NCBI GenBank assembly: GCA_913060875.1
Contig: CAJXSL010000011.1
Coordinates: 110,570 to 174,569 of the forward strand
DNA: 64,000 bases
Reading direction: 5' to 3'
Origin: an uncultured Desulfobacteraceae bacterium
GTDB lineage: Bacteria; Desulfobacterota; Desulfobacteria; Desulfobacterales; UBA5852
Shown here: piece after piece, positions 1-64,000 of the stretch
Numbering within the stretch: position 1 is the first letter of the stretch
How the letters are laid out: each line of letters opens with the position of its first letter
Made by a program: the position numbers and the translations under genes
The notes under the pieces: generated by a model
What the model saw: the letters and a program-made list of their open reading frames with translations, nothing else
Database searches by the model: none
Told to the model about the DNA's origin: nothing

Positions 1-378
1 GGCAAAGCGAATCCGCAGGACATCGATGCCCGGCTCGGTCTTGACAGGGTAGCTGTCTTTCAGGGTGTCCACGAGCGTCTGGTTGAACTTGTCGGCCAGT
101 TCCTTCAGATCATCGGCGTCGATGCCCTTGTACTCGGAGGCGTCATCGAAGAAAAACACCACGCTGTCGATCATAACATAGTTATAGCGGCCCCAGTCCG
201 CGTCCGGCTTGATCCAGCGCAGCTTGGCCCCGTCTTCAGGGCCGGGTTCCAGCTTGTCATAATAACCTTTCAGAAAACCTGTTCGGGCATAGGTTGATGA
301 GGCGTCGCTGCCACCGTTGGTAGTGGCGCAGCCTGCGACCAGCACCATTGCCGCGAGTATTCCCAATGCTTTTTTCAT
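1..378 (-). CDS. Partial lipoprotein, DUF3313-like (C-terminus beyond window edge)
   Basis: Reverse-strand reading from ATG at 378 gives MKKALGILAAMVLVAGCATTNGGSDASSTYARTGFLKGYYDKLEPGPED..., with a lipobox (LVAGC); open to the window edge. Not in the ORF track because it is truncated. Confidence 0.75.
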   Translation of the reverse strand, partial: MKKALGILAAMVLVAGCATTNGGSDASSTYARTGFLKGYYDKLEPGPEDGAKLRWIKPDADWGRYNYVMIDSVVFFFDDASEYKGIDADDLKELADKFNQTLVDTLKDSYPVKTEPGIDVLRIRFA

Positions 379-682
379 CGGCGTTTCCTTTCGTTTAAAC
401 TTCGGTTCTTGGATGGAATCGGAAAGCGTCGCATTGTGCGCCTCCTGCTGTTATGCCAGCAGGAAGCGGGATCTGATGATTCAGCGTTTCAGCAGTGAAG
501 AAGCCAGTGAGAATCAGTCGTGTGAAGGGTGTAACGCGCCACAGGGCAACCACCAGTTTCCGCCGACGGGAAATTGGAAATCACAGTTCACATGGGGGTC
601 AAATCAATGCGGGGAGGACCCTGTGGTTTAAACATAAAGAAAACCCTACCGTTTTACAGGTGCTTTAATCAAGCGTAAAAAA

Positions 683-3600
683 TCAGCCCGTACGCTGTTG
701 CTGCAGTTCTGCCGCAACCTCCGGTTCATACGCGTCCCCGGGTCTTATCCAGTCATGGATATCCTCGATTAACAGATACAGGCAGGGCACGAGGATAAGC
801 GTGATGACGGTTGCGAAGAGAATGCCGAAACCGAGGGACAGGGCCATGGGAATCATGAAGCGCGCCTGGCGCGAGGTTTCGAAAATCATCGGCGCCAGGC
901 CCCCGAAGGTGGTCAGGGTGGTCAGGATAATCGGCCGGAAACGCCGCAGGCCGGCGATGCGTATCGCCTCATGCGGACCGGCGCCATTTTCCCGCTGCCG
1001 GTTGGCATAATCGATCAGCACCAGCGAATCATTGACCACTACGCCGGAAAGCGCCACGATCCCCATCATACTCATCAGGCTGAGGTTGTACCCCATCAGC
1101 AGATGCCCCAAAACCGCTCCGAGAACACCGAACGGAATGGCCAGCATGACGATCAAAGGCTGGCTGTAACTGCGAAACGGGACTGCCAGCAGGAAGTAGA
1201 TGAGCAGCATGGCCAGGATAAACCCGCTTATCAGGCTCTGCATGCTTTCCTGCATGTCGGCCTGCTTGCCCTGGTAGCCATAGGCAAGGCCGGGATAGTT
1301 GCGGGCCAGGGCAGGCAGGATGGTGCTGTTGAGGGCGGCTTGCACCTGGCTGGTCTGGCCGATGGGCTCGACATTGGCGGTCACCGTCACGGTGCGGCGG
1401 GCGTCCCTGCGGCTGATGGTGGTGTAGGCCCGGCCCCGTTTGACGTCCGCGATTTCGGTCAGGGGCACGAAGGTGCCGGCCGGCGTGCGGATCATCAGGT
1501 TCTCCACATGGTATTCGCTGATGCGCTCGTTTTCGGGCAGGCGCACGCGCACCGTCACTTCGTTGCGGCCGCGCTGCTGTTTCAGCGCTTCAGCGCCCGA
1601 AAAGGCGTTGCGCACCTGGCGGGCCACTTCGGCCGAGGTCAGCCCCAGGCTCTGGCCCGCAGGCGTGATGGAAAAATTGAGCTGCTGCTTGCCCGGCGTG
1701 TATCCGTCATCGATATCCTTGACGTTTGAAAATTCGTCCAGGCGTTGGGCCAGTGCGGCGCTGGCCTGGTCAAGCACCTGGATATCGGAATGGGAGAGTT
1801 CCACGGTCAGGGCTGCACCGGAGCCGGGCCCGCCGCGATCCGATTGGAACTGCAGCGATTCCAGGCCGGCGACCGGGCCGAGATTTTCCCGCCACAACCG
1901 GATCACCTCGCCGGTGCTCAAGGGGCGCACTTCGGGGTCGGTAAGGTAGGCGCGCACTTCCACCTGGTTTTCATCGATCTTTGTAAAGATCCCTTCGAGG
2001 AGCCGATCGCCGCCGTTGTCGTCGGCCAGCGCCTCCATGGCGGCGGTTAGCCTGTCCTGGACGGCCGATGCTTTCACCATGGGACTTCCCACGGGGAGAA
2101 CAGCAGTCACCACGGCCTCGTCCGACTCCACCCGGGGCATCAGGATCATGCCGATGCGGCCGCTGAGGGCGTAGCTGACCACCACGATCAGGGCCGCCAG
2201 GCCCAGAGCCACGGTAAGGGCCCGCCAGCGGATGCACCGCTCCAGAAAAGGCGCGTAGACCTTGTCGATGAAGCGGGTCACCTGTCGGGCGAATCCTTGC
2301 TGCCAAAGCTGCAGGCGGCCGGCCGGCTGTTTTGAGGAGCGGTTTTTGGTATGGGCCAGGTGGGCCGGCAGGATCAGCAGCGATTCGACCCAGGAAATAA
2401 GAAAGACCATGACCACAACCATGGGAATGACCTTCCAGATCTTGCCCATCACCCCGGGAACGAAGAAAAGGGGCAGAAAGGCCACCACGTTGGTAAGAAT
2501 CGAAAACGTGATCGGCAGGGCCACATCCCGGGCGCCCAGGATGGCGGCCCTGGCGAAATCCATCCCCTGCTGCTGGTATTCGTAGATATTCTCACCGGCA
2601 ACGATGGCGTCGTCCACCACGATCCCCAGGGCGACGATAAAGGCGAACATGGAGACCATGTTGATGGACACCCCCATGCCCGGCAAAAAAAGCAAACTGC
2701 CGAGAAACGCGGTGGGAATGCCCATGGTGACCCAGAAGGCCAGCTTGAACTCCAGGAAAAGACCGAGCACCACCAGCACCAGCGCCAACCCCATGAAGGC
2801 GTTCTTCAGCAGCAGTTCCAGTCTCTGCTGGTAGACTTCGGAACTGTCGTTGCTGATGTGCCATGCAATGCCCTCGGGCAGATCGCGCTCGATGTCCCCC
2901 ATGGCCGTTCTTACGGCCGCGGCGACCCCGATGGGCGTCTGGTCCCCCACCCGGTAGACATCGATGCCGATGCTGCGGTGCCCGTCGTAAGCGGCGGCCT
3001 TGTCGCTGTCCTCGAAATCTTCCCGCACCCGGGCGATATCTTCCAGGTAGACCACACTGCCGTCGGCAGTAGTCACAATGGGAATCCGGGCGAATTCGAC
3101 GGCCCAGTCGCGGCGGTCTTTCACCCGCAGCAGGATATCGCCGCCGGCCGTATCCACCGAGCCGCCGGGGATCTCGGTCGAGGCGCTGTCAATGGCCTGG
3201 GCGACGCCGGCCAGGGTCAGACCGTAAGCCCGCAGCCGCGCCTGGGGTATTTCGACCTGGATCTCGTAGTCCCGGGCCCCGGCCAGCTCGACCTGGGTGA
3301 TCGCGGCGTTTTGCAGCAGCCGGTCGCGCACGCTATCGGCCGTCTCGCGCAGGGCCATTTCCGGCACGTCACCATAAAGGCTGATGGCAAGCACCTCCCG
3401 AAGGTGTGTCACGAGGGAAACCTCGGGTTCATCGGCATCCTCGGGAAAAGTGGTGATCCGGTCGACCTCCTGCTGGATCTCCTGATAGATTTTCTGCTGG
3501 TCAGCGCCCTCCTCCAACTCGGCGCTGACCGATCCGTTGCCCTCGGAAGCCGTGGCGGTCAGCTCTTTGACCCCTTCGATGGCGCGGATGGCCTCCTCCA

Positions 3601-3826
3601 CGGCCAGGAGAATCCCCTGTTCGACCTCTTCGGGGCTGGCGCCGGAGTAGTCCACACTGACCTTCACCATGTCCAGGTCAAACTCGGGAAAGACCTCCTG
3701 TTTAATGCGGCTGGTCATGAACAATCCGCCCAGCACCAGGAAAATCATCAGCAGGTTCGGCGTTATCCGGTTGTTCACCATCCAGGCGATCGGTCCGCGG
3801 ATCCGGGAAACAGGATTGTCGCTCAT
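683..3826 (-). CDS. RND efflux transporter permease (AcrB/HAE family)
   Basis: 1047 aa with RND hallmarks (N-terminal TM, GASPEEVEQGILLAVEEAI, GIVVDDAIVAGENIYEY, second repeat GVVVNDSLVLIDYANR). Confidence 0.95.
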   Translation of the reverse strand: MSDNPVSRIRGPIAWMVNNRITPNLLMIFLVLGGLFMTSRIKQEVFPEFDLDMVKVSVDYSGASPEEVEQGILLAVEEAIRAIEGVKELTATASEGNGSVSAELEEGADQQKIYQEIQQEVDRITTFPEDADEPEVSLVTHLREVLAISLYGDVPEMALRETADSVRDRLLQNAAITQVELAGARDYEIQVEIPQARLRAYGLTLAGVAQAIDSASTEIPGGSVDTAGGDILLRVKDRRDWAVEFARIPIVTTADGSVVYLEDIARVREDFEDSDKAAAYDGHRSIGIDVYRVGDQTPIGVAAAVRTAMGDIERDLPEGIAWHISNDSSEVYQQRLELLLKNAFMGLALVLVVLGLFLEFKLAFWVTMGIPTAFLGSLLFLPGMGVSINMVSMFAFIVALGIVVDDAIVAGENIYEYQQQGMDFARAAILGARDVALPITFSILTNVVAFLPLFFVPGVMGKIWKVIPMVVVMVFLISWVESLLILPAHLAHTKNRSSKQPAGRLQLWQQGFARQVTRFIDKVYAPFLERCIRWRALTVALGLAALIVVVSYALSGRIGMILMPRVESDEAVVTAVLPVGSPMVKASAVQDRLTAAMEALADDNGGDRLLEGIFTKIDENQVEVRAYLTDPEVRPLSTGEVIRLWRENLGPVAGLESLQFQSDRGGPGSGAALTVELSHSDIQVLDQASAALAQRLDEFSNVKDIDDGYTPGKQQLNFSITPAGQSLGLTSAEVARQVRNAFSGAEALKQQRGRNEVTVRVRLPENERISEYHVENLMIRTPAGTFVPLTEIADVKRGRAYTTISRRDARRTVTVTANVEPIGQTSQVQAALNSTILPALARNYPGLAYGYQGKQADMQESMQSLISGFILAMLLIYFLLAVPFRSYSQPLIVMLAIPFGVLGAVLGHLLMGYNLSLMSMMGIVALSGVVVNDSLVLIDYANRQRENGAGPHEAIRIAGLRRFRPIILTTLTTFGGLAPMIFETSRQARFMIPMALSLGFGILFATVITLILVPCLYLLIEDIHDWIRPGDAYEPEVAAELQQQRTG

Positions 3827-5121
3827 GAGGGATCTCCCTGCACATCAGAAGGTTTCGCGGCCATTTGGTCGGTGGCCGTGTCGGCCGTGCGCAGCCGCAT
3901 CCCCTCCACCGGGGCCGCCAGGTCGGTGACAACCAGCTGCTCCCCCGGTTCGATGCCGCCGGTGACCAGGACCCGGTCGAGGCCCCGAAAGGCGATTTCC
4001 ACCGGGCGGATCGAGAGGGTGCCTTTATCTTCCATCACCCAGACACGGCTGCCGTTGCGGATGAATTCACGCTCGATGGCCGCGGCCGAAGCAACCGGTT
4101 GCCCTTCGATCTCCACCCGTACGTAGGCGCCGATCAGCATACGGGGCTGATCCGCATTGCCCGGTTGCAGGCCCAGGGGATCTTCCACCTGGACCAGCAG
4201 TCGCGCCATGCGTCCCTGCTCCTCCAGATCCGCTTCCAGGCGAATCACCCGGCCCTGGCGGCAGATTCCGTCACCCCAGGCCGCCGGGTCGTATACCCGG
4301 ACCAGGGCGCCCTGATCCCCATCGGCCTGGGGAATCCGGATCCAGCGCAGTTGGTTCACCGGGACCGACACTTCCACCCAGTAGGCATCCGTGCCCACCA
4401 GGGTGGCCAGTACGGTGGATTCGCTGGCCCGGGCCCCGACGTCCACGGCACGGGACTGGACCATGGCATTGAAGGGCGCTTTGATTTCAGTGCGGGCGAG
4501 GTCAATCCGGGCCTGTTCGAGCTTGACCTGGGCCGCTTCGAGGGTGGCCTGCAGGTTTTCCAGCTGGGGCCGGCGCAGCATCAGCGCTTTCTCGACATCA
4601 CTGACCGTTTCACCCAACAGCGTGTACTCTTTTTGGGCGACAATTTGATTGCCCTGCTCAAGCTGCAAATCCGACTCGGCTTTGGCCACATCGGTGGTCA
4701 ACTGCCTCACGGCCAGGCGGTAGTCGGTGGGCTCGATTTTCAGCAGCGTCTCGCCCTGACGAAAATGGCTGCCCGGGACCAGGTTGCGGTTCAGTTCGGT
4801 GATTTCACCGCTGACCTGTGGCTTCAGTTCCACATTACGGGCCGCGGTAACGGTCCCCATGCCGGAAATCACCGTCTGCCGGGGGCCGTAATCCACCGGT
4901 TTTACCGCCACCAGGGTCGCGTTGTGCTTTTGCGGGTGTGGCTTGGCCTGGGGGCTGGTCTCCATCAGCCAGAAGGCGACCGCCCCGCCTGCGGCCAGGA
5001 CGACCAGGGGCATCAAAACCCTGAAGATGATCCCCGTCCGGCGTCGCGTATCACGCTCTTTCGCTCCCGCCGCGCTTAGGTCTTGTTTACAATCTGTTGC
5101 GATTTCTTGTTTCGCTGGCAT
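3823..5121 (-). CDS. RND efflux periplasmic adaptor (membrane fusion protein, HlyD-like)
   Basis: ORF track 3823..5289; likely start is MPAKQEIATD at 5121. Single TM, lipoyl/coiled-coil pattern (VELKPQVSGEITELNRNLVPGSHFRQGETLLKIEPTDY). Overlaps the permease gene by 4 nt. Confidence 0.9.
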   Translation of the reverse strand: MPAKQEIATDCKQDLSAAGAKERDTRRRTGIIFRVLMPLVVLAAGGAVAFWLMETSPQAKPHPQKHNATLVAVKPVDYGPRQTVISGMGTVTAARNVELKPQVSGEITELNRNLVPGSHFRQGETLLKIEPTDYRLAVRQLTTDVAKAESDLQLEQGNQIVAQKEYTLLGETVSDVEKALMLRRPQLENLQATLEAAQVKLEQARIDLARTEIKAPFNAMVQSRAVDVGARASESTVLATLVGTDAYWVEVSVPVNQLRWIRIPQADGDQGALVRVYDPAAWGDGICRQGRVIRLEADLEEQGRMARLLVQVEDPLGLQPGNADQPRMLIGAYVRVEIEGQPVASAAAIEREFIRNGSRVWVMEDKGTLSIRPVEIAFRGLDRVLVTGGIEPGEQLVVTDLAAPVEGMRLRTADTATDQMAAKPSDVQGDPS

Positions 5122-6586
5122 TGCGATTTCCTTTATCTGCAATTGTTGAAGCACTGGAGCGGTTTTCTTCCGGACGTTCCAACGTCCATCCCGATCCCAG
5201 AGCCCGGCACAGGTCAATGCGGTACTGCACCAGATCCCGCCTGGCGGACAACAGGCTGCGCTGCAACTCCTGCTGGGAAAGCAGCGCATCGAGCACCCGC
5301 TGGTAGTCCACCGTCCCCTGGATGTACCGATCCCGTAGCCTGTCGACGACCTGACCGGCCAGCGTCAGCTGTTTGTCAATGCTCGCAATGAATTCCCGCT
5401 GGCGCTGTTCCTGAGCAAGGGCGTCTTCGACTTCACCCAGGGCATCGAGAATGGTTTGGCCATAGGCGTTCAACGCTTCGGAGGCCACCGCGCGGGTCCG
5501 GTCGGCTTCGGCCCGGCGTGATCCCCCGTCGATGATCGGAGCCGCCAGGTTGGCGGCCAGCGTGGCCAGCCAGTTGTCGAACAGGTCACGGACATGCCCG
5601 GTCGTGGTATCGATACCAGCGGTCAGACTCAACCGGGGGAAACGGTCGGCAATGGCGGCCGCCAGTTCGCTGTCAGCCGCCTTGACGCTGAAATAAGCAC
5701 TGCGAATATCCGGACGACATTGGATCAACTCTGCCGGCAGCCCCGATTGCGGCATGGGCGGCAGGTTTATTAACGCTGCAATCCGCGGCGCCACCGTCTG
5801 TTGGGGGGAAGCGCCGAGCAGGATCGCCAAGTGGTGTTCCAGAACCCCAACCTGGGCGGCCACCTGCGCCTTCTCACCCCGGTTGGACTCCACCAGCTGC
5901 CGCTGCTGCAGCATATCGGCGATGCCGACCTGGCCGGTGCGAAACTGGAGCGTCACCAGTTCGAGTACCTTTTCATTGGTGACGATCTGCGCGTCCAGCA
6001 CGTTCAATTGCCCGTATTGTTCCACCAGCTGGTACCAGGAACCGGCGACTTCGGCCGAAAGGGTCAGGGCCGCGGCCCGGAGATCTTCCGCGCTGGCCAA
6101 ACGATCGAATTCGGCGGCGTCGCGACTGGAACGGATGCGCCCCCAGAGATCCACCTCGTAGCTGGCGACCAGGCCCAGGGAATAAACGCTGTTGCTATCT
6201 GTCAAGCCGTCGTCCCGAAAACGAGTGCGTGAGACGTCGGCCTCAGCATCGAGTGCCGGGTATAGTTCGGCCCCGGCACTGCGTACCAGGGCTTCCGCCT
6301 GACTGAGCCGGTCCCAGGCCGCCTTGAGGTCGAAATTGTTTGTCAGGGCCTGATCCACAAGCCCGTTCAGCACCGAATCCTCAAAGGATGTCCACCACCG
6401 GTCAGGCAACGGCGCGCCGCCGGATGCCGAGAACCGCTCCGGCACCGCCAGCGGAGCCTCGATTTCGTGATGCACCATGCTGCAACCGGCAAGCAGGGCC
6501 ACGAGCATGGTCAACAACAGCGCCCGGCCCCACAGGGAACCAATGGGTTGAAAATGCCTGAAGGTATTTTCGGATCGAAGGGTCAT
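5087..6586 (-). CDS. Outer membrane efflux lipoprotein (NodT/OprM family)
   Basis: ORF 5087..6631, likely start MTLRSENTFRHF at 6586; lipobox LLAGCS, PLPDRWWTSFEDSVLNGLVDQAL and OEP repeats; operonic with adaptor and permease. Confidence 0.92.
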   Translation of the reverse strand: MTLRSENTFRHFQPIGSLWGRALLLTMLVALLAGCSMVHHEIEAPLAVPERFSASGGAPLPDRWWTSFEDSVLNGLVDQALTNNFDLKAAWDRLSQAEALVRSAGAELYPALDAEADVSRTRFRDDGLTDSNSVYSLGLVASYEVDLWGRIRSSRDAAEFDRLASAEDLRAAALTLSAEVAGSWYQLVEQYGQLNVLDAQIVTNEKVLELVTLQFRTGQVGIADMLQQRQLVESNRGEKAQVAAQVGVLEHHLAILLGASPQQTVAPRIAALINLPPMPQSGLPAELIQCRPDIRSAYFSVKAADSELAAAIADRFPRLSLTAGIDTTTGHVRDLFDNWLATLAANLAAPIIDGGSRRAEADRTRAVASEALNAYGQTILDALGEVEDALAQEQRQREFIASIDKQLTLAGQVVDRLRDRYIQGTVDYQRVLDALLSQQELQRSLLSARRDLVQYRIDLCRALGSGWTLERPEENRSSASTIADKGNRNASETRNRNRL

Positions 6587-6937
6587 TTTTCTTCCACCGT
6601 AAAAGGTTTTACGCCCAATTGCCTGCCGCATTCACATATAAATCAACCGCGCAGCAGATCTCTGGATTCCGTTATTGGATCGGATTGTATCGTTGGGGAC
6701 GTGAACAGGCTGTAAAAGAAAAGTGAAAAAAATGTGAAATCTTAATGCGGTTATCCGAAAAGACCACGTTTGGTTAAATGCAACAGCTTGAACCACGAAG
6801 ATCACGAATGACACGAAGGGGTTCAACTGCTCTGGCCGGTTTTTCTTCGTGCTCTTCGTGCTCTTCGTGGTAAATTCTTGTTGACGGGAGCTTGGCAGAG
6901 AACCGTTAACTTTAAAAAGCCGCTATCGGTGAGCTTT

Positions 6938-8221
6938 TCAGGTGTCCTGCCACAGGATTCGGACCCGGGTCCCCTGCCCTGCCTGACTTTCAATGGCCAG
7001 CTGCCACCCGAAGCGTTTGCACAGGCGGGAGACGATGCTCAGCCCCAGGCCGAAACCCTGGCTTTTTTCACCTTTGATGTGGGCCTGGGTGACCGAATCG
7101 AGTTTGTTCATTTCGATGCCCATGCCGGTGTCCTGGATACCGATGTGGGCATGGTCAATGGTGACGGTTACCGATCCCTGGGGAGTAAAATGAAAGGCAT
7201 TGCGGATCAGGTTCGTGACAGCGATATAAAGGATTTCTTCCTTGACCCGGACGGCTTTGTCGTGGCGCACGTCCAGGTGGAGCTGAATAGCCTTGTTTTC
7301 TATCAGATACCGGTTGTCGTCGATTGCTTTCCGAACCACCGGTTCCACCCGGCAGGGCTCGGCCGTCCCGCCCTCCTCCCTGGCCAGCCAGAGAAACGTT
7401 TCAATGGTGGTTTCCATGTCCCGGACCGACCGTGAAATCCGTTTCAGGGGTTTTTTCAACAAAGGGTTGGTTTCCATTTCCGGCTGCTGCTCCATGATCT
7501 CCACGGCGCCCTTGACGATGGTCAGCGGGGTCCGGAGTTCGTGGCTGGCATCCCGGGTGAATTGTTTTTCGCGCTGGATAAAGGCGTTGATGCGGTTCAT
7601 GGTTGTCTCGATGGTGCGGGTAAGCAATCCGAGTTCATTGTTGGCGTGCTTTTGAAAAAAGCGGCCCGGTATGTTTTCCGGGTTCAGGCCCTTGATCTGG
7701 TCCCTGAGGGCCACCACCGGTGCAAAGAGCATGCGGGAGGTGATATAGCCGATGATGATGCCCGGAATGAGCAAAATCGCCAGGGAGATCATCAGAATTT
7801 GCCCGGGGCGCAGCAGGGCGTTTTCTTCGAAAAACTCCCGGCCATGGAAAAACATGAAGTAGGGCATATCCTTGCCGTTCAGCTGCATGACACCGACGTA
7901 TTTGGGGGGCCTGTTGCCCTGCTTTTCGATGGCATGGATGCCCGGGGGAAGGTTTTTGACCTGCTCCCGGTGCCGCTCCGGCACCGCGTCAACACCGGCA
8001 AACACATCGATATATTTGGAATGGGGCAAGGGGGTCGTGCGATCCTTTTCATATTTGTAGAGAAAGGTATCCACTTCCGTATCGATGAGGTTGGCGATCA
8101 CCTTCGACATGCTGTTGCCCAGAACAAAAAAAGTAATCCCGGCATTGAGAGTCACCAGCAGTGTGCCGAACAGGAGAATGCAGGCCACGATCCTGAACCG
8201 GATGCTCTGGTAAAATTTCAT
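6938..8221 (-). CDS. Sensor histidine kinase
   Basis: H-box RDASHELRTPLTIVKGAVEIM, N-box NLIRNAFHFTPQG, G-box; two TMs. Overlaps the response regulator gene by 4 nt. Confidence 0.93.
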   Translation of the reverse strand: MKFYQSIRFRIVACILLFGTLLVTLNAGITFFVLGNSMSKVIANLIDTEVDTFLYKYEKDRTTPLPHSKYIDVFAGVDAVPERHREQVKNLPPGIHAIEKQGNRPPKYVGVMQLNGKDMPYFMFFHGREFFEENALLRPGQILMISLAILLIPGIIIGYITSRMLFAPVVALRDQIKGLNPENIPGRFFQKHANNELGLLTRTIETTMNRINAFIQREKQFTRDASHELRTPLTIVKGAVEIMEQQPEMETNPLLKKPLKRISRSVRDMETTIETFLWLAREEGGTAEPCRVEPVVRKAIDDNRYLIENKAIQLHLDVRHDKAVRVKEEILYIAVTNLIRNAFHFTPQGSVTVTIDHAHIGIQDTGMGIEMNKLDSVTQAHIKGEKSQGFGLGLSIVSRLCKRFGWQLAIESQAGQGTRVRILWQDT

Positions 8222-8931
8222 GACGATTCTCCCTTGATCCGGAAACCGATGCCGTGAATGGTTTCGATCATGGCGTGGTCAAAGGGTTTGTCGATTTTTT
8301 TCCGCAATGTGTACATGTGGCTGCGCAGCACGTCGCTGCCCGGTGGATTATCCCCCCACAGGTGGTTCTCCAGGTCTTTGCGGGCGACCACATTGGGAGC
8401 GGATTCCATGAGCATCTTCAAAATGGCCGTGCAGGTGTTGTTCAGGTCGATCCTTTTCCCCTGGCGGGATACTTCGAATGTCCCCAAGTCCATGCGCAGG
8501 TCAGCCACCGACAGTACTTTGTTGGTGGCCACCCGGCGTCTGGCCAGCACCTTGATACGGGCGTCCAGTTCTTTCAGGGCAAAGGGTTTGACCAGGTAAT
8601 CGTCGGCACCGGATTCGAAACCCAGCAGTTTGTCGTCCAGGGTGTCCCTGGCCGTCAGCATGATCACCGGCACCTGTTTGTCCGCCTCCCGGCGCAGTTT
8701 CCGGCACAGGGTGATGCCGTCCATGCCCGGCAGCATGAGATCCAGGACAATGACGTCATAATCCTGGGTCAGGGCCAGATGGAGACCGCCGATGCCGTCC
8801 ATGGCGAAATCCAGGATGTACCCCTTCGATTCCAGAAAATCGGACATGTTTTCCACAATGTCGGGGTTGTCCTCGATGATCAGCAGTCGAATATTGGGCG
8901 GCATGGGGCTCTCTCCGGGCTTGGTTGCCAT
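8218..8931 (-). CDS. OmpR-family response regulator
   Basis: Receiver domain (IIEDNPDIVENMSDFL, VLDLMLPGMDG, PFALKELDARI) plus winged-helix C-terminus. Confidence 0.93.
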   Translation of the reverse strand: MATKPGESPMPPNIRLLIIEDNPDIVENMSDFLESKGYILDFAMDGIGGLHLALTQDYDVIVLDLMLPGMDGITLCRKLRREADKQVPVIMLTARDTLDDKLLGFESGADDYLVKPFALKELDARIKVLARRRVATNKVLSVADLRMDLGTFEVSRQGKRIDLNNTCTAILKMLMESAPNVVARKDLENHLWGDNPPGSDVLRSHMYTLRKKIDKPFDHAMIETIHGIGFRIKGESS

Positions 8932-9128
8932 TTTTTCCGATATAATCGCCGAAGCCCCCTAAGGCAAGGATTAGCGCTAAACGGGCTCATTCATGGTGGT
9001 GCCGGGTTTATCCTGAAGCACGTGAAGCGGCTGTAAAAAATACGTGAAAAAAACGTGAAATATCCGAAAGGGCTTTGGGGGATTGGCAAGGCTGAATATT
9101 AAAACCAGATCGGCAGCGATTCGTGAAA

Positions 9129-9575
9129 TCATCCGCCAACACCCGTAACCGTCACTTCGATGGGCCTTTGCCGGGCGCGGTTATCGTGGTTGATCACCAC
9201 CACCTGCTGCCAGGTGCCCAGCCGCAGGCGCCCGTCACGCACCGCCAGGTGGATGGAGGGTCCCAGCAGGGCGGCCTGCACGTGGCTGTGCCCGTTGCCG
9301 TCGTGCCAGGCCTCCTCGTGGGCGTAGTAGGCGTCCGGCGGCGCCAACCGTTCGATGGCCGCTTTGAGATCGGCCACCACGCCCGGCTCGTACTCGATGG
9401 TGGTCAGGGAGCCGGTCGATCCGACAACGCAAGCTGCCAGCGTCCCCTCACGGATCCCGCTTTCGCGGATCACGCCGTTCAGCTCGTCCGTGATGTCCCG
9501 GATGTCGGGCCCGGTGCCCAACGCAACCGTCAACGATGCCGCGTGCTGCCGTAAATCAGCCATTTTCTCCTCCAC
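9129..9575 (-). CDS. YjbQ/UPF0047 family protein
   Basis: Family motifs: DELNGVIRESGIREGTLAACVVGSTGSLTTIEYEPG, NGHSHVQAALLGPSIHLAVRDGRLRLGTWQQVVVINHDNRARQRPIEVTVTG. Confidence 0.9.
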   Translation of the reverse strand: MEEKMADLRQHAASLTVALGTGPDIRDITDELNGVIRESGIREGTLAACVVGSTGSLTTIEYEPGVVADLKAAIERLAPPDAYYAHEEAWHDGNGHSHVQAALLGPSIHLAVRDGRLRLGTWQQVVVINHDNRARQRPIEVTVTGVGG

Positions 9576-9736
9576 AGCTGAGTAGGGAAAAAGGGTTCCA
9601 GGATCCGAGGGGTCAAGGGTTCCGGTAGAAAATCAAACAACTTGAAAGACGAAACCAAAACCCACCAGACCCTGGGATTTATAAGGCCTTAACGATACCA
9701 AAGGCGTGCGAACCCCAAGGAGGGATAAGCGTAACA

Positions 9737-10050
9737 CCGACATTTATCCGCCCCGGGCGGATCGACCATTCAATGAAAACAACTGGATAGGACGGCTTCG
9801 TAAAACGTTCAAGTTCAAGGCGTGCAAGTTCCGAGGAGAGAGGCATATCGCCGATTTTTATCCGCCCCGGGCCGATCGACCATTCAACGCAACCGCCTTT
9901 AGAATGGGGCGATATCCCATCCAGAAATCAGGATTTTTTATTCTGATCAAGGCCGTACAAGGGTTTTCGGTGAGGCGTACTGATGTACGCCGCAGCCGAA
10001 AAACCCGCTGCGACCGGCAGATCAGGGTAAAAAAGACGATTTCTCAAGGG
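9737..10050. repeat. Intergenic repeat cluster: direct repeat TTATCCGCCCCGGGCsGATCGACCATTCAAyG (near 9745 and 9857) plus long hairpin at 9961-10006
   Basis: Two nearly identical copies about 115 bp apart; hairpin GGGTTTTCGG-TGAGGCGTAC-TGAT-GTACGCCGCAG-CCGAAAAACCC lies 3' of the convergently read U32 gene. Confidence 0.75.
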
Positions 10051-10053
10051 ATA

Positions 10054-12048
10054 TCACTTCAGGCCAATGTTCCAGTTCCAAAGCCCCGCCCGCTCCTTCA
10101 GTTTCACCCTCTTGGGCACCGGTTCATCCAGATGCACGAACCACTGGTAGCCCGCCTTTTCCAACAGGCGGCGGTGGCGGCTGAAGTCCAGCTTCCAGTT
10201 GGGGAAAATCCAGTAATTGTCGTCGTAGCGGCTGGCCCAGGCCTTCTCCCCGCGCGGGCTGCTGAAGGGTTCGCGCAGTTTGACCTCCTCGGAAATCACC
10301 CGGGAGAGGCACAGCGGCCACATACCGGCGATCACCATTCCCAGGGGCAGGGGGCTGTTGCGCGGCAGATCCAGAAAGGCCTCCTGCCCCAGTTCCGGAC
10401 TGACAAAAGCACCGCTGAAACCGGCCTGCCGCAGGGTTTCGAGGGCCAGGGGATTGGCCAGGTTGCAGAAGGGGCCGGCCCAGAGATCGAGCTTGTCCCG
10501 GCCGTCAAACAACCCCGCCTGCCAGGGGGCATTGAGGACGAACCGGCGGGCGCCGCTTTTGCACAGGCGTTTCACCAGACCCGCCGTTTCCGCCTCGGAG
10601 GCCGGCCACACCACGGGGGACAGCCACCACCAGACCGTGGACATGGAACTGGCCTTGACCTGTTGCACCGCCCGGGGGGAAACCCACAGCCCCTGGGCCC
10701 CCTCGATCGCCGAGCGGCCGGCCGTGCGGCCAACGACCATGTCCCGGCCCGGCGTCTTTTTCAGGCGAACGGCCGCCGGCATCCTTGCCCGGCCGTGATG
10801 GCGATCGGTTGGGGGCACCGCAATGGCGGCCAGTTCGGTTTCCAGATCCGCCAATTTACGGGTCAGCTCGGGGGCCCGCCGGTCGATGAGAAAAACCGGT
10901 GTCCGGCTGGCGGCCTTGCCCCGGCGGACGGGTTTGAAGGCCAACCGCCCCCCGGGGGGAACGGGCTGGCGCACCCGCACAATGGCATGCCCGGCATCAT
11001 CCTCGTAGCCCACCCGCAGCACATCGCCGGCCAGCAGGGGCTTCCGGGGAACAATGGTCGGGTTGTGGGCCGGCCCTTTGACCGTGCCGATCATGAGACC
11101 GGAACCCGTGGGCGTGCCGGGCTGGAGGGGAATCTGGGGACGCTGGGGCAAAAACCGGTAGTGGCTGGCCGGACGACCGAGGGCCTGTTCCAGCAATTGC
11201 AGGGCCTCACGCTTCTTTTGGGGGTCATGGCCCTCGTCCCGCAGCATCCGGTAGGCGGCCACCGTGTGATAGACATAGTGCGGGCCTTTTTTGCGCCCCT
11301 CGATCTTCCAGGTCTTCACCCGGGGAATCGTGCGCAGGACCTTGACCAGCACGTCATGGCTGAGGTCCATACACGAAAAGTGACGCTGGGGCGCGCTGCG
11401 CTGCTGGTAGAGGCGTCGGCAGGGCTGCACGCAGCGACCCCGCAGACCGCTTTTGCCCCCCAGGAAACTGCTCCAGTAGCAGCGCCCCGACACCCCGTAG
11501 CACAGGGCGCCGTGCACGAAGACCTCCAGGTCCAGCCCCTCCGGACAGGCGGCCGCCAGGGTGCGGATCTCGTCGATGTCCAGCTCCCGGGGGATCACCA
11601 CCTGGTCCACGGCCAGGTGGCGGTGAATCCATGGCAGGGCACCGGCAAAGCCGGCATTGGCCAGGGTGGACAGGTGCAGTTCACCCGTGTAGCCACTCGC
11701 CCGGGCCAGGGTAATCATGGCCAGGTCCTGGACGATGAGCGCATCCGGCTGCACCGTCCGGACGAGATCCTGCATCAGCCCGGCCGCCTGCTCCAGGTCG
11801 CCCATGGTCAGCATCACGTTGAAAGCCGTATGGACCCGCATGCCGTGGCGATGGGCCAGTTCGGTCAAAGCCGCCAGTTCCGGAATTGTAAAATTCTTCG
11901 CCTCCGCACGGGCGGAATAGCTTTTCAATCCACAGTAGACCGCATCGGCCCCCGCGGCCAACGCCGCCAGAAAGGACGCCCGGTTGCCGGCCGGCGCCAG
12001 GATCAGGGGGGCGCCTTCAGGGATATGGGATGGTTTTTGCTTGGGCAT
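10054..12048 (-). CDS. Peptidase U32 family protein (collagenase-like)
   Basis: LILAPAGNRASFLAALAAGADAVYCGLKSYSARAEAKNF N-terminus and VFVHGALCYGVSGRCYWSSFLGGKSGLRGRCVQPCRR motif. Confidence 0.93.
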   Translation of the reverse strand: MPKQKPSHIPEGAPLILAPAGNRASFLAALAAGADAVYCGLKSYSARAEAKNFTIPELAALTELAHRHGMRVHTAFNVMLTMGDLEQAAGLMQDLVRTVQPDALIVQDLAMITLARASGYTGELHLSTLANAGFAGALPWIHRHLAVDQVVIPRELDIDEIRTLAAACPEGLDLEVFVHGALCYGVSGRCYWSSFLGGKSGLRGRCVQPCRRLYQQRSAPQRHFSCMDLSHDVLVKVLRTIPRVKTWKIEGRKKGPHYVYHTVAAYRMLRDEGHDPQKKREALQLLEQALGRPASHYRFLPQRPQIPLQPGTPTGSGLMIGTVKGPAHNPTIVPRKPLLAGDVLRVGYEDDAGHAIVRVRQPVPPGGRLAFKPVRRGKAASRTPVFLIDRRAPELTRKLADLETELAAIAVPPTDRHHGRARMPAAVRLKKTPGRDMVVGRTAGRSAIEGAQGLWVSPRAVQQVKASSMSTVWWWLSPVVWPASEAETAGLVKRLCKSGARRFVLNAPWQAGLFDGRDKLDLWAGPFCNLANPLALETLRQAGFSGAFVSPELGQEAFLDLPRNSPLPLGMVIAGMWPLCLSRVISEEVKLREPFSSPRGEKAWASRYDDNYWIFPNWKLDFSRHRRLLEKAGYQWFVHLDEPVPKRVKLKERAGLWNWNIGLK

Positions 12049-12174
12049 GGGGTTTCGACAATCCCCTTCTTTCAGGTAAAATATTTGGTGCCGTTTCAGC
12101 TTGTCCCCATAAGGGACAACGCGCCAAAGGTCAAGGCATCATAACCATCAAGGCATCGCTAGCTTAGAAATTTA

Positions 12175-12316
12175 GTGTCCATCCAGAAAGGGTAGATTTT
12201 GGTTCCTGGCAAGGCCCGAGCGAGTTTTAAACCGGAGGAATAGCCCGCTATTTCGAGGATTGAAAACAAGCGCGAACGCCGCCAGGGGCCGAAAGATGCT
12301 ATTTCTGGATGGACAC
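12175..12316. mobile_element. MITE-like palindromic element, copy A
   Basis: 142 bp bounded by perfect 15-bp inverted repeats GTGTCCATCCAGAAA...TTTCTGGATGGACAC; interior arms (GGTTCCTGGCAAGGC / GAACGCCGCCAGGGGCC) also roughly complementary; related copies near 15.4 kb and 19.8 kb. Confidence 0.82.
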
Positions 12317-12406
12317 GGACAAGTGCTGTGTTATATTCCATTGCGACGACACAACCGGTTTTGGAGCGGCAGACACGCCGCCTTCGGGACAGAAAGGAAA
12401 ACACGT

Positions 12407-13162
12407 ATGAAAATCGCGGTTAGCGGCAAAGGCGGTGTGGGCAAGACAACCTTTTCATCTCTTCTCATCCGGTCCTTCAACGAACAGGGCCGGCATGTGC
12501 TGGCCATCGATGCGGATCCGGATGCCAACCTGGCCGCGGCCCTGGGCATCGACGGGGCCGACAAAATCACCCCCATCTCCGAGATGAAGGACCTGGTGTA
12601 CGAACGCACGGAATCCAAGCCGGGCACCGTCGGCGGTTTTTTCAAGCTCAACCCCAAAGTGGACGATCTGCCGGAGGCCCTCTCGGCCCGTCTCGACAAT
12701 ATCAAATTGATGCGCCTGGGCGGAGTCAAAAAAGGCGGCGCCGGCTGCATCTGCCCCGAGAGCACCCTGCTGCGGGCCCTGGTCACCCATGTGGTCCTGT
12801 CCCGGGACGAAGTCGTGGTCATGGACATGGAAGCGGGTATCGAACACCTGGGGCGGGCCACGGCCCAGGCCGTGGACAAACTCATCGTGGTGGTGGAACC
12901 GGGACGCCGCAGCATCGACACGGCCCGCAATATCCAGCGCCTGGCCTCCGAAATTCACCTGGGGTCCATCGGCCTGGTGGGCAACAAAGTACGTGGTGAA
13001 ACCGACCGGGCTTTTTTCGAAAAGCACCTGTCCGAGTTTGAGATTCTCGGATACCTGCCCTATGACGACCGCCTGATCGAAGCCGATCTGAACGATCAGT
13101 CGCCTTTCGAAACCGCCTCCCCGGCGGTGGATGAAGTCAAGGCCATCATCGAAAGGCTCTAA
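12407..13162 (+). CDS. CooC/MinD-superfamily P-loop ATPase (CO dehydrogenase maturation factor-like)
   Basis: ORF 12260..13162, likely start MKIAVSGKGGVGKTTF at 12407; deviant Walker A KGGVGKTT, DADPDANLAAALG, VVVMDMEAGIEHLGRATAQAVD and a CxC (GCICPE) as in CooC proteins. Confidence 0.88.
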   Translation: MKIAVSGKGGVGKTTFSSLLIRSFNEQGRHVLAIDADPDANLAAALGIDGADKITPISEMKDLVYERTESKPGTVGGFFKLNPKVDDLPEALSARLDNIKLMRLGGVKKGGAGCICPESTLLRALVTHVVLSRDEVVVMDMEAGIEHLGRATAQAVDKLIVVVEPGRRSIDTARNIQRLASEIHLGSIGLVGNKVRGETDRAFFEKHLSEFEILGYLPYDDRLIEADLNDQSPFETASPAVDEVKAIIERL

Positions 13163-15270
13163 TGCGCAGAGGTCATTATCCCCGGCGTCGGCGGCCCTGC
13201 ACCCGGCGGGAAAAAGCGCCTGAAATCGACATCAAACCCGGCGCGGATCGCCGCCTGAAATCCGTTTTCGCCCGCATCGGTGTGCCGGAGGAACAGCCGT
13301 TCCAGCCGGACCCCTTTCAAGTCGAGGCCGTCGAAGCGGTCCGGCACGCCGACTGTCTGGTCACCGCCCCCACCGGCGCAGGCAAGACCTGGATAGCGGA
13401 ACAGGCCATCCGGCACGTCTTTGAAAACGGGGGACGGGCCTGGTATGCCTGCCCCCTGAAAGCTCTCAGCAACGCCAAATATTCCGAATTCGCCGAACTT
13501 TTCGGCGCCGCCAACGTGGGCATCCTGACCGGCGACCGCCGGGAGCAGCCGGATGCCGCCATCATCATCGGCACCACCGAAATCCTGCGTAACCAGCTCT
13601 ACGACGCCATGCATGCGGGCATCGAGCTGGAAACGGATTTCGTGGTCCTGGACGAGGCCCATTTCCTGGGGGACTACGATCGGGGGGTGGTGTGGGAAGA
13701 AATCATGATCTATCTTCCGCCCCGCATCCCCCTGCTGCTGCTTTCCGCCACCATCGGCAACGCCCGGGAAATAGCAGAGTGGCTGTCGGCCATCCGGCGC
13801 AAAGACTGCCGCCTGGTGAAGGAGGGCCAACGGCCCGTGCCGCTCTACCCCCTCTATTTCGCCCCTTCCGGCACATTGCTGCCTCTGGTGGCCAAAACCG
13901 CCAAGGGCAAATCGCGCCTGGACAAGACCGTCCAGAACCTGATCAATCAGAAGAAAAAGCCGGCTCTCGGCCCACCCTGGGGGCTGCCGCCCTTTGGCGA
14001 TATGTTGAAGGTGCTGCGGGCCTATGATCTACTGCCAGCCATCTTCTTTCTCAAATCCCGGGCCGATTGCGGCAACGCCCTGAAACGCTGCATGGGCAAC
14101 CGCCGCCGGGATACCCAGCGCCAGGCAGCCCTGGAGCGGCGAACGGATGAACTTTTGACTGCCAGCCCGCACCTGCAACAGCACAAACAGCTCTGGCATA
14201 TCCGCAACCTGGCGGTGGGGGCCCACCACAGCGGTCAGCTGCCGGCCTGGAAACTCCTGCTGGAAACCCTCATGAGCGAAGGCCTGCTGGACGCGGTCTT
14301 CGCCACATCCACCGTTGCCGCAGGCGTCAATTTTCCGGCCCGCACCATCCTGTTTCTCAATTCGGACCGCTTCAATGGCCAGGCCTTTGCCCCCCTGACA
14401 CCCACCGAGTTTCACCAGATGACCGGCCGGGCAGGACGCCGGGGCAAGGACAAGATCGGTTTTGCGGTGGCCGTACCGAGCCGGTTCATGGACGCCCGGC
14501 TGGCCGCCCGCCTGGTGGATACACCGGCGTCGGACGTGGAAAGCCAGATTCGCATCAATTTCTCCATGGTGCTGAATCTGCTGCTGTCCCACCTGCCCGA
14601 CCAGGTGGAAGATCTTCTCAAACGCAGCTTTGCCACGTTTCAGTTGATGCGTTCCTTCGGCCCCAAGACCCCCCGGCACATGCTGGAAAGAAGCTACCGC
14701 CACTTATGGGACGATTTCCGGCATCACCTGGAATTTCTTCAGATCCACGGCTACGTTGATCCGGCGGGGCGCCTGACCGACGACGGCATCTGGGCCGCCC
14801 GCCTGCGGGTGGATCAACCTCTCCTGATCGGGGAAGGCTTCCGTCGCAAGGCTTTTCCGGAAAACGACCCCGCCATCCTGGCCGGCATCGTGGCGGCCTT
14901 CGTCAACGAGAGGGAATGCGACGACCGGCTTCCCAAAAGAGCCCTGCCGCGGTCCCTGGCCTCGTCCTACCGGCGGGTCAAAAAAACCCTGGCGCCTTTC
15001 GCCCGCCAGATGCATGTGGAGGGCTTTCCCTTCCGCCCCCTCTACCTGCGCCCGGCGGCCGTGCTTTACCATTGGGTCCGGGGCCGAGACTGGGAAGATA
15101 TTGTCGCCCTGTCGGAACTGGAGGAAGGCAACCTGGCCATGTTGATTCTGCGAACAGCCGACAACCTGCGCCATATCCGCAATCTGGCCAATGTATTTCC
15201 GGAGGCGGCGGAATCGGCAGCCTCCGCCGTGGAGGCCATTATGCGTGACCCCGTGATCACGGATTTGTAG
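13162..15270 (+). CDS. DExH-box helicase, Ski2/Mtr4-like
   Basis: Walker A TAPTGAGKT, DEAH motif VVLDEAHFLGDYDRG, LSATIGNA, FATSTVAAGVNFPART, QMTGRAGRRG; TAATG overlap with the upstream ATPase gene. Confidence 0.92.
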   Translation: MRRGHYPRRRRPCTRREKAPEIDIKPGADRRLKSVFARIGVPEEQPFQPDPFQVEAVEAVRHADCLVTAPTGAGKTWIAEQAIRHVFENGGRAWYACPLKALSNAKYSEFAELFGAANVGILTGDRREQPDAAIIIGTTEILRNQLYDAMHAGIELETDFVVLDEAHFLGDYDRGVVWEEIMIYLPPRIPLLLLSATIGNAREIAEWLSAIRRKDCRLVKEGQRPVPLYPLYFAPSGTLLPLVAKTAKGKSRLDKTVQNLINQKKKPALGPPWGLPPFGDMLKVLRAYDLLPAIFFLKSRADCGNALKRCMGNRRRDTQRQAALERRTDELLTASPHLQQHKQLWHIRNLAVGAHHSGQLPAWKLLLETLMSEGLLDAVFATSTVAAGVNFPARTILFLNSDRFNGQAFAPLTPTEFHQMTGRAGRRGKDKIGFAVAVPSRFMDARLAARLVDTPASDVESQIRINFSMVLNLLLSHLPDQVEDLLKRSFATFQLMRSFGPKTPRHMLERSYRHLWDDFRHHLEFLQIHGYVDPAGRLTDDGIWAARLRVDQPLLIGEGFRRKAFPENDPAILAGIVAAFVNERECDDRLPKRALPRSLASSYRRVKKTLAPFARQMHVEGFPFRPLYLRPAAVLYHWVRGRDWEDIVALSELEEGNLAMLILRTADNLRHIRNLANVFPEAAESAASAVEAIMRDPVITDL

Positions 15271-15359
15271 CCGACCAAAACCGGCCCTGTTGGCGCCCTT
15301 TAAAATTATCCGTTTACACAATACCCCGAGTGGCTATAATGAAACTCAGGCATTCATTA

Positions 15360-15527
15360 GTCTCCATCCATAAAAGGCATATTTGGGCCCCGGCCGGCGT
15401 TCTCGCTCTTTGTAAATCCCCGGCGTAGTCCAACTGCGCAACGCTATCGCTCATACGGCTACGCCGTCCGTTTACAAATCGTTGCGGCCTTGCCCGGAAC
15501 CAAAATCTACTATATCTGGATGGACAC
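15360..15527. mobile_element. MITE-like palindromic element, copy C (inverted relative to A and B)
   Basis: Bounded by GTCTCCATCCATAAAA... and ...CTGGATGGACAC; the reverse complement begins GTGTCCATCCAGATATAGTAGATTTTGGTTCCGGGCAAGGC, matching copies A and B; extra internal dyad TTTGTAAA...CGGCGTAG/CTACGCCG...TTTACAAA. Confidence 0.78.
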
Positions 15528-15573
15528 TCATTAGCTCCAAAACCGAACACACGATCTCAGGAGGGAGAAGCCC

Positions 15574-15750
15574 ATGCGTACCGAAGATCTTGCCAAAGCA
15601 TTTCTTGCCATCGTTGAAGAAGCCCAGCATCTCCAGTCTTTCCACCTGCCGGAAGAGGCCCAAACCCGGGTAAAAACCATCATTTCCATCGCCAAGCACC
15701 AGAACGACATCCGCCAGTCTAGCCAGGGCAGCTGCACAGCCAAGCACTGA
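15574..15750 (+). CDS. Small hypothetical protein (58 aa)
   Basis: Strong Shine-Dalgarno (CAGGAGGGAGAAGCCCATG); MRTEDLAKAFLAIVEEAQHLQSFHLPEEAQTRVKTIISIAKHQNDIRQSSQGSCTAKH. Below the length cutoff of the ORF track. Confidence 0.6.
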   Translation: MRTEDLAKAFLAIVEEAQHLQSFHLPEEAQTRVKTIISIAKHQNDIRQSSQGSCTAKH

Positions 15751-15830
15751 GGCCGATACCATCGGCAACAGGATCGACCCGGCCCCCTTTAAGAAGCAAC
15801 CATCTCAAAATGTAGATTTGGGGAGAAATC

Positions 15831-16871
<1,041 letters not shown>

Positions 16872-16886
16872 ATTCCGGGACAAACG

Positions 16887-17339
16887 ATGCCCCTGGAAAG
16901 TTTAAAGCCCGCCGTCCCCAAACACTGGCTCATCGCCATTGCCGGACTCGTCTGGTCCACGGCGGGCGGTCTGCTTTGCCGTATGGCCTGGCACTGGCTG
17001 CGCCCCCTGCCGCCCCTGCATATCATAGGCCTGGCGGGAGGAGGCCTGGCCCTGGCTTTCGTTCTGCACCGCAGCATGCTGGACCGGATCGCCCGGCGCA
17101 ATATGGCCCGCATCGACAGCTATGCCGATCGCGGATGCGTATTCGCCTTCCAGGCCTGGCGCAGCTACCTCATGATTCTCCTCATGATCGCCATTGGCTC
17201 TTTCCTGCGCCACACCGCGCTTCCCCGGGAGCCCCTGGCGGTCCTATACAGCGCCATGGGCGTGGCCCTGCTTGCGGCCAGCTTATCGTACTATGCCATG
17301 TTCTGGCAGATGATCCGGAGCGACCCGCCAGCCGGTTAA
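16887..17339 (+). CDS. Hypothetical integral membrane protein
   Basis: 150 aa, several hydrophobic segments; starts shortly after the ADH stop, same strand. Confidence 0.65.
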   Translation: MPLESLKPAVPKHWLIAIAGLVWSTAGGLLCRMAWHWLRPLPPLHIIGLAGGGLALAFVLHRSMLDRIARRNMARIDSYADRGCVFAFQAWRSYLMILLMIAIGSFLRHTALPREPLAVLYSAMGVALLAASLSYYAMFWQMIRSDPPAG

Positions 17340-17501
17340 CCCGATTATTTCATGACATAAATCGGTTGAGGGGGCATCCAACGACGGTGGCCTGGAACTG
17401 ATTTTTGCATTTAAAATGGTTTATTGCTCTGCGGGCCGCATCGGGCATCGACGCTTTTGACGGAAAAACCCCGAAAAAAGAAGAATGCTTCCAGGGCGTC
17501 C

Positions 17502-17984
17502 TCAGGAAGAAACGCGTTGCGCGCCCAGCACATCGGTTAAGCGCATGCAGTTTTTGCAGATACCGTCCACCCGCACCTCCACCTTGTCGATCCGGCCCGG
17601 GAAGGTCTTCCGGAAGGCATCACCGTCCAGGGGCAGGCTCTCGGGGGAAAGGCATTCCATCTGGCCGCAGCGTTTGCAATAGAAATGGGGATGGGGCCGG
17701 TGATGTTCATTGGGTGCCATGCCGTAGTAGGCCGCCCGTCCGCCGGTGCTGATGCGGTCTACCAGGCCACGGTCCACCAGCAAATCCAAAATGCGGTAGA
17801 CCGTAACACGGTTGATGGCCCCCGAGCGTTGGAGGGTCTTGAAAATATCGCCGGCGGAAAGGGGGTAACTGTTATTCCCGATGACCTCCAGCACCCGCAG
17901 GCGGTTTTCCGTAGCGTCGAGTTTTGCGCGGTGCAGCATGGTTTCATAGTCGCACTGCTCACACATGGGCGTACCTCTTCTCAC
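17502..17984 (-). CDS. Fur-family transcriptional regulator, probably Zur-like
   Basis: Fur-fold (TVYRILDLLVDRGLVDRI), HHRPHPHFYCKRCGQMECL and C-terminal CKNC; last gene of the zinc transporter cluster. Confidence 0.88.
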   Translation of the reverse strand: MRRGTPMCEQCDYETMLHRAKLDATENRLRVLEVIGNNSYPLSAGDIFKTLQRSGAINRVTVYRILDLLVDRGLVDRISTGGRAAYYGMAPNEHHRPHPHFYCKRCGQMECLSPESLPLDGDAFRKTFPGRIDKVEVRVDGICKNCMRLTDVLGAQRVSS

Positions 17985-18086
17985 TTTCTTGGCGTGACGT
18001 CCTGGAAACGCGGTTGTCCGGGAAAGCGCCCCGAATGGCCGCCCCTCTCCGGATTCTTCACCGAATGGGGATAAACTGGCACGCCA

Positions 18087-18914
18087 TTAAACCGCGCGCT
18101 TGGCCCTGCGCAGGAGCGTCCAGCGTTCCACCAGCAATACCAGGAAAAAAGCAGCGCCGCCCAGCAGGATAATGCTGGCCCCGGCCGTCAGGTCATAAGC
18201 GTAGGACAGCCACAACCCGCTGACCGTAAACACCGCCCCCAGAACACTGGCGCCGACCATCATCTGGAGCAGCGACTGGGCATATTTTTCGACGATAAAC
18301 GGCGGAATGGTAAGCAGGGCGATGACCAGGATCAACCCTACCACCTGGATCACCATGACGATGGCCACCGCCAGCAGACCAATCAGCGCGAAATACAACC
18401 GTTGCACGGGCACCCCCCGAATCCGGGCGAATTCTTCGTCATAGGACATGGTCAACAGATCCTTGTAGAAGACACCCACGAATCCGGCCACCACCACACC
18501 GGTTGCCAGCATGATCCCCAGATCTCCGGCCGGCACCGTCAAAATGCTGCCGAAGAGATAACTCATCAGATCCACGTTGTAACCGGGCGTCAGGTCCAGC
18601 AGGATGATGCCGATGGCCATCCCCACGGCCCAGATGACACCAATGATGGTGTCGGCCCGGTGCCGGGACCGCAGCGTGACCGCCGCCATGACCAGAGCCG
18701 CCGCCAGGGCAAAGCCGATAGTGCCCGCCAGGTAGGGCCAGCCGAAGAAAAAAGCCATGCCGATACCGCCATAGGCGGCGTGGGCGATACCGCCGGAAAG
18801 AAAAACAATGCGGTTGGCCACCACCAGGGTGCCCATAATCCCGCAGATAATACTGGCCAGCAGACCGGCGGCCAGGGCATGACGCATAAATTCGAATTGC
18901 AGGGCATCCAGCAT
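18087..18914 (-). CDS. znuB: Zinc/metal ABC transporter permease
   Basis: ABC-3 family membrane protein; adjacent to the ATPase and Zn-binding protein genes. Confidence 0.9.
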   Translation of the reverse strand: MLDALQFEFMRHALAAGLLASIICGIMGTLVVANRIVFLSGGIAHAAYGGIGMAFFFGWPYLAGTIGFALAAALVMAAVTLRSRHRADTIIGVIWAVGMAIGIILLDLTPGYNVDLMSYLFGSILTVPAGDLGIMLATGVVVAGFVGVFYKDLLTMSYDEEFARIRGVPVQRLYFALIGLLAVAIVMVIQVVGLILVIALLTIPPFIVEKYAQSLLQMMVGASVLGAVFTVSGLWLSYAYDLTAGASIILLGGAAFFLVLLVERWTLLRRAKRAV

Positions 18915-18918
18915 GGCA

Positions 18919-19695
18919 TCAATCCTCGTGATGTTTGAGCACGCGGTGGGGCAGCCCGTGGGCCACCAGTTCCACCGGGCAGACGTCTTCCACCGTGCAA
19001 GGGTACATGGTTTCCATCATCTCGCCGGTGATCTCGGCCTCGTGGTGGTAGTGCAGACGTTTGTTCACGCAGGCCACGGATTTCACATAGGTTGAGACGA
19101 CCAGGAGATCATGACTCACCACCAGGATAGTAACCTCCCGGTTCAAATCCTTCAGCATCCGGAAAAAATCCGCCTGCCCCTTGGTATCGATGCTGGCGGT
19201 TGGTTCGTCCAGCAGCAGGAGCCGGGGCGCCGTGACCAAGGCCCGGGCGATGAAAACACGCTGGCGCTGCCCGCCGGAAAGTTCACCGATCCGGCGGCCG
19301 GCAAAGGCCGCCATTTCCATTCGTTCCAGGGCGCCCAGGGCTTCGCGGCGATCTTGGGCCGTGTGGCGCGCCCACCGTCGCCGGGGATCCAGTTTGCCCA
19401 TGAGCACGACGTCCAGTGCCGTGATGGGAAAACGGCGGTTGATATGGACATCCTGGCGCACGTAGCCGATCTGATGGGTCGCCCCGCCGGTGGCCTCGCC
19501 CAGCACCCGGATGCGGCCGGTATCCGGCTTGAGCAGCCCCAGCATCAGCTTCAGCAGGGTGGTCTTGCCGCCGCCGTTGGGCCCGATCACGGCCACGAAA
19601 TCCCCCTGGGGGATGGCCAGATTGACGTTCTCCAGAACGGGCTGGCCGTTATAGGCGAAGGAAACGTTTTCGATGTCGATGACAGGGGATGACAT
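18919..19695 (-). CDS. znuC: Zinc/metal ABC transporter ATP-binding protein
   Basis: Walker [10 protein letters not shown], signature [15 protein letters not shown], Walker [13 protein letters not shown]. Confidence 0.93.
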
Positions 19696-19733
19696 GATCC
19701 TATATCTTTCTGGAATGTGTCCGATTCTATTGA

Positions 19734-19875
19734 GTGTTCGTCCAGAGATGGTAGATTTTGGTTTCGAGCAAGGTCTGGGCGATTTTGAAACCGCAGGAAT
19801 AGTGGACTATTTCGAGGATTTCAAAAGAGCGAAAACGCCGCTCGGGGCCAAAAGATGCCATTTATGGATGGACAC
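19734..19875. mobile_element. MITE-like palindromic element, copy B
   Basis: GTGTTCGTCCAGAGATGGTAGATTTTGGTTTCGAGCAAGG...GGGGCCAAAAGATGCCATTTATGGATGGACAC, aligned along its length with copy A; lies between znuA and znuC. Confidence 0.8.
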
Positions 19876-20855
19876 TATTTAAGGGCCGCCTCGAACTTAC
19901 CGGCAACCACGCGCATGTTCTCCAGCCAGTTCAAAGCCAAAGGATCGGCAGCCACAACCTGACCGCCGATTTCCCGGGCAACGAGCTTGGCCCGTTTGGT
20001 TGAAAACTGGGGCTGGACAAAAATAACCTTGATTCCTTCTGAGCGGGCCGCGGCGATCAACGCCTGAAGCTGGGCCGGTTTGGGATTTTTACCCTCGATC
20101 TCGATGGGCACCTGCACCAGGCCGTAGTCCCGTGCAAAATAGCCCCAGGCCGGGTGAAATACCATGAATTGAAGATCCTCCTTGCCGGCAAAAATCTTTT
20201 TCAGATCGGCGTCCAATTGATCGATTCGCGCTGCAAAATCTCTGAAGTTGCTCTCATAGACATTCCGATGCCCGGGGTCGGCCTCCTTGAGCGCATTCAA
20301 AATGGCGCGGGCCTGAATCTTTACAAGCTGCGGCGACAGCCAGATATGAGGATCGAGACCGGCATGTTCATGGTGATCTTTATCATGTCCGGCATCCCCA
20401 TGGTGCTGGCGCTTTTCATGGTCATGGTGACCCTCGGCGTGGTGCCCGCTCTCTTGGGATTCACCTTCGTCATGGTGTTCGGTATCTTCCCTATCATGAT
20501 GGTGGGCTGCCATCGCGCGTTTTTCGATGCCGTGATCCGTGTGAACGACCTCCATTGCGGGATTGGCGGCCGCTATTTTTTCCAGCCAGACGTTTTCGAA
20601 CGGAACGCCGACCGCAAAATAAAGCCGGGCTTCGGACAGGGCCGCCATCTGGCGTGGCTTGGGTTCATAGGTGGCCGGACTGGCGCCGGGTTGGACCATC
20701 AACTGGACGTCCACCCGATTGCCGCCAATTTGTTGCACAAAAAATTTCTGGGGCTGGATGCTCACGAATACCGGCAGGGGTTTATCGGCCTGAGCATGTG
20801 TATTCCCCGTCAAGCAGATGAAAAGTAAAGAAATAGTATAAGCCAGATGTTTCAT
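19875..20855 (-). CDS. znuA: Zinc ABC transporter substrate-binding protein
   Basis: ORF 19875..20912, likely start MKHLAYTISLLFICLTGNTHA at 20855; family motifs and a long His/Asp/Glu-rich loop (HHHDREDTEHHDEGESQESGHHAEGHHDHEKRQHHGDAGHDKDHHEHAGLDPHIWLSP). Confidence 0.92.
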   Translation of the reverse strand: MKHLAYTISLLFICLTGNTHAQADKPLPVFVSIQPQKFFVQQIGGNRVDVQLMVQPGASPATYEPKPRQMAALSEARLYFAVGVPFENVWLEKIAAANPAMEVVHTDHGIEKRAMAAHHHDREDTEHHDEGESQESGHHAEGHHDHEKRQHHGDAGHDKDHHEHAGLDPHIWLSPQLVKIQARAILNALKEADPGHRNVYESNFRDFAARIDQLDADLKKIFAGKEDLQFMVFHPAWGYFARDYGLVQVPIEIEGKNPKPAQLQALIAAARSEGIKVIFVQPQFSTKRAKLVAREIGGQVVAADPLALNWLENMRVVAGKFEAALK

Positions 20856-20905
20856 AAAGCACCTCCAGACAATTTGGTGGCTCCCTAAAAATACCACGAC
20901 GGGAA

Positions 20906-20924
20906 CATGCAAATTTATTGCATG
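20906..20924. promoter_or_regulatory. Candidate Zur-type operator upstream of znuA
   Basis: Perfect 7-bp inverted repeat with 5-nt spacer: CATGCAA-ATTTA-TTGCATG, about 50 nt upstream of the znuA ATG. Confidence 0.65.
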
Positions 20925-21018
20925 GAATAATCGATTTCAAGGGCATGTTTCAGAAAAATACGGTTATCGTGCCGTGATTGCCGGCCCTTTGTGCAGGGCA
21001 GGAGGCCGGAAACGAGTG

Positions 21019-23001
21019 CTATGACACCGGATCCAAAATTTGCCGAATCTTCTGGGAGACATCGGCGATACTGAAGGGTTTTTGAATAAATCCATTGCAT
21101 CCCCGGCTCATAATTTCGGCCGCCTGGCCTTCGATGGCATAACCGCTGGACAAGAGAATGGGCATGGCCGGATATTTTTGACGAATTTGGTCGAAAACTT
21201 TGCCGCCGTCCATGTGGGGCATGATCAGGTCAAGAATCACCAGGTCGATTGCGTCTCCCCGCGCCGAGACCATTTCGATGGCCTGGGGACCGCCTTCGGC
21301 CACCAGAACCTGGTAGCCCAATTTCCTGAGCATGGCCTGGCCCACCTGGATAATCATTTCTTCGTCATCCACCAGGAGAACGGTTTCCGATCCTTTGACG
21401 ATGCGCGTCGGGGCGTCCGGTCCGTGGTTCACGTCCTTTTTCGATACCGGCAGAAAAATGGTGAAGGTACTGCCACGACCGACTTCGCTGGAAACCGTAA
21501 TGAATCCGTTGTGATTCTTGATGATGCCGTAGGCCGACGCCAATCCCAAGCCGGTGCCCCATTCTTTGTCTTTGGTGGTAAAAAAAGGATCGAAAATCCG
21601 TTGGCGGGTCATTTCATCCATGCCGATGCCGGTATCCCTGGCCGCAATCCGCACATAATGACCCGGAGGGACTTCATGAGGTTGGCAAGAGGCCTCGTCC
21701 AAAATGACAATGCGGGTTTCTATGGAAAGTTCACCGCCACCCGCCATTGCCTGGGCGGCGTTGACGTAGATATTGAGAAGCACCTGTTCGATCTGAGACC
21801 GGTCGACCTCGGCAACCACCGGTCCCGGCGCCATCTTCAGGCCGATCTGGATCTCCTTGCGCGTGCGGCCGAACATGGTGACACTCTCAGTTACCAGTGC
21901 ATTCAAATCGATTGGTTTGGGTTCGTATTTGCCGCCGCGGGCGATACCCAGCAATTGCTTGGTCAACCCGGTCGCACTGCGGATGTGATCTTCGATGGCC
22001 TTGATATGCTCCTGATGAGGGTCGTCCGTTGCCAGATCCACCCCCATCAGTGAGGCTCGCCCCTGCATGCCCAAGAGGAGATTGTTGAAATCGTGGGCGA
22101 TACCGCCCGCCAGCGTGCCGATGGCCTCCATTTTCTGGACCTGGATAATCTGTTTTTGAAGCTTGACCCTGTCGGTGACGTCCCGCACGAATTCGACCAC
22201 CCCCGTAATTTCATCTTTCTCCTGGTCTTTGAGGGGATAACTGAAAACCTCGAGCCATTCCGCCGAGGAGCCCGGCAGCCCCGGAACAAGATTCGACTCG
22301 GTCTTCCCGCTGGCAAATGCCCTTCGCGTCGGGCAGGGATCGCAGGCGGTGTCGTTACCATGATAGGCCTTGAAACATTTCTGTCCCACCAGCGGGCCGC
22401 TTTCTTTGTACCACTCCCGCATGACCGCGTTGGTGTGCACGATGGTGTACTCGCGATCCAGAACGCTCATACCGTCCTGAATGCTCTCGATGACATTTTC
22501 CAGAAAGTGCTTGTTGGCTCTGAGCTCCTCCCGGGCCTGCATGCTATCGGTAATATCTTCCCCGGTGCAGACGACGTAGACAACATCACTATTTTCATCC
22601 AATCTGGGGGTTTTGGTGAACCTGAACAGTCTTTTTTCACCGTCCGCCCGTTGCATCCATTCCTCGGTGACGATCTGCTTCTTCTCCCTGAAAATACGCA
22701 GGTTGCCCTGCTCGCAGACGATGGCCTCTTCGGTCGAAAGCATATCATAAAGGTTTTTGTACGCCAGATCGCGTTTGTGGGCGCCGAAGAAATCGGCATG
22801 GGCTTTGTTGACCATTCCGTAAGTCGACGGGTCGGACAGATAAAAAACGTGGGTGTCGATGGTATCCAGCAGCAGCAAATGCTCATCGATTTTGGCACTT
22901 GCGTCGTGGGTCTCCCGCGCGCGTTCTAGTTCGGTATTCCGTTGGCGGAGCAATAGCAGTTCTTCAAGGAGTTCCTCCCGGCTCTTGTCGGCATCTTGCA
23001 T
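21019..23001 (-). CDS. PAS-domain hybrid histidine kinase with C-terminal receiver
   Basis: PAS repeats, [17 protein letters not shown]-box, HATPase motifs, receiver ([38 protein letters not shown]). Confidence 0.93.
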
Positions 23002-23248
23002 TGCAGGCTCCTCCAGCGAATAAGGTCCGGTACCGTCTATAGTGGCCCCATGGGGCGGTTTGTAGGGCTGTGCATACCAACCGCAATCTCGTGTCGAGAG
23101 CTCCTGTCAAATTATCATTTAACATGAAATATATCAATAAAGTACAAATATTTATCCCACAAAGCCCTCAACAGCCTTCACGCCACCCCGCGCTGTTCGA
23201 AGACATAGAACCTATCCACATAAGGGTGATGGAAGGGCCCCTGAGGGC

Positions 23249-23716
23249 TTAATCTGTTTTGCGCAATCGTACTGCCAGTACTCTGCCGCCGTCTGCCGGC
23301 GCCTGGCCGCTCCAGCCTTCGCCGCCATAGCTGAAGCTGAAAACCCATCGCGAGGAAGTTGTGCGGGTCTTTCCGGCCCAGATCCAGTAACCCGAATTGC
23401 GCAGTAGAGGCGTAATATTGCTCACCCCGTCACCGATGCGGGAAAGCGCATCCAGCTCGCTTCGGCTCGGCATGCGCCACCCGCCCCCGAAGACGCCGAG
23501 TCCGGCCACCCAGTCCCGGGCCTCATCCCAGCTCACGCCCTGATCGCCCCCCGCATACCACTCGAGGCCCGATGAGGTGTCGTAGACGATACCCGTCGCA
23601 TACTTCACCAAGTTCCGATCCCGGGCAACGATTTCATCACTCAGGCAAGGTGTTGCCCTCAGCATCGCGGTCAGAGCAACCACGATCAGCAGCATTGAAA
23701 ATCGAACAGGCTTCAT
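23249..23716 (-). CDS. Secreted DUF1566 (Lcl-type) domain protein
   Basis: Signal peptide; VYDTSSGLEWYAGGDQGVSWDEARDWVAGLGVFGGGWRMPSRSELDAL...YWIWAGKTRTTSSRWVFSFSYG pattern. Confidence 0.85.
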   Translation of the reverse strand: MKPVRFSMLLIVVALTAMLRATPCLSDEIVARDRNLVKYATGIVYDTSSGLEWYAGGDQGVSWDEARDWVAGLGVFGGGWRMPSRSELDALSRIGDGVSNITPLLRNSGYWIWAGKTRTTSSRWVFSFSYGGEGWSGQAPADGGRVLAVRLRKTD

Positions 23717-23879
23717 CGCAAGAGGACTCCTGATTTGGGGATGCGATTAGAATTGAATCTAACGGCTTACAATAGATATTGACCATCGCTGCCCGTGATT
23801 CAAGGACGGACCGACGGCAAAATGATCATTAAATACCAATGGTCGGAGGATCACGCGGGCGGCAACAATAACCTTGCCA

Positions 23880-23903
23880 GGATGTAGTTAATCAACTACA
23901 TCC
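23880..23903. promoter_or_regulatory. Perfect dyad GGATGTAGTT-AATC-AACTACATCC, candidate TetR operator/promoter
   Basis: 10-bp perfect arms; sits in the spacer of a TTGCCA-17-TACATC promoter-like arrangement; the same core recurs twice upstream of the alkylsulfatase. Confidence 0.62.
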
Positions 23904-24000
23904 TTCACTGATATCATCATTTTAGGGTCTTCTCCCGAATAGTTGGTGCAAATGAGCAATTGGGCCACAGGGTATTACCTCTCGGGCATCTCGGGATCAT

Positions 24001-24240
24001 AAGGGTTCCAGGCGTCAAGGGGTCAAGGATCCAAGTGAAATACTAAAAAATTACAAAGAATGGCAAGTGTGGCAAAAAGCATATGCGCTTTGTTTGCATC
24101 TATATAATGTATCGAAACGCTTTCCAAAATTTGCAGTGGAAATGGGGCCAATCGAGCGAATGCTGAAAGCTCTGATTAAATCTCCAGAGAACAAACCCTT
24201 GGCCACTTGAATCCTAGAACCCTTGGACCCTTTCTCCCAA
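24001..24240 (+). pseudogene. Degenerate IVS/four-helix-bundle (TIGR02436-type) element with large internal deletion
   Basis: Frame ending at TGA 24208-24210 reads ILKNYKEWQVWQKAYALCLHLYNVSKRFPKFAVEMGPIERMLKALIKSPENKPLAT*: family N-terminus fused directly to family C-terminus. Flanked by imperfect inverted AAGGGTTCC/CAAGG-type ends. Confidence 0.75.
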
Positions 24241-24285
24241 CAAATTGGGAGAAGAACCTCATTTTATATACTGCGAGGATCTCCG

Positions 24286-24876
24286 ATGCACCCCAAAACC
24301 CGCCCCACCGGCAAAAAAGATGTCATGAACGCCATTCTCATAGCAGCCACGGATCTGTTTGCCGAACGCGGTGTGGCCGGCGTGGCCGTCCGGGACATTG
24401 CCGCCCGGGCCGATGTAAATCACGGCCTTGTCCATCGGCACTTCGGCTCCAAGGAAAATCTGCGCCTGCAAGTGCAGAATCACTTGATGCAAAAAATCAA
24501 TGCGGACATCGGTGAACCGGACGACTACGCAGAGGCTTTCCTGCGGGGCGTGGCGGCCCTGCGCCGGAACGAGGCCTTCTGGAAAGTGTTGGCCCGGACT
24601 TTTCTGGACGGGCAGTTCGAAGGCGATGTGCAAAGCGCCTTTCCCTATCTCCGGAAGATGATCGCCCTTATTGCCGCCGCCCAGGCCGACGGCAGGTTCG
24701 ACAAATCCCTGGACCCGCGCCTCCTGGTGGCCGGGGGCACCGCCATGGTCCTGGGGCTGTTTGTTTTTGCCAACTACCTCCTGCCCGGCACCGGCCTGGA
24801 CGATCGACCCGCCGAGGAGACCCAGGATGCCATCCTGCAGGCCTTCATGGATATCCTGATTCAAGAAGCCAAATGA
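24286..24876 (+). CDS. TetR/AcrR-family transcriptional regulator
   Basis: ORF 24223..24876, likely start MHPKTRPTGKKDVMNAILIAATDLFAERGVAGVAVRDIAARADVNHGLVHRHFGSKENL (TetR HTH). Confidence 0.9.
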   Translation: MHPKTRPTGKKDVMNAILIAATDLFAERGVAGVAVRDIAARADVNHGLVHRHFGSKENLRLQVQNHLMQKINADIGEPDDYAEAFLRGVAALRRNEAFWKVLARTFLDGQFEGDVQSAFPYLRKMIALIAAAQADGRFDKSLDPRLLVAGGTAMVLGLFVFANYLLPGTGLDDRPAEETQDAILQAFMDILIQEAK

Positions 24877-25285
24877 AGCTCCTCCCGCGCAGCGGGAGGT
24901 TTCAGGTAGCCCACTTGAGGGGGCTGTAACATGGTTTGAAGCCTTTGTTTTTGGTTTTCCCTTTGTCCCGCGCTGAGCATCGGCGGAGCGGACGGATTAA
25001 GGCGCGCGGACTGTCTGAGTCCCGCGGAAAGCGGGGCGAGTTTCCGCGTGCTCCGGCCGCACCGACGACGCGCAGGATTAAGCGGGACACGGGCGGTTGA
25101 AGCCTGTCACGCCGTTTTCATGCAAGGCGTGATTGCTTCCGTTTTCTTTCACGTGAAAGAAAATGAAGAGCCCATCTATAAAAAAAACTCCCGAATCGGT
25201 GGGACCTCTCCGGGTCATCCACAGGGGTGGAGGACTCAGAACAATACCAACTCAACCCAATGCCCCCTGGCATCCCGAACTTGAC
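24877..25285. repeat. Hairpin-rich intergenic repeat, left copy (flanks alkylsulfatase gene)
   Basis: Shares ...GGGGGCT..A.CATGGTTT..., GCGGACGGATTAAGGCGCGCGGACT, GAGTTTCCGCGTGCTCCGG and ACCTCTCCGGGTC...GGTGGAGG blocks with 27395-27630; hairpin CCTCCCGCGCAGCGGGAGG at its start. Confidence 0.65.
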
Positions 25286-25289
25286 AAAG

Positions 25290-25336
25290 CGTAGTCATTC
25301 GGTTACATCACCAAGCCATGTAGTCGATTGGCTACA
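25290..25336. promoter_or_regulatory. Two tandem operator-like sites upstream of alkylsulfatase (25290-25307 and 25319-25336)
   Basis: CGTAGTCATTCGGTTACA and TGTAGTCGATTGGCTACA, both resembling TGTAGTTAATCAACTACA at 23883-23900; TTGACA (25281) -17- TACATC promoter-like elements overlap the first site. Confidence 0.6.
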
Positions 25337-25401
25337 AATACGATCCGGACTGTCCGAAAAAATTTAACTCGCCGACCACTCAAGCCCTGCGGAGGTCTGT
25401 C

Positions 25402-27378
25402 GTGAAACATCTCCATGCTTTACTGGTAATCGCCATGCTCACCGTCGTCGCGGCCTGCACACCGGAGCCTGGCGAGAATGCAGATGCCTCCGGTTTCAGT
25501 GCCCCATCGAAAATCACGCGTAAGGCCAATGAACGCGTGCGGGAGGAACTTCCCATAGACGACCCGGCCGATTTTAAGGAGGCCCGGCAGGGCCTGATTG
25601 CGGCGGCCCCACAGCTTCAGGTCAAGGATGCCGAGGGGGCTTTCCTATGGGACATGGAGCGCTTCGGCTTCATCGATGGAACGGCGCCGGCCAGCGTCAA
25701 CCCGAGCCTGTGGCGCCAGGCCAAGCTCAACAATATCCACGGCCTGTTCGAAGTCACAGAGGGCATCTACCAGCTGCGGGGATTCGATCTGGCCAACATG
25801 ACCCTCATCGCGGGTGAATCCGGATGGATTATCGTGGACCCGCTCACCACCCGGGAAACGGCCGCCGCGGCCCTCGCCTTTGCCGAGCAGCACCTGGAGC
25901 GCAAACCGATTGCGGCCATCATTTTCACCCACAGCCACATCGACCACTTCGGGGGGGCGCTGGGCGTTATTTCCGCCGCGGAGGCGATCGAACGCGCCAT
26001 ACCGGTCATTGCGCCCAAAGGCTTCATGGCCGAGGCCACCAGCGAGAATGTCATCGCCGGCATCGTCATGGGCCGCCGGGCCGCCTACCAGTTCGGCCGC
26101 CCCCTGCCGGCGTCGGAACGCGCCTACGTGGATACAGGGCTGGGCAAAGCGGTCCCTTTCGGCCAGTATGGCATCCTGGCACCAACCCGGACAGTCGACC
26201 ACACGCCCCAGGAAATGATGATCGACGGTGTGCGTTTCATTTTCCAGTATACACCCGAATCGGAAGCCCCGGCCGAGCTGACGTTTTATCTGCCCGATCA
26301 TAAAGCCTTCTGCGGCGCCGAGATCGTCTCGCGCAACATGCACAACCTCTATACCTTGCGTGGGGCCAAAGTGCGCGACGCCCTCAAATGGAGCCATTAT
26401 ATCGGTGAGGCCATGGACCTTTTCGGGGAAGCCGAAATATATTTCGCCTGCCACCACTGGCCCATCTGGGGTCGCCATAAAATTTTAAACTTCCTCGAAA
26501 AACAGCGGGATCTCTACAAATACATCCATGACCAGACCATGCGCCTGGCCAATGCCGGCTATACGCCCCGGGAAATTGCGGATCAGATCGTCCTGCCGGA
26601 AGCATTGGACCGCTTCTTCCCCAACCGCGGTTATTACGGAACCCTCAGCCACAACACCAAAGCGGTTTATCAAGGTTATCTGGGATGGTACGACGGCAAC
26701 CCCGCCAACCTCAATCCCCTGCCCCCGGCGGCCGCGGCCAAACGTTATGTGGACTACATGGACGGTGCGGATGCGATACTGGCCAAAGCCCGCCAATCCT
26801 TCGGTGAAGGCGATTACCGTTGGGTTGCGGAAGTCCTCAACCACCTGGTCTTTGCCGAGCCGGACAACCGGGAGGCCAAGGCGCTCCTGGCACGCACCTA
26901 CGATCAATTGGGCTACCAGGCCGAATCCGGCGTGTGGCGCAGTGAATATCTGACCGCGGCCTATGAACTCCGGCACGGGGTAATGGACCAGGGAGTGGAT
27001 CTGTCCAAAGCCTATGAATTGCTCAAACGCACGCCCCTGCCGCGCTTTTTCGACAGCATGGCCGTAAGGCTGGACGGCCCCGCGGCCGCCGGCAAAAAGC
27101 TGGCCCTCGATATTGTCTTTACGGATATCGGGGAAAGTTATCGGCTGGAATTGAAAAATGCGGTGCTGCACCACAAAGCGTCCATGCCGTCAGAGGATGC
27201 CGACGTCACCCTGGAAGTGACCCACGATCTGTTCGTGCGCATGCTCACCGGCCTGGCCGGCCTTAAAGAAACCATTTTCTCGGACGACCTGAAAATTTCC
27301 GGCAGCCGCCTGGACCTGTTGAATTTTCTCCGGCTACTGGATCGCCCCAAGGCCAATTTCAATATCGTCACGCCCTGA
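25402..27378 (+). CDS. Linear alkylsulfatase, SdsA/BDS1-type metallo-beta-lactamase fold (lipoprotein signal)
   Basis: IIFTHSHIDHFGGALGV metal motif, GYYGTLSHNTKAVYQGYLGWYDGNPANLNPLPP, C-terminal SCP2-like domain; signal MLTVVAACTPEPG. Confidence 0.93.
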   Translation: MKHLHALLVIAMLTVVAACTPEPGENADASGFSAPSKITRKANERVREELPIDDPADFKEARQGLIAAAPQLQVKDAEGAFLWDMERFGFIDGTAPASVNPSLWRQAKLNNIHGLFEVTEGIYQLRGFDLANMTLIAGESGWIIVDPLTTRETAAAALAFAEQHLERKPIAAIIFTHSHIDHFGGALGVISAAEAIERAIPVIAPKGFMAEATSENVIAGIVMGRRAAYQFGRPLPASERAYVDTGLGKAVPFGQYGILAPTRTVDHTPQEMMIDGVRFIFQYTPESEAPAELTFYLPDHKAFCGAEIVSRNMHNLYTLRGAKVRDALKWSHYIGEAMDLFGEAEIYFACHHWPIWGRHKILNFLEKQRDLYKYIHDQTMRLANAGYTPREIADQIVLPEALDRFFPNRGYYGTLSHNTKAVYQGYLGWYDGNPANLNPLPPAAAAKRYVDYMDGADAILAKARQSFGEGDYRWVAEVLNHLVFAEPDNREAKALLARTYDQLGYQAESGVWRSEYLTAAYELRHGVMDQGVDLSKAYELLKRTPLPRFFDSMAVRLDGPAAAGKKLALDIVFTDIGESYRLELKNAVLHHKASMPSEDADVTLEVTHDLFVRMLTGLAGLKETIFSDDLKISGSRLDLLNFLRLLDRPKANFNIVTP

Positions 27379-27394
27379 TGCCGGCCAGAGTGTG

Positions 27395-27630
27395 GCCGGC
27401 ATCAGGCAGCCCCCTTGAAGGGGGCTTAAAATGGTTTACAGCGGGGCGAACGGATTAAAGCGCGCGGACTCTGTTTACCCGCCGTAGCCAAGGCGAAGGC
27501 GGGTGAGTTTCCGCGTGCTCCGGCATCCCCCCGGGTCAGTCGAACCTCTCCGGGTCCGCCACCAGAGGTGGAGGGTTTAGATCAATAGTAACGATCCTGG
27601 CCCTGAGGGCCAGGGTTTCTCTAATAGACT
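27395..27630. repeat. Hairpin-rich intergenic repeat, right copy
   Basis: GCCCCCTTGAAGGGGGC hairpin, GCGAACGGATTAAAGCGCGCGGACT, GAGTTTCCGCGTGCTCCGG, ACCTCTCCGGGTCCGCCACCAGAGGTGGAGG, CCTGGCCCTGAGGGCCAGG hairpin; direct relationship to 24877-25285. Confidence 0.65.
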
Positions 27631-27895
27631 AAAAAATTTTATCCCTCCCCTTGCAAAGCACTCCAGCGGTCCTATTCTGAACCTATCGTGCCAGATGGCA
27701 CCTCTGGTCAGGCCAGGCAATCCTATTGATATGAAATACGGTCACCGGCCCTTCTGCCCGCTTCTCGCCCCTCCGGCTCCAAGCCCCCCCCGACTCTGAC
27801 AGACTGCCATACAAGGCACCCTGGAACGCATGATTCGAAATGTAAAAGCATGCTTCCTCTTAAAGCATCGCAGTATGTCATGAGGAGGTACCACC

Positions 27896-29638
27896 ATGAA
27901 AATTCAATTAAAACATATATCGACCTTATGTGCCCTTTCACACGCCATATCCATGGCGATCATTCTAAGCTTCACATTGTCCGCCTGCACCATGACGGAC
28001 ACCCGCAACAACGTCTCATCCCTGGCCGTGCCGGGCCAAACCGCCCCGCGGCTGCAAAATCTCGGGAATCACCAATTCCCCGTCACAACAAAATCAGCCC
28101 GGGCCCAGCTTTTTATCAATCAGGGGATGATGCTGGCCTATGGCTTCAACCACGCCGAGGCCACCCGTTCCTTCAGTGAAGCGGCCCGCCTCGACCCGGA
28201 CTGCGCCATGGCCTACTGGGGCATGGCGCTGGTGCTGGGCCCCAACATCAACATGCCCATGCCGCCCCAGAACGAGCTCCGGGCCTACGAATTGATACAG
28301 AGGGCCATGGCACTGCAGGACACTGTTTCGGAAAAGGAGCAGGCCTATATCGCCGCCCTCGCCAAACGCTATTCCCATGGAAAACTCCCCGACCGGAACG
28401 CACTCGACCGGGCTTATGCCGAAGCCATGCGTGAATTGAGCGCTGAATATCCCGATGATCTGGATGCGGCTACGCTTTACGCCGAAGCCGTTATGGATCT
28501 GCGTCCCTGGAACTACTGGACGCGCGACTTGCAACCCTATCCGGAAACCGTTGAAGTCATAGCTGTTCTCGAATCCGTGCTGAAACGCAACCCGTATCAC
28601 CCCGGTGCCATTCACCTCTACATTCACTCCGTCGAGCTCGGCCGCCCCGAGTTGGCGGAAGCCGGGGCGGAGCGTCTCTGGCATCTGGTCCCCGGAGCCG
28701 GCCACCTGGTCCACATGCCGTCGCACATTTTCCGCCGCATCGGGCGCTATGCCGACGCGTCACGGAGCAACCAGGACGCCATTGCGGCCGATGAGGACTA
28801 CATCGTCCAATGTCGGGCCCAAGGGGTCTACCCGCTGGCCTATTACCCCCATAACATTCACTTCCTGTGGGACTCGGCCACCATGGAAGGGCGCAGCGAG
28901 GTCGCCATTGCGGCCGCGGAAAAGTCCTCGGCCAGCATTCCGGAAGGGGCCTGGCGCAAAGTGCCGCTGCTGCACCAGTTTTTGGTGGCGCCACTCTTCG
29001 CCTACACCCGCTTCGGCCAATGGGAGAAAATCCTGGACGAACCCCGCCCCCCCGAAGATAGTCGTTTCTGGATGGGCACTTGGCACTATGCCCGCGGTCT
29101 GGCCTTTACGGCTGAAGGCCGTTTTGACAAGGCCGCCGGGGAATTGGATAGCCTGGAGGCAATCGCATCCGATGCGTCCCTGACCGACTACCGGGTAACT
29201 TTTTCCCGCAACGGGGCCCGAGCCATCCTGGCAATCGCCATGGAAGTTCTGGCCGGTGAATTGGCAGCAGCACGCGGGAGTTACGACGAAGCCATTGCCC
29301 GACTGCACCGCGGAGTTCTGCTGGAAGACAACCTGATCTACAACGAACCGCCGGACTGGCATGTGCCGGTGCGGCAGGCCCTGGGTGCCGTGCTGCTGGA
29401 CGCCGGCAGGCCGGCCGAGGCCGAAGCCGTCTACTGGCAGGACCTGAGCCGCAACCGGGAGAATGGATGGTCCTTGTACGGTCTGGCCCAAAGTCTCCGG
29501 TCACAGGGGAAAAAAGCCGAAGCGGATCATGCCGCCAACCGCTTCCAGGAGGCCTGGCAAGCGGCCGATGTCACCCTGATGGCCTCACGCTTCATGGGGG
29601 CGCCATCATCTAACCTGGCCTCAGTTGCTCCGAAGTAG
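27896..29638 (+). CDS. TPR-repeat lipoprotein
   Basis: Lipobox LSACT; A-rich helical repeats (MAYWGMALVLGPNINMPMP, YPDDLDAATLYAEAVMDLRPW). Confidence 0.82.
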   Translation: MKIQLKHISTLCALSHAISMAIILSFTLSACTMTDTRNNVSSLAVPGQTAPRLQNLGNHQFPVTTKSARAQLFINQGMMLAYGFNHAEATRSFSEAARLDPDCAMAYWGMALVLGPNINMPMPPQNELRAYELIQRAMALQDTVSEKEQAYIAALAKRYSHGKLPDRNALDRAYAEAMRELSAEYPDDLDAATLYAEAVMDLRPWNYWTRDLQPYPETVEVIAVLESVLKRNPYHPGAIHLYIHSVELGRPELAEAGAERLWHLVPGAGHLVHMPSHIFRRIGRYADASRSNQDAIAADEDYIVQCRAQGVYPLAYYPHNIHFLWDSATMEGRSEVAIAAAEKSSASIPEGAWRKVPLLHQFLVAPLFAYTRFGQWEKILDEPRPPEDSRFWMGTWHYARGLAFTAEGRFDKAAGELDSLEAIASDASLTDYRVTFSRNGARAILAIAMEVLAGELAAARGSYDEAIARLHRGVLLEDNLIYNEPPDWHVPVRQALGAVLLDAGRPAEAEAVYWQDLSRNRENGWSLYGLAQSLRSQGKKAEADHAANRFQEAWQAADVTLMASRFMGAPSSNLASVAPK

Positions 29639-29673
29639 AAAACCATCAACGCATCGACATGGGGAGGTAAATC

Positions 29674-30222
29674 ATGTCCGCAAAAAAAATACTCAATGGT
29701 GTGGATGTGGAAGCGGTCACCAGTCTGATCGCAGCCGTCAAAGACAAACCCGACCTGGCCGATTCCCAATTTCGAATTGATAACGAGTGGCTCGACGGGG
29801 GCCACAACCGAACAACGGTAAAGGGTTTCTACAGCGCCTGCCAGGAGATTCCGCATACCCGGGAATTTGTCGTCGAGGCCGATGAGCCCCCGATTCTGGC
29901 GGGGAAAGATCAGGGGTTGAATCCCGTGGAACATCTTCTCAATGCCCTGGCCAGCTGAATGACGACCACGATGGTCTATCATGCCGCAGTTCGCGGCATC
30001 AAGCTGCAGAAAATCGCGTCGCGTCTGGAAGGTGATCTGGATCTCAAAGGCTTTTTCCAGGTCGCTGAAGACGTTAGGCCCGGCTATGAGGAAATTCGGG
30101 TCAATTTCAAAATTGAAACCGAGGAGAAAAATCTGGAAACCCTGCGGGAACTGGTAAAGCTGTCACCGGTTTACGATGTCGTCAGCCGGGGAACACGGGT
30201 CGTCGTCGACATCGAAAATTAG
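29674..30222 (+). CDS. OsmC-like protein, predicted selenoprotein (TGA 29956-29958 read as Sec)
   Basis: ORF-track entries 29674..29958 and 29959..30222 are in the same frame, separated only by TGA; ...GLNPVEHLLNALAS-U-MTTTMVYHAAVRGIKLQKI... matches the OsmC consensus with Sec replacing the conserved Cys; bSECIS-like hairpin follows. Confidence 0.88.
29981..29999 (+). promoter_or_regulatory. Predicted bacterial SECIS hairpin
   Basis: ATGCCGC-AGTTC-GCGGCAT: perfect 7-bp stem, 5-nt loop with G at position 2, loop begins 30 nt after the UGA, consistent with general bSECIS rules. Confidence 0.72.
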
Positions 30223-30303
30223 CGTTTTTTTTAGATCAAGATTAAGGGAGGGAAGATGTTCCGGATTTCCCCGGCATGGACCGCAGGATCGGATTGCGGT
30301 CGC

Positions 30304-31200
30304 TCAGGCAGAAGGCTTCAGTTCCGGGAAACCATGCCGCAGGGCCAGCTTTTCCAACATGGCGGCCAGCCCCGACCCCAGGGAGAACAGCCCGCCGACG
30401 TCCAGGTTGCGATCGGCCGTTTCGTCGAAAAAGACGTTCAAAGTGGACTCCAGATTCTCCTCGGGCTTCCAGTAGCAGATCATGATGGGCACCTTGGGCA
30501 GGGGATCGAGAACCACCGATATGTCGGAAGCGAATTCTTCGGCCACCTGGCGCCCGCTGAAAATGTGCACCAGGTCGTCGAACAGGTCGGTGTAAGTGTC
30601 CGCCACCCGTTTCATGGCTTCCTCGCAGCGTTTCTTGAAGAGGGGGTAGCGTTCGGCGCCCTCCTTCAACTCCCGCAGGGACACCCATTTGCCGGTGGGC
30701 GACACGCCTTCACCGAAAAGGACATGACCGAGGAAAGGCATGGCCACCCAGGGATTGACGTGGATATCCGCAAACAGGTGGCCGTCGCGGTCCACACTGA
30801 AATCCTTGCCCATAATTTTGAGGGTCAGCCGTTGGCCGTCAAACTTCCCGCCGGTACGGGCGGCCGCTTCGACCAAGTCGATCCCGGCAACCTGCCGCTT
30901 CAAGTCCGCCAGGTATTCGTCACGATTTTCTTCCACGGTGGCCGGGCGACCGGAGCCATCGTTATCGCTGAATCGGGCGATGACCTCCGGGCTGAGCTTG
31001 GGGCATTCGGAAACGTCTTTCCTGCCCTGAAAAACGGCCGCGGCAAAGGCCAGGCAGGTTTTTTCGTTGCACTTGCGGCAGTTGGATTTATCGAGATACT
31101 GAAACAGTTCCATCAGGTTGTTCATTGCAGCCATCGCTAATCCTCGCAGATGCTTCAATCTTTGCTGTTCATTATCGATCGGGCAAAAAAAATACGCCAA
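30304..31200 (-). CDS. DUF3786-like protein with N-terminal CODH/ACS-type Fe-S motif
   Basis: SNCRKCNEKTCLAFAAAVFQGRKDVSECPKL cysteine motif; putative start may be an internal Met (MAAMNNLMELF). Confidence 0.75.
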   Translation of the reverse strand: MAYFFCPIDNEQQRLKHLRGLAMAAMNNLMELFQYLDKSNCRKCNEKTCLAFAAAVFQGRKDVSECPKLSPEVIARFSDNDGSGRPATVEENRDEYLADLKRQVAGIDLVEAAARTGGKFDGQRLTLKIMGKDFSVDRDGHLFADIHVNPWVAMPFLGHVLFGEGVSPTGKWVSLRELKEGAERYPLFKKRCEEAMKRVADTYTDLFDDLVHIFSGRQVAEEFASDISVVLDPLPKVPIMICYWKPEENLESTLNVFFDETADRNLDVGGLFSLGSGLAAMLEKLALRHGFPELKPSA

Positions 31201-31452
31201 CCCGCGTCATCTCGGCGAAAACCGGGATCTTCTTGCAATTCGTTCCATTACCGTAGGTATCCGGCTTCCGCCGGAATGACAATCTTGAAATAACGGATTG
31301 ACGGTCGGGTAAGATATCACAACATCCGGTCCTTGGCCAAAAGAAGTGCTGCCGGTTGCGCTTTGGGTCCCAATCCGCTTATTATTGAATGTTCGCGGCC
31401 CTGCGCCTGTCCTGGTAATGCCATTCAAACACGTGAAAGGCTCGCTTGGAAG

Positions 31453-33039
31453 ATGCGGAACGATGACACCCCCGACCGCCGCTACGTCCTGGCCATCGAT
31501 CTGGGCAGCGGCGGCCTGAAGACCGCCATTGTGGACGACAGCGGAAACGTCGTCGCCAGCGCGGAAGCCCCGGTCACAACCCACTTCCTTCCGGACGGCG
31601 GGGCCGAGCAGGACCCGGTCGAATGGTGGCAGGGCGCCCGTCAAACCGCCCGGCAAGTCCTGGCCGACGCCGGCCTCGCCCCCCAACGCATCGCCGCGGT
31701 CGCCTGCGACTCCCAGTGGTCCGTCGCCGTGCCCGTGGATGACCACGGGGATCCCCTGATGCGGGCCGTCCACTGGATGGACACCCGCGGCGGCCCTTTC
31801 AACCGGGACGTTGTTGACGGCTTTCCGCGCCTCCAGGGATACGGCCTCTTCAAGTTGATCCGCTGGATTCGCCTCACCGGTCTGGCGCCCACCTTGTCGG
31901 GGGTGGACTCCCTGGGGCATGCCCTGTTCATCAAGCACGTCCATCCGGATATTTACGCCCGGACCTACAAATTCCTGGAACCCATGGATTTTCTGACCAG
32001 CCGGCTCACCGGCCGGATCACGGCCAGCCAGAAAACCATGGTGCCTTTCGTGGTGACGGACAACCGCCAATGGGGCGGCACCGCTTACAGCGACACCCTG
32101 CTGCGGATGGCCGGACTGGACGTGGAAAAATTTCCCACGCTCATCGCCAACAACGGTGTCGTGGGCCCCTTGGCAACCGCGGTGGCCGATGAACTGGGGC
32201 TTCCGGCGGAAACGCCGGTGGTGGCCGGAGTCAGCGATTCCAATGCCTCCCTCATCGGCGCCGGAGCAACCCGTGATTTTGAAAGCATCATCTACATCGG
32301 CACCTCGCTGTACATGACCTGCCATGTCCCCTTCAAAAAGACCGACCTGGCCCATTTCATGACGGCCCTGCCCAGCCCCTGCACCAACCGCTATTACCTC
32401 CTGGGCGAACAGGGGGCCGGCGGCAAATGCGTCGAATTCTACCTGAAGCAGTTGATTTATCCCGAAGACGCGTTCATGACCGGTCCCAAGCCGGAGGATG
32501 CCTATATCCGCTTCAACACCATGGCTTCGCAGGCCCCGGCCGGAAGCGCCGGCGTCATGTTTCTGCCCTGGCTGAACGGCGCTCTGGTGCCCTGCGAAGC
32601 ACCCCGCGTACGGGGCGGGTTTGTGAACATGTCCCTGGGCACAACCCGGCAACACATGGCACGGGCCGTCATGGAGGGCCTGGCCTTCAACAACCGCTGG
32701 ACAATGGGACCGGCCGAAAAATTCATCGGGCGCGCCATCGACCACTTCCGCTTTGCCGGCGGCGGCGCCCTGTCGGATCTCTGGTCCCAGATCCACGCCG
32801 ACGTGTTGAAGGTGCCCATCCACCAGGTGGACGACCCGGTCAATACCACGGTACGCGGGGCGGCCTTCCTGGCCTTCTGGTCATTGGGGCATCTCGCCCT
32901 GGAAGACGTCCCAAAGCGCGTTCGAATTAAAAAAGTGTTCCAACCCAACCCGGGCAACGCCGCCCTTTACGACACCATGTACCGACAGTACCGGCGTTTT
33001 TTCAAAAAGAACAAAAAAATCTTCGAGGCGTTGAATTAA
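31453..33039 (+). CDS. FGGY-family carbohydrate kinase (xylulokinase-like)
   Basis: ORF 31333..33039, likely start MRNDDTPDRRYVLAIDLGSGGLKTAIVD; FAGGGALSDLWSQIHADVLKVPI FGGY signature region. Confidence 0.9.
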   Translation: MRNDDTPDRRYVLAIDLGSGGLKTAIVDDSGNVVASAEAPVTTHFLPDGGAEQDPVEWWQGARQTARQVLADAGLAPQRIAAVACDSQWSVAVPVDDHGDPLMRAVHWMDTRGGPFNRDVVDGFPRLQGYGLFKLIRWIRLTGLAPTLSGVDSLGHALFIKHVHPDIYARTYKFLEPMDFLTSRLTGRITASQKTMVPFVVTDNRQWGGTAYSDTLLRMAGLDVEKFPTLIANNGVVGPLATAVADELGLPAETPVVAGVSDSNASLIGAGATRDFESIIYIGTSLYMTCHVPFKKTDLAHFMTALPSPCTNRYYLLGEQGAGGKCVEFYLKQLIYPEDAFMTGPKPEDAYIRFNTMASQAPAGSAGVMFLPWLNGALVPCEAPRVRGGFVNMSLGTTRQHMARAVMEGLAFNNRWTMGPAEKFIGRAIDHFRFAGGGALSDLWSQIHADVLKVPIHQVDDPVNTTVRGAAFLAFWSLGHLALEDVPKRVRIKKVFQPNPGNAALYDTMYRQYRRFFKKNKKIFEALN

Positions 33040-33042
33040 TAT

Positions 33043-33302
33043 CCGGGCCCGGAGGACCTGGCGTTGGGTTCCCCCCGGAAGGGGGGCTGCAATCGCGAGA
33101 AACAATAGGCGTCAGGAGTCAGGAGTCAGTAGGATTTTGATGTCGCTTCGCTCCGTCTTTTGAATAAAATCGAATGCGCCGAAGGCGACAACCTTATTCT
33201 GACGTCTGGATTCTGACGCCTGAATTCCTATACGACGATTACGGCGGAGACAATTTTCTCTGACCTGGCCCACAGGACCAGGTTTTCTGGACCGAATAAA
33301 AA
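33043..33302. repeat. Long dispersed repeat, copy 1, with nested inverted-repeat element 33107-33221
   Basis: CCGGGCCCGGAGGACC...GGGTTCCCCCCGGAAGGGGGG...ATTTTGATGTCGCTTCGCTCCGTCTTTTGAA.AAAATCGAATGCGCCGAAGGCGA...GACCTGGCCCACAGGACCAGGTTTTCTGGA; near-identical to 46852-47122. Confidence 0.9.
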
Positions 33303-33346
33303 TTATTTTACGGTAACATCAACTATTCAACGGAAAGAAAACGGAC

Positions 33347-34765
33347 ATGACCGAAAACAAAACGAACACTCAACCCGTCGACCCCCTGAAACCCTACAAA
33401 GGCCGCTTTAAAACCTATGGCCGCATCCCCGCCGAAGGACGGAACCGGGACGATATTTTTCAGGAATTGTCCGTCATGGCGGAAGAAGAAAACGCCCGCT
33501 GGCAGAACGGCCGCGTCTCCGGCACGTTCTACCATGCCGGCGAAGAACACCGGGCTTTTTTGAACAGGGTTTTCAGCCTTTTCTCCCATGAAAACACGAT
33601 CCAGTTCGACCTCTGCCCCAGCATGTTCAAACTGGAGAGCGAAATCATCGCCATGACCGCAAAGATGCTCAACGGCGATGCCGCAGCCGCGCGCAATCCC
33701 GACGACCAGGTGTGCGGCACGGTCACCTCCGGCGGCACCGAGAGCATCCTCATGGCCATGAAGGCCTATCGCGACTGGGCCCGGGAGGAGAGAGGCATTG
33801 CGTCGCCGCAGATCATCATGCCCCATACGGCCCACCCGGCCTTCGACAAGGCCGGCCAGTACTTCGGCATCGAGATGGTGCACGCTCCGGTGGGGGAACC
33901 GGATTTCAGGGTGGATCCCCAAGCCGTGGAAGATCGCATCACCGACAACACCATCGCAATTGTGGGCAGCGCCGGCAATTACCCCTATGGTCTGATCGAC
34001 CCCCTGGAACAACTTTCCGAGATTGCCATGCAACATGGCATCGGCATGCACGTGGACGGCTGCCTGGGCGGGTTTATCCTGCCCTGGATCGAGAAGCTGG
34101 GCTACACGATTCCCACCTTCGATTTCCGCCTGCCCGGGGTAACCTCCATGTCGGCCGATACCCACAAATACGGGTTCGCCCTCAAGGGGACCTCCGTGGT
34201 CCTCTACCGCAACAATATTTTCCGCCGCCACCAGTATTTCAGCCTTCCGGACTGGCCCGGCGGCATGTACGCCTCCCCCACCGCCTCGGGCAGCCGTTCG
34301 GGGGGGCTCACGGCCGCCACCTGGGCGTCCATGCTCTATCTCGGCGAGGAGGGCTACCGGCAGGCGGCCAAAGCCATCATGGACGTGGCCAACGCCATCA
34401 AGACGGGCATCGCCGCCATGCCGGAGCTCACCCTCATCGGTGACCCCACCTTCGTGATCAGTTTCCGGTCCGAAAAAGTCGATGTCTACCACATCAACGA
34501 CTACATGAAGACCAAAGGATGGCGCTTCAATGTCCTGCAGCTGCCGCCGGCCCTGCATTTCTGCGTGACCATGCCCCAGACATTCACCCCCGGTATCGCC
34601 AGCCAGTTTCTTGGGGATCTCAAAGCAGGTGTCGACTATGCCCGGTCCAGGGAAGGAACGACTGCGGAAACCACGGCCCTCTATGGAATGGCCGGCACGG
34701 TGGAAGGCAACCGCCAGATGACCGAGATCATGCATGGCTTTTTCGACTACCTGTATTCTCTTTAG
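33347..34765 (+). CDS. PLP-dependent decarboxylase / sphingosine-1-phosphate lyase-like protein
   Basis: GTVTSGGTESILMAMKAYRDWA, HVDGCLGGFILPW, PGVTSMSADTHKYGFALKGTSVVLYR (PLP-lysine region). Confidence 0.9.
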   Translation: MTENKTNTQPVDPLKPYKGRFKTYGRIPAEGRNRDDIFQELSVMAEEENARWQNGRVSGTFYHAGEEHRAFLNRVFSLFSHENTIQFDLCPSMFKLESEIIAMTAKMLNGDAAAARNPDDQVCGTVTSGGTESILMAMKAYRDWAREERGIASPQIIMPHTAHPAFDKAGQYFGIEMVHAPVGEPDFRVDPQAVEDRITDNTIAIVGSAGNYPYGLIDPLEQLSEIAMQHGIGMHVDGCLGGFILPWIEKLGYTIPTFDFRLPGVTSMSADTHKYGFALKGTSVVLYRNNIFRRHQYFSLPDWPGGMYASPTASGSRSGGLTAATWASMLYLGEEGYRQAAKAIMDVANAIKTGIAAMPELTLIGDPTFVISFRSEKVDVYHINDYMKTKGWRFNVLQLPPALHFCVTMPQTFTPGIASQFLGDLKAGVDYARSREGTTAETTALYGMAGTVEGNRQMTEIMHGFFDYLYSL

Positions 34766-34987
34766 GTGCCGACGCTTTCACACAAAATCCAAGAATTTGT
34801 AAAGTAATTGGGAAACGGTCCGATAACCTAAAATGAGTTGCGACCTAATCCGGAACAAAAGGATGCCGCAATTATGCAATTTTTCGATAAGTTCCTAATA
34901 GTTGTCTGCAGCTATCCATGGCAAGCCCTCGGGTCATGCGCCTCCGGCGAACGGCCCGTTACATGTATTGAACCCGGGAAGTTTTAA

Positions 34988-36226
34988 ATGGGTATCGTTC
35001 ATATCGACAGCGTGAAACAGGGCATGGTCCTGTCGGAGGACGTGAAGGACATTTCCTCGCGGCTGCTATTGTCTAAAGGCCAGCCGATCCAGGCAAAACA
35101 TGTCCGGATCTTTAAAATCTGGGGGGTGACCGAAGTCCAGGTCGAAACGGAACCGGAAGACGATGCCAGAGCGAATGCCGATACGACACCGGTGGATACC
35201 ACCGTCGCCACCCAGCAGACAGACGCCATCTTCCGCCACGTCGATACGGATAACCCCCTGATGTCGGAATTGGTCCGCATCGCCATCGGCCATCGATCCC
35301 GGACCCCACTCGAGCCGATCCCCAAAAACAACGGCGGCATTTATATCCAGGACCTGTCCGAGGCGCCTATCCGCAGCGAAATTGTCACCATCTTAAAGAG
35401 TCCCAAAACGCAACTGCCCGAACTGCCGACGCTGGTGTCCGAACTCAATGAAATCGTAAACGATCCGCATGCATCGGCTGAAGCCATCGCCCAGGTGGTC
35501 AACAAAAGCCCCAGCCTGGCCGCACTGCTGCTGAAAATCGTAAACTCGGCCTTCTACGGTTTTTCCACCAAAATCGACAGCATCTCCCGGGCGGTGACCC
35601 TGATCGGCATCAAGGAGATTACAACCCTGGCCATCGGGGTATCCGCCTTGAGACTGTTCAAGGATATTCCATCGGGCCTTGTGGACGTGGCCTCCTTTTT
35701 CAAGCACAGCTTCGCCTGTGGGCTTATCGCCCGCATGCTGGCGGCCCACAAGAATATCCAACCCCCCGAACAATTGTTTGTTTCCGGCCTGCTGCACGAC
35801 ATCGGCAGGCTGATTTTGTTGAAACATTTTACCGGCCGCTACAGCGAACTGCTGCACGTGGCGGCATCTTCCGATTCCGCCCTCTATACCCTTGAAAAAG
35901 CGCAACTGGGCTGCCGGCACACCGACGTTGCCAAATATTTGCTCGAGACCTGGAAATTGCCGCCATCCCTGGCCGATACGGTGTTTTACCACCATCGCCC
36001 ATCGTCTGCCCGGGATGTCAAAAGAGCCGCAGTGGTTCACCTGGCCGACATCATTGCCCACGGTTTGGACCTGGGCAACAGCGGAGAAAATTGCGTCCCC
36101 CGCTATGATGCCGGGGCGGTGAAGCAACTCGACATTCTGCCGAGCAATCTGGAGCTCATCGTGCGGCAGGCCGTCCATCAGCTCGTGTTCCTTGACGCCA
36201 TGTTTCAAGAGGGGGCCATGCAATAA
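34988..36226 (+). CDS. HDOD-domain signalling protein
   Basis: LPELPTLVSELNEIVNDPHASAEAIAQVVNKSPSLAALLLKIVNSAFYGF...GLLHDIGRLILL. Confidence 0.9.
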   Translation: MGIVHIDSVKQGMVLSEDVKDISSRLLLSKGQPIQAKHVRIFKIWGVTEVQVETEPEDDARANADTTPVDTTVATQQTDAIFRHVDTDNPLMSELVRIAIGHRSRTPLEPIPKNNGGIYIQDLSEAPIRSEIVTILKSPKTQLPELPTLVSELNEIVNDPHASAEAIAQVVNKSPSLAALLLKIVNSAFYGFSTKIDSISRAVTLIGIKEITTLAIGVSALRLFKDIPSGLVDVASFFKHSFACGLIARMLAAHKNIQPPEQLFVSGLLHDIGRLILLKHFTGRYSELLHVAASSDSALYTLEKAQLGCRHTDVAKYLLETWKLPPSLADTVFYHHRPSSARDVKRAAVVHLADIIAHGLDLGNSGENCVPRYDAGAVKQLDILPSNLELIVRQAVHQLVFLDAMFQEGAMQ

Positions 36227-37401
36227 TGCCAAATGATCCCGTCATCGCTCTCGAAACCCGGATCGATTCCCTGGAGCAGAACCAGCGCAAAATCATGAAC
36301 GCGCTCGATATGGCCCTGACCCTGGCCGATTTTCAGGAAGAGATCAATCAACGTTTTCAACCGCCCCAGCTCTTCGCGGAACTCCAGATGCGTATCGCCA
36401 AGGTCTTCCCGTTTGAGAGCTATGCCTTTTATTTTGTCGACCAGGAAAGCTCCGACTTTGGCCTGGCAATTTGCAATCCGGATAAAAGGCGCCGTTATTT
36501 TGACACCGAATTCAAATTTCTGATCGACAACGGATTCGTCGCCTGGGCCATTCGTGAAAAAAAAGGGATTGCCGTCGTAACCGAAGACCACAGCCGACAC
36601 CTCTTTCTGCACCCCATCGCCACCCAGTCACGAACACGGGGGTTGTTTATCGGTTTGCTGCCCGAAAAGGACACGATCATTCCGGAAATTTCCATCTACC
36701 TGATCTCCACGATTCTGCGCAATGCGGCCAATGCACTGGAAAGCACCGAGCATTATGGGTGCATCACGCGGGGAAAAGCGTTGCGTGAAAGCAAAAACCG
36801 CCTCGAAGCGGTTCTGGACTCCCTTCCCATCGGCATCTTAACCGCGGACGCGCAAACGAACCAGGTGCTCGATGCGAATCCACTGGCCATGTCCACTCTT
36901 GGCCTATCGCGTGACACGATAACCGGCAGGTATCTGACCGATCTTTTGACAACGGAAAATACGATCCCGCCAGGCCATCAAAAGGATTTTTCCGAAGGCG
37001 TACTCGTCACGCAGGGCGGGGCGACGCTTCCGGTCTACAGCACGGCCATCAGTGTCGATATCGGAAATCGGCGGTGTCTGATCGTCAGCTTTCTGGATAT
37101 CAGCGAAAAACGCAAACTGGAGCACGAACGCAACCTCAAGGAAAAATTTTTGGGCATCATCGAGCTTGCCGGGGCGGTATGCCACGAGTTGAATCAGCCC
37201 CTGCAGGTCGTCATGGGCAATGCCGAATATATGATGATGAGCCTGCCGCCGGATAATGAATACTATGAGAGCGTCAAAGAGATCAGGGAGCACAGCGACA
37301 AGATGGGGGCTTTTACCAAAAAGCTGATGAAGCTGACGCAGTACAAAACAAAAGAGTATCTCGGTGGTCGGATACTCGATATTGACTTGAGCAGTGACTA
37401 A
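36226..37401 (+). CDS. PAS-containing sensor protein with HisKA-like H-box but no ATPase domain
   Basis: PAS region (RLEAVLDSLPIGILTADAQTNQVLDANPLAM), H-box GAVCHELNQPLQVVMGNAEYMM, stop before any HATPase_c N/G boxes; TAATG overlap with the HDOD gene. Confidence 0.82.
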   Translation: MPNDPVIALETRIDSLEQNQRKIMNALDMALTLADFQEEINQRFQPPQLFAELQMRIAKVFPFESYAFYFVDQESSDFGLAICNPDKRRRYFDTEFKFLIDNGFVAWAIREKKGIAVVTEDHSRHLFLHPIATQSRTRGLFIGLLPEKDTIIPEISIYLISTILRNAANALESTEHYGCITRGKALRESKNRLEAVLDSLPIGILTADAQTNQVLDANPLAMSTLGLSRDTITGRYLTDLLTTENTIPPGHQKDFSEGVLVTQGGATLPVYSTAISVDIGNRRCLIVSFLDISEKRKLEHERNLKEKFLGIIELAGAVCHELNQPLQVVMGNAEYMMMSLPPDNEYYESVKEIREHSDKMGAFTKKLMKLTQYKTKEYLGGRILDIDLSSD

Positions 37402-37430
37402 CCCGAAAATTTCATGAAATATTCGGGTTA
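37399..37430. terminator. 32-bp near-perfect palindrome (terminator/attenuator-like) between sensor and receiver genes
   Basis: TAACCCGAAAATTTCATGAAATATTCGGGTTA; one mismatched pair in 16. Confidence 0.6.
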
Positions 37431-37458
37431 AACCAGCGTTTCAATAGCGGATACCACG

Positions 37459-37845
37459 ATGCCAGACCGGAAAATTTTAATCGTCGACGATGAGCCGTCG
37501 ATCCGAAAACTGTTAAAAATGGTTTTTACCACGCAGGGCTATGCTGTCAGTGTTGCGGAAAGCGCGGAACAGGCGTTGCAGATCATGGAACAGGACGCCT
37601 ACCCGGTCATGTTTTTTGATGTGAATCTGCCTGGAATGAATGGCATCGACCTCTGCCAACGGGCCAAAACCGCGGACCCCAAAGCCATTATCTACGCCAT
37701 CACGGGTTACACCTCGGAATTCGAATTGACCCGATGCCGCGAAGCGGGTTTCGACGACTATTTCACCAAGCCCGCCGCCATGGGCGATTTAATCAAAGCC
37801 GCCGAAGACGGTTTCGAAAAAAACCGACGCTGGGAATCCCAATAA
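37459..37845 (+). CDS. Stand-alone response regulator receiver
   Basis: ILIVDDEPSIRKLLKMVF, VMFFDVNLPGMNGIDL, KPAAMGDLI; no output domain. Confidence 0.9.
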   Translation: MPDRKILIVDDEPSIRKLLKMVFTTQGYAVSVAESAEQALQIMEQDAYPVMFFDVNLPGMNGIDLCQRAKTADPKAIIYAITGYTSEFELTRCREAGFDDYFTKPAAMGDLIKAAEDGFEKNRRWESQ

Positions 37846-37860
37846 GGGATTGCACGCCCG

Positions 37861-40221
37861 TTAAGCATGCAATTCTCTTTTCACGGCCAACCCGATTTTC
37901 TCCATGGTGTACGGCTTCTTGATATACTGGCCGGCCCCTAACTCTTGAACCGCTTTTACGCGGTCCGTTTCCGAGTATCCGCTGGCAATAATGGCTTTTT
38001 GATGCGGTTTGGATTGAATAATCCTCTTGTAGGTTTCCAGGCCATCGATTCCCGGGGCCATAATCATGTCCAGGACCATTAAATCCGCGTCTCGGGTTTG
38101 CATGTAGGCCACGGCCTCTTCGCCGCTGGGCACGGTTTTGACCGCATAATTCAACTTGCCGAGTATGTTGGCGGCAATTTCCCGCTGCTCCTGGACGTCG
38201 TCAACGATCAAGATGGTTTCTTGATGTCCCATGTATTCCTCAACAGGGATCTGACGTCGTTCGCGCATCTTCCGGTGATGGGTTACCGGAAAATAGAGTC
38301 TGAAAGTGGTGCCGACACCTTCCGTGCTTTCAATATCGATAAATCCCTGGTGGTCATGAGTGGCCCCCCAGACAACGGCCATGCCGAGTCCTGTGCCGCT
38401 GCGCCCCATTACTTTTTTGGAATAGAAGGGTTCAAATATCTTGGGCAGATCCTGTTCCGATATGCCGAACCCCGTGTCCTGGATCGATAGAACCGCATAT
38501 TCCCCTTCAGGGATTTCTTCATACCCGTTAATCGGCGTATCGACATATTGGTTATGCGTCGCAATCGTTATGCGGCCTCCGGAAGGCTGGGCCTCGGCGG
38601 CATTGGATACAAGGTTCATGACCACCTTGATCAATTGGGTCTTGGCCCCGACAATATTGAGCAGATCAGTTGCCAGATCCGCCGCGACGGCAACATTCGC
38701 GTGATGCGTTTCCAATTTTCGATACTCGGGCGACCGCAGATATTCCGAAATCAACTCATTTAGATTGATAATGTCCTTGTTTTCAACGCCTCGTCTGGCG
38801 AGCGTCAGCATATCCTGTACGATTTCAGATGCTTTGCGTCCGGATTGCTGCATGGTCAGGATGGGTTCCCTCAATGGGCTGTCTTCCGCCAGGTCCATCA
38901 GCAGCAAATCAGGATAAGAAACAATGCCGGACAACACATTGTTCAAGTCGTGGGCGACGCCGCCGGCAAGCAGACCGATGGCTTCCATTTTCTTGGATTG
39001 CTGAAGTTGCCGTTCAAGCGCTTCTTCATCCCTTTCTTTGGCGATATAATCAAATTCAACCGCCACCATCTGGCAGACTGTTTTAATGAGGTTTAAATCC
39101 CATTCGTCATATTCTCTCTTCTTACCGAAAACATTCATTGTACCGGTTACCACGCCTTCGCGATCGAAAATGGGAAGACCGGCATAGCTTTCCGCTTCCA
39201 ACAGTGCCAAACACTGCGCTGCAGGAAATTGCACTTGGGCGCCGGCGGTAACGATAATCGGCTTCTTTTTGGAAACGATCTGTAGAGAAGGCAAACCGAC
39301 AGCTGCGCCGGCCATGGTGCCGCCATCGCGGGAAAGGGTGGCCAAAGCCACCGGACGAAACTCCGCTTTGGCCTTATGCCATTCCAGAATAAGCGTATTG
39401 AGACCCAATGCTTCCGACAGGGAATCGGCCGCACGCTTGAAAAATTCCTCGCCCCGATTGGCAATGGCAATGAGATATAAATCTTCCACCCACTTATTTT
39501 TTTCAGCCAGCGACGCCATCATATCGGAAATCTGGTTGCTCAAAAATTCCAGTTCCGTGATACCCTTATAACGGGGCTGCCGTCCGACGCGCATGGCACG
39601 GATAATCTGGTTGAGGGGCCTGCGAAGAAACCGCTCCTGAAGCAGGAGAATCAGGAAAAGCCCGAACAACAAAAGAATGGCGGTAACGATATAGACAAGC
39701 TTCACGCGTCGGATCAAAGGCGCATACACGGCGGCATCCGTTACCAGGTCGATATGCCACCCCCATGGCTTGAAATTCAAATGCTGGAAATAATATCGTT
39801 TCCCTTCAAACTGAATTGTGGAGGCAATCCCTTTCGAATGTTTCTGGACGATATAGGCCATCAAGTCGGCATCAATCTGGAGCTGCAGCATCGTCTTTTT
39901 TTCATTCTCGATCAGCCGGCATCCGATCCTGTTGCGCTGGGCATATTCTTCGATATCGCCTATGGTTAAGGCCTTTGTAATCACACCGGCTTTTCGATCC
40001 GCCGCCTTGCCGGCCTGCATCAACTCGGTAAAATGTTCATCACAGATATCATAAATTTCACTGGCGTTATTTTCCAATGTCTCTTTGATCCGTTCATCGG
40101 CAAAATCCGAAACGGAGCGTAATACGAGAAAATAAATGCCGATGCCGACGAGGAAAATGGCTGCCACGACAGGAAGTACCATCTGGAAGGGCAAACTTTT
40201 AAAAATGCGTTTGGTCGGCAT
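37861..40221 (-). CDS. Hybrid histidine kinase (Cache-like, HAMP, GAF, HK, receiver)
   Basis: GGVAHDLNNVLSGIVSYPDLLL, HATPase motifs GRSGTGLGMAVVWG, receiver LIVDDVQEQREIAANIL. Confidence 0.92.
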   Translation of the reverse strand: MPTKRIFKSLPFQMVLPVVAAIFLVGIGIYFLVLRSVSDFADERIKETLENNASEIYDICDEHFTELMQAGKAADRKAGVITKALTIGDIEEYAQRNRIGCRLIENEKKTMLQLQIDADLMAYIVQKHSKGIASTIQFEGKRYYFQHLNFKPWGWHIDLVTDAAVYAPLIRRVKLVYIVTAILLLFGLFLILLLQERFLRRPLNQIIRAMRVGRQPRYKGITELEFLSNQISDMMASLAEKNKWVEDLYLIAIANRGEEFFKRAADSLSEALGLNTLILEWHKAKAEFRPVALATLSRDGGTMAGAAVGLPSLQIVSKKKPIIVTAGAQVQFPAAQCLALLEAESYAGLPIFDREGVVTGTMNVFGKKREYDEWDLNLIKTVCQMVAVEFDYIAKERDEEALERQLQQSKKMEAIGLLAGGVAHDLNNVLSGIVSYPDLLLMDLAEDSPLREPILTMQQSGRKASEIVQDMLTLARRGVENKDIINLNELISEYLRSPEYRKLETHHANVAVAADLATDLLNIVGAKTQLIKVVMNLVSNAAEAQPSGGRITIATHNQYVDTPINGYEEIPEGEYAVLSIQDTGFGISEQDLPKIFEPFYSKKVMGRSGTGLGMAVVWGATHDHQGFIDIESTEGVGTTFRLYFPVTHHRKMRERRQIPVEEYMGHQETILIVDDVQEQREIAANILGKLNYAVKTVPSGEEAVAYMQTRDADLMVLDMIMAPGIDGLETYKRIIQSKPHQKAIIASGYSETDRVKAVQELGAGQYIKKPYTMEKIGLAVKRELHA

Positions 40222-40226
40222 CGGCG

Positions 40227-41438
40227 CTAAAATCTCGGTTCCGCTGTTTTAATCCGGTCGGGCCAGACCAGTTCCTTGAATCCATTCTGCCATTGGATGA
40301 TAAATTTATGCTGCCGGACCTGTTTGCCCGTCTTATCCACCCCAAATCGGCCAATGATGGTCATGGTATCCAATTGGAACAGAGCATCCCGCACTTTTTC
40401 CTTATCGACACGGCCCACCTCTTCCACTGCCTTTTGCAATACCTGGCCGGCGGCATAGGCGAGCCCCGCATGATACCCGGGCGCATGGCCATGGGTTTCA
40501 ATGAACTGCCGGTTGAATTGCTGGGCACCGGGATAGTTGGCCCTGGGTTCCCACAAAGAAGTCCCAAATACGCCCTCGGCATCCGGTCCGCACCGGTCGG
40601 AAAACTCCTGAAGGGCCGGTCCGACGGATGCATAAAACGCTTTCGGGCGCCATCCGATTCTGTTCAATGCCCTGGTCATATGGACGGCTTCATTCATATG
40701 CCCGCACACCATCAAGACTTGTGACTTGTGCGCCTTGGCTTTAAGGGCCAAAGCGTCCAGATTCCGGGTTCCCTTTTTGAATCCTCGATAATCAACAACC
40801 GTCAACCCGAAGCGGTTGGCCCATTGTCGGCTGCTTTCGGCCAAATCCACTGAAAAGGGATCTTCGGCATAGACCAGTGCAATACGATCCAGATCGTTCA
40901 GGACAAGGAGCTCCAGGAACCCGACGGCAAATTTACTGGCAGGGGTATAAATACCGATGGCATTGCGAAACCCCTGTTCCCACAGGCTGTCGGCGGCTGC
41001 CCCGGCAATCAGCATGGGCATATCGTATTCTTCCGCAAGGGGCAGAACCGCAGCGGTAATGAGACTGGAGTACGGGGCAAAAAGAAAATCGACCTGCGCT
41101 TCGGTTATCAGTTTCCGATAAATCGCGACCGCACGCTCCGGGTCGCTCTGATCGTCTTTGACGATGAGCCTTACGGGTCTTCCCAGAATGCCATTCTGCC
41201 TGTTGACATTCCGTTCCCATAATTCAAACCCGTTCTTCAACGCGGTTGACATTTCCACAAACCGGCCGGACAGCCCGAGACTGACACCGATCTTTATGGG
41301 CTGCGCCGTCGAAACGGATGCCGTTCCCAATACGGTCAAAACAACCGCTAAAACGATCATTCGCCTGAAAAAGCCGAACGGCGCAATGCTGTCGAATCCC
41401 GAAAAGCCCCGTCTTAATTCCCAAAGTGCCATTGCCAA
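40227..41438 (-). CDS. Periplasmic substrate-binding protein, branched-chain amino acid type
   Basis: IKIGVSLGLSGRFVEMSTALKNGFELWERNVNRQNGILGRPVRLIVKDDQSDPERAVAIYRKLI; no ABC permease/ATPase nearby; 5 nt upstream of the hybrid kinase gene. Confidence 0.9.
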   Translation of the reverse strand: MAMALWELRRGFSGFDSIAPFGFFRRMIVLAVVLTVLGTASVSTAQPIKIGVSLGLSGRFVEMSTALKNGFELWERNVNRQNGILGRPVRLIVKDDQSDPERAVAIYRKLITEAQVDFLFAPYSSLITAAVLPLAEEYDMPMLIAGAAADSLWEQGFRNAIGIYTPASKFAVGFLELLVLNDLDRIALVYAEDPFSVDLAESSRQWANRFGLTVVDYRGFKKGTRNLDALALKAKAHKSQVLMVCGHMNEAVHMTRALNRIGWRPKAFYASVGPALQEFSDRCGPDAEGVFGTSLWEPRANYPGAQQFNRQFIETHGHAPGYHAGLAYAAGQVLQKAVEEVGRVDKEKVRDALFQLDTMTIIGRFGVDKTGKQVRQHKFIIQWQNGFKELVWPDRIKTAEPRF

Positions 41439-41678
41439 GTATCGCCCCCATTCGTGGTTGGATTTATGATAGCAAAAGACACCTGCATGACATGCTGAAA
41501 ATCGATTCGCGGGCGAACATCGCGCGCTTATGGGGTGGTTGCAATTTGAGGTAAGAAGTCTCGGCCGTCAAACGCGGCAAGACGTTTCAAGACATAGCAG
41601 AAATCTATCAATATTGTCAAGATTTTCTGACGGTTAGACGTGTATCTATGGACGGTTTTGATTTTCTGAAAAAAGCGC

Positions 41679-42746
41679 CTACACAAGACCGCGCTTCTGG
41701 GCCAGGAGCATCATCTGCTCGGCCATGCTGGTCGGCGGGACACGGGTGTCGCCTTCGGATTTGGCCTTGAGCGTAATGGCTTCCACCGGACAGCTCACCA
41801 CACATAGCCCGCAGCCGATACAGCGATCCGGATTGACCCGGGCCGTTTCCTCATCCGTCATTTCCAAGGCCCCCATCTGACAGCGCTCCAGGCAGGTTTC
41901 ACAGCCGGTGCAGTCTTCTTCCGAAACTTCCGCCAGGTGGTTGGCAATGACCAGATCCACCGGCTTGGGATGTTTGTTCAGGGCCGTCAGCACACCGCAA
42001 CAGTCGCGGCAGCAGTTGCACATGCCGGACGGGTTCTGGGCCGTGGCCGGCTGGGTCACCAGGCCGGCTTCCCGACACTGGTCCATGATGGCGGACGCCT
42101 CCTCGAAAGAGACTTCACGGCCGATGCCGCGGTCGAGGTAGTACTGTCCCATGGAGCCGAACATGAAACAGGCCTCCAGGGGCTTGCCGCAGCCTTGGCC
42201 GACCACCTCCTTGCGCTTGCGGCAGATGCAGTCGGTCACCACGATGCGGGGTTTACTCTTGAGGATGGCCAGGGCATCATCATAGCTGGCCACGTGATGG
42301 CGCGCATCGATGGACTGGTGGACCGGAATGGGACGCAGAAAATAATCCGCCCCCTTCTGCATGGCCGTATCGAACCCCTCTTCGAAATACTGCTCCACCA
42401 TTTCGGCCAATTCCCGGTGGAGATTTTGCACCTGGAACTCAAACAGTCCGTGGACGAAGGGAATCGCCCCGTAGCGTGACCCGCTTTCTTTTTTGAGACG
42501 AAACAACAGGCCCCGCTCGGCCATGTCGTCCAATTGTGCCGCCACGGCATCTTCGGTCTTTCCCAACCGCTGGGCCACCGCGTCCGGCGTTTCCAGATTA
42601 TGGCTCATAGACAGAAACATGGCCGCGTCTTCTTCGGAAAACAGATAACGGAGAATCTTCAGTTCGATACCGGAATCCGTAGCGGGGAATCCCATGGAGA
42701 AAAGGTCGAGTCGTTCCTGCAACCGGCGAAAAATGTTGTCGCTCAT
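41679..42746 (-). CDS. 4Fe-4S dicluster ferredoxin-type protein
   Basis: CTGCETCLERCQMGALEM and CIGCGLCVVSCPVEAI plus additional Cys-rich region CNCCRDCCGV. Confidence 0.9.
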   Translation of the reverse strand: MSDNIFRRLQERLDLFSMGFPATDSGIELKILRYLFSEEDAAMFLSMSHNLETPDAVAQRLGKTEDAVAAQLDDMAERGLLFRLKKESGSRYGAIPFVHGLFEFQVQNLHRELAEMVEQYFEEGFDTAMQKGADYFLRPIPVHQSIDARHHVASYDDALAILKSKPRIVVTDCICRKRKEVVGQGCGKPLEACFMFGSMGQYYLDRGIGREVSFEEASAIMDQCREAGLVTQPATAQNPSGMCNCCRDCCGVLTALNKHPKPVDLVIANHLAEVSEEDCTGCETCLERCQMGALEMTDEETARVNPDRCIGCGLCVVSCPVEAITLKAKSEGDTRVPPTSMAEQMMLLAQKRGLV

Positions 42747-43012
42747 TCGAACTCCTTTCAGGGAGGGTCTGGCAGACCGTCCGATATCGAGGTGGCAAAC
42801 TTGATGGTCACAAAAAAAGGGCTGCGCCTTTCACTCCAGGCCCGATCCGCAATCGCTGACGGAAACGAATCGGATCCGGGATGCTCGTTAGCATACGAAC
42901 TACCCAACCCGTTTGTTTCCGTCAATAAAAAAATGGCTCCGGGGGATGCCGGACGGCCCCCATTGGGGCATGGCGAACCAGAGGTGAGTGAAAAAACTTT
43001 TTTGAGATAGCG

Positions 43013-44047
43013 CTAGTATGTGTAGAACATCTCCTGCAACTCTTCCAGGCTGCGGTCCTGCTGCAGGGCAAGCATCAGGAGGATGCGGGCCTTGGCCGGA
43101 TTGAGTTCATCCGAAACGATGAAACGCCGGCTGTCATCGTCGATCTCCACATTGCGGATGACTGTGCCGGTTTGCACTCGGGAGCTGCGCACGACCACCG
43201 TTCCCTGGCCGGCCGCCCGGGAGGCCGCAGCAATGGCGCCCGCATTCATGTTGCCGTTGCCATCCCCGGCGACCACGATGCCCCGGGCGCCCCGGGACAC
43301 CGAGCAGTCAATCAAATCCGCCGGCATACCGGCACAGGCATATAGGATATCCACCCGGGGCAGCCGATCCACGCCGGCCACCGAAAATTCGCTGGTATGG
43401 GTGTGGCGTCGGAAAGGTCCCCGGAAATACTGGGTCTTGCCGTAAATGACGGTCCCAATGAGGCCGTTGATGGGGGAAAGAAAGGTTTCCACCGAAGTGG
43501 TGTTGTTTTTGGTCAGGGAATGGGCACCATGGATGCGGTCGTTCATCACCACCAGCACCCCCCTCTCGGCGGCCCGGGGGTCGGCGGCCACGGCCACGGC
43601 ATTGTAGAGATTCAGGGGCCCGTCGGCACTCACGGCCGTGGATGGCCGCATGGCCCCGGTCAGGACCACCGGTTTGCGGCTCTTGACGGTCAGATTGAGA
43701 AAATAGGCGGTTTCTTCCATGGTGTCGGTGCCGTGGGTCACGACAACGCCCTCCACCGCACCGTCACCAAGCAGTGCGTTGATGCGATCGGCCAGGGCGA
43801 TCATGAGGGCAAAGGTCATGTCCTGGGAACCCACATTGGCGATCTGCTCTCCCTGGATGTCGGCCAGATCCGACAGCCCGGGAACGGACCCGATCATGGC
43901 ATCCACCGTGATCCGGCCGGAGGCATACCCGGCCTGGGTTCCCGTTTCCGCCTGCCCGGCAATGGTGCCGCCGGTGGCCAGGACCGCCACACAGGCTTTT
44001 TTCCCGGTAGGCGCTTGTATATCTGTCGGCATGGCTCTTTCTTTCAT
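43013..44047 (-). CDS. L-asparaginase type II
   Basis: VAVLATGGTIAGQ and VVTHGTDTMEETAYFLNL active-site motifs. Confidence 0.95.
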   Translation of the reverse strand: MKERAMPTDIQAPTGKKACVAVLATGGTIAGQAETGTQAGYASGRITVDAMIGSVPGLSDLADIQGEQIANVGSQDMTFALMIALADRINALLGDGAVEGVVVTHGTDTMEETAYFLNLTVKSRKPVVLTGAMRPSTAVSADGPLNLYNAVAVAADPRAAERGVLVVMNDRIHGAHSLTKNNTTSVETFLSPINGLIGTVIYGKTQYFRGPFRRHTHTSEFSVAGVDRLPRVDILYACAGMPADLIDCSVSRGARGIVVAGDGNGNMNAGAIAAASRAAGQGTVVVRSSRVQTGTVIRNVEIDDDSRRFIVSDELNPAKARILLMLALQQDRSLEELQEMFYTY

Positions 44048-44050
44048 TTT

Positions 44051-45370
44051 CTATTCAGCATAGGCCGTATCCTGGGCAGCGGCCAGTTCGTCACCCTGCC
44101 AGGCGGCAAGGTCCATTTCGTTTTCCGTTCGGGCCACAACACAGGTCACGGCCAGGTCCCCGGTGACATTGCAGGCCGTCCGCCCCATATCCAGCAGGGC
44201 ATCGATGCCGAAGATCATGGCATAAGCCATCGCCACCGGTGAGCCCGGCTCCACTTTCAACCCCACCGATTCAAGCACCATCATCAGCATAATGGCCCCG
44301 GCGCCCGGTACACCGGCCGTACCGATAGAGGCCAACAGGGACGTGGCAATGATGGTCAACTGCTGCGCAAACGTAAGGGGTGCCCCGATGGCAAACCCTA
44401 CAAAAATGGCGCAGACCCCCTGGTAGATGGCGGTTCCGTCCATATTGATGGTGGCCCCCAAGGGCAGGGAAAAAGAATAAACCCCTTGGGAAATCCCCAT
44501 TTTATGCCCGGCCGTCTCCATGCTCACCGGCAGGGTGCCCCCGCTGCTGCGGGTGACAAAGGCCGTAACGATGGCTTCTTTGGCTTTGTTGAAAAAAGCC
44601 AGGGGCGGCAATTTAAACACCAGCAAAAGCCCCCCGTAAACCAGCAGCATGTGCCCGATAAAAGCCATGTAGACCGCCAGTGTCGTCCAGCCCAGGGGGC
44701 CAAAGGCTTCGGCCCCCTGTTTGCCGAAAACGTCAGCGATCAGGGCAAATACCCCTATGGGGGCGTACTGCAGAATCCAGTTCACCACCAGATACATGAT
44801 TTCCGCCCCCCCGTTGAAAAAGCGGAAAACCGTCTCGCCGGAGCGACTGATCGTTTCGTCTTCGCTGTTGCGGACGTACGCCAGGCCAATGCCGAAAAGC
44901 AGGCAAAAGAAAATCACCGGCAGGACATTGCCCTCGGCAATGGCACCATAGGGGTTGACGGGCACCACGTTGATCAGGGTATCCACCAGCGAGGGCGCGG
45001 TCACCCCTTTTTTGACGCCTTCGGCCGCCCCGGCAGCGATCTCCATCCCTTGACCGGGTTGGAAGAGATTTCCGAAAATCAAGCCGAAGGAGACGGCAAA
45101 CCCTGTGGTGACCATGTAGATCAGCAGGGCTTTAACGCCCACCCGTCCGAGCTGGGAGGGATGGACGCTGGCGGCACCGACCGTCAGGGTAAACAGGATG
45201 ACCGGCATGACAATCATTTTAAGCAGCCGAATGAAAATTTCGCCCAAGGGCGTCGCCCAGGCCATGGCAGGCCCGAAAGCCAGGCCGCAGACCGCCCCCA
45301 GAATCAGTCCCGCCAGAATGCGTGCCAGAAGATTGGATTTGAAATACCAGTCGAGCAGTTTCATATTCAA
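44051..45370 (-). CDS. Dicarboxylate/amino acid:cation symporter (DAACS)
   Basis: AFVTRSSGGTLPVSMETA, LPLGATINMDGTAIYQGV, ASIGTAGVPGAGAIML. Confidence 0.95.
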   Translation of the reverse strand: MNMKLLDWYFKSNLLARILAGLILGAVCGLAFGPAMAWATPLGEIFIRLLKMIVMPVILFTLTVGAASVHPSQLGRVGVKALLIYMVTTGFAVSFGLIFGNLFQPGQGMEIAAGAAEGVKKGVTAPSLVDTLINVVPVNPYGAIAEGNVLPVIFFCLLFGIGLAYVRNSEDETISRSGETVFRFFNGGAEIMYLVVNWILQYAPIGVFALIADVFGKQGAEAFGPLGWTTLAVYMAFIGHMLLVYGGLLLVFKLPPLAFFNKAKEAIVTAFVTRSSGGTLPVSMETAGHKMGISQGVYSFSLPLGATINMDGTAIYQGVCAIFVGFAIGAPLTFAQQLTIIATSLLASIGTAGVPGAGAIMLMMVLESVGLKVEPGSPVAMAYAMIFGIDALLDMGRTACNVTGDLAVTCVVARTENEMDLAAWQGDELAAAQDTAYAE

Positions 45371-45418
45371 CTCCCTGTGGAGAAAAACGCTTGGTTGAAG
45401 TTCAAGCTGTTACGGGCG

Positions 45419-46351
45419 CTACTCGTAGTTGTCGCCTCTGCCTCGCGATGCCTGACGAAGCTGTTCGATCCGGGCCTTGCGGTTGGCCACAAAGCGATTT
45501 TGCAGAAACCGGGCCCGCGACATTCGCTCTTTGGAAATCGCCGGGCCGGAAGCAAAAGGCATTTGCTCGAAATAGGTGTACTTAAGCAGGTCCAGGGTAC
45601 CGTCCGCCTGGATCTGGTCCACGAAGAGATTGAGCCAGTTTAAAAACTCCGGATCGCCCGGGCGGATGGCAAAAGCGTAGAACTCCCGGGTAACAGGTGC
45701 AAGCATGGCGGCCATTTGTGTGTAGTACTGGCGGTGGGTGCTGCGCCAGCGCTGAACAAAGGGGGAGTCCGCCACCATGGCGTCCACCTCGCCCTCGAGG
45801 ATCCCCGCCACCGCCGCTTCGGCCGTCGGATAAAGCCTGATGGCCTTCTGGTCAAAAAGTTCGCGGGCAAATTCCTCATGGGTGGTGCCGGCCTTGACCC
45901 CCAGTCGCAACCCTTCGATACCAAGCAGATCGAAATACGAATCCGCATCCGACGGCAGCAGTTCCCGGCGGACGAGAGCGGCCTGGCTGACTTCGAAATA
46001 CGGGGCGGTGAAACTGACCTGCAGGCCCCTTGTCACCGTTCGGGTCATGGCCGCCATAATGATATCCGAATCTCCGGCCAGCAGGCGGGGAATCTGCTGA
46101 TCGTAGGATTCAGGCCAGATAAAGCGGAGGTTTACCCCTAGATATTCGGCCAGCAGCCGCGCCAGATCGGCGTCCAGGCCAATGACCCGATCTTTCTCCA
46201 TCATGGCAAAAGGCGGATAGCCTTTGTTGAGGGAAACGACCAGTTCACCCCGGGCTTGAATGCGTTCGATCTCACCGGCCCAAAGCACGGGGACCCAAAT
46301 GACGAAAACCAGGCCAACGACAAGCAACCATCTCCATCTCCCTAATCCCAT
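45419..46351 (-). CDS. Periplasmic substrate-binding protein (amino-acid SBP type)
   Basis: GELVVSLNKGYPPFAMMEKDRVIGLDADLARLLAEYLGVNLRF; upstream of the symporter/asparaginase genes. Confidence 0.9.
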   Translation of the reverse strand: MGLGRWRWLLVVGLVFVIWVPVLWAGEIERIQARGELVVSLNKGYPPFAMMEKDRVIGLDADLARLLAEYLGVNLRFIWPESYDQQIPRLLAGDSDIIMAAMTRTVTRGLQVSFTAPYFEVSQAALVRRELLPSDADSYFDLLGIEGLRLGVKAGTTHEEFARELFDQKAIRLYPTAEAAVAGILEGEVDAMVADSPFVQRWRSTHRQYYTQMAAMLAPVTREFYAFAIRPGDPEFLNWLNLFVDQIQADGTLDLLKYTYFEQMPFASGPAISKERMSRARFLQNRFVANRKARIEQLRQASRGRGDNYE

Positions 46352-46567
46352 ATGGACTCCCTCTTAATTTGGGGCGTTGCCGCCCTCCTGATCAGAGCCC
46401 TCCCGCCACCTGTCCGCACGGGCAAATCAATGCCGGCGCAGACACGATCCGCTGGAGATCCAGACATTAGATCCCGGCGGCCCGGCGCCGGTCAGGCAAA
46501 CGGTATCAAAGATAGAACGGATTCGTCGAACAATTGCACTGCTGATGAAATGATGGTGAAAAACAGC

Positions 46568-46761
46568 TTAGGACCTATCTCAAAATAAAGATTAGAGTTC
46601 CTGGCAAGACGCGAGACGGTGAAAAAGCGGAGCATACACGCAGTATGTGAGCATTTTGAGCCGGCTCGGTATGCCCCGCTATCTGATTCAAACGATGCGG
46701 TATCCAGCAACGCTGGAAACGCCGCCAGGGGCACTTAGATTTTTTTTGAGATGGGTTCTAG
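46568..46761. mobile_element. MITE-like palindromic element D
   Basis: Termini TTAGGACCTATCTCAAAA / reverse complement CTAGAACCCATCTCAAAA; interior GAGTTCCTGGCAAGACGCGAG / GAAACGCCGCCAGGGGC resembles elements A-C. Confidence 0.72.
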
Positions 46762-46851
46762 TGAAGCAACAGCAGTATACACGTCTCGCGCCGGCAGGGC
46801 AAGCCACCGGCGGTCTCTTTGGCTTCATCGCCTTGACGGTTTCGTATATAG

Positions 46852-47122
46852 CCGGGCCCGGAGGACCCGGCTTCGGGTTCCCCCCCGGAAGGGGGGATGC
46901 TCCAATCACGAGAGACAATAGGCGTCAGAAGACAGAATTCAGGAGCCAGAAGGATTTTGATGTCGCTTCGCTCCGTCTTTTGAAAAAAATCGAATGCGCC
47001 GAAGGCGAAAACCTTATTCTGACTTCTGGATTCTGACGCCTGAATTCCTATACGATGATTACGGCGGAACCAATTATCTCTGACCTGGCCCAGAGGACCA
47101 GGTTTTCTGGATCAAATAAAAA
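46852..47122. repeat. Long dispersed repeat, copy 2, with nested inverted-repeat element 46920-47041
   Basis: Near-identical to 33043-33302 over almost its whole length, same orientation. Confidence 0.9.
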
Positions 47123-47145
47123 GGGAAAAATCATCACCGGCGGTT

Positions 47146-49287
47146 TCAGCCACGCAGTTCTTCCTTGATGGCGTTGCCGAGGGTATCCAGCATGTAGGGT
47201 TTTTTGATATAGGCCCCGGCCCCGAGACGCTGGGCTTCTTTTACCCGTTCCGTCTCGGCAAACCCGCTGGCGATAATGGCTTTTTGCCCCGGATGATGTT
47301 TGAGGATGTTCTGGTAGGTTTGCAGGCCATCCATGCCGTCTCCCATGAGCATGTCGAGAATGACCAAATCCACGGTATGGTCCTGCAAAAAGGCGATTGC
47401 CGCCTCGCCGTTTTCGGCCGTATGGACCTGATAGTTGAGGTGGCCGAGCAGGTGGGTGGCAATCTTGCGCTGGCTTTCCATGTCGTCCACGACCAGGAGC
47501 GTTTCCCGCCGGCCTTTGAGGGACTCCAATCTCAGGCCGTTTTCCTTTTCGGCGGCTGCTTCCCGGGAAATGGGAAAGTATAGGTTGAAGGTCGTGCCCT
47601 TGCCTTTTCCACTGAGCACGTCGATGTAGCCGTGGTGGTCCTGAACGGTACCCCAAACCACCGCCAGCCCGAGCCCCGTACCGCTGCGGCCCATTTTCTT
47701 CTTGGTGTAAAAGGGCTCGAAAATATGATTCAGATCTTCAGGACTGATGCCCTGGCCGCTGTCCTTGACCTGCAGGCGGACATACTCACCCTCATTGACC
47801 GTGTTATAACCCCGGATCGGATATTCCAGAAAGCAGCTTTCAGTGGACACGGTAATGCGCCCGCCTTCGGGTTGGGCTTCCGCCGCGTTGCCGATCAGGT
47901 TCATGAGGGTTTTCTTCAGGTGCACAGAAGATCCCTTGATGTTGAAAAGGTGGGCTTCAAGCTGGAAATCCACCTCGGTGTCCTGGTGATGCGCCAGAAT
48001 CTTCTGGTGCTCCGGGGATGTCTGATAGGATGCAATGATGTCGTTTAGATTGATAACATCCTGGGCCATGACACCGCGACGGGCCAGGGTCAGCAGATCC
48101 TGGACGATGGTGGCGGCCTTCTGACCGGATTCCTTCATGGTTTCGATGGGTCCCCTCAATTGGCTGTCGGCGTCCAGGTCCATGAGCAGCATATCCGGAT
48201 AGCTGACAATACCGGAGAGCACATTGTTCAAATCATGCGCCACACCACCTGCCAACAGCCCCAGGGATTCCATTTTCTTCGACCGTTCCAATTGAGAACG
48301 CAGCTCCTGCTTTTCCTTCTCCGTTTTTTTCCGTTCGGATATATCCCGGGTAACCCCCATAATTCCGGTCGGCAGACCGTCTTCACCAAGGACTAATGAA
48401 GCTGTCACTTCCGTAGGAATCGTGGTGCCGTCCTGTCGGTAAAGGTCGAGTTCCATGGTCACCGAACGGTTATAGCTGCCCCTGCGCTCCCCTTCGGCAA
48501 GGCGGCTTGCCAACAGGCTGCCGGCCATATCGATTGACTCCGGCGGCATGACCTGATCGATCGTCAGCGTTTTCAACGCCTCAAGCGACCAGCCGTGCAT
48601 CTTGACCGCCACCGGACTGATATAAGTGTAGTTAAAATCAAGGTCCATGGTCCAGATCACGTCGTTGATATTGTCGGCCAGCAGACGGTATTGTTCTTCA
48701 CTGGCGCGCAAGGCCTCCTCCGCATGGATTCGTTCATCGATTTCCCGTTTGAGGGCCCGGTTTGACGACAGCAATTCAGCCGTGCGTTCCTGGACGCGCT
48801 CCTCGAGAACCTTCTTCGATTTCAGGACCCGTAAATAAAGAAACACAACCAGATAAATCAACACCACCGCAAAAAAGACATAGGCGTGGATATAGATCGA
48901 ACGGGAAAGCCAGATCGCCTCCACCCAGCCGATGATATTACCCCGGTATTCCACACGGGCCATAAGCGGAACCCTTGGGATTAAATGCAGGCGGATGAGA
49001 AGCGGTTCCAGTCGTCCGGTGCTTTCAGTCCGGATATCCTGGAAAATGTCGCCGTTGTTGTGCGTCACTGTCAGGGATTCGTAACCGTGCGTATCGGCTG
49101 CCAGCGCCAGGTATTCCGAAGCCCCCAGATGATTGTAGTTCCACATGGCATCTTCGATGATGCGGGCATGGGTTTGAATACGTTCCTGGGCCTGATTGAG
49201 GGCGTGTTTTTCATAGCCCAAGACAAACGCACAGAATGTCATGGCCAAGAGGCTCGCGGTCAGAAAATGGATGTGTCGATGCGTCAT
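47146..49287 (-). CDS. PAS hybrid histidine kinase with receiver
   Basis: [43 protein letters not shown], receiver [19 protein letters not shown]; closely resembles 37861-40221 in its C-terminal half. Confidence 0.92.
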   Translation of the reverse strand: [713 protein letters not shown]

Positions 49288-50213
49288 AGAAGAATACCCA
49301 TGGCCTCAGGATTGGCCTCTATGGTGCCCATCAGGTACTTCTTTATGGCACGGTTCAGTCGTAAGAGGCTCACCTCATCGATTTTACGGCTGCAAATGAG
49401 AAAACGCTTGTTGCCGGCCGGCATATCAGTGAAATGGATGATTTTGAAATCTTTCATCGGCAGGCCGGAGCATAAGATTAAATCTTCCGCTTCTTCCTTG
49501 GATATAAAAAAATAGTCCGCTCGATGGGTATGGATCATTTTTATCATACTGGTGTTTTCGGCCGTGGTAACGATTTCCCGGGGGGCATACTGCTTTAGTC
49601 TATTATCGATGTATGGCCCGTAAGAATAGCCGTCCTTGCGGAGGAACCGCAAACGACGATTGGCCAGCGTCTGTGCCAGAGTGGCTCCGGGGCGGATTTG
49701 CTCATTGTCGGTTCTGGCAAGGGCCATCATCGGATTGTCCATATATATGGGCAGTGAAAAATTACCGTAGGCTTCCCTTGCGGGTGTCTTGAACCATCCC
49801 ACGGCACAGGCACGTTGCGCATTATCCCGGATGACTTCCAGTTGGCGTTTGGCCGGTATCTTGTGCCAGACGTATGGGATGCCGGCCTCCTTGAATACCC
49901 AGTTGACACGATCGGCAATCATGCCGTGAACTTGTTTGGGCGTCGTTACATAGTAGGGACGCCGCTCGTGATAATAGACGACAATGCTGTCATCCGGTGG
50001 CGTAGCCGCCTGGCGTGACGCCGTGTTAAGGGCCTGCAAGGGCGCGGCCTGGGGATACAATGATGATCGCCCCATATAAACGGCGGCTATCCCTAAGGGC
50101 ACCAACAGCGAGAATAGGATGATGGTGGTTCGGTTTTTCATATTTTCAACAGTACGAACGGTTCGGCCCTGCAGTTTCGGGAATGCCGCTTTTTTCTTAC
50201 CCGATACGGCCAT
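49284..50213 (-). CDS. Periplasmic substrate-binding protein (SBP_bac_3-like)
   Basis: Signal-anchor plus DSIVVYYHERRPYYVTTPKQVHGMIADRVNWVFKEAGI; ATGA overlap with the kinase gene; a later start at 50138 (MKNRTTIILF) is plausible. Confidence 0.82.
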   Translation of the reverse strand: MAVSGKKKAAFPKLQGRTVRTVENMKNRTTIILFSLLVPLGIAAVYMGRSSLYPQAAPLQALNTASRQAATPPDDSIVVYYHERRPYYVTTPKQVHGMIADRVNWVFKEAGIPYVWHKIPAKRQLEVIRDNAQRACAVGWFKTPAREAYGNFSLPIYMDNPMMALARTDNEQIRPGATLAQTLANRRLRFLRKDGYSYGPYIDNRLKQYAPREIVTTAENTSMIKMIHTHRADYFFISKEEAEDLILCSGLPMKDFKIIHFTDMPAGNKRFLICSRKIDEVSLLRLNRAIKKYLMGTIEANPEAMGILL

Positions 50214-50487
50214 GCCGTAGCGTTAATAAAATGCCATGGCACCGATCGGCAGGCCGGCAGGGCGTTCACATCTATATATCGGCAACTTCCCGCAATTCTA
50301 AAACTTTTTCTGCAAAGCAGGGAAGGGCAATATCCGTTTGCAGGGGATTGGGAAAGCATCGGAAAAAGCCGAAACGGGGCCATAACCCAGCCCGGCTCCG
50401 GCTTTATAACTTCGAGAGGTCCAACTTCAGGGGTGATCACGTCTGAAAGGCGTCTTCCCCATTAAAAAACCATCTCCGACTACGGCC

Positions 50488-51027
50488 TTATTCCCCTTCA
50501 CCGCTGACGGCAAACCCGCTTTTCCCCAGTCCGGTTGAGGAAGGTGTTCCCGCAATCTTGGCCAGGTAGGTGTCCCCCAGCTTTTTGATATGACCATCGA
50601 CACTGTCGAAATAGTTGAAGTGAATCTGCTCCTCGTCGATAATGTCTTCGAAAATCTTCATGCTGATGCTGTCGCCATTATCCCGGCACACCAGGGCAAA
50701 CTGGTTGTATACATCGATGGTATCGTCCTCCAGTTTGGCATCATATGGGAACATGCCTTCCACCTTCTGCCCTTTGGCGATCTTGCCGTCGTGGCCGGTC
50801 ACCGGTTCGCCCCCCAGTTCCTTGACGCGTTCGGCAAACTGCTCGGCATGCCGCATCTCGTCAATGGCGATCAGCTTCATTTTGGCAGCCAGTTCGCCAT
50901 AATCCATATCGTCCAGGTTGTAATGCTGGTTCATGTATTGGTGAATGGCCTCAAGTTCCATGGCACGGGCCTTGTTGAGCACTTCGATGACTTTTTTTCT
51001 GCGTGTCTCTTTGGATGCTTTCGGCAT
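50488..51027 (-). CDS. Ferritin-like / bacterioferritin family protein
   Basis: ELEAIHQYMNQHYNLDDMDYGELAAKMKLIAIDEMRHAEQFAERVKELGG di-iron motifs. Confidence 0.9.
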   Translation of the reverse strand: MPKASKETRRKKVIEVLNKARAMELEAIHQYMNQHYNLDDMDYGELAAKMKLIAIDEMRHAEQFAERVKELGGEPVTGHDGKIAKGQKVEGMFPYDAKLEDDTIDVYNQFALVCRDNGDSISMKIFEDIIDEEQIHFNYFDSVDGHIKKLGDTYLAKIAGTPSSTGLGKSGFAVSGEGE

Positions 51028-51289
51028 GCGTAACCTCCTTGGGTTGAAATGGACATTGGTTTTTATGGCTTCAAACTCTGACCGCTGAGTTGACCGGATT
51101 GTCGGTAGCCGTCAATTGCACGGGCGTGTGGTGGATAGGCCAATCCACGTCGGGAAAGATGACAGTTGCTGTTAATGGCCCATAACAAATCACAAGGCAG
51201 AAAACAAATCCTCACCGCCCGATGGATAATTCGCATAGAAAAATGTGGTAATTTATTGCAGACAATGATCGATTAAAAACAAGAAAGAA

Positions 51290-51775
51290 TCAATCCGCGT
51301 CTTGGCTGGATAGGCATTCCTCGCAAAGGCCGAAAAAATCCATCCGATGGGTCAATATCTTGAAACCGCTGGCTGCGGCAACCTCCTGGGTGAGATCCTG
51401 CAGCCCCGTGAGGTTCGGGTCGATGATTTTTTTGCAACGCACGCAAATGACGTGGGGGTGCGGGTAGGGTTTGTTGCCGTCATAACGGTTGCCCCCCTCG
51501 GGGAACCCCAGCTCAAGCACCTCCCCCAGGGATTTAATGAGCATCACGTTCCGGTAGACCGTGGCGAGGCTCATGGTGGGGAAATCCTCTTTCAACTGCT
51601 CGTAGATGGATTCAACCCCGGGGTGCCCCTCACTTTTGGCCAGGATCCTGGCAACCGCCAGGCGCTGGGGCGTAAGCTTGTGATTGTTCTCCCGGAATTT
51701 GCGAATGATCGTATCGTATCGTTTTTGTGGATCGTTGTGCGTCACGCCAACCGTCCTGACATTTGAGATAACCAA
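51290..51775 (-). CDS. Fur-family regulator, PerR-like
   Basis: KLTPQRLAVARILAKSEGHPGVESIYEQLKEDFPTMSLATVYRNVMLIKSLGEV, HPHVICVRCKKI, CEEC. The true start may be an internal GTG. Confidence 0.9.
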   Translation of the reverse strand: MVISNVRTVGVTHNDPQKRYDTIIRKFRENNHKLTPQRLAVARILAKSEGHPGVESIYEQLKEDFPTMSLATVYRNVMLIKSLGEVLELGFPEGGNRYDGNKPYPHPHVICVRCKKIIDPNLTGLQDLTQEVAAASGFKILTHRMDFFGLCEECLSSQDAD

Positions 51776-51780
51776 CTATT

Positions 51781-51795
51781 CAATAATTATTATCA
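51781..51795. promoter_or_regulatory. Candidate PerR/Fur-type box upstream of the Fur-family gene
   Basis: CAATAATTATTATCA: core ATAAT-T-ATTAT matches the 1-nt-spaced PerR-type inverted repeat. Confidence 0.5.
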
Positions 51796-51977
51796 TTTAC
51801 CTTTTTATGACCGCATTGTCAATCTGGAAAATATCCGCAAGCAAGCGGGTGTCCATCGCGGTGACGTTCCCCCCCTCGAGGTAAAAGGTTTGATTGATTG
51901 GCCTATCTATGCCAGATTAATGGCATCAGGGATTTCGACGTTAAGCGGTCCCGCCATTCCAACCAATCATTCTCATC

Positions 51978-52895
51978 ATGCAACGGGAATGTCCCATGTC
52001 GCAAGAAAACGAAACCATATCCATCGACGCGCCTGTCGATTTATATGACGGCATCGCCCTTAACCCGCCAGCCCTGGTGGTGGTTTATGGCAGCAACCTT
52101 GGCAAGGCCTACTATCTTCAGCAAGAGGTCCAGGTCATCGGGCGCGCCCTGGCGGCCGACATCCACCTCGACGAAGACAGCGTTTCGCGGGAGCATGCCC
52201 GCGTCAGGATCGAACGCAATGCGACCACGGTCTCGGATCTTGGTTCAACCAACGGGGTTTTCGTGAACGGACACCGTGTGCATGAGGCGCAGCTGAAGGA
52301 CGGGGACCGGCTGCATCTGGGCGAGACCATTCTCAAGTACATTTCCGGATCGAGCTCGGAAACCCGTTTTCTCGAAGATGTCTATCGGCTCATGACGGTG
52401 GACGACTTGACCCAGGCCTTCAACCGACAGTATTTTCAGGAATCATTGAAACGCGAGATCAGCCGCGTGGTACGCTACCGGCGCAGCCTGTCGCTTGCCA
52501 TGCTGGACATCGACCAGTTCAAGATGATCAACGACGCGTTCGGACACCTGGCCGGCGACGAAATCCTGAAAGCTTTCGTGGCGCTGGTCAGTCGCAACAT
52601 TCGCCAGTCCGACCTGTTGGCGCGCTACGGGGGTGACGAGTTTGCCATTATCCTTCCCGAAGCCGGGCCGGATGCCGCTTTGAAGTTCTGTGAAAAACTG
52701 CGTGCCATGGTGGCGGTCCACGATTTTCAGTTCCAGGGGCAAGCCATCGAAGTGACCACCAGCATCGGTCTCCAGAGCTATGAGCACACGGATGGCGACA
52801 AGACGGTCCGCCAATTGGTGGCCGCCGCCGATGCCCGCCTTTACGAAGCCAAAAAAACCGGACGCAACCGAATCTGCACAGGACGGTTTATCTGA
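51978..52895 (+). CDS. FHA-GGDEF diguanylate cyclase
   Basis: FHA (VIGRALAADIHLDEDSVSREHARVRI...LGSTNGVFVNG) followed by GGDEF (ARYGGDEFAIILPE). Confidence 0.93.
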   Translation: MQRECPMSQENETISIDAPVDLYDGIALNPPALVVVYGSNLGKAYYLQQEVQVIGRALAADIHLDEDSVSREHARVRIERNATTVSDLGSTNGVFVNGHRVHEAQLKDGDRLHLGETILKYISGSSSETRFLEDVYRLMTVDDLTQAFNRQYFQESLKREISRVVRYRRSLSLAMLDIDQFKMINDAFGHLAGDEILKAFVALVSRNIRQSDLLARYGGDEFAIILPEAGPDAALKFCEKLRAMVAVHDFQFQGQAIEVTTSIGLQSYEHTDGDKTVRQLVAAADARLYEAKKTGRNRICTGRFI

Positions 52896-53186
52896 AAGTT
52901 TGAAACAACTTCGATGGAAATGCTTGGCGCATTTCAGACCACGGCTGCAACGCAAATAAAACGATCCCAATTCTGTTGACCGGCATCTTCGTATACACCC
53001 GGCGAATCCAACAGCCATCACCGACAAATGTACCGCACCTCCAGCACTGGTTTTTCGTTTTCCTTGGCCGATTTTACCGCGGTTTCAAGCCTTATTGAGT
53101 TTGGCTGAAAAACTGGAATGTTTTCGACATGCCTTGCAACGCCGGAACGTTCGGCCGGAAATCAAACCTTGGGAGGGAACAAACGC

Positions 53187-54635
53187 ATGCCTGCAATGAT
53201 GCCCCGCAATTACAGACAAACCGTTCCCTGGATCTTAGCCATCGTCGTCGGCTTTTCAATGCTTGCCTGTACGGCCGCCATCCCACCGAAACCCGAGCAA
53301 CCCCGCGCCTATGTCATGACCGAAATCGAACTGCAGTCGGAACTCATGGGATTCGCCGACCGCTTTGCCACGTTTATGCTCCAGGCCATCGAAGACTTCC
53401 AGACGGGCCAACCATTGCCGGACCAGCGACGGATCGTGCTCGGGGACACAGTGCTCACCATCGCTTCCGTGTACACGATCGCGGCCGAACCCAATCCCGA
53501 CATTGCCTTGCTGGATATGGTCGCCATGGTGACCCTGGGCCGCATGATCTATGAAGAGCACTGGCTGAATCAAATGGGGAGCAAAATCGAACCGATCATC
53601 AAAGGCCTGCGCACAGCCGAAGACGATGTTTGGCAGCTTGCCGCGCGCATTCTGGACGTTGAAAAGCAGGGGGATCTCCAGGGGATCATCCTGGAATGGC
53701 GGCGCGCCAACCCCGAAGTGCTCTCATTCAGTTTGCTGCGCTTCAGCGACTACGCCACGGAACGGAAAAAATCTACCATGACGCAGCAAGCGCCCCAGGT
53801 CAGCGGTCTGTTCCAGTCTGTCCAGCAGGCCACCCAGGAAGTGGAGGAAACCCGCCTGCTGGCGGAGCGTTCCTTGTTTCTGGCCACCCGCATGCCGCTG
53901 CTGACCGGCTATTTCGCCGATGTCTGGCTTTCACAAATGACGTTGAACCCCCAAGCCCATGATCTTCTGGCCAATCTTGACCGCATGGCCGCCTTCTCGG
54001 AAAGGATGGCCGCCGTAGCCGAAAAATTTCCACAGGATATTGCCACGATCCGGGAAAACCTTCTTCGTCAGGCCGCCGAAGAACTCGACCGGCTCGGCCA
54101 AAAGCATATCGAACTTCTCGCGGTGAAAATTGGAGATGAACGGGAGGCGGCCATCCGGCAATTCATGGCCGCATTGGGCCGGGAACGGCAGCAGGCCATC
54201 CAGGATTTGGTCAGGGAAGAAAAACGCCTGGGGCGAATGCTGGCCGACCTGCGCCTGACCTTAGAGGAAAGCAGTCGTGTCATGGGGGCTATAAACCTGT
54301 TTATGGAGCGTCTGATTCAGCTGGAAATGGAGGAGGATCTCGATGACGATCCCTTCGACATCAGGGAATATGCGCAAACGGCCACCAATGTCGGCCGTGC
54401 GGCCAGGGACTTGAATACGCTGATCAGCACCTTTGAAGCCCTATTGAACTCGCCGGGATGGGAAATTCTTCTGCCACGTCTGGAGGACGCCATCAATCGC
54501 GTCGGATCCGAAGGTGAGGAACTGATCGATCACAGCTTCAAACAGGCCGCCCTCTTGATTTTGATCTTCCTGGTCGGATATGTATTGGCGCGTATCATGG
54601 TGGACAGATGGATGCGTCCACGAAATTCCGGGTGA
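53187..54635 (+). CDS. Hypothetical lipoprotein with long helical region and C-terminal TM
   Basis: Lipobox SMLACT, extended coiled regions, terminal LLILIFLVGYVLARIMVDRWM. Confidence 0.7.
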   Translation: MPAMMPRNYRQTVPWILAIVVGFSMLACTAAIPPKPEQPRAYVMTEIELQSELMGFADRFATFMLQAIEDFQTGQPLPDQRRIVLGDTVLTIASVYTIAAEPNPDIALLDMVAMVTLGRMIYEEHWLNQMGSKIEPIIKGLRTAEDDVWQLAARILDVEKQGDLQGIILEWRRANPEVLSFSLLRFSDYATERKKSTMTQQAPQVSGLFQSVQQATQEVEETRLLAERSLFLATRMPLLTGYFADVWLSQMTLNPQAHDLLANLDRMAAFSERMAAVAEKFPQDIATIRENLLRQAAEELDRLGQKHIELLAVKIGDEREAAIRQFMAALGRERQQAIQDLVREEKRLGRMLADLRLTLEESSRVMGAINLFMERLIQLEMEEDLDDDPFDIREYAQTATNVGRAARDLNTLISTFEALLNSPGWEILLPRLEDAINRVGSEGEELIDHSFKQAALLILIFLVGYVLARIMVDRWMRPRNSG

Positions 54636-54904
54636 CATCTACCCAGCACATGGCACCGTTAGGCGCCTATTGAGAAAAATCCGGAGACCGGGTATGCATG
54701 ACAGACGCCTATCCCCAATATTTCATAAAAACAGCCTGCGGGCGCACCCGAGATGCCCATTGGACCCGTTATCAGGGGCTTGCGGTAGCAGAAGTACAGC
54801 AGCGCACCTGATACCGTCAAATGACATCGCGAACGCGTGAAATATTCCGGATAGAAGAGAACCATTGTCTTCTCCCTCTATTCATCTTAGCAAAGGAGCC
54901 CCTG

Positions 54905-55705
54905 ATGCGAAAAACGACCGTTGGCCTTGTATGCGTATGCCTGTCCGTTCTTCTGATAAGCGTTCACGCCGCAGCCGGACCGGTGCTGGACCGTATTCTG
55001 GAAAAAGGCGAGCTGGTGGTGGGAACCAGCGGTCAGCAGCCCCCCATGACCGTAAGAGCCAAGAGTGGGGAGATCATCGGGCTGGATATCGATATTGCCA
55101 GGGCCGTGGCCCAGGGAATGGGGATTGACGTTAAGTTCGTAACGCTGCCCTTTGCCGAATTGCTGCCGAATCTGGAAGCCGGCAAGGTCGACATGGTGAT
55201 TTCGGGCATGACGATCACCCCGAACCGCAATCGGAATGTCGCCTTTGTGGGGCCCTATTACGTTTCCGGAAAAGGCATCCTGGCCTTGGAAAAACGCTAT
55301 GCCGAACTGCAGGATGCGAACGGTCTGAACGCCCCGGAAGTGGTCGTGGCCACTCTGGAGAATTCCACCAGCCAAAAATTTGCCGAAACGCTCATGCCCA
55401 AGGCCAAACTGGCTCTCTCCCCATCCTATGACGGGGCCGTCGACCTTCTCCTGAACAGCAAAGCGGATGTCATGGTGGCCGACCTGCCTTTTTGCGCCTT
55501 TGCCGCCTACCGCCATCAGGAGAAAGGCCTTTCGGCCGGTAAATCCCCGCTGACCTTCGAGCCCCTGGGCATTGCCATGCCGGAAGATGCCCTGTTGATC
55601 AACTGGGTGCAGAATTTCCTGAATACACTCCAGGGAACCGGACAGTTGAAAAAACTGCATAAAAAGTGGCTGGATGGTGGAAGCTGGATCGAACAAGTGC
55701 CCTAA
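54905..55705 (+). CDS. Transporter substrate-binding protein (amino-acid SBP type)
   Basis: Start MRKTTVGLVCVCLSVLLISVHAAAG; GELVVGTSGQQPPMTVRAKSGEIIGLDIDIARAVAQGMGI. Confidence 0.9.
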   Translation: MRKTTVGLVCVCLSVLLISVHAAAGPVLDRILEKGELVVGTSGQQPPMTVRAKSGEIIGLDIDIARAVAQGMGIDVKFVTLPFAELLPNLEAGKVDMVISGMTITPNRNRNVAFVGPYYVSGKGILALEKRYAELQDANGLNAPEVVVATLENSTSQKFAETLMPKAKLALSPSYDGAVDLLLNSKADVMVADLPFCAFAAYRHQEKGLSAGKSPLTFEPLGIAMPEDALLINWVQNFLNTLQGTGQLKKLHKKWLDGGSWIEQVP

Positions 55706-55844
55706 ACCGGGCGTCATGATAGAACCAGCGGCGGAAGAAAAGGAAGCCATCCTTAAACAATAGAACCCCGGACCGTCAATGCCGATCCGGGGACTTTCTC
55801 TGTCGTATAGGGTTTATTAACCTGGCAACAAAATATACAAACGC

Positions 55845-56100
55845 ACGTCATCCCGGTGAAAGCCGGGATCTCCATGCAAACCGCCAATTTGCCAATAGAT
55901 TCCGGCTTTCGAGGCTGTGTCGTAATTGACGCGTTAGGGGTTTGGCATCATGGGTCATTCCGGCGGAAGCCGGAATCTGTTGTATAATCATGCCATTCGT
56001 TTGAGGAGATGCCGGCTTTCGCCGGCATGACAGGCAACCCCGTTGAATAGCGACACAATCTCTTCCGCCGGAATGACAACCTTGGCATGATCAATCGCCG
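55845..56100. repeat. REP-like palindromic cluster
   Basis: CGTCATCCCGGTGAAAGCCGGGATCT, CATTCCGGCGGAAGCCGGAATC, GCCGGCTTTCGCCGGCATGA; a related remnant lies at about 31205-31285. Confidence 0.7.
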
Positions 56101-56116
56101 GGTTCATAAATGAACG

Positions 56117-58228
56117 TTAGAAGTCGTCGAAGCTGTCCCCCGCATCCATCGGAATGATAGCTTCAGGATCGCGCGGCGGCGCTGCCTGGGGCGACTTTTG
56201 CGGTGAAGCCGCGGCGGTTTTTTGCACCGGCCGTGTTTTCACCGGTTGGGGCTTTCCCGCGCCACCTTCAACGTAGCCGACCAGCTCGCTCACCGTGCTT
56301 TTCATCTGATCGGCCTGGGCGTTCATCTCCTCGGAGGCGGACGCGGATTCTTCGGCCGTGGCCGCATTCTGCTGCACCACCCGGTCCATTTCACCGACCG
56401 CCGCGTTGACCTGCGCGATGCCCTGGGCCTGTTCGGTGGAGGCCGCGGCGATCTCGCCCACCAGGTGTGTCACCTTCTCGGCCTGCACCGCCACCTCGTC
56501 AAAGGCCTTGTTGGTGACATCCACCAGATCGGCCCCCTCCTTGATCTGGCGCACCGACTCCTCGATCAGGTTCGAGGTGTCCCTGGCCGCATCCGCCGCC
56601 CGCATGGCCAGGTTGCGCACCTCGTCGGCCACCACGGCAAACCCCGCCCCGGCTTCACCGGCCCGGGCCGCTTCCACAGCGGCATTCAGCGCCAGAAGGT
56701 TGGTCTGGAAGGCGATCTCGTCGATGGTCTTGACAATCTTCTGGGTTTCTTCGCTGCTTTGGGTAATGCTCGTCATTGACGTGGTCATGCGGTCCATGGT
56801 GGCATTGGCCGTGGCAATGGTTTTATTGGCATCTTTCATCAGGGCGTCCGCCTGGCTGGCATTGTCCGCGTTCTGTTTGGTCATGGAGGACATCTCCTCC
56901 AGGGATGCCGAGGTCTCCTCGATGCTGGCGGCCTGCTCCGAGGCCCCCTCGGCCAGGGACTGGCTGGCGGAAGAAACTTCGCCGGCCGCCGAGGACACCT
57001 CGTCCGAAGCCCCCTGCATGTGGGTGGCAAAACCGGAAAGTTTCCTGCCGATCCGACCGCCCATCAAGGCCCAGAGGCCCACGGAGGCAACCAGGGCGAC
57101 CCCGATGAGCACCGCCAGAATGGTCATACTGGCCCGGCTGTCGGCCTTGATGGTGTCCCGGGCCGCAAAAAATTCGTCCTCGAAAGTGCCCGCCCCGATG
57201 ATCCAGTCCCAGGGTTTGAAATAGGTGACCTTGCTGATTTTCATGCGTGCGGCTACATCCCCTTCGTTTTTCCAGGGGTAGATACTGTCGAAAATTTCGC
57301 CGTCCTTGGTATCGATGGCTTTCGTTACGATCTCCCTGATGAAGAGATTCCCATCGGCGTCTTTGGCCGCCATGATGTTTTCACCGTCCCGCTGACCGCC
57401 CTGGGACAGGATGTAGTTGCCCTTGCTGTCGAGCACCCAGACATATCCGGTGGCGCCAATTTTTGTATTCAGCAGGGCTTCCCGCATGGCCGGCGTGCCT
57501 TCCTGTTTGACGCCGAAATAGAGCGCACCGATGACCTCGCCATCGTTGTTGAAAAGCGGCTCATAGGCCGTGAGATACCAGGCATTGACCACATAGGCGC
57601 GTCCCTTGAAGGTCTTACGCGCCAAAAGGGCAGCCGCCACCGGGTTGGGTTGGCCGTCCGGGTTGACCGCCGGGATGTAGGTGCCGATGGCCCGGGTCTT
57701 GTCGCGCTTTTCCACGTTGGTGGCCACCCGCAGCATGTCGCCGGCTTCATTCATGCGCTGAAACACTGTGCAGGTGCCGCCCACCAGCAGTTTTACCTCA
57801 TCCACGAGGGGTGTTGGAATACCCGGGTCGGCGTTTTGCTCCAACCACTCACCGCCCAGGGTCATATGGGGCAGTTCCACCGTCTTGGCTTCTTTGGTGT
57901 ATTGATTCACAGCCTGCCAGGTGGCGGTTTCCGAAAAATCGATCATCAGGCCGCCGCCATCCCGCATGACCCGTCGGGCCACGTTGAGATCGTGCACGAC
58001 CTGCTCCTGAAGAATATCGTTCTGGGTAGCCACCATGGTCCGGATGCTTTCCACGATGTGGTTGAGATCGGCATGGGCCACTTGCGCCAGACCTTGCGAG
58101 GCGGCTTCGGCCATGTGACGGTTCTGGTAGAAGGTGCTGGCGGTAACCACCATCAGCGGCGCCACCGAAAGGATGACGCCCAGTGCGATCAGTTTGAATT
58201 TCAGGGACCGTTGTAAAAACATGTTCAC
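56117..58228 (-). CDS. Methyl-accepting chemotaxis protein (Cache domain)
   Basis: Signalling hairpin [55 protein letters not shown]. Confidence 0.95.
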
Positions 58229-58460
58229 CTCTTCGAATGATGAGCATTTGGGATGTTGTACCGGCTTGAATGTGCCATCTCTCTTCTTTATTGGCGAATT
58301 TCAGTTGTACTTTAGAAAAAATTGCCGATGGTGCCGCCTTCAGGATTGAACGTTGACCGTTATGCCGCCATCCGCTAAATAAGCCCGACACCGTTTCCAC
58401 TCCGAATCCGGCCTAATGCCGCCGCCGGCAACATCACCATCATGAGGACGAACAACCGCC

Positions 58461-61352
58461 ATGGGCACCAAACCAACTCGCCGACAACGCCGGGGCCGCC
58501 AGGGTACCGAGATCGACACCATCATGATCAAGGGGGCCCGGGAGCACAACCTGCAGAACATTGACCTCGAACTGCCCAAGAAAAAACTGGTCGTCGTGAC
58601 CGGGGTGTCCGGATCCGGCAAATCCAGCCTGGCCTTCGACACGCTTTACGCCGAGGGCCAGCGCCGCTATGTGGAATCCCTGTCGGCCTATGCCCGGCAG
58701 TTCCTCGGGCAGATGGAAAAACCCCGCTACGACATGATCCGGGGCTTGTCCCCCACCATTGCCATCGAGCAAAAGGCCGCCAGCCGCAACCCGCGCTCCA
58801 CCGTGGGCACCATCACGGAAATCTATGACTATCTGCGGGTCCTGTTCGCCCGCATCGGCGAGCAGCACTGCATCCGCTGCGGCCGCCGCGTGGGCCGGGG
58901 CAATGCCCAGGCCATGGTGGAACAGATTTTGGACCTGCCGGGCGGCACCCGGTTCGTGCTCATGGCGCCCGTGGTGGCCAACCGCAAAGGCACCCACCGG
59001 GAACGTCTGGACAGACTGCGGCAGGCGGGCTTCGGGCGCGTGCGGGTCAACGGAATGGTCCATGACCTGGAAGATGTTCCTCCCCTGGCCAAACACAAAA
59101 AGCACACCATCGAAGTGGTGGTGGATCGCCTGGTGGTCAAAGCGGGGTCTGCGTTTCGCAAGCGCCTGACCGATTCGGTGGAACTGGCCCTGAAAACCGG
59201 CCAGGGCCGTTTGGTGGTGCATATCCCGGGTCAGGAAGACTGGCAGATGAGCGAAGCCCGGTCCTGCTGCGGCATCGCCTACCCAGAACTTGATCCGCCC
59301 TTGTTCTCCTTCAATTCCCCCCAGGGCATGTGCCCCGACTGCAACGGCATCGGCAGCCGGCTCTCCATGGATCCGGACAAGCTGATCCCGGACAAACGGC
59401 TCACCATCCGCCAGGGGGCGCTGCTGCCCTGGCGCAACCATTTCACCAACGGCGGCGGCGCCAAAAACTCCTGGAGCGGACGCCAGATCGAAGGGCTGAA
59501 CCGGCAGTGGGGCCTTCCCCTGGACACCCCCTGGAACAAACTCGCCCGCAGGCACCGGGACCTGGTGCTGTACGGGTCCAATGGCCGGGAGATGGTGGTT
59601 TCATGGGATTCGGAAAAAATCCAGGGGCAGTTCAAGACCGCCTGGGAAGGACTGGTGCCGGCGTTGATGCGCCGCTACCAGCAGACCCAGTCCGAACGGC
59701 AAAAACGCTACTACGCCGCCTTCATGTCGGAAAAAGCCTGCTCCACCTGCAAGGGCGATCGGCTGAAACCGGAGGTGCTGCACGTGCGGGTCGACGGCAA
59801 ATCCATCATGGATGTCACGGCCATGACCGTGGGCGAAGCCAGCGCCTTCATGCAGGGACTCGATCTCCGGGGCAACCGCAAGCTCATCGCGGAGGAACTG
59901 GTTCGTGAGATTGTTTCCCGACTGGGCTTTCTGGTCAATGTGGGCTTGGACTACCTGACCCTCTCCCGCAAGGGCCCCACCCTTTCCGGCGGCGAGTCCC
60001 AGCGCATCCGTTTAGCGTCCCAGGTGGGCTCCGAACTGACCGGCGTTCTCTATATCCTGGACGAGCCCTCCATCGGCCTGCACCAGCGCGACAACCGGCG
60101 CCTGCTGGAAACCCTGGCCCACCTGCGGGACATCGGCAATTCCCTGATCGTCATCGAACATGACCGGGAAACCATGGAATCCGCCGACTGGATCGTGGAC
60201 ATGGGCCCCGGTGCCGGCTTGCTGGGAGGCCGGATCGTGGCCCAGGGCACACCGGCGCAGATCCGCCGCAACAAAAAATCCGTTACGGGGCAATACCTTT
60301 CCGGGCAAACCGCTATCCCGATTCCCGGACAGCGAAGAAAGCCGCCGGCCCGCAACCACGGCTGGATTACCATCCGCAAGGCCACGGCCAACAACCTGGC
60401 GGGCATGGATGTCCGCATCCCCCTGGGACTTCTCGTGGCGGTCACCGGCGTATCCGGGGCCGGCAAGTCCAGCCTGGTCAACCAGGTTCTCTATCCCGCC
60501 CTGGCCCGCCGACTGCACGGCGCCACCCTGGAGATGGGCGGGCATGCCGGCCTAAAAGGCCTGCCCCATATCGACAAGGTGATCAACATCGACCAGAAAG
60601 CCATCGGCCGCACACCCCGCAGCAACCCGGCCACCTACACCAAGGTTTTCGACCTGATCCGGGATTTCTTCGCCCGCCTGCCGGCCGCAAGGGAAAGAGG
60701 CTACAAGAAGGGACGTTTTTCCTTCAACGTCAAGGGGGGGCGCTGCGAGGCCTGCCGGGGAGACGGCTTCATCAAGGTGGAAATGCACTTCCTGGCCGAT
60801 GTCTACGTGCCCTGCGAGGCCTGCCGCGGCCGCCGCTTCAACGAAGCGACCCTAGAAGTCGCCTACAAGGGCCATTCCATCGCCGATGTCCTGGCGCTGT
60901 CGGTCCGCCAGGCCCGGGAGCTGTTCGCCCACCACCCGCGGATCATGGCCATCCTGGACACCCTCATGGATGTCGGGCTGGGCTACATCAAACTCGGCCA
61001 GTCAGCCGTGACCCTTTCCGGAGGCGAGGCCCAGCGCATCAAGCTGGCCCGGGAACTGGCCAAAAAGGGAACCGGCCAAACCCTCTACATCCTGGACGAA
61101 CCCACCACCGGCCTGCACTTCGAGGACATCCGCATGCTGCTCACCGTGCTCCAGCGCCTGGTGGACGGCGGCAACACCGTGATCATTATCGAACACAATC
61201 TGGATGTGATCAAAACCGCCGACTGGATCATCGACCTGGGCCCGGAAGGCGGCAGCGGCGGCGGCCGCATCGTGGCCGAAGGCCCGCCGGAAGCCGTGGC
61301 CGGCACCGAGGCCAGCTATACGGGCAAGTATCTGAAGGAACTTTTCACCTAA
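58461..61352 (+). CDS. uvrA: Excinuclease ABC subunit A
   Basis: IKGAREHNLQNIDLELPKKKLVVVTGVSGSGKSSLAFDTLYAEGQRRYVESLSAYARQFLGQ; two ABC modules and Zn-finger CEACRGDGFIKVEMHFLADVYVPCEACRG. Confidence 0.97.
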   Translation: MGTKPTRRQRRGRQGTEIDTIMIKGAREHNLQNIDLELPKKKLVVVTGVSGSGKSSLAFDTLYAEGQRRYVESLSAYARQFLGQMEKPRYDMIRGLSPTIAIEQKAASRNPRSTVGTITEIYDYLRVLFARIGEQHCIRCGRRVGRGNAQAMVEQILDLPGGTRFVLMAPVVANRKGTHRERLDRLRQAGFGRVRVNGMVHDLEDVPPLAKHKKHTIEVVVDRLVVKAGSAFRKRLTDSVELALKTGQGRLVVHIPGQEDWQMSEARSCCGIAYPELDPPLFSFNSPQGMCPDCNGIGSRLSMDPDKLIPDKRLTIRQGALLPWRNHFTNGGGAKNSWSGRQIEGLNRQWGLPLDTPWNKLARRHRDLVLYGSNGREMVVSWDSEKIQGQFKTAWEGLVPALMRRYQQTQSERQKRYYAAFMSEKACSTCKGDRLKPEVLHVRVDGKSIMDVTAMTVGEASAFMQGLDLRGNRKLIAEELVREIVSRLGFLVNVGLDYLTLSRKGPTLSGGESQRIRLASQVGSELTGVLYILDEPSIGLHQRDNRRLLETLAHLRDIGNSLIVIEHDRETMESADWIVDMGPGAGLLGGRIVAQGTPAQIRRNKKSVTGQYLSGQTAIPIPGQRRKPPARNHGWITIRKATANNLAGMDVRIPLGLLVAVTGVSGAGKSSLVNQVLYPALARRLHGATLEMGGHAGLKGLPHIDKVINIDQKAIGRTPRSNPATYTKVFDLIRDFFARLPAARERGYKKGRFSFNVKGGRCEACRGDGFIKVEMHFLADVYVPCEACRGRRFNEATLEVAYKGHSIADVLALSVRQARELFAHHPRIMAILDTLMDVGLGYIKLGQSAVTLSGGEAQRIKLARELAKKGTGQTLYILDEPTTGLHFEDIRMLLTVLQRLVDGGNTVIIIEHNLDVIKTADWIIDLGPEGGSGGGRIVAEGPPEAVAGTEASYTGKYLKELFT

Positions 61353-61695
61353 CCACGCACCCCGTGGTCTGGATCATACCCTATCGCCGGTATCCCTGCT
61401 TTCTAAACGGGGAGGAATATGCTATGTATGCGTATATCAAACCTCAGATAAGCTGGCCCCCGCCTCAATTGCCGCAACGGCCGTCGACAATACAAAATCC
61501 GTCATTCTGATTTATCGGAAATCGGCCGACATTCAGTCGCCATGCAAATTTTGGTTCAGCTAATTTTGCGCGCCCAGTATTTTTTATCGGTAATTTGCTG
61601 CGAATTGCTTTTGTTTTTTATCCGGAACATTCCGCATATAAAACACATGGCATTGTCCGGTTCGGAAACAAGCCTTCTCAAGAAAGGACACTTGC

Positions 61696-63687
61696 ATGCC
61701 ACGTAACAAGGGAACCGATCACAAGTTAGGGATTGTTTTAAGCCTTCTGCTCTGCCTGCTTGCCAGTGCCGGCTGCACTCCGAAAAGCCTGCATTACCCG
61801 CTGCACCCCAGCCTGCAAACTTCCCAGCTCCCCCCCCTCCTTTCGATAGAAGAACTGTTTCACAGCGACGAAGAAAAATTCCGATTTCGCGTATCGCCCG
61901 ATGGCAGGAAACTGGCCTGGGTCGAAACGGTTCGCGGAACGACAACCGTTCACTATAAGACGATAGGCAAAGACGACACACGCCATCTTCCGGTCAAATA
62001 CGGCCACATATACGGTTTTACATGGGCCCAGGACAATCAGCGCATCCTCGTCAACTACCGTTCGCGCGGAAAGGAAAACAACCAAATCTATGCCTTCAAC
62101 CTGGATGCTATCGGCCGCCGTCCTTTTAAGCTCTATGAATTTAGAGGTTTTATGTCGGATAAAAAAAGAGCCCTCATCCATCGCCTGCTGCCCAATGATC
62201 CCGACCATATCCTGATTGAAAACAATGACCGCGACCTTTCATGCTACGACCTCTACAAAGTCAATATTCATGCCAAAGATCGGGAGCTTTTGGCCACGAA
62301 TCCGGGCGATGTCCGTCAATGGATAACCGACCGCAACGGCACGCCCCGGGCACGCATCAGGGTCGATGACGCCAAACATCTCAAAGTCCTGGATTTCCGC
62401 GGGTCAAATGATGACGAATGGCGGGAGAAGATCGCGATGGGTTTCGAAGAAGTCTTCGAGGTGGTTGGATTCGATGATCCAACCGGGAACATGTGGGTTC
62501 TGTCCAACCGCAATCGCGACAAAGTTGTCCTGGCGAAACTCAACCTCCGGACATTTCAGGAAACCGTCCTTCTCGAGAACCGGGAAGTCGATGTTGACGC
62601 CTGTGAAGTGATACGGAAAACCGGCGTTCCCTATCTCGCCTATACATGCCCGGATTATCCCCAAATTGCCTTTTTAGACACCCAAACAGAAAAAACTTTC
62701 AAACCCTTGCTGGAGCGAATCGAAACCGATGGCTATAAAAGCTATCGCATCACAAGTGCGGACAACCAGGCGCATGTTTTCACTGTCTATGCCTATTCCG
62801 ATAAGGATTGGAGCTATTATCTCTTTAACCGCCTCACCGCCGACATGGCCCTATTGTCACGCAACCCCTTGCATAAGCGCCGGTCTGAATTCGCCTCCAT
62901 CGAACCGATCACCTTCACAAGCCGCGATGGCATAGACATCAAGGGCTATCTCACCCTGCCCCGGGGGGGTCAGGCCCGAGACCTCCCACTAGTGGTGTTG
63001 GTGCATGGGGGACCGTGGTCTCGGGATTACTGGGGCTATAACCGCGGGGTTCAACTGTATGCCAATCGGGGCTATGCCGTCCTCCAGATCAATTTCAGGG
63101 GATCGGATGGATACGGCAAGCATTTTATGGAATTGGCCGTCGGTGAATTTGCGGGCTCAATGCAAAACGACCTGCTCGATGGTGCCTTGTGGGCCATCCA
63201 AGAAGGAATTGCCGATCCTGGCAAAATAGCGATCTGCGGACAAAGCTACGGCGGATACGCCGCGCTGGTTGGGCTGACGTTTACGCCTGATTTTTTTGCG
63301 TGCGGAATCAATGTATTCGGACCAAGCGATCTCGAAACTCTGCTTGAATATGCGCCGGTCTGGTGGAAGTTAGGCATGGCCAAATTTTACAAATACATTG
63401 GTAATCCCGGCGATCCCGACGACCGGGCTGCGATGCGGGCCAAATCCCCCCTGTATCGTCTCGATGATTTATCCAAACCGCTGCTTATCGTCTATGGGAG
63501 TGAAGACCAGCGCGTGGCGAAGAAGCAGTCCAAAGATATCATTGAGCGGTTGAAAGAACTCGAAAAGCCCTTTGAATGGTATGCCTTCCCTGATGCCGGC
63601 CATGGCATCTACGGGCGCAACCGCATCACTTATTACCGTCTTGTCCAGGAGTTTTTGGCCAAGAACCTGGGCGGGCGCAATTCGTAG
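61696..63687 (+). CDS. S9-family peptidase (prolyl oligopeptidase-like)
   Basis: Lipobox ASAGC; catalytic GQSYGGYAALVGLTF, DAGHGI; N-terminal beta-propeller. Confidence 0.93.
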   Translation: MPRNKGTDHKLGIVLSLLLCLLASAGCTPKSLHYPLHPSLQTSQLPPLLSIEELFHSDEEKFRFRVSPDGRKLAWVETVRGTTTVHYKTIGKDDTRHLPVKYGHIYGFTWAQDNQRILVNYRSRGKENNQIYAFNLDAIGRRPFKLYEFRGFMSDKKRALIHRLLPNDPDHILIENNDRDLSCYDLYKVNIHAKDRELLATNPGDVRQWITDRNGTPRARIRVDDAKHLKVLDFRGSNDDEWREKIAMGFEEVFEVVGFDDPTGNMWVLSNRNRDKVVLAKLNLRTFQETVLLENREVDVDACEVIRKTGVPYLAYTCPDYPQIAFLDTQTEKTFKPLLERIETDGYKSYRITSADNQAHVFTVYAYSDKDWSYYLFNRLTADMALLSRNPLHKRRSEFASIEPITFTSRDGIDIKGYLTLPRGGQARDLPLVVLVHGGPWSRDYWGYNRGVQLYANRGYAVLQINFRGSDGYGKHFMELAVGEFAGSMQNDLLDGALWAIQEGIADPGKIAICGQSYGGYAALVGLTFTPDFFACGINVFGPSDLETLLEYAPVWWKLGMAKFYKYIGNPGDPDDRAAMRAKSPLYRLDDLSKPLLIVYGSEDQRVAKKQSKDIIERLKELEKPFEWYAFPDAGHGIYGRNRITYYRLVQEFLAKNLGGRNS

Positions 63688-63751
63688 GCCACACTGGACC
63701 GATATGTGACGTCACAGGGAGTCATTGTCTATGTTTATCAATAATTGCATA

Positions 63752-64000
63752 GACGGCCTTGTGAAACGCCCAAGATGCGGCGTGCAAAGGAAGAGGAGTG
63801 AGGCGTACATCAGTAAGCCACACTGACGATTCCTGCCGCACAACGCCGATATTGGTCTGGCGTTGAAAGGGATGGCTGTTAAAAACACACCGCAAGGCAA
63901 CTTCGTAAAATGGCCAAGATCAAGGCGTGCAAAGGAAGAGGAGTGAGGCGTACATCAGTACGCCGCAGCGACGATTCCTGCCGCACAACGCCGATATTGG
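63752..64000. repeat. Two tandem copies (period about 145 bp) of a palindromic repeat; runs into the window edge
   Basis: AAGGAAGAGGAGTGAGGCGTACATCAGTA.GCC.CA..GACGATTCCTGCCGCACAACGCCGATATTGG occurs at about 63787-63855 and 63931-64000; contains the GGCGTAC-ATCA-GTACGCC hairpin. Confidence 0.85.

Follow-up and report, generated by a model that had tools for sequence, protein, structure and literature searches.

What do three similar dyads mean when one stands before a tetR gene and two before the alkyl-sulfatase gene that follows it? Within the window (the whole stretch of DNA that was analysed, 64 kb), the sequence-only reading had proposed that they are operators of the TetR protein, serving both tetR and the sulfatase gene. 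Judged from sequence and comparative genomics, which strongly support this proposal, the three palindromes are almost certainly where a repressor docks and so regulates both its own gene and the alkyl-sulfatase gene. The features of the locus are given in Table 1.

Table 1. Features of the tetR/alkyl-sulfatase locus, in positions of the window.
Feature	Positions	Strand	Remarks
Inferred original tetR promoter	23874-23902	+	TTGCCA (23874-23879)-17-TACATC (23897-23902); consensus match; overlaps S1
S1, predicted tetR operator	23883-23900	no strand	TGTAGTTAATCAACTACA; 2 mismatches to cross-species operator
8-bp target-site duplication, left copy	23917-23924	+	TCATTTTA
MITE-like element, 334 bp	23925-24258	no strand	ends GGGTCTTCTCCC...GGGAGAAGAACC; between S1 and tetR
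8-bp target-site duplication, right copy	24259-24266	+	TCATTTTA
tetR, TetR-family regulator, 196 aa	24286-24876	+	HTH signature VNHGLVHRHFGSKENL; PF00440 1e-14, residues 17-62
Inferred alkyl-sulfatase promoter	25281-25309	+	TTGACA (25281-25286)-17-TACATC (25304-25309); direct reading; overlaps S2
S2, predicted spacer operator of sulfatase promoter	25290-25307	no strand	CGTAGTCATTCGGTTACA; 3 mismatches to cross-species operator
S3, predicted operator near start site	25319-25336	no strand	TGTAGTCGATTGGCTACA; 1 mismatch
SdsA1-type alkyl sulfatase, GTG start	25402-27378	+	PF14863 2.6e-60, PF14864 2.8e-35, PF00753 7.6e-18

The regulator has an N-terminal TetR helix-turn-helix domain (PF00440). Its AlphaFold2 model (pLDDT 89.7) is all-helical with a separate C-terminal core, and the PDB matches listed are mostly named TetR-family regulators. 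A structure search with the model returned generic TetR neighbours and no clue to a ligand. The product of the second gene is a predicted type III alkyl sulfatase of the SdsA1 family, with a metallo-beta-lactamase fold and a lipoprotein-like signal peptide. It combines a metallo-beta-lactamase domain carrying a THxHxDH-type motif with Alkyl_sulf_dimr and Alkyl_sulf_C domains, and its motif THSHIDH aligns with SHAHADH of SdsA1 and THSHVDH of PSdsA. It matches Pseudomonas aeruginosa SdsA1 (2cfu), a type III enzyme of the same family, over the whole length (E = 4.5e-187). It is also the sole homologue of SdsA type in the 5.88-Mb genome (a single genomic match), and S3 stands before it.

The dyads S1, S2 and S3 were read directly from the window sequence and are where they had first been placed. 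S1 forms the centre of a 24-bp palindrome at 23880-23903 whose 10-bp arms match perfectly (GGATGTAGTT-AATC-AACTACATCC), as direct reading also confirms. The window was scanned with TGTAGTCNNNNGACTACA (TGTAGTC-N4-GACTACA, 18 bp), the consensus of other species' loci, and S1, S2 and S3 are its only matches with up to three mismatches in 64 kb. None of 4000 dinucleotide shuffles of the surrounding 2.5 kb equalled the observed set, the expectation per 2.5 kb being 0.0005 sites at ≤2 mismatches and 0.03 at ≤3. The 5.88-Mb genome has 67 sites at ≤3 mismatches, which amounts to roughly one in 88 kb. The closest match of all is S3, the sole site with ≤1 mismatch; two mismatches are found at seven sites, S1 among them. 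By these shuffles and genome-wide counts, the likeness of the three dyads is far beyond chance. S2, with three mismatches, is weak as an operator. An Rfam search of 23700-25450 gave no match, and no RNA element was seen there. Because the consensus was first noticed while seeking the window's own sites, the independent tests in other genomes weigh more.

The dyads overlap promoter-like sequences. S1 and S2 do lie in 17-nt spacers of TTGnCA...TACATC arrangements, as had been noted and as direct reading confirms, and the final four bases of each are the first four of the TACATC -10 box. These -10 boxes are weak, and both promoters fail a stricter promoter scan. The promoter at S1 has the register of that at S2, and nearly that of locus L231 (TTGACT-16-TACAAT), where the operator lies in the spacer in nearly the same register as S2. 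At locus L232 (TTGACA-17-TATAAT), the operator starts 5 bp after the -10. Because the operators at L232 and L231 lie next to the -10 or in the spacer, a bound dimer would block RNA polymerase. At the sulfatase promoter of the window both positions are filled, the spacer by S2 and the downstream one by S3, and L062 seems alike. The spacing of S2 and S3 is 29 bp, and their ends lie 94 and 65 bp, respectively, from the GTG of the sulfatase. Paired operators are common in the family; they lie 22-47 bp apart, in most cases 25-27 or 34-35 bp.

S1 is now separated from tetR by a MITE-like element, which the sequence-only reading had overlooked. The element is multi-copy (14 genomic copies, 93-100% over the whole query) and has terminal inverted repeats, a target-site duplication and no intact transposase. 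Among ten aligned copies, the 8-bp duplications are exact in five, the window's included, and agree at 7/8 bases in two more. The element carries a truncated 23S_rRNA_IVP-like ORF, with a weak match to PF05635 that is below the cut-off. Its right end forms with the flank a promoter-like pair (24245-24272) that is weak and no better than chance. A dispersed intergenic repeat is also found on both sides of the sulfatase gene (24900-25240 and 27410-27600), with about 40 further copies or parts in the genome at 73-93%; the first of these stretches has no Rfam match.

The insertion bears on the function of S1. Today this dyad lies 385 bp from the tetR ATG and about 167 bp upstream of the start codon of a divergent Lcl_C-domain gene (23249-23716, minus strand) with no gene between, as would be expected if S1 mainly controlled the Lcl_C gene instead of tetR. 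This is improbable, however, because with the element removed and the flanks joined S1 stands 43 bp from the tetR ATG, together with plus-strand -35/-10 hexamers, the usual autoregulatory place. Hence, until the element was inserted, S1 very probably served as the operator of tetR. Of the proposed autoregulation, the part that stands is its fit to the pre-insertion locus; at present the regulation of tetR through S1 may be altered, and perhaps weakened, by the intervening element.

Are the dyads tied to this regulator in other genomes? Relatives of the window TetR were scanned in one genome per species, and homologous loci were found in Desulfobacterota, Spirochaetota, Alphaproteobacteria, Myxococcota and Mycobacteriaceae. 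Among the 40 tetR-homologue loci that match best, 25 have the operator at ≤2 mismatches (0.05 expected), and among the next 40, 7 have it (0.15 expected). Motif conservation near orthologous sdsA/tetR pairs, the check suggested along with the original proposal, was thus passed at the closest tetR loci. In a maximum-likelihood tree, all 45 operator-bearing rows fall in one clade (69 rows, support 99/90), which includes the window TetR and the mycobacterial regulators beside Rv3406-type genes; with the branch order inside this clade only partly resolved, the tree speaks for clade membership rather than for strict orthology. The other 40 rows, which fall outside the clade, all lack the operator. 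Beside TetRs of the clade it is conserved in at least five phyla (Desulfobacterota, Spirochaetota, Pseudomonadota, Myxococcota and Actinomycetota), and inside the clade the window TetR groups, with support (100/97), with proteins of Desulfobacterota and Spirochaetota. The window TetR has the features of the TetR/AcrR family, including, by S1-S3 and their conservation, putative palindromic operators at its own and a neighbouring promoter.

Beside tetR, the nearest relatives of the window TetR (L058, L144, L056, L057 and L146) show neither the operator nor an obvious variant of it, and hence autoregulation is not universal in the clade. In several of them, operator sites occur elsewhere, before alkyl sulfatases. 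A further genome (L148/L150, on G156 C132) has two tandem TetR copies of the operator clade and no recognisable operator. The lack of a site beside tetR in the closest relatives is what one would expect if the sites belonged to a different, unlinked regulator sharing this type of palindrome with the window TetR. Such a regulator is very unlikely, because the operator tracks the TetR clade in five phyla and is absent beside TetRs outside it, and because the motif alone leads back to the TetR in mycobacteria.

This last result comes from searches that started from the motif. Among 79 Mycobacterium genomes the exact motif is present in 37, and the reversed control in one. At 29 newly fetched mycobacterial motif loci, a TetR of this clade is found in 27, a close Rv3406/AtsK-type dioxygenase in 22 and a distant one in two more. 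A search for the exact motif in the window's class (390 genomes) gave one match, with none of the studied genes beside it. Since this class mostly uses variants (e.g., TGTAGTC-N4-GTATACA), genomes bearing the TetR were searched instead at ≤2 mismatches. Nine relatives of the window with the TetR were used, several of them without an adjoining operator, and all their 47 sites were examined (the first six were chosen by sequence, and the others were then added, which makes the count complete). Alkyl-sulfatase genes lie directly downstream of eight of the 47 sites (the eighth being that of L138), and five of these eight are on contigs other than that of tetR. The expectation, estimated from site density, is well under 0.1 even at ten alkyl-sulfatase genes per genome. 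The sole one-mismatch site among the 47 precedes an SdsA that is 68% identical to the window's. Among all genomes tested, that of L074 (G399) has the most operator matches, eight on several contigs, six of them exact, and possibly a larger regulon.

The genes behind the operator differ between lineages. Type III alkyl sulfatases follow it at L059, L060, L138, L139, L066, L067, L070 and L080. The two alphaproteobacterial loci among these, L066 and L067, have the order tetR-operator-SdsA as in the window, with a sulfatase 52% identical, and a GMC alcohol-dehydrogenase-type gene overlaps the SdsA end (6632-8245 in L066, 4890-6503 in L067); its product is likely the alcohol-oxidising partner of the sulfatase. 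Mycobacterial loci have the TetR and a TauD-family dioxygenase, whose solved relatives are the alkyl sulfatases Rv3406 and AtsK. At L061-L063, a clade TetR and the operator precede a gene of the phosphodiesterase/alkaline-phosphatase superfamily with a Tat-like signal. Its product may represent a third type of enzyme, acting on sulfate or phosphate esters, and a PDB sequence search with the L062 protein found no solved relative. In Rhodobacteraceae-type loci, a cupin (L095) or alcohol dehydrogenases (L096/L098) are found instead. Since enzymes that are unrelated but share a reaction class are found behind one operator, the inducer may well come from the metabolism of alkyl sulfates. Because the clade also controls phosphodiesterase-type, cupin and alcohol-dehydrogenase genes in some lineages, the inducer may also be a compound other than an alkyl sulfate.

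As far as sequence can tell, the dyads are in all probability operators of the adjacent TetR-family repressor, through which the sulfatase promoter would be blocked at S2/S3 and tetR originally at S1, until an inducer lifts the repression. We infer in this scheme DNA binding, repression, the steric mechanism, the induction by a ligand that had first been proposed, and the identity of the inducer. A TetR dimer would sit on each 18-bp site (TGTAGTC-N4-GACTACA). At S2 it would lie inside the -35/-10 spacer and overlap the -10 box, at S3 it would cover the region of the start site, slightly further downstream, and with both sites bound RNA polymerase would be excluded from the alkyl-sulfatase promoter. 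The inducer, in the most likely case an alkyl sulfate or the alcohol or fatty compound formed from it, would bind the TetR core and thereby cause derepression, and the exported SdsA-type alkyl sulfatase would be made. S1 would be the former autoregulatory operator of the tetR promoter, at its original place before the ATG, the element having been inserted since.

Some TetR-family proteins are known to activate transcription, and this one might act as an activator at S2/S3. There is little to recommend such a role, as the operators overlap the -10 or the start region, which is the position of a repressor, and repression is the published role of the homologue in mycobacteria (PMC6180650, PMC6151865). 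That the dyads are due to chance, or are intergenic repeats without a regulatory role, has next to no probability, because, although the local intergenic regions are rich in dispersed repeats, S1-S3 lie outside both repeat families (the MITE-like element and the dispersed repeat), and shuffles, genome-wide counts and cross-phylum conservation exclude chance.

A TetR repressor with a palindromic operator is nothing unusual, and the mycobacterial pair is already known. The Pseudomonas sdsA genes are known to be under the control of a LysR-type activator, SdsB, and are not known to be under that of a TetR. In Mycobacterium tuberculosis and M. bovis BCG, Rv3405c represses Rv3406, and loss of Rv3405c raises Rv3406 (PMC6180650; PMC6151865), which is an alkyl sulfatase (PMC3675115). 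As in the window, a TetR-family repressor thus stands beside an alkyl-sulfatase gene, and mycobacterial homologues in the clade of the window TetR carry the same 18-bp operator, usually paired, in the intergenic region beside an Rv3406-type gene; this comparison rests on the mycobacterial homologues. There are also differences. Rv3406 is a type II Fe/alpha-ketoglutarate dioxygenase, whereas the window enzyme is of type III with a metallo-beta-lactamase fold; the mycobacterial tetR and dioxygenase genes examined here are divergent, whereas those of the window are co-directional with separate operators; and in the window an inserted element splits S1 from tetR. In 2015, MEME was used to compute a mycobacterial motif for Rv3405c (Table 2, E = 3.2e-28; PMC4482099). 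This predicted operator of the mycobacterial homologue, from the same intergenic region and for mycobacteria only, is likely identical to TGTAGTC-N4-GACTACA. Nothing relevant on the motif string or on control of SdsA by a TetR turned up in the literature searched, nor did any report linking Rv3405c-Rv3406 to the SdsA type. Measured against that literature, the new points are that type III enzymes and several phyla are now included, and that the operator links two unrelated classes of alkyl sulfatase.

In conclusion, a guess made by eye becomes a well-supported regulon, and the published Rv3405c-Rv3406 pair is linked to SdsA-type detergent-degrading enzymes of sulfate-reducer relatives, alphaproteobacteria and myxobacteria. 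For a sulfate-reducing lineage, export of such an enzyme could bring in sulfate together with an alcohol that can be oxidised. More broadly, the evidence leans towards one TetR subfamily and one conserved operator acting as a cross-phylum sensor of alkyl-sulfate esters, in which the DNA site would be kept and the enzyme exchanged between unrelated folds (type III metallo-beta-lactamase hydrolase, type II dioxygenase and perhaps a hydrolase of the alkaline-phosphatase superfamily). If so, the operator, which points to a common inducer, could by itself serve as a tool to find new, still uncharacterised sulfate-ester enzymes.
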